Positions 1 through 64,000 of a stretch of DNA of 64,000 nucleotides are shown piece by piece. A program made the translations under genes and the position numbers. Below the pieces are notes generated by a model that saw nothing but the letters and a program-made list of their open reading frames with translations, did no database searches and had not been told where the DNA came from. Positions within the stretch are counted from its first letter, which is position 1, and each line of letters starts with the position of its first letter. Source of the DNA: Thermothelomyces thermophilus ATCC 42464 (Eukaryota > Ascomycota > Sordariomycetes > Sordariales > Chaetomiaceae); contig NC_016473.1 in assembly GCF_000226095.1 (NCBI RefSeq), forward strand, positions 5,270,001 to 5,334,000. Direction: 5' to 3'.

Positions 1-225
1 GACTCCTTTTATAAAGATATTATATATATTATAGACGTTAGTAAACAGATAGGATAGCTATAATACTAGTTAGTATATACTATAGATCTTAAACTTTATA
101 AAGCTATAAAAGCATATAGGAAGAAAGATATTAACCTTATTAAGGAGATTATCTAGGCACTTTGCTCTATACTTACACTATCTATCGTAATGCTCTATAT
201 AATAGTTATAGTATAATATATAACT
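1..225 (+). pseudogene. Copia gag/protease-region fragment (left of G1 insertion)
   Basis: Reading from base 1 gives a protein-like frame with several stops. It continues in frame into 15464 once the G1 element and one TAACT copy are removed. No recognisable domain lies in these 75 codons. By position it should be the gag end or the protease region ahead of the GAG-pre-integrase domain. The assignment rests on continuity across the insertion and not on a motif. Confidence 0.55.
221..225. repeat. G1 target-site duplication, left copy
   Basis: TAACT immediately before the 5' LTR. It matches TAACT at 15459-15463 exactly, marking the insertion point in the copia host. Confidence 0.9.
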
Positions 226-683
226 TGTCACGAGCCAACCATATACCGCGACCTAGTGGGGTGCAGCAGGCTAAACGAGCCACCAATCAAGAAGGGCACG
301 AAGCGAGGCTGACACAGGATCGCTAGGGAGCGCAGGCTACCACGGGCGAACAATTGCCAAAAAGGGAAAGATAGCAGAGGATAGCTAGCTACCAAAGGCA
401 ATCTAAGGATAGGATAGAAGGGGACCATAAGCGACCGACAGAAGTATATATATATATAAATAGTCACTTATTATAGTAGACTCTAGGAGTTCACTAGTAA
501 TAATAACCCTTATAATCACAGTACTTATACCGAGCATCGTTATTAACTACTATAAGAGATAACTCTAGTGTTATTATAAACCCTTTAGCTTTACCAAATC
601 CCTTAGATAACTTGCCTACTTGTCCCGCTTAATCTACCTTCGTCTAAACCCTTTTAGAAGAAGTCTAAGTTAGGTTCGTCATA
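226..683 (+). repeat. G1 5' LTR (subfamily A)
   Basis: 458 bp, beginning TGTCACGAGCCAACC and ending GGTTCGTCATA. It has the same length as the copy at 15001-15458. The first 240 bp or so are specific to this subfamily; the last 218 bp or so match the ends of the LTRs of G2, G3 and G4. Confidence 0.92.
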
Positions 684-689
684 CGTTAC

Positions 690-3600
690 TATTACTCCCT
701 TTGTTCTATTATAGTTTAGAACGGAAGTAACTTCGACCTTGACATCGATATAGCTACTAACGTTATAGCCGAATAGCTACTTGCCTAGCTTAGTTAACTT
801 TATTAGCAAATCTAAGAGTTAGACTAGAGAGATAAGGCTGCTTAAGCTCGAATTAAGGAACTCGAGAACGGCGAAAAGCACTTGTAGAAATTGGTTAACG
901 AGGCCTATACCAAAATCAAGGCACTTGAGGGCGCCAAAGTGAGCTATATTGAGATTAAACCACTTAGTAAATATAGAGGAACCAAGGAGGATCTCGTAGG
1001 ATTCCTGACAAACCTCTGATCTTACTTTCGGCTTAATGATAATAAGTTTCTAGATAATAAAGCTAAAGTCCTTTATATAGCTACGAGACTAGAGGGTAAG
1101 GTACTTAGATAGTTTAAGCCTATATAGAATGACTATCTTACTAAGGAAGATAAAGATAACTAAGATACGTTTATATAAGTAGTCTTTTGATCTTATAACC
1201 GTTTTAAAGAAGAGCTTTAAAAGGTTTTTAGTAATAAAAACAAGAAGATTTATATATAAGAAAGACTTGCTAATCTCTAATAGACTAAGTTAGTAGCCTC
1301 TTATACTATATGGTTTAGATAGGATATACTTAAGTCTTAGCTTAATAACAAAGTATTAATATAACTATTCTATAATAGCTTAAAAGAAAAGGTTAAAGAT
1401 AAGCTATATAAGTATAATCGGCCTCAGACTCTAAATAAATATATTATATAGGCTATCAAAATCGATAATCGACTCTATATATAAGAGTAGTAGAAACAAG
1501 GTCAAATAAATGGAACTATAGTTAAGGCTAACGATAAGAAAAAGCAAACGTACATTAGTACCTTATATAGGATATACCCTGGAGCTATAAATATAGATAT
1601 AACATAAAAGCAAGATTAGAAGAAGATAACTAAAGACAAGTCTAATATTATCTACTATAACTATAGAAAGAAAGGATACTATAAGCAAGAATATTAAAGC
1701 CCGAAGAAAGAGTAGAAGATAGTCCCTAGAAAGGAAATTACAGCTATCGACAAAACTACTAAGGACGTCATCGAAATAGCGGCTACAAGCTACGAAGACA
1801 GGGGCAGTGACACGGATAGTTTCAGACACAATAGCAACGGTGAAGACGAACAAGCACCGTACTCCGAACTAGTCACTATAGACCTAGAGATAGGTCTTGC
1901 TAAATAGGATATGGTAGGAGAATACGTACCGCTAATTTCGATTCTCCTAGCCTTGAGGTAATAGGGTTTCATGGTCATATAGAGGCAGGACAGATTGTAG
2001 ACAACCGATACCTAAGGAATCGAAAGACCTAGACCTAATGTTCTATTCTTCTAGGAACAAATTAAATAGTACTGTAATAAAGTTTTCTGGCTTAATATAG
2101 AACTATATAAATAGGATAGATGCTTGATTTAACTTGTCTAGTAGAGTGATAAGATAAGGGACGAGATAAGGGAACTCTGATATATCGTAGAAACTATTAA
2201 AGGAGGATAGCTTATAGTATATAATAGGCCTGATAGCTACGCTAAGTACCTTGACAATTAGTAACTTAGTAACGATATATAGAATCTAGAATACTAGTTT
2301 ATATATACGAATCGTGGAAAAGACAAGTATATATAGAAGAGCTACTAGAAGAAACACTCTTACTATAGTATTAGAGTATCTATAGTCTATATACAATGGG
2401 AAGGATTTAGGAAAGAATTCTAATACCTCCTAGGCAATATTATATAACTATATCCTTAATATAAGGCATATATATAAGTGCCCTAGTTCTAGTATATAGT
2501 ATATAGATGCTAATACTACTTCTACGACAAATTCGAAAATAATTACTAGCCGACCTAACAAGGAAATGAGGACAAAAGCTTATATCCCATAGAATAGATT
2601 TATAATGTAGGAAACAGAGCGGCCGAATTGCTCTGGAAGATCGAAGCCTATAATCTAGAAGGTATTACAATAGTTCCAAAACGAGCCTAGCCTAGGTACT
2701 ACGGAATAGGGCGAGATACATAGGACTCGTGCTAGAGTAACGATTACCTCTATTACGCGGACGAAAGGAAATCGCGAATTTAGGAGCTTTAGATAAAGCT
2801 ATAGTATATATGACAAAAAGCAGAACGGGCTTAATAGTAGAAAGCTATAAGCACTTAATGGCTTACGGAAATGAGTACGATCGACAAAGCTACTATTAGC
2901 CAAATAACTAAAGAGGTTAGCACTGACCTAGGAAACGGGTCAGGGCCCTTCGAGGGGCCCAGAAACTATTAACGCCCACGTAGTGGTGAGTGATAGCATA
3001 ATATAGGAGGAACTAGTGTAAGAGACTACTATATCGAGACCTCCTGGCAGAAATATAGGAAATCGCTATAATCTTTAGACGATAGCGGTACAACAAGCGA
3101 CTATAGATAATAGTATAATGGAAATAGCACGAAATGCTTATACTAGTAGATAGTGGAGCAGAGATGAACCTGATTTTGCCGACGCTTATAAATTAGCTAT
3201 AGATACCCTAGAGAATAAAGCAGAAGTATAGTATAGTTAAAGGGCCATTTCTAATATAATAGGTATATAAGGAAATCAAACCGATTAATATTACTATAGT
3301 AAGAAAGACTATAGTAGTTATATCTAGTATTATAGATATAGGCAATAACAAAGATATAATATTAGGGTTACTATAGTATAAAGATTACGACCTAGGTATT
3401 AGCTAGAAGAATAGTAGCTACCTATAACCCCGAATAAAATTATATTCAACTAGCGAGATGGGGAGCATACAAGGATCACGAGCGGACGATGCTTAGGGGA
3501 AGGCATATCTTATAGATCTACCGTAAGAGACGGACAGTAGCAGACAGACTACTATAGACTCTAGAAGAGGTAGTATAACGATATTAATATTGCGATGGGA

Positions 3601-4336
3601 GGAACGAGCTAAACCACTAATAGCTATTCTCTCCGTTGACAAATGCGAAGCACTGTAATAGGAGTAGTAGGTTAAGATAGGAGAAATCGCTAGTATTGCT
3701 ATAGATAGAACCAAGTTTGTATACTATTAGAAAACCAAGAGATAAGATAAGACTAGGGAAGTACTAAAAGAATACAAAGGACACCTAGCATTTAAACCGA
3801 AGCATCTGGAAGGACTACTAGAATACGGCCTATAGGATTACGAGATCAAGCTTAAGGAAGGAGTATAACTAAAGTTCTTTAAGATCTATTATATAAGCTA
3901 GACTTAAAACGAAAAACTTAAGCGATATTTGGAGGAGAACTTTTAAAGAGAATATATCTACCTATTGATATTGCTAGTAGGCTACCTAATCCTGTTTATA
4001 CCTAAGAAAGACGGAAAGCTATAGTTATATATCGACTATTAGTAACTTAATAAATAGACCGTGAAAAACCGATACCTATTACCGCTAATCTTATAGCTCC
4101 AAGATCAGTTAGCAGGAGCCTAATATTTTATATATCTTAACTTGCTATCGGCCTATAACTATATATAGATTAAAGAAGGCAATAAGTGGAAAACGGCCTT
4201 TAGGATACCCTATAGCTACTATAAGTACCTCGTCATGCTATTCGGACTTATAAACGCGCCAGCAACGTTCTAAGCCCTAATTAATCAAGCTATCCAACCC
4301 TTTCTTAATAAATTTACGGTATATTATCTCGACAAT
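690..4336 (+). pseudogene. G1 gag and 5' part of pol (protease, RT start)
   Basis: Gag is readable from about 690. A degraded CX2CX4HX4C zinc knuckle lies near 1655-1700, where the Cys and His positions now read Tyr. A Glu/Tyr-rich extension of about 450 codons follows. The retroviral-type aspartic protease motif LVDSGAEMNLI is at about 3141-3173, in a different frame from gag. RT begins near 3860 (KKDGKL, YIDY, then [18 protein letters not shown]) and stops at YYLDN at 4336, where G2 is inserted. Many TAG and TAA codons replace CAG, CAA and TGG. Confidence 0.85.
4332..4336. repeat. G2 target-site duplication, left copy
   Basis: ACAAT, identical to 11941-11945. Confidence 0.92.
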
Positions 4337-4785
4337 TGTGACAAACCTAGCTCAGACTTCTTCTAAAAGGGTTCAGACGAAGGTAGATTGAGCGGGACAA
4401 GCGGGCAGGTCGTCTAAGGGATTCGGTGAAGCCAAAGGGTTCACAATAACACTAGAGTTGTCTCTCATAGTAATCAGCAATACTTGGTATAAGTACTGTG
4501 ATTGTGATTATTACCACTAATGAACTCTTAGAGTCTACCGAACGAGTGACTGGCTAGCTATATATATATACAATTTATCTGTCCTTCTTCTATAGTTATT
4601 ACTAGTACTATTTCTCCTTTTACTCCGTGATTCCGCGTTGTCGACGGTGACATGCTATTATCACTAGTGAAGACCTTAGTCTTGGCGGTGATAATCTTCC
4701 GATTAGTTCGTTAAGTGATTAGCTATCGGAATGTCCCGTGTCCTAGCTACAGCCTGCCAGGCCATCTATATGCTTACTTATGACA
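4337..4785 (-). repeat. G2 3' LTR (subfamily B)
   Basis: 449 bp. On the plus strand it begins TGTGACAAACC and ends TTATGACA; read on the element strand it begins TGTCATAAGTAAGC. The same length as the copy at 11492-11940. Confidence 0.92.
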
Positions 4786-4821
4786 CGATGCCCCTCCTTT
4801 AAGGCTTTCGACCTGAAAGCC
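4786..4821 (-). repeat. Hairpin plus polypurine tract next to G2 3' LTR
   Basis: On the element strand a GGCTTTCAGGTCGAAAGCC hairpin (4803-4821, one arm mismatch of RIP type) is followed by an AAAGGAGGGGCATCG tract abutting the LTR. Same motif as in G1, G3 and G4. Confidence 0.75.
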
Positions 4822-4910
4822 CTCTTAGGCCATTTCAAATAGCGCTAATACCTTTACTTGTGAGTATGACACTCTTCCTATTTCTGTATTGTAGTCGCTA
4901 TGTTGACAAA

Positions 4911-5577
4911 ATGCCGATAGAGAAACGGAAGTCGTATTCTACGCGTTATCGTGCTTCCCTTGCTCAGAACATCGCTAAGAACGGTTTTATCGTAATGCCT
5001 TGTTCTTAGTGTATGTCGTAAAGCCTTATCTGTAAGATGATCACGCGTATAAAGCGTTATAAAGTCTATATCCGTTAAGGTTGTTCTTATAATGGCTCTA
5101 GCATCTTGCTTTCTTCCTATAAGCGTGTCTTTCTTTCTCTTCTTTTTTTTTTTTTTTTTAAGTGTAATTCCTAATATTCGTTCTAATAGATCACATTCTC
5201 TAGGAGCAGCGTCATATTAAGGATGCTAAACGTCGTACCGAACTTAAGCTAGATAAATCCTAATGCCGTCTAGAAGAAGCCTAGCGCGAGTTGTCCGAAA
5301 GGCTTATATAGCTCTAGCGTCTTCGTTAGTAGAAGGAGTTTTTAGTAGAGAAGGGTGCCGATATGGTGGCACGTAGTCTGTCGACCTTAGACGAGTTAGA
5401 GGAGGTTAAGTAGCAAGAGTGGCAAGAGGCGTCTACTATGCCCTTGTTAGAGATTAGTAATGCTACTGATGTTATTAATTAGAGCGCTATCTTTGGTTCT
5501 GTCCTAGGCTTTCCTTTGGTCGATCCGGGTTTTGCTAGTAGAACTATTCTAGTTTCTTAGGGTAATTTAGGTTCTTA
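4911..5577 (+). pseudogene. G2 antisense accessory ORF (Cys-rich module, intron, coiled coil)
   Basis: It runs opposite to G2 pol. Exon 1 begins ATG at 4911 (MPIEKRKSYSTRYRASLAQN, then PCSQC and LICKM). An intron of about 71 bp (5119-5189) contains an 18-T tract; its donor now reads ATAAGC, where G4 keeps GTAAGC. Exon 2 from 5190 encodes a Lys/Glu/Arg-rich coiled coil (RTELKLDKSQ, EFLVEKGADMVARSL, TLDELEEVK) and a tail ending near 5577. The tail overlaps the sense pol end (5454) by about 124 nt. Only a few stops occur, at CAG/TGG-type sites. The same layout is seen in G3 and G4. Function unknown; the paired Cys motifs suggest zinc or nucleic-acid binding, which is inference. Confidence 0.7.
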
Positions 5578-8500
5578 ACTAGTTTCTATAAGTTATCTTC
5601 TAGTCTAAAATCAAGCTATTTAACTAGGTACTATAGTTCTCTATTAATGATATATAAATCTAGAATTTCTTCGACGTCCTATTCTTCCTCTTCGTCCTCT
5701 GCTTCGATATATATAACGACCTTGGCGGTTTTCGGTGCCAGTTCGAGAAGTAAAATATGAAAAACATCTGTCTGTAGTTATATAGATAACGGTAATGATA
5801 GTCGATAGTTAGATGTCGAAATTCGTTCTTTGATAACAAAGGGTCTAACCTTCCTAAAGTCTAGCTTTGTGCTTAGTCGTTTGGTTCGTAAGTTCTATAT
5901 AGTTAGGTAGACTTTGTCTCCCCTCTCTAGGCAAGGTCCCTCGAGCCTATATTTGTCGTAGTGATTCTTTATTCTAATCTTGACAAACTCGAGTTCTTTT
6001 TTAAGCTTTTTATATAGTGTATATATTTATTCCGCTTTGACTGCTGCTCTTGGCACTATAACCTCTAGTCCTTGCCTTAGGTCTGCTTCGTACCTGTAGT
6101 TTGTAAAGAATGGTATAACTTTGGTCGTTTCTGTTAGTATTATATTATAAGCGAGTTGTACTATTAGTAATAGTATGACCTAGTTGTCTTGTTAGTAGTT
6201 AATGTAAGAACGGAGATACTATTTGATGACTTGGTTTAGTCGCTCCGTTTGTCCGTCGGTCTGCAGGTGATATGCCGTTAATAGTTTGCTATTAATGCCT
6301 AATTGTTACATTAACGCTTGCTAGAACTTCGATACAAACTTAGTATCTCTATCGGTGATCTATTCTTATAGCTAAGCGTATACTAATATAACTTGCCGGT
6401 AGATTACGTCTACTAACTGTTCTACTATCTAGGACTCTTTATAGGGGAAGAAGTATACCTATTTAGTCAGGCGATCTGCTATAGTGAGAATACTATCGTA
6501 GATCACTCCTATAGCTATATCCTTAGATTCTAGTAGTTTCGTAATAAAGTCTATCATAACCGAGCTCTATAGTTTGTCAGGTATTAGCAGTGGCTAAAGT
6601 AGCCTATACGGCTTGTATCGTGCCGTCTTGCTTTAATTACAAATGTCGTAGTTCCGTACGACTTCCTTAACTCTTGTCATTAACTATAGAAAGTCGTAGT
6701 GTTTCTTGACTTGCGTGACAGTCTTCGTAACTCCTTTATGTCCTCCGAGTTTCGACTTGTAGAGTTCTTAAATCATTCGTAGCTATTGATCTTTATTATA
6801 GATATACGCTTTGCCTCGGTACCAGAGTTTCCTATCTCTTTCTTCTACTTCGTTAGGTACTACTAGTCCGGGTGCCGCTTGATACTATGTCTCGTTAATC
6901 CTTTCTTCTCGAAAGATTACATAACATTCTAGGAACAAGTTAAGTGGATTATCTTCTATAGGTATCTACGTTTCGTAATATAGCGTCCTATCTATTCGTT
7001 CCTTGAATAATGGTAGTATTGTTTCCGTTTGTCCTTTTGTATGATCCGTTTGTTGGCTTAAGATATCTGCTTGTACGTTTTCTTTGCCCTTCTTATAGTA
7101 GATCTTAAAGTTAAATTCCACGAGGAATTCTACCTATCGTATTTGTCATCTATTAAGTTCCTTTATCGTCGTAAAGTATTACAAATTCTTATAATCTATA
7201 TATACCTATACTAGTTTAATCATACTACTAAGGTATAGTCACCATTCCTTAAAAGCTTTGACAATTACAAGTAGTTCCTTATTATAGATCGAATAATTAA
7301 GATATAGTCTGTCGAGCTTCTTTGAAAAGAAGGCTATAGGATGTAGCTTCCCTTGTCTGTCTCGTTATCCTAATTGTCCTCTAATGGCATAGTCTGAAGC
7401 GTCTGTTTCTACCTTAAATGGTTTCTTAGGATCTGGTAGTATTAGTACTAGATCTTCGGTAATGGCGTCGCGGATTTACGTAAATGCTTGCTCATGTTAT
7501 TCTTCCTATTGGAATTTAGCATTCTTCTAAGTAAGTTCGTATAAGGGTCGTACGATCGCTCCGAAGTTTCTAATAAACATCTGGTAGAAGTTTGTAAATC
7601 CGATAAAGCTTTATACTTCTATAACTAACGTTAGTTATAGCTAGTCCTTGATAGCTTTAACCTTTGAAGGTTCTATCTAGATTTATCCTAGGGATATTTC
7701 GTATCCTAAAAAGACTATCTTCCTAATATAGAATTCGCTTTTTTCCTTGTTAACCGATAGCTTATATATGTATAGCACGTCTAGTACTACTCTTACGTAC
7801 TTCCGGTGTTCGTCTATTATCTTGGAGAAGATAAGTATGTTGTCAAGATAATATACTATAAATTTGTCAAGAAAGGGTTAGATAGCTTGATTAATCAGAG
7901 CTTAGAACGTTACTAGCACGTTTATAAGTCCGAATGGCATGACAAGGTACTTATAGTAGCTATAAGGTATCCTAAAGGCTGTTTTCTACTTGTTGCCTTC
8001 TTTAATCCTTATATAGTTATAGGCTGATAGCAAGTCAAGACGCGTAAAATATTAGGCTTCTGCTAACTAATCTCGGAGCCGTAAGATTAGTAGTAACAGG
8101 TATCGGTTTTTTACGGTCTGTTCGTTAAGTTACTAATAGTCGACATATAACTATAGCTTTCTGTCCTTCTTAGGCATAAACAGGATTAGGTAGCCTGCTA
8201 GCGATGTTAACAGGCAGATATATCCTCTTCAAAGGTTCTCCTCTAAATATCGCTTAATTTCTTTATTTTATATTTAGCTTATGTAGTAAATCTTAAAGAA
8301 CTTCAATCGTGCTCCTTCCTTAAGTTTGATCTCGTAATCCTATAGGCCGTGTTTTGGTAGTCCTTCTAGATGTTTTGGTTCGAATGCTAGGTATCCTTCG
8401 TATTCCTTTGGTACTTCCCTAGTCTTGTCTCGTCTCTCGGTTCTCTGATAGTATACGAACTTAATTCTATCTATAGCGATACTAGCGATTTCTCCTATCT

Positions 8501-11475
8501 TAACCTACTACTCTAATTACAATGCTCCACATTTGTTAACGGAGAGAACAGCTATCGACGGTTTAGCTCGTTCCTCCTGTTGTAGCGTCGATGTCGTTTT
8601 GCCGCTTCTTCTAGAGTCTGTAGTAGTCTGTTTGCCACTACCTGTCTCTTACGGTAGATCCGTAGGATATGCCTTCCCTTAGGCATTGTCTACTCGCGAT
8701 CCTTATATGCTCCCTATCTTGCTAGTCGAATATAACTCTATTTAGGGTTGTAGGTAGCTACTATTCTTCTAGCTAATGTCTAGATTATAATCTTTATATT
8801 ATAGTAACCCTAATATTATATCTTTATTGTTGCTTATATCTATAATGCTAAATATAACTACTATAGTCTTTCTTACTATAGTAATGTTAATTAGTTTAGT
8901 CTCTCTATATACCTATTGCGTTAGAAATAGTCCTTTGACTATACTATACTTCCGCTTCATTCTCTAGGGTATCTATAGCTAATTTATAAGCGTCAGTGAA
9001 ATCAGGTTTATCTCTGCTCCACTATCTACTAATACGAGCATTTCGTACTATCTCTATTATGCTATTATCTATAGTTGCTTATCTTACCACTGTCGTCTAA
9101 AGATTGCGGCGATTTCCTATATTTCTGCCGGGAGGTCTCGATATAGTGGTCTCTTACGCTAGTTCCTCCCATACTACGCTACCACCCGCTGCTACGTGGG
9201 CGTTAATGGTTTCCGGGCCCCTCGAAGGGCCCTAACCTGTTTCCTAGGTCAGTACTAACCTCTTCGGTTGTTTAGCTAATAGCGGCTTCGTCAATTGTGC
9301 TCATTTCCGTAAGCTATCAAGTACTTACGGCTTCCTACCATTAGGTCCGTTCTACTTTTCGTTGTATGTGCTATAGCTTTATCTAAAGCTCCCGAATTCG
9401 CAATTTCTTTTTGTCTATATAATAAAGGCAATCGTTACTCTAGCATAAGTCCTATATGTCTCGTCCCGTTCCGTAGTACCTAGGCTAGGCTCGTTTTGGA
9501 ACTATCGTAATGCCTTCTAGACTCTAGTCTTCGATCTTCTAGAGCAGTTCGGCCGCTCTGTTTCCTGTATCGTAGACCTATTCTATAGGGTATAGGCTTT
9601 TGTCCTTATTTCCTTATTAGGTCGGCTAGTAATTGTTTTCGAATTTGTCGCGGAAGTAGTATTAGCATTCGTGTGCTATACATTAGAACTAGGGCACTTG
9701 CGTATATGCCTCGTATCAAGGGTATAGTCACGTGGCGTTGCCTAGGAGGTATTAGAATTCTTTCCTGAATCCTTCCTACTATATATAGACTATAGGTACT
9801 CTAATGCTAAGGTAGGAGTATTTCTTCTAGTAGCTTTCCTATATACGCTTATCCTTCCTATGGTTCGCGTATATAAACTAGTATTCTAGGTTCCGCACGT
9901 CATTGCTAAGTTGCTAATCGTCAAAACACTTAGCGTAGCTATTAGGTCTATTATATACCATAAGCTGTTCTCCTTTGATGGTTTCTACGATACGTTAGAG
10001 TTCCCTTATCTCGTTCCTTATCTTATTACTCTGCTAGGTAAGTTAAGTCAAACGTTTATCCCATTTATATAGTTTCGTATTAAGCCGGAAAACTTCGTTA
10101 TAGTACCCTTCGATTTGTTCCTAGAGAAATAGAACATTAGGTCCGGGTCTTTCGGTTCCTTAGGTATCGGTTATCTATAATCTATTCCGCCTCTATATAA
10201 CTATAAAACCCTATTGCCCTAAGGCTAGGAGAATCGAAATTGGCAGTACGTACTTTCCTACCGTATCCTATTTAGCGAGACCTGTCTCTAGGTTCATAGT
10301 GACTAGTTCGGAATATAGTACTTGTTTGTCTTTACCGTTGCCGTCGTGTCTAAGATTGTCCGTATCACTATCCTTATCTTCGTAGCTTATAACTACTACT
10401 TCGATAACGTTCTTAGTAGTTTCGTCGATATCTATAATTTCTTTTCTAGGGACTAGCTTCTACTCTTTCTTCAGGCTTTGACATTCTTGCTTGTAGTGTC
10501 CTTTCTTTCCGTAGTTATAGTAGATAATATTAGACTTGTCTTTGGTTGTCTTCTTCTGGTCCTGCTTCTACGCTGTATCTATATCTATAGCTCTAGGGTG
10601 TGTCTTATATAAAGTACTGACGTATGTCTGCTTTTTCTTGTCATTAGCCTTAACTATAGTTCTATTTGTTCGACCTCGTTTCTGCTGCTCTTGTGCGTAA
10701 AGCTAATTATTGATTCTAATAGCCTGTACGATATATTTGTCTAGAGTCTTAGGCCGATCATACTTATATAGCTTGTCTTTAACCTTTTCCTTTAGGCCGT
10801 TATAGAACAATTATATTAATGCCTCGTTATTAAGCTAAGACTTGAATATGTCCTGTCTAAATTATATAGTATAGGAGGTTACTAACTTGGTCTATTAGAG
10901 ATTGGCAAGTCTTTCTTATATATGAATTTTCTTGTCTTTATCGCTAAAAACCTTCTAAAGCTCTTCTTCGAAACAGTCATAGGACCAAAAGACTACCTAT
11001 ATAAACGCGTCTTAGTTATCTTTGTCTTCCTTAGTAAGATAGTCGTTCTATATAGGCTCGAACCATCTAAGTGCCTTGCCCTCTAGTCTTATAGCTATAT
11101 ATAGGACTTTGGCTTTATTGTCTAGAAATGTGTCGTTATTGATCCGGAAATAGGATCAGAGGTTTATTAGGAATCCTATAAGATCTTCCTTAGTTCCTCT
11201 ATATTTGCTAGGTAGTTTGATCTTGATATAGCTTGCTTTGATAGCCTCGAGTGTCTTAATTTTGGCGTAGGCCTTGTTAATTAATTTCTACGAATACTTT
11301 TCGCTATTCTCGAGTTCCTTAATTTGAGCTTAAGTAGCCTTATCTCTCTAGTCTAACTCCTAGATCCGCTGCTAGAGTTAACTAAGCTAGGTAAGCAGTT
11401 GTTTAGCCGTGACGCTGGCAGCTATATCGGTATTGAGGTCGAAGTTACCTCCGTTCTGAACTATAATAGAACAAA
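5454..11475 (-). pseudogene. G2 gag-pol remnant
   Basis: Reading the minus strand from about 11475: gag, a degraded zinc knuckle near 10490-10540, the long gag extension, the protease motif LVDSGAEINLI near 9005-9040, the RT box YYLDNILIFSK near 7825-7865, RNase H near 7150-7450, integrase near 6200-6950 and a chromodomain near 5600-5720. The sense frame ends at 5454-5456, inside the antisense ORF. Stops of RIP type occur throughout. Confidence 0.82.
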
Positions 11476-11491
11476 GGGAGTAGTAACAACG

Positions 11492-11940
11492 TATAACGAA
11501 CCTAGCTTAGACTTCTTCTAAAAGGGTTTAGACGAAGGTAGATTAAGCGGGACAAGCGGGCAGGTTGTCTAAGGGATTTGGTAAAGCTAAAGGGTTTATA
11601 ACAACACTAGAGTTATCTCTTATAGTAATTAGCAATACTTAGTATAAGTATTAAGATTGTGATTATTACTATTAGTAAACTCTTAGAGTCTACTAAACAA
11701 GTGACTGGCTAGCTATATATATATATAATTTGTCTGTCCTTCTTCTATAGTTATTACTAGTACTATTTCTTCTTTTACTTTATAATTCCGCGTTGTCGAT
11801 GGTGACATGCTATTATCACTAGTGAAGACCTTAGTCTTGGTGGTGATAATCTTCCGATTGGTTCGTCAAGTGATTGGCTGTCGGAATGTCCCGCGTCCTG
11901 GCTGTAGCCTGCCAGGCCGTCCATATGCTTACTCGTGACA
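11492..11940 (-). repeat. G2 5' LTR (subfamily B)
   Basis: 449 bp, ending CTCGTGACA on the plus strand directly before the ACAAT duplication. It is adjacent to gag of the minus-strand element. Confidence 0.92.
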
Positions 11941-11945
11941 ACAAT
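11941..11945. repeat. G2 target-site duplication, right copy
   Basis: ACAAT directly after the G2 LTR, identical to 4332-4336. It encodes part of the interrupted YLDD loop of G1. Confidence 0.92.
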
Positions 11946-14900
11946 ATACTTATCTTCTCTAAGACAATAGACGAACACCAGAAGTACGTAAAAGCAATGC
12001 TAGATATACTATATATATATAAACTATTAGTTAACAAGGAAAAGAGCAAATTCCATGTTAGGAAAACGGTGTTTTTAGGATATAAGATATCCCTAGGATA
12101 AATCCGGATAGAACCTTTAAAGGTTAAAGCTATTAAGAATTAGTTACAACCGACGTTAGTTATAGAAGTACGAAGCTTTATTAGATTTGTAAACTTCTAC
12201 TAGATATTCATTAGGAACTTTAGAGCGATCGTATAACCTTTATACGAACTCACTAGGAAGAATGCTAAATTCTAATAGAAAGAATAGTATGAGTAAGCAT
12301 TTATATAGATCTACGATACCATTACTAAAGATCTAGTACTAGTACTACTAGATCCTAAGAAGCCATTTAAGGTAGAAACGGACGCTTCAGACTACGCTAT
12401 CGGAGGATAATTAGGATAACGAGACGGATAAGGAAAGCTATATTCTATAGCCTTCTTTTTAAAGAAGCTTAATAGACTATATCTTAATTATCTAATCTAT
12501 AATAAGGAACTACTCACGATTGTCGAAGCTTTTAAGGAATGGCAACTATACCTTAGTAGCACGATTAAACTAGTACAAGTATATATAGATCATAAGAACT
12601 TGCGATACTTTATAACGACGAAAGAGCTTAATAGACGACAAATACGATAGGCAGAGTTCCTTACGGAATTTAACTTCGAAATCCGCTATAAGAAGGGCAA
12701 AGAGAACATACGAGCAGATATCTTAAGCCGACAAACGGATTATACAGAAGGACAAACAGAAACAATACTACTATTATTCAAGGAATAAATGGACGGAACG
12801 CTATATTACGAAATGTAGACACCCGTAGAAGATGATCCACTTGACTCGTTCCTAGAGTGTTATATAATCTTTCAAGAAGAAAGGATTAACGAGACATAGT
12901 ATTAAGTAGCACCCGGACTACTGGTACCTAACGGAGTAGAAGAAAGAGATAGGAAACTCTAGTATCGAGGCAAAGTATATATCTATAACGGGGATTAATA
13001 GCTATAAATGATTTGGGAACTCTATAAGTCGAAACTCGGAGGATATAAAGGAGTCACGAAGACTGTCATATAAGTTAGGAAATACTACGACTTTCTATAG
13101 TTAACGGTATAAGTTAAGAAAGTTATATAGAACTACGATATTTACAATCGAAGCAAAACGGCATAACATAAGCTATATAGACTACTTTAGCCATTGCTAA
13201 TAGCTAACAAACTATAGAGTTTAGTTATAATAGACTTTATTACAAAGCTGCTAAAATCTAAGGACATAGCTATAGGAGTAACCTATAATAGTATTCTTAC
13301 TATAGTAGATCGCCTAACTAAATAGGTATACTTCTTTCTCTATGAGGAGTCCTAGACAGCGGAACAGTTAGCAGACGTGATCTATTGGTAAGTTATATTA
13401 GTACATGCTTGGCCGTAAGAATAGATTACCGATAGAGACACCAAGTTCGTGTCAAAGTTCTGGTAAGCGTTAATATAACAATTAGGTATTAATAGCAAAC
13501 TATTAACGGTATATTACCTGCAGACTGACAGACAAATAGAGCGACTAAACCAAGTTATCGAGTAATATCTCCGTTCTTATGTTAACTACTAGCAAGATGA
13601 CTAGGTCATGCTATTACTAATAGTATAACTCGCTTACAATATAATGCTAATAGAAATGACTAAAGTTATACCGTTCTTCGCAAACTACAGATATGAAGTA
13701 GACCTTAGGTAAGGACTAGAGGTTATAGTACCGAGAGTAGTAGTCAAAGTAGAACAAATGTACGTACTATATAAAAAGCTTAAAAAGGAACTCGAGTTTG
13801 TTAAGACTAGAATAAAGAACTACTACAATAAATATAAGCTCGAGGGACCTCGCTTAGAGAGGGGAGACAAAGTCTACCTGATCGTATGAAACTTATGAAC
13901 CAAACGACTAAGTATAAAGCTAGACTTTAAGAAGGTCGGACCTTTTATTATCAAAGAACGAATTTCGACATCTAACTACCGACTATCGTTACTGTCATCT
14001 ATATAACTACAGACGGATGTTTTTTATATTTTACTTCTCGAACTAGTACTAAAGAACGCCAAGGTTACTATATATATCGAAGTAAAAGATAAAGAAGAAG
14101 AATAGGATGTCGAAGAGATTCTAGATTTACGTATTATTAATAGAGAACTATAGTACCTAGTTAAATGGCTTAATTTCAGACTAGAAGATAACTTATAGGA
14201 ACCTATTAAGAACCTAAATTACCTTAAGAAACTAAAGTAGTTCTACTAGTAGAATCCTAACTAGCTATAAAAACCGGCTCTAAAGCCTATTCCCTAATAG
14301 AAAAAGAGGGGAACCTACCAGAATTAGGACTAGGATCTAACCTAATCGACTCCTAATTAAGCACGTCAAAAGCACCTAACGCCTAAGCCTAACCTACAAG
14401 GGTCTACGTCTCCGATATCGGCAGAGGAGTATCTAGCTCTTCCTCTTCCTCTAGACGAGCTACGCCATGACGAAAAACTTCGGCACCATGATCGTATAGG
14501 GATTGCTATAAATGACGTAATCGACTTAAACGGCTTAACGTCTAAGCAAGTAATGCCTCGGTCTTAGTAATCTCCCTTGAAACCTTCTCCTACTCTGACA
14601 AATTCGAAAGGACTAAGATAGTTAGTAACCTAAGATTACGAAGGAAAATAACGAGAAACCTATAGGTATCTATAACGTTCGGACTACTATACTTCTTGCC
14701 TATATAAATATAGTTTTGACACTTATTTAAACCCTCTATTATTATATAACGCTTTTATAGCTTTGTATTCTAATAACGCTTACAAGGTATAGCAACTTTG
14801 TAACCCTCTTGCTTAATCTTAATCGTAATAGTATATCGTTCGTGTTTAAGATCACGACGATTCCTAGGAATATGATTAGCTATAGCAAAAGGAAGTTAGT

Positions 14901-14950
14901 AAAAGGAGGACGTTACCTACTAGGAAAAGGGGGGTGTTAATAGTACTTGA
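11941..14950 (+). pseudogene. G1 3' part of pol (RT end, RNase H, integrase, chromodomain, extended C-terminus)
   Basis: The RT frame resumes right after G2 as ILIFSKTIDEHQKYVK, completing the YLDD loop. RNase H follows (about 12310-12730, KPFKVETDASDYAIGG), then integrase (about 12980-13720) and a chromodomain (about 14105-14250, EILDLRIINRELQYLVKWL). Unlike G2-G4, the sense frame appears to run on for some 200 more codons (for example SAEEYLALPLPLDEL), broken by stops, to near 14940. No antisense ORF of the G2-G4 type is seen here. Confidence 0.82.
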
Positions 14951-14965
14951 AACAAGTCATAAGAA

Positions 14966-15000
14966 GCTTTCGGGTCGAAAGCCCTAAAGAAGGGGCATCA
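14966..15000 (+). repeat. Hairpin plus polypurine tract before G1 3' LTR
   Basis: GCTTTCGGGTCGAAAGC (7-bp arms, 3-nt loop) at 14966-14982 is followed by a purine-rich tract that abuts the LTR at 15001. The tract is the expected plus-strand primer. The hairpin recurs in all four chromoviruses. Confidence 0.75.
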
Positions 15001-15458
15001 TGTTACAAGCTAACTATATACCATGACCCGGTAAGGTGTAGCAGGCTAAACGAGCCACTAATCAAGAAGGGTACGAAGCGAGGCTAACACAGGATCGCTA
15101 GGGAGCGCGGGCTACCACGGGCAAACAATTACCAAAAAGGGAAAGATAGCAGAGGATAGCTAGCTACCGAAGGCAATCTAAGGACAGGATAGAAGGGGAC
15201 TATAAGCGACCGACAGAAGTATATATACATGTAAATAGTCACTTGTTATAGTAGACTCTGGGAGTTTACCAGTGATAGTAACCCTTACAATTATAGTACT
15301 TATACCGAGCATCGTTGTTAACTATTGTGAGAGACAACTCTAGTGTTATTGTGAACCCTTTGGCTTTACCGAATCCCTTAGACGACTTGCCCACTTGTCC
15401 CGCTCAATCTACCTTCGTCTGAACCCTTTTAGAAGAAGTCTGAGTTGGGTTTGTCATA
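15001..15458 (+). repeat. G1 3' LTR (subfamily A)
   Basis: 458 bp, beginning TGTTACAAGC and ending GGTTTGTCATA, directly after the polypurine tract AAAGAAGGGGCATCA. Differences from the 5' LTR are mostly C/T and G/A. Confidence 0.92.
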
Positions 15459-15463
15459 TAACT
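15459..15463. repeat. G1 target-site duplication, right copy
   Basis: TAACT immediately after the 3' LTR of G1, identical to 221-225. Confidence 0.9.
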
Positions 15464-18182
15464 AGTCTTAATATAGCTAAGCGTTTAGGAGTTAATCTAT
15501 AGTACTAGATTTGTAACTTTAATATTACCTTCTAGCAAGCTATCTAATATAATATCCTAGAAGTGTAAGGTGTATAAGGACTTTGTACCTTTTTTGACGT
15601 TATCGCTATATATATCTTACTAACCTAGGTAGTAAATAAAAGGATAGAAATTGAGCTTACTAATGGTATAGGATAGCTACTTCTAGAGCTTAGTACCCTT
15701 ATTACAATAGCCGAGATCCTAATTAATAACGACGTATAACCTAGAGTCTCTTAGAAGTATAGAATCTTCTTAATAACTTATATATTAATACTTCCTATAG
15801 CTTAAAAGAGTAGTAAGGAGAGAGGCAGAGACTTATATAGAGACTCTTATAGCGGTTAGCGGTATAATATAAGATGTCCCTATAAGTGCTTAAGATATCT
15901 ATAGGATCTAATAGACTGCTATACGCTTAAGTAAGCTATCTATAGTAATAAGTAACGCTTATACCTTTCTGATAAGGAGTATAAGAGGATTTACTAGGAG
16001 CTTAATAAGCTAAAGTAGGCTAGACTAAAAAATCAACTTATTACTAAGTAAGGGGAGCTATCCTATTCTAGGTAGTTAGGGGTAAAATACCCTAGTTCCC
16101 TTAATACGTTAATTATTAGCCCTTAACTACTTGGTAAGCTCTTAACTTACTATAAGGCATTTAATATAGTCACTCTATAGTACTATCCTCTTTTAGAAAG
16201 CACTTTACTAGACTTATATAGTATAACCTACTTAGTTAACGATAAGAAGTTCCTTTTACCTAGGACATTTATTAAGGTAGAAGATCCTAAGTTTATTAAA
16301 GTAGATATAATAACATTTCCTATTAGTAGGAAGGGTATTTAGGTAATCAAGAACGTTTTAGATAGATTACGTAGACCGTATACTAAGAACCTAACGTTTA
16401 AGAATATCGCTATCATTAAAGGATTCTATATTAATATTATCTTAGAAGCTCCATTACTTAAGGTAGGCGCTTAGTACTATGGCTTAGACTACTTACTACG
16501 TTTCGGAACACTAGAAAATAACGTTATCCTTTGTAAGTTAGAACGTAAGTATAATCTTACCTTCCTTGAATATAAGCTACTTTCCTACTACTCGAGCTTC
16601 CTAGACTATATCTCAATTAGTAAAGCGGGTATCGTGAACATTTATATGTCTTTGTAGAACGTATTTACTATATACGGTAGAAGGTCCTAGATACGAGCGT
16701 TACCTACTATAAGAGAGGATACCGAGGATCTTTGGCACTTAAGAGCTAGCTACCTTAGACTAGAAGCGTTAAAAGCGCTTATTAATAACGTTAGAAACGT
16801 CTATATCAAGGGGACGGCGTATATTAAGTACAAGAGCTATACTTGTACTTATATAAGTAAGGTTATCTCTAGGAAAATACCGCCTAAGTAGAAGTTTATA
16901 TACCTATTCTAGCAAGTAGCCTAGGATCTATTCGACTATCCTAAAGCGATTAATAGATCGCGATAGCTACTTATAATTATTAATAAGTATAGTAGGAAGC
17001 TCTTCCCTTTCTTCCTAACGACGAAGTCGCTAGACTAGATTATAAGAGTTATTTAGAATTTCGAGAGCTAGGTAAGACGCTAATATAAGCTTACTATCCA
17101 TAAGATTAAGTAAGATAATAATACTATAACGATTAGTTTAGCAGGGTATATACCGATATACTATTAGACTTAGGCTATAGAAAGCGGTATTAATCTTAAA
17201 CTCTTACCTTTATATACCTATAAGCCTAACGGACTAGTAGAGTAAGTAGGGTAAAAACTAATCTTATACTTAATTAAGATACTTAATAGTACAAATCTAC
17301 TTATAAAGCTCTAATTAGAAAGTGTATAAGCGGTAGCGTACTTATATGTAATAAGCCTAAGCCGTACTTACTCGTTTAGAACTCCTAATAAAGTGCTCTA
17401 TAGCTAATTTAAATAGTATTTTCGCTAGTACAAACCTAGCTTAATAATTACATTAACTAGTAACTTATACCTAGACTAGAGTAGTATCTTTATATATAGA
17501 TACTAGGTATATATCCTTTATAAGGATAGGAAAGCTAAGTAGTATATAAAGGACTTTAAGGTACTACTATATAGGCTAATAAGGTATCTTATAAGATATT
17601 ATATATCTAATATCCATTATATTTAGATATCTAAGCTCAATAGGGTTATTGTAACTTGTAACGTTTACTTCGATAAGAAGACTTTCTACTATCTAGGTAA
17701 AGAGTAGCCGATAGAGTCGTTACTAGCGGTGGCAAGCTAGGAAGTTAATTAGTTCGATCTTAGCAAAGATTCCTAAGATAGCGATTTTCTCTAGGAAGCA
17801 TTATAATAGACCTAATAACTAGTAGAAGACTCTATTATAATGGCTTAGCTACCTCTATTATAAGAGAGTCTAATAGTAGACTAACCTCTCTAATAGGGTT
17901 AAGACTTAGGGGTAAGGAAGCTCTCCGATACGTAGCCTATAAGCAAGTAATTAGTTCTAGATACTCCTATAGTAGAGACGTAAGTAATAGACAAACTTAC
18001 CAAATAGATAGAGAGCTTTAAAGGACTCTTAACCCCTAAATATATGCCTAAGCCCTCGGTAACTTACCCTACGCCGGCTAGTAAAGGGGATGTCTACTAA
18101 GAAGTAGGAAGGTTTAAATTAGGGCCTTCCTAGTTACTAGCTAGCTAACTAAATACTAGAGAGAGCAAGGGAGCTATCGAAT
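15464..18182 (+). pseudogene. Copia pol, GAG-pre-integrase and integrase part
   Basis: Translation gives a GAG-pre-integrase signature (LWHLRASYLRLEAL) at about 16729-16770, followed by Cys residues of the zinc-binding region (SYTCTYISKV). An integrase core follows at about 16975-17450, including PLYTYKPNGLVEQ, close to the usual copia integrase wording around its catalytic Glu. Stops interrupt the frame at CAG/TGG-type positions. The segment ends at the CGAAT target duplication of G3 (18178-18182), and the frame resumes at 33356. Upstream of 16700 the sequence is less recognisable and is probably protease or gag-pol linker. Confidence 0.8.
18178..18182. repeat. G3 target-site duplication, left copy
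   Basis: CGAAT, identical to 33351-33355. Confidence 0.92.
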
Positions 18183-18636
18183 TATCACGGATAAGCACAT
18201 AGACGGCCCGGCAGGCTACAGCTAGGACGTAGGACATTCCGACAGCTAATCACTTGACGGACTAATCAGAAGATTATCACTGCCAAGACTAAGGTCTTCA
18301 CTAGTAATAATAACATATCACCGTCAACAACGCGGAATTATAGAGCGAAAGGAGGAATAGTACTAGTAATAACTATTAAAGAAGGACAGATAATTATATA
18401 TATATAGCTAGCCAGTCACTCGTTATAGTAGACTCTAGGAGTTCACTAGTAATAGCAACCTAACCTATAATTACAAATACTTATACTAAGCATTACTAAC
18501 TATTATAAGAGATAACTCTAATATTATTATAAACCCTCTAGCTTCACCGAATCCCTTAGACGACCTGTACGTTTGTCCCGCTTAATTCACCTCCGTCTAA
18601 ACCCTTTCAGAAGAAGTCTAAGTTAGGTTCGTCACA
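18183..18636 (+). repeat. G3 5' LTR (subfamily B)
   Basis: 454 bp, from TATCACGGATAAGC (the TG start lost to RIP) to GGTTCGTCACA. Confidence 0.92.
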
Positions 18637-18649
18637 CATTGCTATCACT

Positions 18650-21375
18650 CCCTTTGTTCTGTCATAGTTCAGAACAGAGGTGACTTCGACCTCGACACCA
18701 ATATAGCTACCGACGTCACGGCCGAACAACTGCTCGCCTAGCTTAGTTAACTCTAGTAGCAGATCTAGGAGTTAGACTAGAGAGATAAGGCTACTTAAGC
18801 TCGAATCAAGGAACTCGAGAACGGTGAAAAGTACTTGTAGAAATTGATTAACAAGGCCTATACTAAAATCGAGACGCTTAAGACTATTAAAGCGAGCCGT
18901 ATCAAGATCAAACTACCTGGCAAATACGGAGGAACTAAGGAGGATCTTGTAAGATTCCTAATAAACCTCTGATCCTACTTCCGGATCAATAACGACAAGT
19001 TTCCGGACGAAAAAGCCAAAGTCCTTTACATAGCTATAAGACTAGAAGGCAAGGCACTTAGATGGTTCGAGCCTACGTAAAATGACTATCTTACTAAGGA
19101 AGATAAAGATAACCGAGACATATTTATATAGGTAGTCTTCCGATCTTATAACTGCTTTAAAGAAGAGCTTTAGAAGGTTTTTAGTAATAAAGATAAGAAA
19201 ATCTATATATAAGAAAGGCTTGCTAATCTCCGATAGACTAAGTTAGTAGCCTCCTACGCTATATAGTTTAGACAGGATATATTTAAGTCCTAACTTAATG
19301 ACAAGGTATTAATGTAATTATTCTATAACGGCCTAAAGGAAAAAGTTAAAGACAAGCTATATAAGTACGATCGGCCTAAGACTTTAGACAAATATATCGC
19401 ATAGGCCATTAGAATTAATGATCAGCTCTATACACGAGAGTAGCAAAAACGAGGTCAAACAAATAGAACCATAGTCAAGGCCAACGATAAGAAAAAGCGA
19501 ACGTACGTCAGTACTTCGTACGGGACGTACCCTAGAGCCATAGATATAGACGTAGCGTAGAAGTAAGACTAGAAGAAGACAACCAAAGACAAGTCTAATG
19601 TTACCTACTATAACTGTAGAAAGAAAGGGCACTATAAGCAAGAATGTCAAAGCCTAAAGAAAGAGTAGAAGCCAGTCCCTAGAAAAGAAATCGCAGATAT
19701 CGACGAAACCACTAAGAACGTTACTAAAGTAATAGCTATAAGCTATAAAGACAAGGATAGTAATATAGATAGTTTTGGACACGATAGCAATAGAGAAGAT
19801 AGACAAGTACTATACTCTAAACTAGTTACTATAGACCTAGAAATAGGTCTTGCCAAATAGGATACGGTTAGAGAGTACGTACTACCAATTTCGATTCTCC
19901 TAGCCTTAAGACAGTAGGGTTTCACGGTCATATAGAGGCAGGATAGATCGTAGACGACCGACACCTAAGGAACTAAAAGACCTAGACCTAATGTTCTATT
20001 CCTCTAGGAACGAATTAAATAGTACTATAATGAAGTTTTCTAGCTTAACACGGAACTATACGAACGGGATAGACGCTTGATTCGACTTACCTAGTAAAGC
20101 GATAAGATAAGGGACGAGATAAGGAAACTCTAATATACCATGGAAACCATTAAAGGGGAACAGCCTGTGATATACGATAGGCCCGACAGCCACGCCAAGT
20201 ATTCTGACGATTAGCAACTTAGCTACGACGTACGGAACCTAGAATATCAGTTTATACACACGAACCGTGGAAAAGACGAGCGTATGTGGGAAAGCTATTA
20301 GAAGAAATACTCCTACCTTAGCATTAGAGTACCTATGGTCTATGTATAGTGGGAAGGATTTGGGAGAGAATTCTAATACCTCCTAGGCAACGCCATGCGA
20401 TTGTACCCTTGACACGAGGCATATACGCAAGTGCCCTGGTTCCAATGTGTGGTATACGAATGCTAATACTACTTCTACGACAAATTTGAGAATAACTACT
20501 AGCCAACCCGATAAGGAAATGAGGACAGAAGCCTCTACCCTATAGAATAGGTCTATAATGCAGGAAACAGAGCAGCCGAATTGCTCTGGAAAATCGAAGC
20601 CCACGATCTAGAAGGTATCACAGTAGTTCTAAAACGAACCTAGCCTAGGTACTGCGGAATAGGACAAGACATATAGGACTCGTGCCAGAGTAATGACTAC
20701 CTCTACCATGTAGACGAAAAGAAATCGCGGATCTAGGAGCTTTAGATAAAGCTATAGCATATACAACGAAAAGTAGAACAGACCTAATGGTAGGAAGCTA
20801 TAAGCACTTAATAGCTTATAGAAATAAGCACGATCGACGAAGCTGCTATTAGCCGAACAACCGAAGAGGTTAGCACTGACCTAGGAAACGGGTTAGGGCC
20901 CTTCAAGGGGCCTGAAAACCATTAACACCTGTATAGCGGCAAGTGGTAGCGTAGTATAGGAGGAACTAGCGTAAGAGACTACTATATCGAGACCTCCTGG
21001 CAGAAACATAGGAAATTACCGCAATTTTTAGACGATAGCGGCAAGACAAGCGACTATAGATAATAGTATAATGGGAATAGCACGAGATGCTTGTACTAGT
21101 AGATAGTAGAGTAGAGATAAACCTAATTTCGCTAACGCTTGTAAATTAGCTATAGATACCCTAGAGAATAAAGCAGAAGTATAGCATAGTTAAAGGACTA
21201 TTTCCGACGTAATAGGTATATAGGGAGACTAAACCGATTGATATCACTATAGTAGGAAAGACTATAGTAATTATATTTAGTATTATAGATATAGGCGATA
21301 ATAAAGATATAATACTAGGGTTACTATAATATAAAGATTATAATCTAGATATTAGCTAGAAGAATGGTAGCTACC
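18650..21375 (+). pseudogene. G3 gag and protease remnant
   Basis: Gag from about 18650; zinc knuckle near 19598-19650 with residues still recognisable (CRKKGHYKQEC). A long Tyr/Glu-rich gag extension includes VQWEGFG-type wording near 20345 and a SLDDSGKTSDYR tail near 21030. The degraded protease motif is near 21093-21130 (the Gly of DSG is lost). The frame stops at the G4 insertion. Confidence 0.82.
21371..21375. repeat. G4 target-site duplication, left copy
   Basis: CTACC; the right copy reads TTACC, one RIP-type change. Confidence 0.85.
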
Positions 21376-21807
21376 TGTCACGATTCGACCGCATAAGGCG
21401 ACCCGACAAGGCACACGGAACCAATCAGGAACCGCAAGACCCAAGGACCAATTAGGAAGTGATCGCAGTGATCGCACTTCGATCAAGGCGAGCACCCGAA
21501 CAATGATCAAAGGATCGCAGCAGCGATCACATGATCGGAATCTAAGGGAACACTTAGGAATAAGGGAACCAGACAAGTATATTAGATAGCTAGTCACTCG
21601 TTATAGTGGACTCTAGGAGTTTACTAGTGGTAACAATCACAATCATAGTACTTATACCAAGCATTGCTGATTACTATAAGAGATAACTCTAGTGTTGTTA
21701 TAAACCCTTTAGCTTCACCGAATCCCTCAGACGACCTGCCTGCTTGTCCCGCTTAATCTACCTCCGTCTAGACCCTTTCAGAAGAAGTCTGAGTTAGGTT
21801 CGTCATA
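21376..21807 (+). repeat. G4 5' LTR (subfamily C)
   Basis: 432 bp, beginning TGTCACGATTCGACCGC and ending GTTCGTCATA. The first 216 bp or so are unlike LTRs A and B. Confidence 0.93.
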
Positions 21808-21814
21808 TGTTGTT

Positions 21815-24800
21815 ACTACTCCCTTTGTTTTGTTATGGTTCAGAACGGAGGTGACTTCGACCTCGATATCGACATAGCTACCAACGTCACGGCCGAACAG
21901 CTGCTTGCTTAGCTTGGTCAACTCTAGCAGTAGATCTAGGAGTTAGACTAGAGAGATAAGGCCGCTTAAGCTCGAATTAAGGAACTCGAGAACCGCGAAA
22001 AGTACTCGTAGAAGTTGGTTAACGAGGCCTATACTAAAATCGAGGCACTCGAGGGCGCTAAAGCGAAGCATATTAAGATCGAACTACCTGGCAAATATAG
22101 AGGAACCAAGGAGGATCTTGTAGGATTCTTGATAAATCTCCGATCCTACTTCCGGCTTAACGATGACAAGTTTCTAGACGAAAAAGCCAAGGTCCTTTAC
22201 GTAGCTACGAGACTAGAGGGTAAGGCACTTAGATAGTTCGAGCCGATATAGAATGACTATCTCATTAAGGAAGACGAAGATAACCAAGACGCGTTTACGT
22301 AGGCAGTCTTCTGATCTTACGACCGTTTTAAAGAAGAGCTTTAAAAGGTTTTTGGCGATAAGGACAAGAAGATTTATATGTAAGAAAGACTTACTAATCT
22401 CCGACAGACTAAGTTAGTAGCCTCTTACGCCGTACAGTTTAGGCAGGACATGCTTAAGTCTTAGCTTAATGACGAGGCGTTAATGCAATTGTTCTATAAC
22501 GGCTTAAAGGAAAAGGTCAAGGACGAGCTATATAAGTATAATCGGCCTAAGACCCTAGACAAATACATTATATAGGCTATTAGAATTAATAATCGACTCT
22601 ATATACGAGAGTAGCAGAAACGAGGTCAAATGAACGGAACTACGGTTAAGGCTAACGATAAGAAAAAGCGAGTATACGTTAGTACCTTATATAGGACGTA
22701 CCTTAGAGCTATAGATATAGATATAACGTAGAAGTAGGATTAGAAGAAGACAACCAAAGACAAGTCTAATATTACCTACTATAACTATAGAAAGAAAGGG
22801 CACTATAAGTGAGAATGTCATAGCCCAAAGAAAGAGTAGAAGATAGTCCCTAGAAAGGAAATTACGACTATTGACGAAACTACTAAGGACGTCATCGAAG
22901 TAGCGGCCACGAGCTACGAAGACAGGGGTAGTAATACAGATAGTCTCGGACATGACGACAATGGTAAAGACGAACAAGCACCGTACTCCGAACTAGTCAC
23001 TATAGACCTAGAGACAAGTCTTGCCAAATGGGACATGGCAAGAGAATATGCACCGCTAGCTTCGATTCTCCTAGTCTTGAGGCAGTGGGGTTTCACGGTC
23101 ACGTAGAGGCGGGATGGATCGTAGACAACCGATACCTAAGGAATCGAAAGACCCGGACCTAATATTCTATTCCTCTAGGAACAAATCGAATAGTACCGTA
23201 ACGAAGTTTTTTAGCTTAATATAGAACTGTGTAAACGGGACGGGCGCTTGATTCGACTTATCTAGTAGAGCAATAGAATGAGGGACAAAATGAGGGAACT
23301 CTAACGTATTATAGAAACCATCAAAGGAGAATAGCCTATAATATACGATAGGCTCGATAGCTACGCTAAGTATCTTGACAGCTAATAACTTAGTAATAAC
23401 GTACGGAACCTAGAATACCAGTTTATACGTACGAACCGTAGAAAAGATAAGCGTATATAGGAAAGCTACTAGAAGAAATACTCCTATGTCAGCACTAGAG
23501 TACCTATAGTCTACGTATAATGGGAAGGATTCGGGAAAGAATTCTAATACCTCCTAGGCAACGCTACGCGACTGTACCCTCGATACAAGGCACATGCGCA
23601 AGTGCCCTGGTTCCAGTGTATGGCATACGAATGCCGATACCACTTCTACGACAAATTCGAAAACAATCACTGGCCGACCTGACAAGGAAATGAGGACGGA
23701 AGCTTATGCCCTGTGAAATGGGTCTACGATATAGGAAACAGAGCGGCCGAATTGCTCTGGAAGATCGAAGCCCATAATTTAGAAAGCATTACGATAGTTC
23801 TAAGACAAGCCTAGCCTAGGTACTACGGAACCGGACGAGACATATAGGACTCGTACTAGAGCAATGATTGCCTCTATCACGCGGACGAAAAGAAATTGCG
23901 AATTCGGGAGCTTCAGACAAAGCTATAGCACGTATAACGGAAAGTAGAATAGACCTAATGGTAGGAAGCTGTAAGTATTTAATGGCTTACGGAAATAAGC
24001 ATAATCGATAAAGCTGCTATTAGCCGAACAACCGAAGAGGTTAGCACTGACCTAGGAAATGGGTTAGGGCCCTTCGAGGGGCCCGGAAACTATTAACGCC
24101 TGCGTAGCGGCGAGTGGTAGCGCAGTATAGGAGGAACTAGCGTAAGAGACTACTATACCGAGACCTCCTGGCAGAAATATGGGAAATCACCGTAATCTTT
24201 GGACGATAGCGGCAAGACAAGCGACTATAGATAACAGCATAGTAGAAACAGTACGAAATGCTTGCACTAGTGGATAATAGAGTAGAGATAAACCTAATTT
24301 CGCTGACACTTGTAAATTAGCTATAGATACCCTAGAGAATAAAGCAGAAGCATGGTATAGTCAAAGGGCCATTTCTAACGTAATAGGTATATAGGGAGAC
24401 CGAACCGATTGACATTACTATAGTAGGAAAGACTATAGTAGTCGTATTTAGCATCGTAGACATAGGCAATAATAAAGATATAATATTAGGGTTACTATAG
24501 TATAAAGACTATAACCCGGACATTAGCTAGAAGAATAGTGGCTACCTGCGACCCCAAACGGAGTTATATTTGATTAGCGAGATAGGGAGCGCGCAAGGAT
24601 CGCGAGCGGACGATGCTTAGGGGAAGGCATATCCCACAGATCTACCGCAAAAGACAGACAGTGGCAGGCAGACTACTACAGACTCTAGAAGAGGCGGCAT
24701 AACGACATCAATATCGCGACAGGAGGAACGAGCTAAATCGCCGATAGCTGTTCTCTCCGTTGACGAATACGGAACACTGTAATTAGAGTAATAGGTTGAG

Positions 24801-27800
24801 ACAGGAGAAATCGCTAGCATTGCTATAGACGGAACCAAGTTCGTATACTATTAGAAAACTAAGAGACGAGATAAGACTAGGGAAGTACTAAAGGAATACA
24901 AGGGACACCTAGCATTCGAACTAAAGTATCTAGAAGGATTACTAGAACACGGCCTATAGGATTACGAGATCAAGCTTAAAGAAAGAGCATGACTAAAGTT
25001 CTTTAAGATTTACTATACGAGCTAGACGTAGAATGAAGAACTTAAGCGATATTTGGAGGAGAACCTTTAAAGAGGATATATCTGCCTGTCGATATCGCTA
25101 GTAGGCTACCTGATCCTATTTATGCCTAAGAAAGATGGAAAGCTACGGTTATATGTCGACTATCGGCAACTTAACAAACAGACTGTAAAAAACTAATACC
25201 CGTTACCGCTAATCTTATAGCTCTGAGATCAGTTAGTAGGAGCCTAATATTTTACACGTCTTGACTTGCCATCGGCCTATAACTATATACAGATCAAAGA
25301 AGGCGACAAGTAGAAAACGGCCTTTAGGATACCCTATGGCCACTATAAGTACCTCGTTATGCCATTTAGACTTACAAACGCGCCAGCAACGTTCCAAGCC
25401 CTGATTAATCAAGCTATCTGACCCTTTCTTAACAAATTTATAGTATATTATCTTGACGATATACTTATCTTCTCTAAGATAATAGACAAACACCGGAAGC
25501 ACGTAAAAGTAGTGCTAGACACGCTACATATGTATAAGCTATTAGTTAACAAGGAAAAGAGCGAATTCCACGTCAGGAAAACGGTATTTCTAGGATACGA
25601 AATATCCCCAGGACAAATCCGGATAGAACCTTCAAAGGTTAAAGCCATCAAGAATTAGCTACGACTAACGTCAGTTACAGAAGTACGAAGCTTTATCGGA
25701 TTTGCGAACTTCTACCAAATGTTCATCAGGAACTTTAGAGCGATCGTATGACCTTTACACGAGCTTACCAAGAAGAATGCTAAGTTTCAATAGGAAGAGC
25801 AATACGAGCAAGCATTTATATAGATCCGTAACGCCATTACTAAAGATCTAGTATTAGTACTACTAGACCCTAAGAAGCCATTCGAGGTGGAAACGGACGC
25901 TTTAGACTACGCCATCGAAGGACAATTAGGATAACGAGACAAACAAAGGAAGCTACATCCTATAGCCTTCTTTTCAAAGAAGCTTAACGGACTATGTCTT
26001 AATTATCCGATTTACGACAAGGAACTACTTACAATTATTAAAGCTTTCAAGGAATAGCGACTATACCTTAGTGGTACGATTAAACCGGTACAAGTATATA
26101 CAGATCATAAGAATTTACGATACTTCACGACGACGAAGGAACTTAACGGATGACAAATACGATAGGTAGAATTCCTCGTGGAATTTAACTTTAAGATCCG
26201 CTATAAGAAGGGCAAAGAGAACGTACGAGCAGATATCTTAAGCCGACGAACGGATCACACGAAAGGACAAACAGGAACAATACTACCGTTATTTAAGGAA
26301 CGAACAGACGGAACGCTATATTACGAAATATAAACACCTATAGAAGACGATCTACTTAACTCGTTCCTCGAATGCTACGCAATCTTTCGAGAGGAAAAGA
26401 TTAACAAGGTATAGTATCAAGTAGCACCCAGACTAGTGGTACCTAACGGAGTGGAAGAAAGAGATAGGAAACTTTGGTACCGAGGTAAAGCGTATATCCA
26501 CGACAAAGATCAATAGCTGCGAATGATTCGAGAACTCCACGAATCAAAACTTGGAGGACATAAAGGAGTCACGAAGACTGTCGTACAAGTCAAGAGACAC
26601 TATGACTTTCTATAGTTAACGGCACGAGTTAAGGAAGTCATATGGAACTGCGATATCTGTAATCGAAGCAAAACGGTATGATATAAGCCGTATAGACTAC
26701 TTTAGCCACTGCTAATAGCTAACAAACTATAGAGTTTAGTTACAATAGACTTTATTACAAAGCTATTAGAATCTAAGGATATAGCTATAGGAGTGACCTA
26801 CGATAGTATTCTTACTATAGTAGATTGCCTAACTAAGTGGGTATACTTCTTTCCCTACAAGGAGTCCTAGACAGCGGAACAGTTGGCAGACGTGATCTAT
26901 CGGCAAGTTGCATCAGTGTATACTTGGCCGCAAGAATGGATCACCGACAGAGACACCAAGTTCGCGTCGAAGTTCTGGCAAGCGTTAATATAACGATTAG
27001 GCGTTAATAGCAAGCTGTCAACGGCATATCACCTACAGACTAATAGACAAACGGAGCGACTAAACCAAGTTATCGAGCAGTACCTCCGCTCTTATGTCAA
27101 CTACCAGTAAAACGACTAGGTCATGCTATTGCTAACAGTATAACTCGCCTACAATACGACGCCGACAGAAACGACTAAAGTTATACCGTTCTTCGCGAAC
27201 TACGGATATAAAGCAGACCTTAGGCAAGGACCAGAGGTCACAGTGCCGAGAGCAGTAGTCAAAGTAAAACAGATATATATACTATATAAGAAGCTTAAAA
27301 AGGAACTCGAGTTTATCAGAACTAGAATAAAGAACTACTACGACAAACATAGGCTTAAGGGACCTTGCCTAGAGAGGGGAAACAAAGTCTACCTAATCGT
27401 ACGAAACTTGCAAACCAAACAACCAAGCACAAAGCTAGACTTTAAAAAGGTCGGACCCTTTGTTATCAAAGAACGAATTTCGACATCTAACTACTAACTA
27501 TCGTTACTGTCATCTATATAACTATAGACAGATGTTTTTTATATTTCACTTCTCGAACCAGCACCAAAGAACGCCAAGGTTGCTACGCACATCGAAGCAG
27601 AGGACGAAGAGGAAGAATAGGACGTCAAAGAAATTCTAGATTCATATATTATTAATAGGGAACTATAGTACCTAGTCAAATAGCTTGATTTCGGACTAGA
27701 AGATAACTCATAGGAACTAGTCAAGAATTTAAACTGCCCTAAGAAACTAGAACAGTTCTACCGGCAGAACCCGGATTAACCAAAGGAAAACCTAGGATAG

Positions 27801-27845
27801 AACTAAAGACGGCGCCCTAGTCGACAGCATCGACGGCATTATTAA
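21815..27845 (+). pseudogene. G4 gag-pol remnant, best-preserved copy
   Basis: Gag from about 21815, with a stop-free stretch at 22015-22236 (KYRGTKEDLVGFLINLRSYF). Zinc knuckle near 22780-22830; long gag extension 23100-24240 (VQWEGFGKEF, GNRAAELLWKIEAHNLE); protease near 24262-24300, in the -1 frame relative to gag. RT 24910-25700 with the YYLDDILIFSK box at about 25446-25478 intact; RNase H near 25880-26260; integrase 26480-27200, then a stop-free stretch 27243-27497; chromodomain near 27600-27740. The frame ends at 27843-27845. Scattered stops remain, so no full-length polyprotein is encoded. Confidence 0.87.
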
Positions 27846-28376
27846 TCTATGACGAGGGTATAATAGGCGTCTCTTGCCGCTTAACCTCCTCTAACTCGTC
27901 TAAAGTCGACAGACTACGCGTCACTATATCGGCACCTTTCTCCACCAAAAATTCCTTCTACTGACGAAGACGCCAGAGCCATGTAAGCTTTTCGGATAAC
28001 TTACGCTAGGCCTCTTCCAGACAGCGTTAGGATTTATCTAGCTTAAGTTCAGCACGATGTTTAGCATCTTTAATACGACGCTACTCCTAAAGAATACGAT
28101 CTACTAGAACGAATATTAGGAATCATAGTAAAAAAAAAAAAAAAAAAAAAAAGAGGAGACAAGCTTACAGGAAGAAAGCGGGATGCCAGAGCCATCGTAA
28201 GAACGACCTCGACGAATACAGGCCTCGTAACGCTTTATACGCGCGATCATTTTACAGACGAGGCCTTGCGACGCGCACCAAGAGCAAGGTATAACAACAA
28301 AACCGTTCTTAGCGATGTTCTAAGCAAGGGAAGCACGGTAACGTGCAGAATACGACTTCCGTTTCTCTATCGGCAT
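27721..28376 (-). pseudogene. G4 antisense accessory ORF, best-preserved copy
   Basis: ATG at 28376 on the minus strand. Exon 1 reads with a single stop (Q-to-TAG type): MPIEKRKSYSARYRASLA, then PCSWCASQGLVCK and EACIRRGRSYDG, giving a C-X2-C-X6-C ... C pattern in which a later Cys appears changed to Tyr. The intron starts GTAAGC, contains a 22-T tract and ends TAG before exon 2. Exon 2 is a coiled coil (AELKLDKS, KEFLVEKGADIVTRSL, STLDELEEVK) with a tail to the stop at 27721-27723. It overlaps the sense pol end (27845) by 125 nt. Small Cys-rich plus coiled-coil proteins of this kind occur as uncharacterised proteins in fungi; a link to them is inference. Confidence 0.72.
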
Positions 28377-28467
28377 TTTGTCAGCATGGCGACTATGATG
28401 TAGAAATAGGGAGAATGCAATACTCACAAGCGAAGGGTTGTTAGCACTATTTGAAACGACCTAAGAG

Positions 28468-28503
28468 GGCTTTCGGGTCGAAAGCCTTGAAGGAGGGGCA
28501 TCG
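28468..28503 (+). repeat. Hairpin plus polypurine tract before G4 3' LTR
   Basis: GGCTTTCGGGTCGAAAGCC at 28468-28486 (perfect 8-bp arms), then TTGAAGGAGGGGCATCG up to the LTR. Confidence 0.8.
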
Positions 28504-28935
28504 TATCACAATTCGACCGCATAAGGCGACCTGACAAGGCACACGGAACCAATCAGGAACCGCAAGACCCAAGGACCAATCAGGAAGTGATCGCAGTGAT
28601 CGCACTTCGATCAAGGCGAGCACCCGAACAATAATCGAAGGATCGTAGCAGCGATCACACGATCGGAATCTAAGGGAACACTTAGAAATGAGGGAACCAG
28701 ACAAGTATATTAGATAGCTAGTCACTCGTTATAGTGGACTCTAGGAGTTCACCAGTAGTAACAATCACAATCACAGTACTTATACCAAGCATTGCTGATT
28801 ACTGTGAGAGACAACTCTAGTGTTATTATGAACCCTTTGGCTTCACCGAATCCCTCAGACAACCCGCCTGCTTGTCCCGCTCAATCCACCTCCGTCTAGA
28901 CCCTTTTAGAAGAAGTCTGAGTTAGGTTCGTCACA
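28504..28935 (+). repeat. G4 3' LTR (subfamily C)
   Basis: 432 bp, beginning TATCACAATTCGACC and ending GTTCGTCACA. It is close to the 5' copy; differences are mostly transitions. Confidence 0.93.
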
Positions 28936-28940
28936 TTACC
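28936..28940. repeat. G4 target-site duplication, right copy
   Basis: TTACC, paired with CTACC at 21371-21375. Confidence 0.85.
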
Positions 28941-31900
28941 TACGACCCTAAATGGAGTTATATTTAACTAGCAAGATAGGGAGTATACAAGGATTGTAAG
29001 AAGACGATGCTTAAGGGAAGGCATATCCTACGGATCTACTATAAGAGACAAACAATGGCAGACAAACTACTACAGACTCTAGAAGAAGCGGCAAAATAAT
29101 ACTAACACTACAACAGGAGGAACGAGCTAAACCGCCAATAGCTATTCTCTCCGTTAACGAATGTAGAGCACTATAATTAGAGTAATAGGTTGAGATAGGA
29201 GAAATCGCCAGCATCGCTATAGACAGAACCAAGTTCGTATACTATTAGAAAGCCGAGAGACAAGACAAGGCTAGGGAAGTACCGAAGGAATACGAAGGAT
29301 ACCTAGCATTCGAACCAAAGCATCTAGAAGGATTACTAGAATACGGCCTATAGGATTACAAGATTAAGCTTAAGGAAGGAGTATGACTAAAGTTCTTTAA
29401 GATTTACTATACGAGCTAGATATAGAACGAAGAACTTAAGCAATACTTGGAGGAGAATCTTTGAAGAGGATATATCCGCCTGTTGACATCGCTAGCAGGC
29501 TATCTAATCCTGTTTGTGCCTAAGAAAGATAGAAAGCTATAGTTATACGTTGACTATTAGCAACTTAACGAACAGACCGTAAAAAACTAATACCTATTAC
29601 TACTAATCTCACGGCTCTAAGATCAGTTAGCAGGAGCCTAATATTTTACGTGTCTTGACTTGCCATTGGCCTATAACTATATATAGATCAAAGAAGGCGA
29701 CGAGTGGAAAACGGCCTTTAGGACACCCTATAGCTACTACAAGTACCTCGTCATGCCATTTAGACTTATAAACGCGCTGGCAACGTTCCAAGCCCTAATT
29801 AATCAAGCTATCCGATCCTTTCTTAACAAATTTGTAGTATATTATCTTAACGATATACTTATCTTCTCTAAAACGATAGATAAACACCAGAAGTACGTAA
29901 AAGTAGTGCTAGATATATTACACATATATAAGCTATTAGTTAACAAGGAAAAGAGCGAATTCCACGTTAGGAAGACGGTATTTTTAGGATACAAAATATC
30001 CCTAGGACAAATCCGGATAGAACCTTTAAAGATTAAAGCTATTAAGAATTAGCTATGACCGACGTTAGTTACGGAAGTACGAAGCTTCATTAGATTTACG
30101 AACTTCTACCGGATGTTTATTAGGAACTTTAGAGCGATCGTACGACCTTTGTACAAACTTACTAAGAAGAATGCTAAATTCTAATAGGAAGGACAACACG
30201 AGCAAGCATTTATATAGATCCGCGATACTATTACTAAAGACCTAATACTAATGCTACTAGACCCTAAGAAGCCATTTAAGGTAGAAACGGACGCTTCAGA
30301 CTACGCCATCAGAGGACAATTAGGATAACGAGACGAATAAGAGAAGCTACATCCTATAGCCTTCTTTTTAAAAAAGCTTAATAGACCAAGTCTTAATTAC
30401 CTAATCTATAATAAGGAACTACTTACGATTGTCGAAGCTTTTAAGGAATAGTAACTATACCTTAGTAACACAATTAAACTAGTATAAGTATATATAGATT
30501 ATAAGAATTTACAATACTTTATAACGACGAAAGAACTCAATAGACGACAAATACAATAGGTAGAATTCCTCGTGGAATTTAACTTTAAGATCTATTATAA
30601 GAAAGGCAAAGAGAATATATAAGTAGACGCCTTAAGCCAACAAACGGATCATATAGAAGGACGAATAGAAACAACGCTACCATTATTTAAGGAACAAATA
30701 GACGGAACGCTATATCACGAAACGCAGACACCCGTAGAAGATAACCTACTCGACTTATTCCTAGAATGTTACGTAATCTTTCGAGAAGAAAGGATCGACA
30801 AAGCATAGTATCAAGCAACACCCGGACTAGCAGTACCTAACGAAGTGGAAGAAAAAGATAGGAAATTCTAGTACCGAGGCAAAGCATATATCTACGACAA
30901 AGACCAATAGCTACGAATGATTCGAAAGCTCTACGAGTCGAAGCTCGGAGGATATAAAGGAGTCACGAAGACTATCGTATAAGTCAAGAAACACTATAAC
31001 TTTCTATAGCTAACAATACGAGTCAAGGAAGTTATACGAAGCTACGACATCTATAATTAAAGTAAAACGGCACGACATAAGCCGTATAGGCTACTTTAGC
31101 CACTGCTAATACCTGACAAACCATAGAGTTTGGTTATAATGGACTTTATTACAAAGCTGCTAGAATCTAAGGATACGGCCACAGGGGTAATCTACGATAG
31201 TATTCTCACTATAGTAAACTACCTGACTAAATGGGCATACTTCTTTCCCTACAAGGAGTCCTAGATAGTAGAATAGTTAGTAGACGTGATCTATTAGCAA
31301 GTCGTATTAGTGTATGCTTAGCTATAAGAATAGATTACCGACAGAGACACCAAGTTCGTATCGAAGTTCTAGCAAGCGTTAATACAACGATTAGGCATTA
31401 ATAGCAAGCTATTAACGGCATATCACCTATAGACTAATAGACAAATAGAGCGACTAAACCAAGTTATCGAGTAGTATCTCCGTTCTTACATTAACTACTA
31501 GCAAGACAACTAGGTTATATTGTTACCAATAGCATAACTCGCTTACGATATAACGCTAACGGAAACGACGAAAGTTATACCGTTCTTTACAAACTATAGA
31601 TATAAAGCAGACCTTAGGCAAGGGCTAGAGGTCACGGTGCCAAGAGCAGCAGTCAAAGTGGAATAAATGTATATACTATACGAGAAGCTTAAAAAGGAAC
31701 TTAAGTTTGTCAAAACCAGAATAAAAAACTACTATGATAAACACAGGCTTAAGGGACCTTGCCTAGAGAGGGGAGACAAAGTCTACCTAATCGTATAAAA
31801 CTTGCAAACTAAACGACTAAGCGTAAAGCTAGACTTTAAGAAGGTTAGACCCTTTGTTATCAAAGAACGAATTTCGACATTTAACTATTAACTATCGTTA

Positions 31901-32239
31901 CTATCATCTATATAACTACAGACAGATGTTTTTTATATTTTACTTCTCGAACTAATGCCAAAGAATGCTAAAATCGCTACAAACATCGAAGTAAAGGACA
32001 AAGAGGAAGAATAGGACGTCAAAGAAATTCTAGATTCACGTATTATCAACGGGGAACTATAGTATCTAGTCAAATAGCTTAATTTTAGACTAGAGGATAA
32101 CTTATAGGAACCAGTCAAGAATTTAAACTGCCCTAAGAAACTAGAACAGTTCTACCGGCAGAACCTAGATCGACTAAAGGAAAACCTAGGACAGAACCAA
32201 AGACAGCGCCCTAGTCGATAGTATCGATAGCATTATTAA
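28941..32239 (+). pseudogene. G3 pol remnant (RT, RNase H, integrase, chromodomain)
   Basis: Continues from 21375. The RT box YYLNDILIFSK is at about 29839-29871 (YLDD with Asp changed to Asn). RNase H follows (KPFKVETDASDYAI near 30270), then integrase (H2C2 region near 30960, catalytic core 31130-31570) and a chromodomain near 32010-32130 (EILDSRIINGELQYLVK). The sense frame ends at 32237-32239. One stretch (29753-30052) is free of stops, but the whole is not functional. Confidence 0.85.
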
Positions 32240-32769
32240 TCTATAATGAGGGCATAGTAGGCGCCTCTTACCGCTCTTACTACTTAACCTCCTCTAACTT
32301 ATCCAAGGTCAATAGACTACGTGCTACCATATCGGCACCTTTCTCTACTAAAAACTCCTTCTATTGACAAAGACGCCAGAGCTACGTAAGCTTTTCGGAC
32401 AACTTGCGCTAGGCTTCTTCCAGATAGCGTTAAGATTTATCTAGCTCAAGTTTGGTATAACGTTTAGTATCCTTAATATAATACTACTCCTAGAGAATAC
32501 AATCTACTAGAACGAACATTAGGAATTACATTTAAAAAAAAAAAAAGGGAGACGTACTTATAGGAAGAAAGCGGTATACTAGAGCTATCGTAAGAACAAC
32601 CTTGACAAATATAGGCCTTATAACGCTTTGTACACGTAATCATTTTACAGACAAGACCTTATAACACGCACCAAGAGTAAGGCATAACGACAAAACCGTT
32701 CTTAGCGATATTCTAAGCAAGGGAAGCATAGTAACGTACAGAATACGACTTCCGTTTCTCTACCGGCAT
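32115..32769 (-). pseudogene. G3 antisense accessory ORF
   Basis: Same architecture as in G2 and G4. ATG at 32769 on the minus strand (MPVEKRKSYS-type start), Cys-rich part, an intron holding a 13-T tract (plus-strand A run at 32533-32546), then a coiled coil with KEFLVEKGADMV, and a tail to a stop at 32115-32117. It overlaps the sense pol end (32239) by 125 nt. RIP stops and Cys losses are more numerous than in G4. Confidence 0.65.
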
Positions 32770-32860
32770 TTTGTCAACATAGCAACCATAACATAGAAAC
32801 AGGAAGAATACAGTACTTACAAGCGAAGGGTTGTTAGCATTATATAAAACGGCCTAAGAG

Positions 32861-32896
32861 GGCTTTCGGGTCGAAAGCCTTGAAGGAAGGGCATCG
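32861..32896 (+). repeat. Hairpin plus polypurine tract before G3 3' LTR
   Basis: GGCTTTCGGGTCGAAAGCC at 32861-32879 (perfect 8-bp arms, 3-nt loop), then TGAAGGAAGGGCATCG abutting the LTR. Confidence 0.78.
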
Positions 32897-33350
32897 TGTC
32901 ACAGATGAGTATATAGACGGCCCGGCAGGCTGTAGCCAGGACGTAGGATATTCCGACAGCTAATCACTTGACGGACCAATCAGAAGATTATCACTGCCAA
33001 GACTAAGGTCTTCACTGGTGATAATAACATATCACCGTCAATAACGCGGAATCACGGAGCGAAAGGAGCAATAGTACTGGTGATAACTATTAAAGAAGGA
33101 CAGATAATTGTGTATATATAGCTAGCTAGTTACTTGTTATAGTAGACTCTGGGAGTTTACTAGTGATAGCAACCTAACCTACAATTACAAGTACTTATAC
33201 TAAGCATTACTAACTATTGTAGGAGATAACTCTAGTGTTGTTATAAACCCTCTGGCTTCACCGAATCCCTTAGACGACCTGTACGTTTGTCCCGCTTAAT
33301 TCACCTCCGTCTAAACCCTTTTAGAAGAAGTCTAAGTTAGGTTCGTCACA
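32897..33350 (+). repeat. G3 3' LTR (subfamily B)
   Basis: 454 bp, from TGTCACAGATGAG to GGTTCGTCACA. It has intact TGT/ACA termini and follows a GAAGGAAGGGCATCG tract. Confidence 0.93.
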
Positions 33351-33355
33351 CGAAT
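33351..33355. repeat. G3 target-site duplication, right copy
   Basis: CGAAT directly after the G3 3' LTR; the copia frame continues beyond it. Confidence 0.92.
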
Positions 33356-35418
33356 CTAATGGAAGAATACCTTCTATAGAAGAATCTAACGTACGCGATG
33401 AGTAGATAGAAGAGCTAGAAGCTAGAGACGGTACTACCGATATATTATACCTGGCTAGGCTAGAGGAGTAGAGTATTAAGCGAAGTCTAGATTAGCTAAC
33501 GTATCCTCTAGAAGGTAGAAGCAAAGGAGAAGCTATTTAGTAACCTCCTATAAGGAGAGGTAGAGGTAGGAGGAGGGCTTATATACCTAAAGACCCCATA
33601 TAGTTAAGTAAATAGCTATAAAACAAAGAGAGGGTTAATTACTACTACTCCTTTATCTATATAACTAAGGAACTCTAGTAACAGTTCTATAAGACTTACC
33701 TACCTAATTAATAAGAAGCTTACTTAGAGGACTAGAGTATAAAAATGATATATATAGTGTTTACTACCACTATATAATAGAAGAATACTATATACCTTAG
33801 AGTAGCCCCAAATAAGCTACGTTAGTATATTAACGATCTTACTCGTATTTCTACTAACTAGTAAGACCTATATAACTACCTATTAGGATAATGGTTTAAA
33901 GATACGGCTCGTAAAGAGATATATAACTTAGAGAGCAAGGGAATATAGAAGATTGTACCGTATAAGCAGGCGAAAGCGCGACCTATCTCGTTAAAATAGG
34001 TCTTCGTATATAAGTTTAATAAGGACGGTTTCTTAGAGAAGTATAAGGTAAGGATCTATATATAAGGAGATCTATAAGATATTAGCTTAGTAGAAAGTAC
34101 ATATATAGCTACTCTAGCGGTATAATCATTCCATATAATGATAGCAATCGCTATATACTTTGACTTAGAAGTTAAGTAGTTCGATATAGTATAAGCGTTC
34201 CTTAATGCTAAATGACCGGAAGACGATCCTATTATCTGCGAATTATTAGAAGGATTCAAGTAGCTAGGGAAATATATAGAGTTAAGAAGAGCTCTATATA
34301 GCTTAAGAGACTTGCTACTCTTATAGTATAAGGAGTTCCATAAAACGCTATTAGAACTAGGTATAGAACTATTAGGCAAAGAGAAGTGCCTCTTCTTAAG
34401 CTACGATAAACGTATTATCTTAATCTTCTATATTAATGACTTCTTAGTCTTCTTTTATAAAAGTAACGCTATAGCGGCCGAGTAGATAATGGAAGGAATT
34501 AAAGCTTAATACGACGTCTATAAGTAGGGTAATATTAATTAGTTCCTTAGTATTGGGGTGATTCGAGACTAACCTATATATAAGATATAGTTAGTCTATA
34601 ACTAATATATTGGAAAGGTAGTAAGAAGATATAGGCTAGATATACCTAGTATATATAAGCTAATTCCCTTAAGCTATAAAGAACTTAAGAAGTTCGAAGG
34701 GAGGGTTATTAGTATATAGATTAAAGAGTATTAGGAGCTTGTTAGATTAATCCTATACTATATAGTTATATTATATCCAGACGTTATATATACCTATTTA
34801 ATACTCCCTTAATACCTAACTAACCTAAGACTAGACTACTTATTAGAGGTATAGCGAGTAGTAAGATATCTATTTAGGAGCTCTTGCCTATTAATTTAGT
34901 ATAGAGGCGAGTAAGCGCTAGAAAGTCTGACGCTTGTAATCGCTAGGGACGCTTCGTATATAGATAATCTAGATATATAGTATTTGTCGTAGGGATATAT
35001 CTTCTTCCTATTCGGAGGTCTTATTATATAGAAGGCGTCGTATTAAGATACTATTATAACGTCAAGCACTAAAGTAGAACTTCTAACGCTCTCCCTTATA
35101 GCAAGAAAGGCTATAGCGCTTAAAAGGCTATTTATAGATATTGATCTTAAGCTCGGGGAACCCTGGAATATTTACTATAACAATTAGTAAACTATTTGAC
35201 TAGTAATAGCTAAGAACGAATATATTAATACTTACCTATAATATATAGATATCTATAATATATAGTTATACTAGGAAGTAATAAAAGGAACGTTTAAAGC
35301 TATATATTTATTAACTAGTTAGATATTAATAAATAGGCTTACTAAACGACTTAGCTAATAAACCTTTAAGCATTAGAAGGCTCTCTTTAATCTTTAAGAT
35401 ATTAGTTATAGGCTCCTA
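33356..35418 (+). pseudogene. Copia pol, reverse transcriptase and RNase H part
   Basis: The copia frame continues here. Visible parts are the RT N-terminal region (GDLQDISLVESTYIATLAV), the substrate region (EVKQFDIVQAFLNA), the catalytic box FYINDFLVFF at about 34426-34455 (normally YVDD; the first Asp reads Asn, a G-to-A change) and RNase H wording (SSTKVELLTLSL) near 35057-35092. The frame ends at about 35418. RIP-type stops are scattered throughout, so no functional enzyme is expected. Confidence 0.85.
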
Positions 35419-35440
35419 TAACTAGGGGGTAGAAAATAAG

Positions 35441-36175
35441 TCAAATTCGCCAAATAAAATACCGCCTAATACTCCCCATTTACTACTATTAGCCGTCACT
35501 AGGATTAATAGCCTTGCCCTTGCCTTTATCCTAGCTAGGTAACGACATAACGCCTAACGTATCATTAGATATATTAACGTAAGCTTTATAATCCTCCTTA
35601 ATCTTGCCTAACCAGTGGAAGATATTATATATAGAGTAGGCAATCTTCGTAAAACGCGCGAGTTTAGCCTTATTAAGCTCGTACTCCTCCGTATCATCCA
35701 CGCTAGCACGTTTAAGGTCATTCTAAAGAACTATATATAACTTGTTAAGATCCTATACGTATCTATTAGCGATTTACCTATATATTAGGGGTAGAGGTTT
35801 AAGATCTAGGGACTTATAGAAGCCTTAGCTCTATCTAGTAGAGCCTTTGTCAAATCCTTTACTAACCTAATATAAGAAGTAAGACTACCATTATAGTTAG
35901 TATAAGCATTACAAGAGCTATTGGATATATAGGCGATCAGTATATATATCCTTATACTTATAGGAACTATAGGTATAATAGTAGTAATAGGAGCTAGCGC
36001 TAGAATAATTACGATATTCGCCAAAAGAACGTCCTATTAGAGCTAACTCTATATATATTCCATAGGGCACCTTATAAAGCTCGCTAACTATAATATCGCT
36101 ATATTTAGTTAGCTTAAACAATCTTAATACGACTAGTAAAGCGCTAGAAAACTGTAAAACCAGTAATAAAATCAA
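35441..36175 (-). pseudogene. Antisense ORF remnant between copia pol and 3' LTR
   Basis: On the minus strand there is a protein-like reading in two frames. The first part runs from about 36175 to 35810. The second runs from about 35808 to the stop at 35441-35443 and includes DDTEEYELNKAKLARFTKIA and IFHWLGKIKEDYKAYVN, ending in a Lys/Gly-rich tail. A frame change near 35805 could be an intron or a lesion. The visible second part has few stops for RIP-damaged DNA. I do not recognise the family. It lies opposite to pol and starts 23 bp beyond the pol stop. The same TAACTAGGGGGT motif flanks the block at 35419-35430 and 36559-36570. Inference: an accessory antisense gene carried by the element. 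Confidence 0.45.
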
Positions 36176-36569
36176 TCAAATAGAGATAATAGGAATACTT
36201 ATAGTCCAGAAGCTTTAGCGTACTTATGCTTTCGAGATATTATAGGAGCAGGAGTTAACCTGCTAGCAGTGGCAATATTTATAACAGGAGCACCTAACGA
36301 ATCATCCGTTAATTCGAGCGTAGGAGGCGTCATCCTATTATTATTATAGCGATTAAAACTAGTAATACTGTCACTACTATGGTTATAATGGCTATATTTA
36401 ATCTATAGCTTTAAAGGAATCGCTTTACTATACTCGACTCTTTTAGACTTCTAAATACGGAAGGCAGGCCCCTAAAGGAGCTATCAAGGTAAGAGCAACA
36501 AAGGATATAATACCAAGAATAGTATCACTATAAAGTATAGTTAAACGACTATCGCCTTTAACTAGGGGG

Positions 36570-36735
36570 TGTATCAGAAGCTGTAGAGCTTCTAAGAGTA
36601 TTAGCTATATATATACTATAGCTATATAAGGCTGTTCAACGTATTGGCTAGTTCCTTTGTCTATAAATATTAGTTGTTTTTGTCTCCTTTGTAGATAGTT
36701 TTAACAAGGTACTCTTTCCTTTATATAGCTACCCA
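36570..36735 (+). repeat. Probable 3' LTR of the copia element
   Basis: It starts with TGTATCAG directly after the purine tract AACTAGGGGG and ends TACCCA near 36735; an alternative end is TTTAACA near 36706. An internal inverted repeat (AGAAGCT and AGCTTCT) lies at its start. TATA-like stretches are at about 36620-36640. The partner LTR is outside the window, so the exact end cannot be fixed. CTATG at 36736-36740 would be the right-hand target duplication if the longer form is correct. Confidence 0.55.
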
Positions 36736-36737
36736 CT

Positions 36738-37687
36738 ATGAACACTGCTTTTAACGCTCTAGGAAGCTCATCACTGCGTTCGGCAGAGTTCGAGTCGAAG
36801 GACATGACGGATGAAATGCTAATTGAGGCGGCTCAACTCTTCAGTGAGCATTATGGCATATGGAATGCGCCTGAGTACAAGCGAGGTATCCCTACCCCCG
36901 TTTCATCATTTCATTATCTTTGTCCTCTCGCATAAATTACGCCTCCTCGAGCAAGTAACCAACGTTAGCTTTAGGAACTCGTGTCAAGATGAGCGCATCT
37001 CGGCTTCGGAGGTCATATCTTCCAGTCGGCGCCTACTCTTCCTATGTCTGTGTCCATGTTGATGGCACTCTCGCCGGTCACGCATTTGCCTGCCGGTGGA
37101 CCTACCACGGCCGACGAGTCTGCTGGGTGACCCAGCTCGTTGTCCATCGCGACTTCAGGGAACGTCGCCTCGCAACCCGCCTTCTGGAGAAGCTCCGCAA
37201 GAACGATGATGAGGTCTTTGGCATTATGAGCTCGCATCCAGCCGCCTGCATCGCCCTTTCCAAAGCGTGCTCCGGTGAGTAATTAGCCAGCCGATTGCGT
37301 GTCTAATTTCCATTGCTAATTTCACGGTCAATAGAATTCTCCTTTCCACATGTTCCACTGGGCTTCATGCAAACCTGTGCAAGGGAGGTGATGGCCGGCT
37401 CCCCGATTTCCTATGTTAGAGACGCCAAACTCTGTGGCTCGCTTTTCCAGCCCGATGGCGCCTCGCACTTGGGTCTCGTCTCGGGCGTCGATACGAACTT
37501 CTTCGTTGACCATGAGGAACCACTGAGTGCCCTTGAATGGCTCCAGGCGGAGGGATTATGGCCGCTCGGTAGTTTACCCGACGGACACGAGTTCCTGTTG
37601 GTCTTTGAAGTGTCACGACGTCGGTCCCGTCGGCGAGCATTTCGGCGCGGTGTTTCGCCATGTCAAGAGTTTCGGCGCGGAGTGTGA
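36738..37687 (+). CDS. GNAT-family N-acetyltransferase-like protein, three exons
   Basis: Proposed exons 36738-36885, 36975-37274 and 37335-37687 give 266 residues; both introns are GT-AG and phases match. The product fits a conserved fungal GNAT-type protein: an N-terminal LFSEHYGIW segment, the joined VKMSASRLRRSYLP, then the acetyl-CoA fold strands (HAFACRWTY, VCWVTQLVVHRDFRERRLA, the core region with an R-x-x-R-L/R-A pattern). C-terminal wording includes SYVRDAKLCGSLF, VSGVDTNFFVDHEEPL and LPDGHEFLL. Substrate unknown. The start codon lies 2-31 bp from the copia LTR end, so the native promoter and possibly some N-terminus are displaced. An Arg-rich tail follows the last conserved block. 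Confidence 0.78.
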
Positions 37688-38175
37688 TGGATAGAAATCG
37701 TGTTGGGCACTCTGTCGTGGTAGGCACTCATCTGTGTAGGTTAGGCAGCAAGTATGTAAGGTACTATAGTATTTATGTACATACACCAAAACGGAAAAGA
37801 AATTTCCGCATACCGAGCCTCGATTCCCTTTTGTCCCACTAACTTCGCGATTCTTGCGATGCTCAGAGGAGCAAGCCGCTAATAAGACAGGCTTTTGTCG
37901 TACGTCTCAGGGAGCAGGAGGTGGCAGGACGATGCAGCCCCTGCTCTGGAAAATATATTTGACGCGAGGCTCCTGTCGCACGCCCTCCCAAGTCCAGGTC
38001 CCTGCTCAGCCAGCCTCGCGTCCGCCGCCTGGAGGTGCTATTCAGAGAGCACATTCCATTGTTTCAAATGATGACCGCAGCACCAAAGCCACGTTGGAAC
38101 GTGTAATACACCAGGCACCGACCGTCACCCAATTTCCACATCCTGAGAATTCCCCTGTTCCTTTCTCCCTTAGCT
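37688..38175. other. Intergenic region, no gene recognised
   Basis: About 490 bp between the acetyltransferase and kinase genes, which converge here. Open frames of up to 109 codons exist but show no recognisable protein. Confidence 0.6.
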
Positions 38176-39127
38176 CTATATAAGACTGATTAATCTACCT
38201 ACATAATGGTCACCTCGGTCTTCCACACCCACTACGTTATCATTAAGTTCATCTCCTCCACGCTTTTCCTCCATGACGGCTATTGGCTCGGCATACTTCT
38301 TCCCCCGTACCTCGAGATATTTATCCAGAGCCGCCAGCACGTCTTTCGCCGTTGCAAACTCTCTTTTCCAGCATGCCAAAATCACGTCTCCAGCCGGCAA
38401 ATCCCTGACATCATCAGGAAACTTGTCCTGTTGGAAGTTAGGATATACCACCTTGTCCTCCCATTCTAGCCGGTCGTCAACTTTATCAAACCGCCCTGGT
38501 GTTAGCTTATACGGCCACCTTCCTGTATGGATTGTATAGAATATCGACCCCATGCCGAACAAGTCTAGTAGCACGCTCGACTGCCAGTTAAAGACAGGAC
38601 TATAGAACGGACCGTCAGGCAGGGACAGCCCGTCCAGGCCGAGCTCCTCGCATACCGAGCCACCAAAGTCGGCGAGCAGTAGGTCCCGTGCGCCCGGCGT
38701 TGTCTCATGGACTAGGATATTGCCCGGGCGGAGGTCTGAGTGTAGTACGCCGCGGCTGTGGATATAATCGAGGGCCTCGGCAAGTTGGCGGCACCAGAGC
38801 AGGCGCTGGTCTAGCGAGGTGGACGCGTGATGCTCGTCAAGGTACGTCTGGAGGTTGCCATGGCTAGCTTCGCCAAGAAGGATGCCATCACCTTGTAGGC
38901 CGAGATATCTAAGTAAGCTGTAAGACAATGGCCGATAAAATATAGGAGTAATCATCTTACCTGACAATCCTAGGGTGCTGGCCTAGTCTCTTAAGGATTT
39001 GTCGCTCCACAGAGAAGTTATTTGCAAACCGTCTGTCGAAGTATTCCTCTCCAAGCTGATGAGGTTTCTTTACCACAATACCCGGAGATACAGGTTCAAT
39101 GCTGCTTGTTGAGCCATAGATAGGCAT
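38176..39127 (-). CDS. Small protein-kinase-like protein, two exons
   Basis: Exon 1 runs 39127-38961 and exon 2 38908-38176, with a 52-bp intron (GTAAG...CTTAG); 299 residues. Kinase marks: VVKK (about residues 18-21, candidate beta-3 Lys), an alpha-C helix with VERQIL, catalytic loop HSDLRPGN (112-119, Asp114; the usual Lys is Arg), and DFGG (136-139). The C-lobe has LLDLFGMGSIFYTIHTGRWPY. A clear glycine loop is missing and the N-lobe is short. It resembles the kinase at 62558-63418 in size and layout. Such compact kinases are common and lineage-expanded in filamentous fungi. Probably a Ser/Thr kinase of unknown pathway. Confidence 0.82.
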
Positions 39128-39606
39128 TGCTGCTGCTTCTTACTTATAGGGTGAATACTGTGAAGCTGGGTGTTTTATTCGAGCGGGGTGTCTGGTCAAA
39201 TTGTTTTGGAATCGAGACAAGTTTAAGTAGGGAACCTTAGGTACTTGGTCTTGCCTACATATATAGTATACCAAGCGGTGTGGGTTCCCGGTTCCAAAAT
39301 CCCCAGCCAATAGAGAATCGCTCCGAGAAAGCAAGATCACGTGTGTCAAAACCAAGCCACAGTGCCAAGGCCCTCCAGGCTCAGTGCCTTGTCGGGCGAA
39401 ATAAATTCCATCTATCCATGCTTCTCGGAGTGCCAAGTAGGTACCCGATAAATAGATAAAAATCCCAATCACAAGTTCCTCCGCATGTAGGGTCGGCACT
39501 GTTCGAGGCGAACCCTGTCGCCAGGAATTGGAACAGACGCTGATCAAGAGCAGGCTGTTAACGACCTAAGATAGCCTTGGCAAATGAAGGAAATATATCC
39601 TCACCA
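39128..39606. other. Upstream region of the small kinase, no gene recognised
   Basis: About 480 bp. A 135-codon minus-strand frame here begins with TTG, not ATG, and shows no known domain. Most likely promoter and 5' UTR. Confidence 0.55.
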
Positions 39607-39822
39607 TCAGTACGTGGTAGTTGTGGCAGTGGTAGCCACACCGGGGTTGCAAACCGGGCAGTCATAGAGGCCACAGGCGCTCTTCACCTTGGTCGAGGCA
39701 AGCTCGTTCTCCGTCACCTTATGATCCGGCGCTGCCATATCTCCACAAGCATCAAATTTGTAGTCCTTCTTTACACGCTTGCCACATGTGTGGATCGTGA
39801 CGGAGACATGTTTCGTGCACAT
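39607..39822 (-). CDS. Small Cys-rich conserved-looking protein
   Basis: 71 residues from ATG at 39822 (MCTKHVSVTIHTCGKRVKKD), with CGDMAAP, KSACGLYDCPVCNPG and a short Thr-rich tail. Seven cysteines occur, with a closing C-X4-C-X2-C cluster, suggesting zinc binding or disulfides; no signal peptide is seen. Upstream in-frame codons run to 39909 but the first of these is not needed, as the composition changes at Met 39822. I do not recognise a named family. Its regular Cys pattern argues for a real gene. Confidence 0.55.
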   Translation of the reverse strand: MCTKHVSVTIHTCGKRVKKDYKFDACGDMAAPDHKVTENELASTKVKSACGLYDCPVCNPGVATTATTTTY

Positions 39823-40830
39823 GGTAGCGGTGGTGTGGAGAAGACGGATGAAAAGAGAGAGAGATGAGCGGACAGGCGGTTTGGAATCTGGGATGAGGCA
39901 AAGTGTCACAGCTGGGAGTTTGCTAAACTAATTGACAGTGAAGGATTGACCCGGAAGCTTAAGCGCTCTTGTATGTACATCTTTCTCGCAGCTACCTTGT
40001 TGCGCCTCCGTTCTGCTCTCGAGTCCCACACCTCTGCAGCCGGGCGTATGAACATGCATCACTGAGCTGGCAACAACCTGGGCAGCATGGAGCTTGTGCT
40101 CTGGCTCATTGGTTGACATCGGGGCATGCAGCCGTGATGCATGAGTCATCTGCAAGAACTCAGCCTTGAGCAGTGAAGCACAGGTCCTCTGCAACACTAA
40201 GTGAGCCCCCGTGAAGCCTTCATTTTGGGCCGAGCTGTGTTGGTTGGTTGGCCCTGCATAGGTCGCATGTGATGCGGCCACGCTGGCAGGCAGCTGGAAA
40301 CCAGGCATCTCTGTTGTCTTTAGCCGACGACGGCCAGCGTCCCCCGATAGAGTGAATGGCTGCAGATTCAAGACGTGGGGTGGGTTTTGAGTCGTACAGG
40401 AGCACGAGAACCTTGAATAGGCTTATCGACCAGATGCAAGAATTCTAATAGTAGAGCTGGCCAAGCGCCTGCTGCACCCCGCTCCCCGGTGTGCAATCCG
40501 GGGACGTATGACATGAGATGCGAGTTTGCATGTCCCTTGGTGTTGGCTAGAGCTGGAGGCTAGAGATGATGATGATGTCCGGAAGAGTTTGATTGCGCTG
40601 AATTCAAGCACATCTAACGTTTGTCTAGACCCTACCTACCCCGTGTAACCCTGCTCGTGGATGATGATTCTGCGACCGAAATGATGATGACGGTAAAGAG
40701 AGACAAAAGAGGGGTAACGAGGAAGGAAGAGAAGAAACGGATATACGGATATAATAATGCAAATAATTAATGAATGGGTATCACAGCAGACGGGCCCGGC
40801 TTCCTCCAAAATAGGCCAGACAGCGGAGGT
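39823..40830. other. Intergenic region, no gene recognised
   Basis: About 1 kb between the Cys-rich gene and the 3' end of the Vps62-like gene. Minus-strand frames of up to 147 codons start at TTG and show no domain. Short GAT runs occur near 40563-40576 and 40660-40693. Confidence 0.55.
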
Positions 40831-42468
40831 TTAGTACCAGGTCGACTTCTTCCCCGCCTCGATGCTGTCGACGATGATGCACTTCTCTGTCTGGCAGACC
40901 TTCCTCCGATCCAACCACTTCGCCTTCGGTCCCAGCGGCCCCGTGATGTAGTGATACTCGCCAAACAACCTCCATTGGCGCCGATCGCTGAGCGGATAGA
41001 TGTCATCGCCCCAGTACCCTTCGAAATGGAACCAGGAAGTCGGCAAGTCCGGGTTGGATGCGGCGGGCACCAGGCTGCTGTACTCTCGCACCGTCGAGTT
41101 CCCCTCCTCGTCCCGGCCCACCTCGTAGTCGTACCAGTAGGCGTAGTGGTTCAGCGAAGGATCCCAGAGCGGGCCCTTGTCGGTCACGTCCTTGAGCAGC
41201 TTGAACGGCAGGACGTACGGGTGCATCCCCGGCGACGCGTACATGGCATGGCTGCCAACAGCCGAGTAGATGACGGGACGGGCCGGCTTGCCGTCCTTCT
41301 GAGTCCGCTTCTCGAGCGCCTTCCACAGGTACGCCTTGCCGCCTGCATGCTCGCTGAGGAACATGGCTCGCGGCGTGCCGTGCTGAAAGCGAACCATGCA
41401 GTGCTCCCAGTCGCCCACGTGATTCCCGAACCGTATGTTGAGCACCGTCTGCCCCAGGTTGTAGCTATAAAAGAAGAACCAGAAGGCATCCAGGATGCCC
41501 GCTCCCTTGTCGACGAGGATGAGAACGGCCGGCGCCTTGGAGTAGCCGCCGCGAGTCGGCTTGTTGTCCTCCCAGCTGCTGTCCGAGTTCGTCCATACCA
41601 TGGGCTGCTGAGCGCTCGACAGGGACCGTCTCCGCCGGAGGTCCCTGTGCCTCCCGGACGAATCCCTCGGGGGAACGATGCGGTGCGGCGGGTGATCCCT
41701 GTCCACGTCTTGCCATGAACCATCGTCATCCGGCCATCGCGGAGGATCCTGATCGTCCCCGCCATCTCCCCCTGAGCCACCGCCGCTCCTGAAGGGTGCT
41801 GGGATCCCTGTCCAACTATGCAGCCAGCTGGGCCGCGACTCCACGTCGTCCTCGCTGGTTACGAAAACAGTGCCTCCCAGGGCGTTGAGCCCCGCGAGAG
41901 TTTGCAGATTTAGAGGCCCGCTGGTGTTGACCAACTCACCCCTCAGATAAGGTTGCATGTGACGGATGTGTTCGGCAATGTCGGCGGGCCAGAAGTGCTC
42001 GCCCGAGTAGAGATGCACCAGCGGGGCATGGTCCAGGACGTAGTCGGGCACCTCCTCGAGAATTCGCGCACTGGCGGCGCTATGTGCCCGAGGGCCGCGC
42101 CTAAGGTCCGTTTCCGCCGGTGCCTCTTCCCAGTCGCTCTGCCCTGACTTCTCTCCAAACTCCCAGTGCGTGCTCAAACCCAACGCCAGCGACTTAAGCT
42201 CGTCCCAGGTGGACGGCCTATCACTGTCGCCGCGCGAGGGAGCATCCCATCGTATGTGCTGCAAGCCGCATAACCCCAACCAGCGGCATGCCTGGCGGTC
42301 GACCCAGCTCGGCGACGTGTCGACCCAGTGTTTGTCTCGCTCGCGCTCCTCCGGATCAGGCGGCGTTGGGTTGAGTACCTGTGGCAGGTACCAAGCGAGG
42401 AAGATCAGAACGGCGACGAGCGTCGTGGCGATCGTCGCCTTGCGGGCGCCCCACGCCACGATCGACAT
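40831..42468 (-). CDS. Vps62/Tda6-like protein (DUF946 family)
   Basis: Intronless, 545 residues, ATG at 42468. An N-terminal hydrophobic segment (about residues 11-28, ATIATTLVAVLIFLAWYL) looks like a signal anchor, so the rest should face the secretory or vacuolar lumen. The Vps62 domain is visible as APLVHLYSGEHFWPADIAEH (150-170), a Ser/Arg-rich loop, AFWFFFYSYNLGQ, the hallmark VGDWEHCMVRF, VIYSAVGSHAMYASPG, and C-terminal WFHFEGYWGDD with ITGPLGPKAKW. Yeast Vps62 was linked to vacuolar sorting; the biochemical role is unclear. A low-complexity Gly/Asp and Arg insert (about 228-290) splits the domain. Good codon use and no lesions. Confidence 0.9.
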   Translation of the reverse strand: MSIVAWGARKATIATTLVAVLIFLAWYLPQVLNPTPPDPEERERDKHWVDTSPSWVDRQACRWLGLCGLQHIRWDAPSRGDSDRPSTWDELKSLALGLSTHWEFGEKSGQSDWEEAPAETDLRRGPRAHSAASARILEEVPDYVLDHAPLVHLYSGEHFWPADIAEHIRHMQPYLRGELVNTSGPLNLQTLAGLNALGGTVFVTSEDDVESRPSWLHSWTGIPAPFRSGGGSGGDGGDDQDPPRWPDDDGSWQDVDRDHPPHRIVPPRDSSGRHRDLRRRRSLSSAQQPMVWTNSDSSWEDNKPTRGGYSKAPAVLILVDKGAGILDAFWFFFYSYNLGQTVLNIRFGNHVGDWEHCMVRFQHGTPRAMFLSEHAGGKAYLWKALEKRTQKDGKPARPVIYSAVGSHAMYASPGMHPYVLPFKLLKDVTDKGPLWDPSLNHYAYWYDYEVGRDEEGNSTVREYSSLVPAASNPDLPTSWFHFEGYWGDDIYPLSDRRQWRLFGEYHYITGPLGPKAKWLDRRKVCQTEKCIIVDSIEAGKKSTWY

Positions 42469-43195
42469 GGCGCGGCGTCGAAGGGTCGCGGCGGGCGCGG
42501 TGAAGAATGAGTGCGGAATCAGAAGCTCGTAGCTCTGCTTGTTATTTTAGGGAGGCTCGCGGGGTTGGGGGGGGGAGAGGCGCCGGCGGATGGATCAACG
42601 AAGTTGCGGATTGGGCATCGGCAAATCGGTTGGACGGTGAGTCTTATGGTCGGCGGCGGTGAGAGAGGACAAAGCGAGTCGAGAGGGGCGAAGGCGGCAG
42701 GTAGCGGTCGGATCAGGCGGGGTGAACGATCGCGCGAGGAATCTTGGGCTGAACTCGGTAACAATATACGAGGTGTGAGGCAGATGAAGCGTGCAAACAC
42801 AAAGCAGAAATGGAGGCGGCGTCAGTTGGATGATACAGTACAAGGGCCGGAGCCGCTGGCACTGGGCCAAAGTTTGAAACTCCGATCCTGCACTGCATCG
42901 TTGGCACATCATTTTGGGCCAACGCCACCGTCAGGAACGCAGGAGGGGCAGCCCTGCATGCGTAAGCCAAGAAGGATTCGGTACTTGGTCGTGCTATGTG
43001 GAATTGCCTGAGGCGAAAGTAACTCTACCTCACCCTTGCTAGCGCACGAACAGCGCAGCCAGCCGGCACTTCCGCCCCACCATCCCGGCTCCTTTTCGTG
43101 GAGCCAATCGCAGGCATCAGCAGCCATGGCCTCGTGGTCCGAGTTCCGGAGAAGCCGGTCTCATCTTATCAAGTTTACCGGGCTATCGAGCCTGA
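42469..43195. other. Intergenic promoter region of the Vps62-like gene
   Basis: About 730 bp, between the 5' end of the Vps62-like gene and the 3' end of the TFIIIC-subunit gene. A plus-strand frame of 166 codons (42511-43011) shows no domain. A G-run lies near 42567-42576. Confidence 0.55.
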
Positions 43196-44402
43196 TCACC
43201 AGGTATGTCGCTCCAGCGCGTGGGCGTCGGGGTCGAGCCACTGGTCCGATCCGTTCTGGAGTCCGAACCGCGATATTGCCCCGCTATCCCGCCGTATGAG
43301 CGCAGCACGCCTCGCCCTCTTGGGCCACCCCCTCCTCCCGCCAGTCCGCGGGATGTAGTTTCGCTCGGGCGACCCCAGGCCCATCTCCCGCTCCTCCCTT
43401 CTCTTGTCGCGCCATCTCGCGTTTCTGGCATGGTCTTGCTGCAGCTTCCGCCGCCGCCGCTCCTCCTCTTCGTCCTCCACCATGAGCTTGTTCTGCCTCG
43501 TCTCCAGCGGCTGGATCGTGACCTCGTCCGTTTCGCCGCGCTTCCGCTTTAGCGCAATCAGGTCCTCGAGGAAATGCGCTTGTGGCTGTCGCTGGCCGCT
43601 CTTGTCGCCGCCAATGTGCACGTAGATCCCTCCATTCCGCTTGTATCGCTCTGGTATGTCCTCCTCGGAGTACCCGAACCCTAGGAACGTCCCCTCGTGC
43701 CTCGCGTCCCGTTCCTTTGGTACCAACGTCGCCTCTCGGCAGCTGATTCTGGTCGCGCTGGCCGCGATCAGGTCCATGTTCTGGGGCAGGTGACGCAGGG
43801 CCGGGAGCGGCGCATTGTCGTCGTGCGGGGTGAAGATCATCTCGGTGCCAATGTTTTCGCACCACGATCCACGGAACACATGGTTGCGGTATGATATTAT
43901 GGGCTCCTTGGAGTGAAGTTCTAGAATCTGGATCTCCTCCGCCGGCTTGTCGCTCGCTTGGCCGTCCGTGTGTTCGTGCTTCGACGATGGCTGGTCAAGT
44001 GACGGGTCGATTGGAAGCTCTGGCTGAGTTGGCGGCCGCGGTACACCGATCGCGTCGAGATCAACCTCTTCGCGTTCGGGAGGCTCTCCGTCGTCGGCGT
44101 CCTTATCGTCGAGAAGATCTGAATTTGATGTTTGGGGTTCCGGCGCATTGAACAGAGGGTTGTACCAGACGCGGTATCCGGTTCGCGTGCTGTGCACAAC
44201 GTCGTCGGTTCGGCGCTCAAGAAAGTCGCGGACTGACAGGTCTAAAGTGATATAGTAGGTCTGTTTGGGAGTTAGAACTCACGGTCGTCATGACCAGAGT
44301 AGCTCAATTGCATACCTCTGTCTCTGTCGCTGAGTATTCGTATTCCCATCCATCATCGTCATCGGGAAGCACGTCAGTTTGGTGCGGCTCCTGGGAGTTC
44401 AT
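43196..44402 (-). CDS. TFIIIC subunit, tau55/GTF3C6-like (TFIIIC_sub6 domain)
   Basis: Exon 1 runs 44402-44316 (MNSQEPHQ, then DDDDGWEYEYSATETE) and exon 2 44260-43196; the 55-bp intron is GTATGC...ACAG with phase 0. The 383 residues start with an acidic segment leading into ETYYITLDLSVRDFLERR. The triple-barrel domain follows: IQILELHSKEPIISYRNHVF, FRGSWCENIGTEMIFTPHDD. A charged, Arg-rich C-terminus (EEEERRRRKLQ) is probably disordered. This fits the small TFIIIC subunit that helps RNA polymerase III transcription of tRNA and 5S genes. It shares a 454-bp upstream region with HIS7, transcribed divergently. Confidence 0.85.
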
Positions 44403-44856
44403 TATGCTTAGCACTGAGGTGCTAGGTCCAGTCCCTTCAAAGTTTTTGTTTTGCAAAGAAATTGAGGGGTGGCTGTGAAGAATGTTGTAAATGGCAAGAT
44501 TAGCGCCCGTCAATCTGGATGCAACTTGGACCCAGCATGTATGTACTATACGGATTACATACATACATCCGATCGGGAAGGTATCGCTTCCATGGAAAAT
44601 CTTAGCGGTCACTGATGGCAGAATACAACGCTATCTCGGCAGTCCAATAACCCCTGCAGATGGCGGGGTAAGGGACTGGCTACCAACCGCCTAGTGCTTG
44701 CCCCGCCGTAAAGGGCCCTGGAGGACTCATATTTTCAAGCCCATTGACTCATTGCAGCCCCTCGAAGTCAGCCACCACTAAAAAGCCCAAGTACCTCTCT
44801 GTTCTTGTCATCAAGACAGCCTCTCAAACTCGGGTTGTCTTTGCAAGCAGTCCACG
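44403..44856. promoter_or_regulatory. Divergent promoter between TFIIIC subunit and HIS7
   Basis: 454 bp with no gene. It contains the Gcn4/CPC1-type site at 44745-44751 and a related GGACTCA at 44723-44729. Repeats of ACATAC lie near 44559-44572. Confidence 0.6.
44745..44751 (+). promoter_or_regulatory. Gcn4/CPC1-type site (TGACTCA) upstream of HIS7
   Basis: A perfect TGACTCA palindromic half-site pair, 106 bp before the HIS7 start codon. This is the known binding site of the bZIP activator of general amino-acid control (Gcn4 in yeast, CPC-1 in Neurospora). Function here is inferred from motif and position. Confidence 0.7.
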
Positions 44857-46590
44857 ATGCCCAAAGTTCACCTCCTCGACTACGTCGCGGGCAACGTCCG
44901 CAGTCTTGTCAATGCCATCGAGAAGGTCGGCTACGAGGTCGAATGGGTCCGGTCACCGGAGGACGTCGCTAAGGCCGAGGTACGGCACAACAACCAGCCT
45001 TGCAAAACAGGATGCGCCCCAGGCAGGTGACTGACGTGTGTCTGTTGCTCTCAGAAACTCATTCTCCCGGGAGTAGGCCACTTCGGCCACTGCCTCTCTC
45101 AGCTCTCCTCGGCCGGCTACCTCCCCGCTCTCCGCGCCCATATCGACGCCGGGAAACCGTTCATGGGCATCTGTGTCGGCCTGCAAGCGCTCTTCTCTAC
45201 CTCCGCCGAAGACCCCAACTGCAGCGGCCTCGGCTTCCTGCCCGGTGCGCTCGACAGGTTCGACGACTCGACCAAGGCGGTCCCGCACATCGGGTGGAAT
45301 AATGCCTCGTGCCCGGCGAATCCGACGCTGTACGGCCTGCGCCCGGACTCCAAGTACTACTATGTCCACTCGTACAAGTATCCGTACAAGAAGGGAGAAT
45401 TAGAGGCGCTTGGATGTGCGGTTGCCACGGGCACGTACGGGGGCGAGACGTTCGTCGGCGCCGTGGCCAAGGGGAACGTGTTTGCGACGCAGTTTCACCC
45501 CGAGAAGAGCGGCGTTGCCGGCTTGAGGGTCCTCCGCGCATTCTTGGACGGCTCGGGGGCGAAGGCCCTCTCCGAAAACCCGCCGAAGGGAGTCGACGGC
45601 GGCGTGGACGACGTGATCGCGCGGGAAGGGTTGACGAGGCGTGTGATTGCCTGTCTCGATGTGAGGACAAACGATCAGGGTGATCTGGTGGTGACCAAGG
45701 GCGACCAATACGACGTGCGGGAGAAGTCTCAGGACCGATCCGTGAGGAATTTGGGGAAGCCGGTCGAGATGGCAAAGAAGTACTACGAGCAAGGTGCCGA
45801 CGAGGTTACCTTCCTCAACATCACATCGTTCCGCGACTGCCCGGTTGCCGACCTGCCAATGTTGGAGATTCTCCGAAGGACGTCAGAGACGGTGTTTGTT
45901 CCCTTGACGATAGGCGGTGGCATCAGGGATACGGTGGATGTTGATGGGACCAAGGTCTCCGCTCTGGAGATCGCGGCCATGTACTTCAAGAGCGGAGCCG
46001 ACAAGGTGTCGATTGGGAGCGATGCGGTGATTGCCGCGGAGGAGTACTACCGGGGCGGCAAGGCATTGTACGGCAACACGGCCATCGAGCAGATCAGCAA
46101 GGCCTACGGCAACCAGGCGGTCGTCGTGAGCGTGGATCCAAAGAGGGTATACGTTCCCAAGCAGGACGCCACGCGTCATGCAACCATTAAGACGAAATTC
46201 CCGGGTCCGAAGGGAGAAGAGTATTGCTGGTACGCGTGTACCATCAAGGGCGGGCGGGAGACGAGGGATATTGACGTGGTGGAACTCACGCAGGCCGTGG
46301 AGGCCATGGGTGCGGGCGAAATCTTGCTCAATTGTATCGACAAGGACGGGACAAACAGCGGTTTTGATCTCGAGTTAATCACACAGGTCAAGGAGGCTAT
46401 CAAGATACCGGTCATTGCCAGCAGTGGAGCCGGCAATCCTGGGCACTTCCTCGAGGTCTTCCAGGAAACAACCACAGATGCCGCCCTGGGGGCCGGCATG
46501 TTCCACCGGGGGGAATACACGGTACAGCAGGTGAAAGATTACCTTGGAGAGAGGGGCTTGGTGGTCAGAAAATTCGAGGGCGACTTGTGA
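44857..46590 (+). CDS. HIS7: Imidazole glycerol phosphate synthase (glutaminase-cyclase fusion)
   Basis: Exons 44857-44979 and 45055-46590 join in phase 0 to give 552 residues, the same length as yeast His7. It makes imidazole glycerol phosphate and AICAR from PRFAR and glutamine, step five of histidine synthesis, in the cytosol. N-terminal class-I glutamine amidotransferase: [23 protein letters not shown], nucleophile Cys81 in GICVGLQ, His189 and Glu191 in QFHPEKSG. The C-terminal HisF barrel has ACLDVRT (Asp243), [20 protein letters not shown] (Asp470) and [10 protein letters not shown]. Complete, no lesions. A Gcn4/CPC1 site upstream fits starvation control. Confidence 0.96.
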
Positions 46591-46872
46591 CGTTGCCTGA
46601 AAGGAGACTTGGGTACCTGCTATAGACGACTACCATGCTTTTGTGACTTTGTGTTCAGACTAAGTAATCGATGCCCGACCCAAAAATCAAAATGCATGCT
46701 TCCGACCAGAAAGTGCGCATTTTTTCGATAAACTCAAGAGAAGTGAACATGCGGAAGGGAAAAAAAACTCGCGAAAGCAACTCAGGGTGGAGACGAGAAA
46801 CAAGAGAGAAGCTGCCAATAGCGGCAGATGGAATTCTCAAAAGACGCCAGCCAAGAGCCCATCCGGATATGC

Positions 46873-47935
46873 TCATAACTCCATGCCCATGAACAACCAC
46901 CGTTTGCTCAGGACGTCGACCCCGGGAGACCAGAAATCGAGTGTGGTGAGCGAGAAACCAGCCCACTGAAGACCCTTGGTCAATCCTTTCATTTCCTCCT
47001 GGGGCAAGGACCGTTCGATGCAGATGACCATGTGCGAGCAAGCAAGAGGGCCCTCGGCCAGCTCGATGAGAGCCACGAGTCTGTACTTCATGTTAGTAAT
47101 CACATATGGGAAGGAAAAAAACTATGGCAAGTGGGTGAAGACATACGCCTGCTTCAGGTCGCGAGAAATGGAATGTGCATCGAAGAAAACAAACAGCGAC
47201 CTGGTCCCACGACGGGCATCACAAGCGACGAAGCCGCGGAAACTTGAGCCTCCGGCATAGTCCCATATTTCCAGCCAGCTTAGCACGTTGCCGGGGGCAC
47301 CGAAGCCCCGACGGCCCATCAAGGTTTCATCCCCGATTGGATAGTCGTCGGGCGGAGTTAGCTGGCCGTGGTTTCCCACTGCCTGCGCACGTCCGTCACT
47401 CCGGCTGGCATTGTTGGTGATGCTGCCGTTGTAGCTGTTGTTGTTGTCGTAGTTGTTGCTGTAAACACTGGCCAGGCCCGAGCCCTGCAGCGCCGCGTTC
47501 CTCTCACCCAGAAGCATGGCGCGCAGCGACTCGCAAAAGAACCTCTCACATTCTTCCCTGATGCGCAGTGTTGCCCCCCCTCGGCGGCGATGCCAGGCGC
47601 TACTGCCTGATTCGGCAGAAGAGCCTGAGCCATGACGACCGACGCTGTGCCCGCGCGCAGATGTTGACCTCGCCTTGGGGGTCAGCGCGAGCTGGTTGGT
47701 CGACGTAAGGGCCGCGAGGGGGGGGCTTGATGGCGGCGATGGAAGTCCCGTCGAAGGGACCTCAGGAATACCACTCGGCCCCTGCGAGCCCCGTAGTGCA
47801 GTAGTGGAGGCCCTTCAGCGAGGCCATGGACGCGTCGGCGACGTAGCAGCTGGCGAGGATATTGGCTTGACGCACAATGTCCTCGCCATAATTACTACTA
47901 CTATGACTCGATTTCGGTGATTTCATGGGCGCCAT
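46873..47935 (-). CDS. Ornithine decarboxylase antizyme, made by +1 ribosomal frameshifting
   Basis: ORF1 starts ATG at 47935 in a strong context (CAACCATGG) and ends after 57 codons at TCC-TGA (47767-47762). The +1 frame then runs 47763-47147, a 66-bp intron (GTATGT, branch TACTAAC, ACAG) is removed, and exon 2 is 47080-46873, for about 331 residues. Antizyme marks: REECERFFCESLRAMLLGER, WLEIWDYAGGSSFRGFV, RSLFVFFDAHSISRDLKQA, LVALIELAEGPLACSHMVIC, LTKGLQWAGFSLTTLDFW, KRWLFMGMEL. Antizyme binds ornithine decarboxylase, sends it to the proteasome and lowers polyamine uptake; polyamines stimulate the frameshift. An Asn-rich stretch in the middle is low complexity. It converges with HIS7 (282 bp between stops). 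Confidence 0.93.
47762..47767 (-). promoter_or_regulatory. Programmed +1 frameshift site (UCC-UGA) in the antizyme mRNA
   Basis: Minus-strand TCC TGA closes ORF1 (...GAEWYS, stop). Skipping one base continues as EVPSTGLPSPPSS without a stop into the antizyme domain. UCC-UGA is the known antizyme shift site in animals and fission yeast. Confidence 0.92.
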
Positions 47936-49288
47936 GGTTGCTGGATGCCAGGGTGCTGGTTGGAAAAAGTGTGGGTTATGATTGGTTTCGGTCAATTCGA
48001 CGAGTTGTCGATGGTTAAGCGTTTTCAATTGCGTTTATTCGGTCGCAGGTTGATGGATGTAGAGCCGCAATCTGCAGGATGTTGGTGGTGGCGACGGATT
48101 CCGGGGCTTTATGGTTGGGGCTGACAAAACCGTTTTCTGGTGAATCTGAGCGAAATGGAAATTGGGCGGTCCCAGAGGCAAAAGTGGAATCACTTGGCAT
48201 CGAGCCATTTGTCACGTGCTTTAGGAAAAGCGGGGCAGCTAAGGCGTCGACCAACCAACGAGCTTTGCCGCACACGTTTTGAGCAGGTGCGGCGTGGACG
48301 CTTAGACCGAAGATGTCCAATGGTTCGACCACGTCTGAAACCGCAGTCCTCTGGGAATCAGACAGAACTGGCCCGAAATTCCAAGCCAGGTTTTCGAATC
48401 GCCCGGCGAGCGAAGAGCGAACCTGGATTTTCTTCTTACTCTCGGCAAACCTATGTTTTCCAATCATCGGGGCGTGGATCGGACTAGGGCAGCCAGGATC
48501 TTTTTCAGACCCCTGATGTCGTCTCGAAGGTTGACAAACAAGTTAGTTATGCAAAAGAGGCGAGCCTGAGGCGAATTTGTGCATCCCGGTGCTAATTGGG
48601 TGTGGAATCGCTGTTGCTTCGGGCCGCTGTGGATCTAGAAGCCCAACGCGTGACATCGATCTGCTCCACAGTTGAACGCATCGAAATGCATCCAGGGTAT
48701 CTGTCCGACACGCACTCCATCAACTGTTAGTACGGATATAGTGTGCCAGTTAAGCCACGGCAACGAGCGTCGAAATGGGATTCGGCATACATCGGGATGT
48801 GGGAAGGGACGTTGAGCCGGCAGTGACGTCCCCGCACTGCAGATCAGCTTCTCAGGACTATCGATAAGGGAGAACAATGCACCCAATTGCGGGGAGCGTC
48901 AGGTGGTCAAGCCGTCACCGAATCATGCTCATTGCGTCAACATGCTCGCGCTCTTAACTGACTTTGCACGGGGCTCTCAAGCCAATGGGCTTATCGGAAC
49001 TGGGGCCGTCGAGGCGTTCTCTGGTGGTCCAGCCGGGCCCGGTCCCTCTGTTGCTGACACTACCACCGTCGGGTGACAGATCCGGGACTCCGAAGGTGCA
49101 ATCCCTCAACCTCGAACAACAGACAAAAAGACCGCCTCATGTATCCCGGACCTTCCGGGACCAGGAAGCAACAATAAATGGGTTGCTTGACCAGGTAGAT
49201 GGCATAAATGCGTTCCTAGGTACAGCACGACAAACGTCGCAGCCGTTGAAGTCGGGAACAGAGCAGCAGTACCAAGAACCACACGATC
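47936..49288. other. Divergent intergenic region between antizyme and Yippee genes
   Basis: About 1.35 kb. A 150-codon minus-strand ATG frame (48467-48015) lies in the antizyme upstream region; I see no domain and cannot tell a leader ORF from chance. Otherwise no gene recognised. Confidence 0.55.
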
Positions 49289-50227
49289 ATGCTGCGAGAA
49301 GCCATGTCTCCAGCGCAAACTACGACGTCTAAACCCACCTTCCCCCTCTACCTCCTCCCCTCGCTGCGCATTCCCTTCGCCCGTCGGCGCACTTCCGGGC
49401 CATCGACGGGCGATACTGCTTCCTGGTCACAATCCGCATCGCCCGTGACAACCAGTGCCGCCCCCTCCCTGTCCGCGTCCCCAGCATCGACTTGCCCGAC
49501 GTCCCCCACCACACCCACCTCCGCCCGCCGCCTGTCTCGTGCCCGGCCCGACACCCTCCGCTGCCGCTCCTGCTCCGTCGACCTGGCTTTCCACTCGCAG
49601 ATCGTGAGCAAGTGCTTCACGGGCCGCAACGGCCGCGCCTACCTCGTCGCGCCGCCCTCGCCGCACGCGACGCCCTCCTGCCCGGCCTCCCCGCTCAACA
49701 GCGACGACCACGACAGCGGCCAGTCAGAAACTGGCACCGCGCGGACAACCACGACGACGACAACAACAACAACAACAACAAGCAGCAGGGCGGCAGACCT
49801 TATTAACATCCGCGTCGGCGAACCGGAGACCCGCTCGCTCATCACGGGCGTGCACGTCGTGGCCGACATCAGCTGCGCCGTGTGCGGCGCCACGGTGGGG
49901 TGGAAGTACCTTGACGCGCGGGAGTGGTCGCAGAAGTACAAGGTGGGCAAGTTCATTCTCGAGACGAGGAGGGTGGTGGGCCACAGCGGGTGGGAGGACG
50001 TCGTGGGCGACGATGACGGGGATGCGCTGCCAGCGGCCGGCGGCTATCAGGAGGATGTCGGAAATGATCCGTGGAGTCTGGAAAGGCGAGACGGAGATGA
50101 TGAGGTAATCGTGTTCGACTCGGAGGATGAGGATGAGTGTGAGGATATGTTTCTCGGGGTGTGGGATCCCAAGGTTGTGGCCAGGCGGAGGAAGAGCAAG
50201 AGTGGAAACGCGAGGCGGTGGTGGTAA
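49289..50227 (+). CDS. Yippee-family zinc-binding protein with low-complexity insertion
   Basis: Intronless, 312 residues; ATG at 49289 (a second Met at 49304 is also possible). The Yippee fold uses two CXXC pairs: Cys92/Cys95 (LRCRSCSVDLAFHSQIVSK) and Cys196/Cys199 (VADISCAVCGATVGWKYL), then REWSQKYKVGKFILE. Between GRNGRAYL and INIRVGEPETRSL lies an extra stretch of about 50 residues, including a run of 12 Thr encoded by an ACA/ACG repeat (49746-49782). An 85-residue Ser/Pro/Thr-rich N-terminus and an acidic, then basic C-terminus flank it. Yeast Moh1 is the comparable protein; the molecular role is not settled. Confidence 0.88.
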   Translation: MLREAMSPAQTTTSKPTFPLYLLPSLRIPFARRRTSGPSTGDTASWSQSASPVTTSAAPSLSASPASTCPTSPTTPTSARRLSRARPDTLRCRSCSVDLAFHSQIVSKCFTGRNGRAYLVAPPSPHATPSCPASPLNSDDHDSGQSETGTARTTTTTTTTTTTTSSRAADLINIRVGEPETRSLITGVHVVADISCAVCGATVGWKYLDAREWSQKYKVGKFILETRRVVGHSGWEDVVGDDDGDALPAAGGYQEDVGNDPWSLERRDGDDEVIVFDSEDEDECEDMFLGVWDPKVVARRRKSKSGNARRWW

Positions 50228-50688
50228 TTTTTATTTTTCTTTTCTTTTTCGCCTTTTCTTCCTTTCTTGCTTATCGGAAACTGGTTAATTCTTCTTTGAT
50301 GATCTGGAACTGGCTCACCGGGTGGCATAGAGTGAGGGCACCGGGAGACACGATAGGAAATGGTTTAAGGGATGGCGAACATCGATACCCCGGAGATAAT
50401 GGAGGCTTAGTCTGGAAAAAGTTGGAAACACAACTGTCGACGTTGTAAAGGTCGGGAGGTACAAAGAACACTGGCGTTCGGATACACTGGCTTCAAACAC
50501 TTTGTGTTGAGCTTTCGAGCTCTGAATCAAACGGCATCAAACATTGGACCTATCTCGGGTATCGGCAGCGCAACTATGTGAAAGAAACATGGATTTTACC
50601 TTACACATGCTGTACGGTAGAGTTGTCCCTCCCGGAACCTGCCCCTGAGGGACGTTTCCTGCGTATTGCCTGCCCTTAACTAGGACCC
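50228..50688. other. Intergenic region between convergent Yippee and DUG1-like genes
   Basis: About 460 bp; T-rich just after the Yippee stop, consistent with a 3' UTR. No gene recognised. Confidence 0.55.
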
Positions 50689-52350
50689 CTAGTTCATGGG
50701 CTCCTCAGCGACATAGTGAAGGTAGGCACCAAGTAGCTTGATGCCCTCAATGTAGTTCCGCTTGTCGAGCTTCTCGTTGATCGAGTGGGCACCGTCGGTG
50801 GAGCTGCCCATCGGCAGCAGCAGCACATTCTTGCCCGTCGCCTGCTCAAAGGTGAGCGTGACCGGAATGCTGCCGCCCTCGCGGGTGAAGTCGGGCTTGA
50901 CGCCCCAGACGCGCTCCGTCGCCTTGGCCGCAGCGGTGAAGTTCCAGTGGTTGGGACTGGCAACCCACCACTTGCCGCAGTGCTGAGGGTACACCTTCAG
51001 GGTGTTCTTGGAGCCGAGCTTCTTGAAGACATCCTCGATGTAGAGGCGGACTAGTTCGTTGGTCTTTTCGATCTCCATGTTGGGCACAGTCCGAATCGAG
51101 AACTTGCCAATAACCTTTGCTGGGATAACTGTCTTGGCGCCGGGAGCGGAAAAGGCACCCTCGATGCCGTGAAGGGAGAGCGAGGGGTACCGCCAACGGG
51201 CCATCAGGGTCGACTTCTTGTCCTCAAAGATGGTCGTCTTGCTGCCGAGAGAATCGTGGAGAGTCTCCATGCTGAACGCAATATCGTCATAGAGGCCCTC
51301 CTCATCCGGCGTCACGGGGGCTACCTGCTCGGCAATACCCGGGATCAGGATCTTGCCGTTCGTGTCGACCAAGGAGGCCATGATGCGAACCAAATCCGTC
51401 ATCGGCTCCTGAGCGGTACCGCCGAAGACGCCACTGTGGAGATCAGCACCGGGCCCCGAGATCTCGATGCTGTAGTAGTTGCAGCCCCGCAGGCCGTACG
51501 TCAGGCACGGCTTCTCGGTGCCGAGCCAGTAGTTGTCGCTGATGCACACAGCGTCAGCATCGGCAAAGAACTTCTTGCCCTCTGCCATGATGAGTTCGTC
51601 AAGGCCCTCCGATCCGTACTCCTCCATGCCCTCGAAGCACATGAGCAGGTTCACAGGGAACTCGATGCCGGCCGCCTGGTGCGCCTCGATGGCGTTGAGC
51701 CAGCCCAGGACGGGGCCCTTGTCGTCGGTTGCACCGCGGCCGCACATGCGACCATCCTCCTTGATAGTCAGCTCGAACGGCTCCGTGTCCCATCCGTCGC
51801 TCTTCTCAGCCGGCTGCACGTCGTAGTGGCCATAGACGAGGATCGTCCGTTTGTTCTTGTCGTTACCGTACCGGGCGAGCACAACTGGCGGCAGGTCGAG
51901 GTCGGTGCCTGGCTGCTTGCCCAATGGTCGCAGCTCGGCCGTTGCGCCCAGCTTTGTCAGCTGGTCGGCGAGCCAGTGGCCCATGCGGATAACATCCGGG
52001 CGGCGGGCGTGCTCGGACGAGATGGAGGGGATGGCGACGGCCTGGCGCAGGCGCTCGATGAACGCGTCGGACAAGGCGTCAACCTTCTGGAAATATCCGT
52101 CGAGCTGGGGAGCCATTTTGCGGGCTTGATGTGCTCGGATTGCCTCGGTAAGGTAGGAACGGAAGGGGCTTAAGCGCGGTGAGGGCTGTATCCGAGTCTG
52201 CTGGAGACGACCTCGTGATGCTGCGGAGTGAGCGGTACCGAACTTGCGAAGCGAAACACGGTTGGTGAGGATAGAGCGGCTCGACAAGTAACGATGGGGG
52301 TTACTTGAGGAGAAGAGTTTTGGTGACGGGAAGAGGAGAGTGCGGGGCAT
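50689..52350 (-). CDS. DUG1: M20-family metallodipeptidase (Cys-Gly dipeptidase Dug1 / CNDP2-like)
   Basis: The core protein starts at Met 52116 (MAPQLDGYFQ) and has 475 residues, close to yeast Dug1. An in-frame ATG at 52350 adds 78 residues rich in Arg, Ser and Leu with few acids, like a mitochondrial presequence. Zinc-site residues (core numbering): His97 and Asp99 in YGHYDVQP, Asp131/132 in GATDDKGP, Glu165/166 in EGMEEYGS, Asp194 in ISDNYW, and a His near 445 in DGAHSINEK. It should cleave Cys-Gly and other dipeptides in glutathione turnover. No introns. The long form is inferred only; the cytosolic form is the family norm. Confidence 0.9.
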   Translation of the reverse strand: MPRTLLFPSPKLFSSSNPHRYLSSRSILTNRVSLRKFGTAHSAASRGRLQQTRIQPSPRLSPFRSYLTEAIRAHQARKMAPQLDGYFQKVDALSDAFIERLRQAVAIPSISSEHARRPDVIRMGHWLADQLTKLGATAELRPLGKQPGTDLDLPPVVLARYGNDKNKRTILVYGHYDVQPAEKSDGWDTEPFELTIKEDGRMCGRGATDDKGPVLGWLNAIEAHQAAGIEFPVNLLMCFEGMEEYGSEGLDELIMAEGKKFFADADAVCISDNYWLGTEKPCLTYGLRGCNYYSIEISGPGADLHSGVFGGTAQEPMTDLVRIMASLVDTNGKILIPGIAEQVAPVTPDEEGLYDDIAFSMETLHDSLGSKTTIFEDKKSTLMARWRYPSLSLHGIEGAFSAPGAKTVIPAKVIGKFSIRTVPNMEIEKTNELVRLYIEDVFKKLGSKNTLKVYPQHCGKWWVASPNHWNFTAAAKATERVWGVKPDFTREGGSIPVTLTFEQATGKNVLLLPMGSSTDGAHSINEKLDKRNYIEGIKLLGAYLHYVAEEPMN

Positions 52351-53603
52351 TGGAAGCTGACGAACGACGCAATAGAGGGGCACCAATTCTCATTCAGGGA
52401 GGTAGCAAGAAGCATCCGTTGGCTTATCACTACTCCATAGTTAGTACACTACCTGGTAGGTCCATCACTCGTACCGCACGACCCACTTAAAACAAAACAA
52501 CCAAAATAGACGGCAAAGATAGCCGCGTCCTGTATCTGCACCCTCCTCCTCCAACCGAACCCGAAACATCTGAACTTGCTATTCGGCATTTAATTGCGCG
52601 GCCCAACTCAGAGCACAATCGAAACCATACGATTCCCGAGGTATGTACTAATAGACAGAATGGATAGGTGATATTTACAGGCAATTGGGGGGTGAATCGA
52701 GAGACTTTGACCAATCTTACCACTTCTTGCAGGGAACCACTGCAAAGCGAGGGTTAGGGTTATGGAGGCATCGGCACCGGCTAGCACCGGCTTTTCATAC
52801 GCGTGGATTGTTCCTTTATAACCCGATACTTCCAAAAGATCATGACAGCAACCACAGTCGCGACCCAAATCTGATGAAAGGAAGGAAGGAGGGAAAGAAA
52901 TCATGGTTCGAAACTGCTTATCTGTTTTAGGGCAAGGAAATCTGGCATGAACACAAATTGAAATCCGTCGCCCAAATTACGAGCACCAACTCCTCCAGAC
53001 ACGCAAGCCAAAGATTGCGAACTTGAAACAGGACACAGCACGTTCTACCAGAGTATTGGCCTTCGCACCTTGACAATCACCTCCTCTCACAACAAGCGCC
53101 CATCGCGCAACAGCAGCCGCCAGTTTGTATGAGAAGACGCACGATAACGGCATACGCTTTTTTTACTTGGCCAGGCTAAGCTGGCGTACTTACAATGCCT
53201 CGTTGCATTGCCGATCGTACAACAGTCGGACCGTTCATTGTCTGCTCCCAATACACGGCATGTCTCACAAGTCACCCACCTTAAACGACGACAACTCAAA
53301 TTCGGCATGACTTTCAGATTTCGCATGACTTCTGAGACGGAGTCTAGTGAGGGTTTAAGGACTTCGGCGCCGAGGAGATGAAGGTCTGCTTAATTATTGC
53401 AGGTAATTGGAACTTATATTCTGGTACATCTCCCACTTGCTCCCTTCCTGTCACTAATTACCTTCTAGGTTGAACCGTTGGCAATCAAACGGCAACATAT
53501 TACCTCCTTCGTTGAGACCCTACATGCTACGTTGAGCTGACTGAAACCCACAGCCGAACTGTACGGCGTTGTTCTTGTGTCCGCCTTGATTCTATCCCGA
53601 ACA
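52351..53603. other. Divergent intergenic region, no gene recognised
   Basis: About 1.25 kb between the DUG1-like gene and the coiled-coil gene. It has only short frames, and two TTAGGG units near 52750-52762. Confidence 0.55.
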
Positions 53604-55589
53604 ATGGACACTTTGGTTTCGCCTGTCGCTAAGCTAGCCACGGAAGCCGGAAAGGTCAATCGTGGTACTATGCCAACCGAATTCATTCACAGATCTCGCA
53701 GTCAGTCTCGATCCCAGTTGAGCACCCCGAGCTCGAGCAACAACTCAAAAGACATTGGAGGTCCTGTTCTCAGTTATAGTTCGGCATCTCAAAGACTGCG
53801 CTCGGAGAACCGCATACGTTCAGCCCGACAGAAGAACCTTAATCTATCTAATCAGGCACCCGAGGGAACAGCGGACAAGTCTCTTCTCTCAATCAAGCCG
53901 CCCAGTCCCGCCGAAGAACTCATCAAGGAGAACAGCAGCCTACACCAACGCATTGCGGCTTTACAACGAACCGAATCTGACCTGCTCAATGAAAACCAAG
54001 AACTCGTTCGCAAGCTGGCCTCTGCTCAGAAGTGTTATAACAGTCAGCAGCTGTGGTGGACCAATGAGATGGTCAAGAAGATACTTTCAATGCTCGCATC
54101 CGAGATCCTGAGGCAAGATTAATAGCTCAAAACGAAAAATCCCTGTCGCATACCACACTGGATCGGTTCCCTGAGGCGGCTTAAACGGCACTGCTATCAG
54201 GAGCTGGTTTGCAACAAAGACAGAAACGTGGCACGAGTGGGTAAATGACTTCGTTCATCAGGACCCTAACCGGGTCCGGTTTGGCCTCCACCGGTTACAA
54301 CTGCGGGAGCTTTGTGAGGGCGTCAAACATTTTGTTCGGCTCACAAACAAGGACGAGCTTCCGAACGAGTTGCTGAAGCTCCCGGGCAGTGACAAGATCT
54401 CGATAGCCCGAGTTCTCTTGCACGGCATGCTGGCAAACTTCGTTATCTCGGAAGCGTTCAAGTCTCCGTTTTGGGTGTTTGATGCCATTGCTGTCAACGC
54501 TTACGAGTTAGAGAGCCCGACTGTTCCGCGACTCGACTCCATGTCGCCGGTCGGGTTTCGGATGGACCTAACCGCGTGGAAGAATTTCAATGTTGCGCCA
54601 CCGCGCGATGTCAAACCTCCTCGGCCTAACCCTGTTCCTAACGACCGCCTAGCTGGACCGCAAGATGGGCGTCAGCTTCCCCGACTAGTCACCTTAATAC
54701 AACCGCCCAATCTTTCTACGAACCCTGCGATGAGTTTGCTTGGTCGAGAGCTACCGTCGCGGCAGGCAATATTAGAGAGCCTCTACCAGATCTTATCAGA
54801 GGGTAGGCCACTTCTCTCCCTCTCACCACGCCATCTCTCTGCCTTCAGCTCGTGCTAAGTAGTATTACGATAGTCGCAGGCGGTGGTTACGCGACTGAAT
54901 GGCGTGCCTCTTTGATCAAGGCATTCTGCGTGGGTGGCATGAGTTCCGAGCTCGATAGTACTTCCCTGGCAAGCGAGTCTCGCGCCTTGGCCGAAGCCAG
55001 GTTCAGGCACGCTGGAAGGCTCAAGGACAGCTTTCTGAGAGGTACTGCCCGGTTCCTTCTCCGAGATCAGGAAGCGGCGGGCATCGAGGAGCTCGAGAGC
55101 CGTCTTATGCAAGAGATCGATGCTGCGCTGCGGTTCTCATGTCAACTCTGGTGTCGCCAGGACACCCTTCGGGTGTGCGGTCTCGACGAGCTTGCGGAAA
55201 CGGCGCTCAAAGCCGCTAGCGACCATATGCGGTTGTATCAAGTCCAGGCGCCACTCCATATCGAGCCTGCCGGTAATACGCTCGAATCCCAGACCGAACC
55301 CCGTGGATCCCATGACGGCCATTCCGTGATCATGGTTATTCAACCCTCGGTCGGCGCAAGCGCAAACACCAAAGCCGGCAAGCCAAGCAAGGACTTCAAA
55401 GGCGACACCAAGGTTTGGACCAAGGCTAGCGTTCTCGTGGCAGCCCCCCCCCCCCCCCCCCAGCCGCTTGTGCGGCAGCGCTCGGCACCTCTGCAAAAGG
55501 TCACCATCCTCGCAGGCCCCAGCACGTGTTCAACCCCCGATTTTCTTCCCAGCCCGCGCTTCCGTCAACGCCATCGTCGGCACACCTAG
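53604..55589 (+). CDS. Unrecognised fungal protein with coiled coil; middle exons unresolved
   Basis: ATG at 53604 opens a Ser/Arg-rich N-terminus and then a coiled coil (about residues 100-148: EELIKENSSLHQRIAALQR, LLNENQELVRKLASAQ). The frame closes at 54120. A clear coding block resumes in another frame near 54225 (TWHEWVNDFVHQ, LHRLQLRELCEGVKHFVRL, LHGMLANFVISEAFKSPFWV). It runs to 54802, crosses a good 77-bp intron (54803-54879) and continues (GGYATEWRASLIKAFCVGG) to 55589. Between 54072 and 54225 I find no canonical intron that joins the frames; a weak GTCAAG...ATAG pair (54072-54125) is possible. It may be a lesion, an unusual intron, or a recent pseudogene. An 18-C tract at 55444-55461 affects the C-terminus. 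Confidence 0.55.
54803..54879 (+). other. Intron in the coiled-coil gene
   Basis: GTAGGC to CGCAG, phase 1; joining gives ILSEGGGYATEW in frame. Supported by frame continuity on both sides. Confidence 0.7.
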
Positions 55590-58500
55590 TCCTCTTGCCG
55601 CGCATCCGGTACCGCCCGAGGATGCTCAAGAGACGGCATTAACTGTGCTCCCCAGCATAGCTTTTCGGGACATGCCACGCCCGCTGGTCAGGTAACCGAC
55701 AATGCTGCCTCTGCCGCCGCCACCGCCGCCCTCTTTCTCGGATTTTTGGTGGCTTCACGAAATGATCGGACATATACATGCCGCTTCTCTCTGGAAGAAG
55801 GAATACCTGACGCTTCTGCCTTGATGGTCCGCCGTCTTTTGGGAACAAAGGCGTGTTGAAAGAAACTTAGGTTGCGCGGTCTGAAACTCAAGTTTCTCCA
55901 AACCTCGTCTTCCCCCGATTGGAGCATTGGATTCGAGTCGATCGTTGCTTGAAAAAAAACTTGGTTGCCAAATATTAGTACTACGGGTACTGGGATATGC
56001 CGACTCTTTGATGGCATAGCAGCTCGAACACGAAGGCCGGAGAGTGCAGTGGCTAATCACCGTCGTGCAATGGTTCTCAGCTGATCAACTGTCTTGAAAG
56101 TTGAGCACCGAATCATATCGAGGACAGGTGCCGAAGGGATCTGGAAATACTACCTCGGTCTTACATTTCGGTCCGACCAGTGGTATTCTGATCTCCGCTC
56201 GGACCAACTGCACGCCTACGTCAGGCTAATAAGTTTCAATTCAGGCGTTCAGATGACTGAGAAAGGCACGTAGCATTACTTGAGGTGAGCGAAGTAAATC
56301 TACGGCAAGGATGGTACTTTATCCAAAGCAGGCACACGACTCAAACGTTAATTACTTGCTAAGTGTCGCGGAAGGGGCGGAATCCTTGGGCCCGTCAACA
56401 AACAGCAAGACAATGCGACGGTTCAGAGCTGGAGATCCCGTGTCCCACCCGGAGATAATCAATGCGCATCACTGCCGCTTCGGTCTCTCAGGAGCTAGGC
56501 AGCCGTCGCTTACATGATCAGGAGCGGCCATTGAGGAATGACACCTTCTTCCCAAAGAGCATTGTTGTAACTGACATGTAACGCATCGCGGCCCAAGACA
56601 TCTCGCGGCTGCCTAGTGGTCTGGGCCAGGTCGCACGCAACGGGCAGTCATGCTGGATTTGGCAGCTGGTGAGGTTTGCGCCCGCATAGCAATGGGGCGA
56701 TGAGAAGGCGCAATCGCTCACCCAAAGCATGAGCAACAGGAATTCTGCTTGCTCATTGCTGATTGCTCACTGCGCACTTTATTAGCGAGGGCAACAAGGA
56801 AATGCAGCTGCCAATGCCGTGCGATCCCTCGGTTTCGCGGCTATGGCGAGTAGCGTGCGAGGGCGGCAGGGGGAGGGGGCGGTGGCCCTCAGATCGAAAG
56901 GGAGAGAGAGAGGGCGGGCCAAGATGTGACTTGACCGTTACTTGATCCGGAAGGCCACCAGATAAGGCCCGGCAGATGACCCATGCTAGGCGGAACAGCG
57001 GGCTGCGGATGCGCCGTACGCGATCGATTTCAGTGGGGTTTCTCTGCTTGGGGGAACACAGATCACGTTAGGGAGAGTTGGCGACAATGCAGGAACCGAG
57101 CTTTTCGGGTATTCATCTTCTGTCTGTCAGATCTTTGTGAGATGTAACTGGCTATCTTTTTGGCTGGATGCTGGCGGTCAGCAATGGGTCGACCTGTCTT
57201 GAGTCAAATCCAACCCGTCGGATTTTTGGCTTGGGTTTCTGCAGTAACCGGGTAAGTAACCTGGTTTAGGGAACAGGAAAGGTGGATGAGGGTGGCATTA
57301 CACGTGTACTTGCGCTTGGCTTCGACATAGTAATAACTGTAGTAATCCGTACGATAATACTCCGTAGATGAAAGCGTTTCAAGGGACGTGGCAGGGGTAG
57401 GGGAAGGGGATTAACTACACATGTGGGCAGGAGCCCGATCTGGAATCTCGCTGCACCGCCCACTTTTCTGCCACAGTGCTACCGGACTACTCGCTAGGGT
57501 AGTGTACTGTAGGTAGCTAGGTCGTGACTGTAACCTACCTTAGTCGCAGCACCCAACCGGATACTAACTATGTATTCACTCTTGCCAAACTTGCTCACAA
57601 AACACTTTAGTACGCAGAGTTACTTTGCACTCGCATGGAAATTCCCCTCCCCCCACGGCCAGACTTGGACCAAGGAAAAGAGATACCACCTGCCGAACGT
57701 GGCTCTCGCTCCAGCATTTCGAGAGCGTACCTCAGCCAACCACTCGGCTCCCCGTGTCGAGCGATCGGCACTTGCGGCCTTTGCAATGCCCCATCCTTGA
57801 ACTCCACCAAATAGGCTACCACCACACCACCCCTCCATTTCTTGTTCCTCGGCTTCCTCGCTCGAGGTACCGATCCAGGGTGGGCCGATTGCGATGGTGC
57901 CATTGCTGCCCTTGCTTTGGCTTCACCTAGGCGATGTCACGTTCAGATATAGTCCGCAGGCTTTACCCCAGATCCTCTGATTGCCGATCTCGGCCATGAC
58001 CTCTGGTTGTTTCACAAGCACACAGGGTCAGTCGCCCCCGTTGCGCCTCTGTACAGTCTGTACAGACCTTCTCAGCTGAATGTTTCCGAGACTAGAGACT
58101 AAAATCTGAATCACTTTGGCCCAGAGAGAGGGTTCGCGAAGTCCCACACACCCTTCTAGAAGGAGAGACCAGAGCCACGAAACATGAAGCCTGATCGCTT
58201 ATTTTTTTTTTTTTTTTTTGGCCCCGGAGTGCCCGCGGTCACGGTACTTTGGGGTTATGACAGGCTGTTTGACTTCCATGGATAATCCCCTTTAATTATT
58301 TAGGCTGACCACTCACCGGACCTGTTTCGCCTGTGCAACTTCACCAGTCGGAGGTCATGCTCAAATTGTCAGTCAGATACTTTATACATACTCTGTGTAC
58401 AACATACCACAACACACACGCACACACATAGAAAGTACATACATGCTGGATCGGAACCCACCACGCCTTGTACATACACCCACACACCCCTCCCCACACC

Positions 58501-59219
58501 CCTCTTCCCGGCACTTTTCGCGCCAGAGATCGTCGCCTTTGCCCCTTAGGCAAGTTCACCCGTTATGTTAGGTAACCCTCTCGACGGGGCCGCCTGCGGA
58601 TGTTGGCGCATGCTTGACACGCCCGGTCGTGCGGCGTTGCTAGTCCTCGAAAGTCAGGTATTGCACCCGGAACCCCTGATCACAAGCACTTGATCACGGC
58701 GGGAGCACCCGCGCGCCTGAACGGGACCCCAGCCAATGCCGGACCAGAGGCCGAAGCGGGAAGGTGTCTTGCTTTCTGGCCTGCCCTTTTCTTTCAACAA
58801 TGGGCAATACGGGTCAGCGAAACCCTTCCTAGTCCTCGCAGCAAACTCGAGCTGCTATCAGATTCCCGGGAAGCGGCCTGCCACAGCCGCTCAACCCGGC
58901 CTTGGCATGGCCAGGCGGCCCTTTCATGTGTCGAAAGCGGCAGGTCATCAGCACAGATCTCGAGGGTGGGAAAGAGAGGGGGGGGAGGGGCGATGCTGGG
59001 GCGATGCTGCTTGGAGCCGCATCCGGGGAGGGGGCCCTGCTGTTCATCCATATCCAGGATGATGCGAGATTGAAGCAAGATAAATAACACGGCTTCCCCC
59101 TCCCCTTTCGATCCGGACCAGACCATCGTCTCCAACACCCCAAAGTCGATCCGACAAGTCCCAATCCACCCCGCCCGCCCCTCCCTCCGTCGCCGTCCCG
59201 GTCTTCCGATTTCGTCAAG
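55590..59219. other. Long intergenic region with simple repeats
   Basis: About 3.6 kb with no recognised gene. Open frames are short and lack domains. Contains an 18-T run (58202-58219), CA-rich and C-rich stretches (58405-58505), and a pyrimidine-rich stretch just upstream of the subtilisin gene. Some may be untranslated or regulatory sequence. Confidence 0.5.
59080..59086 (+). promoter_or_regulatory. TATA-like element of the subtilisin gene
   Basis: ATAAATA, 134-140 bp before the ATG at 59220, followed by CT-rich sequence typical of highly expressed fungal promoters. Confidence 0.45.
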
Positions 59220-60766
<1,547 letters not shown>

Positions 60767-61172
60767 ATTGTTTCCCGCGATCCGGGACAAAATGGGGCAT
60801 GAGCACTTCCTGCACCTCTTCTTATTCTAGAGGATTCGGGAGTGGGGAGCCGGCAAAAAAAGGAGGTGGTGGAGGAGGAGGAGGAGGAGATAACGGCCGG
60901 GGTCTTCTCCGAGCGAATGAGGGCTGCATATTCTCTTGTTCATTTTTTTGGTTCATGTCTATTATGGTTTTACGCATTTTATTCTAGTTGGGACAGAGTC
61001 ACGATGCGGGTCCGAGGGGCGCCGATCGGGGTTCCTGCCCACCTCCCCAGCGTCTAAATAACTTTCATAGACGAGGAAATGATGAGATCTCATGAGCGGA
61101 CCGCGAAGGCCTGGACTGACTTCTATCGTGACTAATTATGTGAATCATGAGGGCGGAATGAGAGAGATGATA

Positions 61173-61236
61173 TGTCAGAATACGCATACTTAAGGTGCAA
61201 TTGCTGGCGGGCAATTGCGGCGTCACTTTTGCTTTT
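61173..61236. repeat. Hairpin repeat, copy 1
   Basis: Begins TGTCAGAATAC and contains GCAATTGC twice around a short spacer, then GGCGTCACTTTTGC. About 64 bp similar to 61672-61734. Confidence 0.65.
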
Positions 61237-61237
61237 C

Positions 61238-61253
61238 GACATGATATCATGTC
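61238..61253. repeat. 16-bp perfect palindrome
   Basis: GACATGATATCATGTC, directly after hairpin repeat copy 1. Confidence 0.6.
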
Positions 61254-61671
61254 TCCTTAATCCAAGTAGTTAATAATTAGTCTATAAATAATTTGTCTAT
61301 AATTTTGTCTATTGCCTGAAGAAATAAGCGATTTTGCAAATTCTGGTATGTAGAGTACAGGTCAAGTATTGGAGAGGAAGGAAGGAAGCGGTATGTTTCT
61401 CATATTGACAAGTGACAGGAGCAAGCTTCTTCCTAGAATCTTAGCAAGGAAATGTTGAAAATTAAGAAAGCAGAATAGAAACAAGGACTAATAGAGCAAT
61501 TTATTGACTCAATCAATCGTTAATTATGAGTCGAAGATAGGTTCTCAAAACTTTTTCAAATTAGTTTTGGGAGGACATGCCCGAGCCATGTAAAACGGGC
61601 GAGGTACCTCGGTATGTTAATGGGGTTGCGTAATGCTTGGCTGTCGAGGATACTAGTAATTGTATCGTGTT

Positions 61672-61734
61672 TGTCAGAATACCTACTTAGGTGCAATTGC
61701 TGGAAGCAGCAATTGCGGCGTCGCTTTTGCAGTT
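61672..61734. repeat. Hairpin repeat, copy 2
   Basis: Similar to copy 1. Here the arms GCAATTGCTG and CAGCAATTGC form a perfect 10-bp stem with a GAAG loop, followed by CGGCGTCGCTTTTGC. Confidence 0.65.
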
Positions 61735-62239
61735 TCACAGTGTTGAAGAGGTGAGGGCAAACATGTATCGCATATCTTGGGGGTCGGTTTACCAAGAGAG
61801 ATATCATATCTAACCCCTAAGAGATGTGTATTAACCCTGGAAGACTACATCCACAAAAAGGAGGCAAATCCTGTGTAATTGACGCACGAGTCTTGGGGCA
61901 CTGAATGTTTGGCAGATACATAATGAACATCCCATTGCCACTTCATTTATCCGGTCTCCGATGCTTAGTCGTGGTCTTGTTACGTTGTGCAGCTCTCATC
62001 ATGATTCCACCATTCATAGAGTTTTCACCTAGGCTAATACTCTGTACGCAGCACAAACGGCGCCCGGTGTGACAAATTATCAGTCTAAGGAAAGATCCGC
62101 TACTTACTTTGTAGGGGATGTATGAATGACCTCGGACAATTGGCAGTCGGGTATGCTACGTTCCAGATAGCCATAACTAATGCTTGAGAAGCGACACCTG
62201 TCAGGCTCTGATGTTGTGGGAAGGGATGCCAATGGACCT

Positions 62240-62278
62240 ACTCAGGTGGTGGAAATTCATCGTTTCCACCACCTGAGT
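62240..62278. repeat. Perfect inverted repeat, 16-bp arms
   Basis: ACTCAGGTGGTGGAAA (62240-62255), a 7-nt loop, then TTTCCACCACCTGAGT (62263-62278). Flanking GGAC and GTCC could extend the stem with mismatches. Confidence 0.75.
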
Positions 62279-62557
62279 GTGTCCGACCCTTAGGGATGCA
62301 AGATGCGAGTGTCAACCTCTTGGTGTTCCGAAATGGCCGCTCGCTTATACCCTCGGTGGCGCGTGTTAATCCGAGTTGGCGGACGCTAAGCTCCCATTAT
62401 TAATAGTTCTCTAACACAACTCCTCTCAATTCAATAGCATGCTTATCATAGCAGCACTTCAGCAGCACCCTGATTTGTAGGAACCGACACTGGTGTTTGA
62501 TGCCGAGGGTAATCAGTTCCTGTTAGACATAGTATTCGAAAGTACTGGCGTAGGCTG

Positions 62558-63418
62558 CTACTCTAGCACTATGACTTGCTGTTCCCTTTCCAGCGCCTCG
62601 AGATCTTGAACCACTTCCTCGGCACTCTCATATTCCATCCGCCAGCACTTCATTGTGATAGCACTGCAGGCGTGCTTGTCTTCGGGAAAGGCCCCCTTTC
62701 GAAATCTGTCTTCCACCTTCTCATACCACCCTTCTTCTCCGTGAACGATATCGGGATATACGGCGTGCCCCATCATGATGAAGTAGAAAGTACACCCTAG
62801 CGCAAAGAGGTCGGTCTTGATGTCTGCGTCGAACGGGTCGTTTCGCGGAGCAGAGAATTTGCACGACTCAGCGCTCCAGCCGTCGACGAGCACTTTGCCG
62901 TCGGCCGATAAATGCCTCCCTTGGAAGTCGGAGAGCTTTATATGGAGGTGTTCGTCGAGAAGTAGATTCGTTGGCTGGATGTCGCAATGGAGGACTCGCC
63001 GGCTATGAATCCACGCGACAGCCTCCGCAGCCTCGCGGCACCAGGCCAGCCGCTGCTTGACGGAAGGAGGGGGTTTGCCGGATTCAAGCATATACTCGGC
63101 AATATTACCGTTAGTGGCGCGTTCTAGATAAAGCCCCGTGTCTGTAAAGCCTTTGCATGCTATAATGCGCTTATGCGGTCCGATGATTTCTAGGAGCTTC
63201 TTCTCTGCCTCAAGCCGGGTCATGTCACCGCCGGGGGCGAGTGGATATTTTAATACAGTCGAGTCGTCGACCTCGCCAATAAAGGCGCTGCCTCCCGAGG
63301 CTAGAACTCGCTTCACCTCCGGGGGACAGTAGTGTTGGTAAACAACAACAGATGGTGCTTTGTCGTTCGACATGATGAGCTGTCGAGAATGTCTAGGTAT
63401 TGTGTTGTTGATGGACAT
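62558..63418 (-). CDS. Small atypical protein-kinase-like protein
   Basis: Intronless, 286 residues, ATG at 63418 (a second Met at 63373 is also possible). A glycine-rich segment GGSAFIGEV (42-50), Lys57 in TVLKYP and an alpha-C helix LEAEKKLL are present. The catalytic loop is HCDIQPTN (144-151): Asp146 is kept, but the usual Lys is Gln148. The magnesium loop is DFQG (164-167) in place of DFG. The C-lobe has DIKTDLFALGCTFYFIMMGH. The lost Lys and Gly suggest weak or altered activity, though Asp and Lys57 remain. Related in layout to the kinase at 38176-39127. No partner is evident. Confidence 0.85.
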   Translation of the reverse strand: MSINNTIPRHSRQLIMSNDKAPSVVVYQHYCPPEVKRVLASGGSAFIGEVDDSTVLKYPLAPGGDMTRLEAEKKLLEIIGPHKRIIACKGFTDTGLYLERATNGNIAEYMLESGKPPPSVKQRLAWCREAAEAVAWIHSRRVLHCDIQPTNLLLDEHLHIKLSDFQGRHLSADGKVLVDGWSAESCKFSAPRNDPFDADIKTDLFALGCTFYFIMMGHAVYPDIVHGEEGWYEKVEDRFRKGAFPEDKHACSAITMKCWRMEYESAEEVVQDLEALEREQQVIVLE

Positions 63419-64000
63419 TGGCGAAGGTTTTAGGAGGGGACTTTCGAACCGAAATAAGAGCCGACGAATGCTTATAAGGCGGTGTGTTTGGATGCCTGCG
63501 AGGTGAGGTGTGGCTGGGCCAATCAGTGGCGAGGGTGCTCGCAGACTCCATGTTCACGAATTTCTCAAACCTGCTTACTCATCTGGGATTTGGCCCGCGG
63601 GGTTCCATTAAGCGGTCTGTGCCAAGAAGCGTGCTATTCTTAATCTACCTCACTAGGGAATGTCAAACCGGTGGTGAAGAGCCTCCTGTCTCTGCCATCT
63701 ACTGTGTACATGTCAATTGCAGGGAACCAAAATCGTGGAGTTGAACCTCTCCTTCCCTTTCTTCCTAATCAGAAGACTACCGGATTTGAGTTGGCCACCA
63801 CCCAACGGTGGCTTGGCCCAGATGCTGTTAGAATCTCAATCTCCATTGACGACCATGTCGGTTTACTTCAGCTAAGCACTCACCTCGAGACGTCGATGGC
63901 CTTTTAACACTTTGGGCACACATGGCCGGGGGTCCTCATGGTTGTGCTACCATAATGGACGTCCTTGTATCCGGTGTAGAGAGGACCACCAGGATTCGAG
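63419..64000. other. Upstream of the atypical kinase, no gene recognised
   Basis: About 580 bp to the window edge; short plus-strand frames without domains. Probably kinase promoter and the flank of the next gene. Confidence 0.5.

What the first reader, a model, noticed from the sequence alone, without database searches (positions are those of the whole stretch)
4911..5577. Antisense accessory ORF conserved at the 3' end of three chromoviruses
G2, G3 and G4 each carry, opposite to pol, an ORF with the same build: MP(I/V)EKRKSYS start, a Cys-rich module (C-X2-C ... C), a short intron with a poly-T tract, and a coiled coil with VEKGAD. In each copy it overlaps the sense pol end by 124-125 nt (4911-5577, 32115-32769, 27721-28376). 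It stays readable although all surrounding genes are RIP-damaged. Ty3/gypsy elements do not normally carry this gene. It could be a regulator, a nucleic-acid binding partner, or a counter to host silencing.
Basis: partly seen in the sequence, partly recalled or inferred. Interest (0 to 1): 0.85.

Follow-up and report, generated by a model that had tools for sequence, protein, structure and literature searches.

The report
Swappable antisense regulator gene of retrotransposons
Virus-like jumping elements in a fungus carry, on their opposite strand, a real gene for a protein that may bind DNA, and this gene comes in several very different versions, each usually paired with its own promoter region, although the neighbouring pol gene is, apart from mutation damage, almost the same.

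Summary
The antisense ORFs are real at the stated places (G2 4911-5578, G3 32115-32769, G4 27721-28376), with the claimed build; the overlap with pol is 125 nt in an undamaged copy. They are not readable: 9-12 stops per 196 codons, as RIP-damaged as pol. The genome (Thermothelomyces thermophilus) has 18 copies of the gene without stops at separate sites, and the frame was under purifying selection before RIP. Of 74 related proteins 42 show CX2CX6CX8CX2CX6C, before a coiled coil; the nearest known domain, below threshold, is the Gal4-type zinc cluster. New: four gene types (A against B, C, D: 23-42% identical) sit beside almost the same pol (0-2 transversions per 947 nt), and gene type goes with U3 type, with one exception (G4). 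Best reading: an element-encoded DNA-binding regulator of its own LTR, exchanged with the U3 as a 3' module, in logic like HTLV-1 HBZ or a phage immunity region. No transcript or binding was observed. The position is known from brtn of Boty-like elements; the zinc-cluster reading and paired modules did not appear in ten literature searches.

The parts
4911..5118 (+). G2 antisense gene, exon 1 (Cys module), type A, with stops
5119..5186 (+). G2 antisense gene, 68-nt intron with poly-T
   Evidence: by alignment to an undamaged copy
5187..5578 (+). G2 antisense gene, exon 2 (coiled coil, tail; about 125 nt overlap the end of pol, by analogy with the undamaged copy)
32562..32769 (-). G3 antisense gene, exon 1, type A, with stops
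32507..32561 (-). G3 antisense gene, 55-nt intron
32115..32506 (-). G3 antisense gene, exon 2
28169..28376 (-). G4 antisense gene, exon 1, type A, with stops
28104..28168 (-). G4 antisense gene, 65-nt intron
27721..28103 (-). G4 antisense gene, exon 2
14206..14883 (-).
   Evidence: HMM hit 14335-14877 E 2.8e-10; ends counted by me
15001..15458 (+). G1 3' LTR, U3 type c (about 15001-15218)
226..683 (+). G1 5' LTR
4341..4785 (-). G2 3' LTR, U3 type a; G2 is inserted in G1
11496..11940 (-). G2 5' LTR
32899..33351 (+). G3 3' LTR, U3 type a
18185..18637 (+). G3 5' LTR
28506..28936 (+). G4 3' LTR, U3 type b (the one exception to the A-a pairing); G4 is inserted in G3
21378..21808 (+). G4 5' LTR, 94.2% identical to its 3' LTR

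Best explanation
The feature is an accessory gene of chromodomain Ty3-type retrotransposons, coded on the strand opposite to gag-pol between pol and the 3' LTR. It codes for a protein of about 200 aa: an N-terminal helix, a six-cysteine zinc-cluster-like module, a long coiled coil and a tail with a conserved DW. Shown by computation: the gene has a conserved frame and splice signals, was under purifying selection before RIP, is free of stops in 18 near-identical copies, and exists in at least four very different types beside almost the same pol, gene type going with U3 type. Inferred: the protein dimerises through the coiled coil and binds DNA in the nucleus like a Gal4-type protein; it is transcribed from an antisense promoter in or next to the 3' LTR, whose inner edge lies about 130 nt from its ATG; and it sets transcription from its own LTR, most likely as a repressor or copy-number brake. 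Gene and U3 would travel together because one template switch near the end of pol during reverse transcription swaps both.
For: Purifying selection in type A (58 copies, exons outside the pol overlap): non-RIP transitions fall 19 of 23 on third codon positions (synonymous:nonsynonymous 19:4 against 69:134 possible, p 1.4e-5); transversions 7 of 11 on third positions (6:5 against 179:753, p 0.010); transversion variants 13 per 66 intron sites against 11 per 466 exon sites; 16 of 17 exon indels are +9 nt (perhaps one inherited event) while intron indels have any length. 18 stop-free copies, 99.8-100% identical, intron 66-80 nt, no pair of flanks over 60% alike. Exact CX2CX6CX8CX2CX6C in 42 of 74 family proteins; Zn_clus is the commonest Pfam match, 18 of 45 members scanned, next family 7. 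hhalign to 12 host Zn2Cys6 domains scores 23.58; 0 of 40 permutations with cysteine columns held fixed reach it, the best being 21.92. AlphaFold model: short helices 34-38 and 53-58 at the two CX2C pairs and one helix 69-151, pLDDT 83.9; first Foldseek match Pho7, and among VIA rows Put3 and Hap1 (Zn2Cys6 factors, label recalled), all weak. Type exchange: pol-piece transversions against an undamaged A copy 0/947 (B), 1/947 (D), 0 in five and 1 in one of six C loci over about 470 nt, while antisense genes of different type differ by 31-37 transversions per 100 nt. Pairing: A with U3-a in 57 of 58 distinct loci, B with U3-c in 9 of 9; of 40 U3-c hits 20 lie beside a listed B gene and none beside A; a type C gene in 6 of 6 loci fetched beside U3-b. 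In the tree A joins Canariomyces (100/91), D joins Corynascus and Staphylotrichum (100/99).
Confidence: 0.45

Rival explanations
1. The protein binds nucleic acid but serves another step of the life cycle: nuclear import or targeting of the pre-integration complex, or packaging, much as proposed for plant antisense ORFs. Pairing with U3 is a hitch-hiking effect of template switching.
For: A six-Cys module plus coiled coil fits any nuclear nucleic-acid binder; nuclear placement is reported for plant GENE23 (section read); the paired modules are neighbours at the 3' end of the element.
Against: It does not by itself explain why gene and U3 are the two parts that differ while the pol end, a 79-nt strip between them and R-U5 are shared.
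Confidence: 0.25
2. The active product is the antisense RNA (dsRNA, quelling or transcriptional interference), and the protein is secondary.
For: Antisense RNA roles are discussed for such ORFs (PMC7264820, passages).
Against: Selection acts on codons: third-position bias, in-frame exon indels; protein family conserved over several genera.
Confidence: 0.1
3. A captured host zinc-cluster gene that acts on host genes, for example against silencing or RIP.
For: Zn2Cys6 domains are common in the host: 88 matches in this genome.
Against: The window copies are RIPed like pol. No hit was named as an ordinary host regulator, but their genomic setting could not be seen.
Confidence: 0.1
4. The Cys module is not Gal4-like but of the DUF3716 kind or an unnamed fungal knuckle, perhaps protein-binding.
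For: The type B protein matches DUF3716 weakly (E 0.032, 14.6 bits against 22).
Against: Family profile against host DUF3716: 8%, score 19.4, against 43%, 23.6 for Zn_clus; only 5 DUF3716 sequences were available, so the comparison is uneven.
Confidence: 0.2

Closest known systems
brtn, antisense gene of Boty-like Ty3 retrotransposons in Botrytis cinerea (Zhao et al. 2011, Virology 417:248; not seen itself, only cited or mentioned in passages of PMC8365987, PMC7264820, PMC4227169, PMC5987419)
   Same: Antisense, between pol and 3' LTR of a chromodomain Ty3 element of an ascomycete.
Plant antisense ORFs (aORF-3R: Grande GENE23, RIRE2, Retand, PvRetro13; PMC7264820, passages and sections 5 and 7)
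   Same: Same place and orientation, unknown function, some nuclear.
   Different: No sequence relation tested; the sections read mention other domains (SMC, transposase 28), no zinc cluster and no allelic exchange.
crapaud LTR retrotransposon of Podospora anserina (PMC10787394; abstract, passages, sections 12 and 13)
   Same: Subfamilies that differ in U3 while the internal region is largely shared; chromodomain; RIP; an ascomycete of the same order (recalled).
   Different: The figure legend gives two ORFs and the word antisense does not occur in the text; the cause of U3 diversity is left open. Whether crapaud is the same element family was not tested.
HTLV-1 HBZ and antisense proteins of related viruses (PMC10186651, passages)
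   Same: Antisense gene at the 3' LTR; HBZ is a bZIP factor, and antisense proteins of HTLV-3 and 4 suppress 5' LTR transcription.
   Different: No homology claimed; animal retroviruses; exchange with U3 not known to me.
Gal4-type Zn2Cys6 factors (Pho7, Put3, Hap1; PF00172)
   Same: Six cysteines in the order CX2C..C..CX2C..C, then a coiled coil.
   Different: Below Pfam threshold; spacing of types B and C departs; short proteins.
Lambdoid phage immunity regions (recalled, no call)
   Same: DNA-binding regulator gene and its sites exchanged as a block between otherwise alike elements.
   Different: Analogy only.

Membership tests
brtn-type antisense gene | antisense ORF between pol and 3' LTR of a chromodomain Ty3-type element | tested here: met
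brtn-type antisense gene | sequence homology to BRTN | not testable with these tools
   no BRTN sequence held; no hit named Botrytis among 73, candidates capped at 7998
Zn2Cys6 (PF00172) | six-cysteine spacing CX2CX6CX5-12CX2CX6-8C (range recalled) | tested here: met
   42 of 74 family proteins and type A; type B (CX2CX8CX8CX2CX6C) and C depart
Zn2Cys6 (PF00172) | Pfam gathering score | tested here: not met
   18.1 bits against 21 for P0007; best of 45 members E 0.001. Not filed as a member; the claim is 'works like'.
Zn2Cys6 (PF00172) | zinc-cluster fold | tested here: inconclusive
Zn2Cys6 (PF00172) | DNA binding | not testable with these tools
   needs bench work
DUF3716 (PF12511) | Pfam gathering score | tested here: not met
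   14.6 bits against 22 for type B; no match listed for type A
chromovirus (chromodomain Ty3 element) | chromodomain at the end of pol | tested here: met
   PF00385 E 3.1e-14 in an undamaged type A copy
chromovirus (chromodomain Ty3 element) | RT phylogeny | not tested
   no call; pol was compared only in pieces
HBZ-like antisense regulator | represses sense transcription from the 5' LTR | not testable with these tools
   no expression data held
crapaud | sequence homology | not tested
   no Podospora sequence was available to me

The most novel reading that the evidence does not exclude
Chromoviruses of this fungus form 'immunity groups' as lambdoid phages do: an antisense-coded zinc-cluster protein recognises the U3 of its own group and limits its transcription, so an element escapes the brakes of resident copies by acquiring another gene-plus-U3 module by template switching. 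This would explain why antisense gene and U3 diverge as a pair while pol stays the same, why types are shared between genera, and the unexplained U3 subfamilies of crapaud in Podospora.
Probability: 0.25. Interest if true: 0.92.

Novelty: new variant of a known kind. Interest (0 to 1): 0.72.

Why it matters
Antisense genes of LTR retrotransposons have been described for years without a known function (PMC7264820, sections 5 and 7). Here one has a probable molecular class (a zinc-cluster-like module with a coiled coil), evidence of selection on its codons, and natural alleles beside an almost constant pol, each usually with its own promoter region. That makes function testable: each type predicts a binding site in its own U3 and no effect on the others. 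It also offers an answer to the open question why U3 regions of the fungal element crapaud split into subfamilies while the inside stays largely shared.

Tried and rejected
Readable ORF in RIPed elements: rejected by stop and RIP counts. Counter-RIP role: no support. CGG/CCG pairs within 16 nt in leader plus LTR of one intact copy: no enrichment (inverted 1 against shuffle mean 0.95, everted 1 against 0.94, direct CGG 1 against 1.21). Selection on the antisense frame inside the pol overlap: not seen (6:7 against 26:33); by pol frame the 13 variants fall 1, 6, 6 on positions 1, 2, 3, uninformative. Solved-structure sequence searches gave mostly coiled-coil chains and no Zn2Cys6 chain; one match over the Cys region was dystrobrevin at E 4.4. 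Pfam on three damaged window pieces: nothing. For U3-b, 38 of 40 hits had neither an A nor a B gene listed beside them, and one of the two A cases lies at an odd distance; six loci were then fetched and all six had a third type. U3-a: 30 of 40 hits, and U3-c: 20 of 40, had no listed gene beside them; half of all LTRs are 5' LTRs, and the gene lists were capped. The type B codon-position count (20 of 30 on position 3) is weaker than it looks, since its yardstick copy is itself lightly RIPed and the intron is included. Between types, third-position excess of transversions is clear for A-D and A-C (p 0.0001, 0.008), marginal for A-B (0.033), not significant for B-C, B-D and C-D. The intron transversion count may be raised by alignment in the poly-T tract. 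BRTN homology could not be tested. Literature: ten searches listed no paper whose title or abstract start gave a zinc-cluster reading or a gene-U3 pairing; only six papers were opened.

Full report
Setting. The window is G000:C2:5270001-5334000 of a 38,744,216-base, 7-contig genome. Family proteins from Thermothelomyces thermophilus ATCC 42464 are listed with longest contigs equal in length to contigs of G000, for example 5,454,242, so I take the genome to be that strain (Sordariales, Chaetomiaceae). Bases 226-33351 hold two nested pairs of LTR elements: G2 (minus strand, LTRs 4341-4785 and 11496-11940) sits in G1 (LTRs 226-683 and 15001-15458), and G4 (LTRs 21378-21808 and 28506-28936) sits in G3 (LTRs 18185-18637 and 32899-33351).

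Observation. The three ORFs exist and share start, cysteine module, poly-T intron and coiled coil. In an undamaged copy elsewhere: exon 1 208 nt, intron 66 nt (GTAAGC..TTCTAG), exon 2 383 nt, 196 aa, 125 nt overlap with pol. From ATG to LTR edge are 126-130 nt in the window copies (coordinates). The claim of readability fails: 12, 12 and 9 stops in 196 codons, CpA/TpG damage 60%, 65%, 51% against 47-68% in three pol pieces. G2 keeps 3, G3 2 and G4 4 of six cysteines, the others Tyr, as RIP on TGY codons predicts. Over 58 copies, transitions outnumber transversions 3295 to 131.

It is a gene. All 61 loci examined align over the gene (58 distinct: 38 from two searches, 20 chosen by me partly for few stops, 3 window copies; 3 repeats). 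18 have no stop and are 99.8-100% identical to the yardstick, the other 40 distinct copies have 3-13 stops. The choice favours undamaged copies, so these are not genome-wide proportions; the tblastn list alone was capped at 150 of 966 candidates. The 18 have unlike flanks and introns of 66 to 80 nt, in multiples of three or not. Differences that RIP does not make lie mostly on synonymous third positions (19 of 23 transitions; 7 of 11 transversions), though in exon 2 alone the 5 transversions are all nonsynonymous; 16 of 17 exon indels are +9 nt, perhaps one inherited event, and introns vary freely. The donor is GT in 28 and AT in 30 of 58 copies, the latter being the expected RIP product; the acceptor AG in 54 of 58.

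Four types. G1 holds a relative at E 2.8e-10. Its type (B) has at least 150 copies (cap; 269 candidates), each of the 150 with stops; least damaged copies (L073, L076, L077) show six cysteines with spacing CX2CX8CX8CX2CX6C, and comparison of one with the family profile gives 99.8%, E 1.4e-28. Beside U3-b lies a third type (C) in 6 of 6 loci fetched (E 5.7e-10 to 8.1e-5); by eye, four of its six expected cysteine places show Cys in some copy and two only Tyr. A fourth (D) lies in the element after a type A element on C2. Local identity A-B 28%, A-C 23%, A-D 42%.

Same pol, other gene. A 947-nt piece near the end of pol differs from an undamaged A copy by 0 (B, G1), 1 (D), 0 (G4), 2 (G2) and 2 (G3) transversions; C loci 0 in five and 1 in one over about 470 nt; five B loci held no pol piece. 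Transitions, 11-19%, I read as RIP. Antisense genes of different type differ by 31-37 transversions per 100 nt. Similarity to A stops 24-73 nt before the pol stop, returns for a strip of about 79 nt across leader and LTR edge, is lost again in U3 (44-55% identity between U3 types) and returns in R-U5 (C loci were cut before R-U5). G4 has gene A with U3-b.

Pairing. Of 78 rows (4 are repeats of a locus), A with U3-a 60 rows (57 distinct), B with U3-c 9, A with U3-b 2 rows (one locus, G4), C 6 and D 1 unassigned: the C pieces end at the U3-b by which they were picked, and the U3 of D is unlike a, b and c. By coordinates 20 of 40 U3-c hits lie beside a B gene and none beside A; 10 of 40 U3-a hits beside A and none beside B; 2 of 40 U3-b hits beside A, one at an odd distance (all lists capped). 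Effective sample: four founders and one recombinant, so linkage alone could explain it.

Age. In the tree A joins Canariomyces (100/91) and, less surely, Chaetomium (96/51); D joins Corynascus and Staphylotrichum (100/99); Canariomyces has a second, distant protein; B and C are long branches of unsure place. The types are therefore older than these genera, or have moved between them, while the pol piece in this genome is uniform.

Mechanism. Shown by computation: coding, splice signals, selection, type exchange, pairing. Inferred: zinc binding, dimer, DNA binding, antisense promoter near the 3' LTR, control of the own LTR. Exchange by template switching is also proposed for crapaud LTRs (passage).

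Known or new. Place and orientation are known from brtn and plant elements. U3 diversity on a shared inside is known from crapaud, whose figure legend gives two ORFs. Neither the zinc-cluster reading nor the gene-U3 pairing showed in ten searches of open-licence papers (listed under Tried and rejected); subscription papers, Zhao 2011 among them, were not seen.

Noticed in passing
window 226-33351: Two nested pairs of LTR elements, G2 in G1 and G4 in G3, all strongly RIPed.
   Followed up: yes
window 21378-28936: G4 looks like a natural recombinant: type A antisense gene with the U3 found beside type C genes elsewhere.
   Followed up: partly
L009-L017, L051-L059: 18 nearly identical copies of the antisense gene and 3' region without RIP stops, at separate sites, point to recent activity in a genome with heavy RIP.
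   Followed up: partly
L072 477-1123 (minus): A fourth antisense-gene type (D) in an element following a type A element on contig C2, with a U3 unlike the other three.
   Followed up: partly
P0002, P0003, P0060, P0068: Annotated MYCTH gene models of this family are short (92-121 aa), and P0002 and P0003 depart from the exon junction read here, so the gene is poorly represented in protein databases.
   Followed up: no
window 38176-38967 and 62558-63418 (minus): Two host ORFs with alike protein-kinase-type motifs (HSRGVLHSDLRPGNILV, HSRRVLHCDIQPTNLLL); the kinase label is recalled.
   Followed up: no
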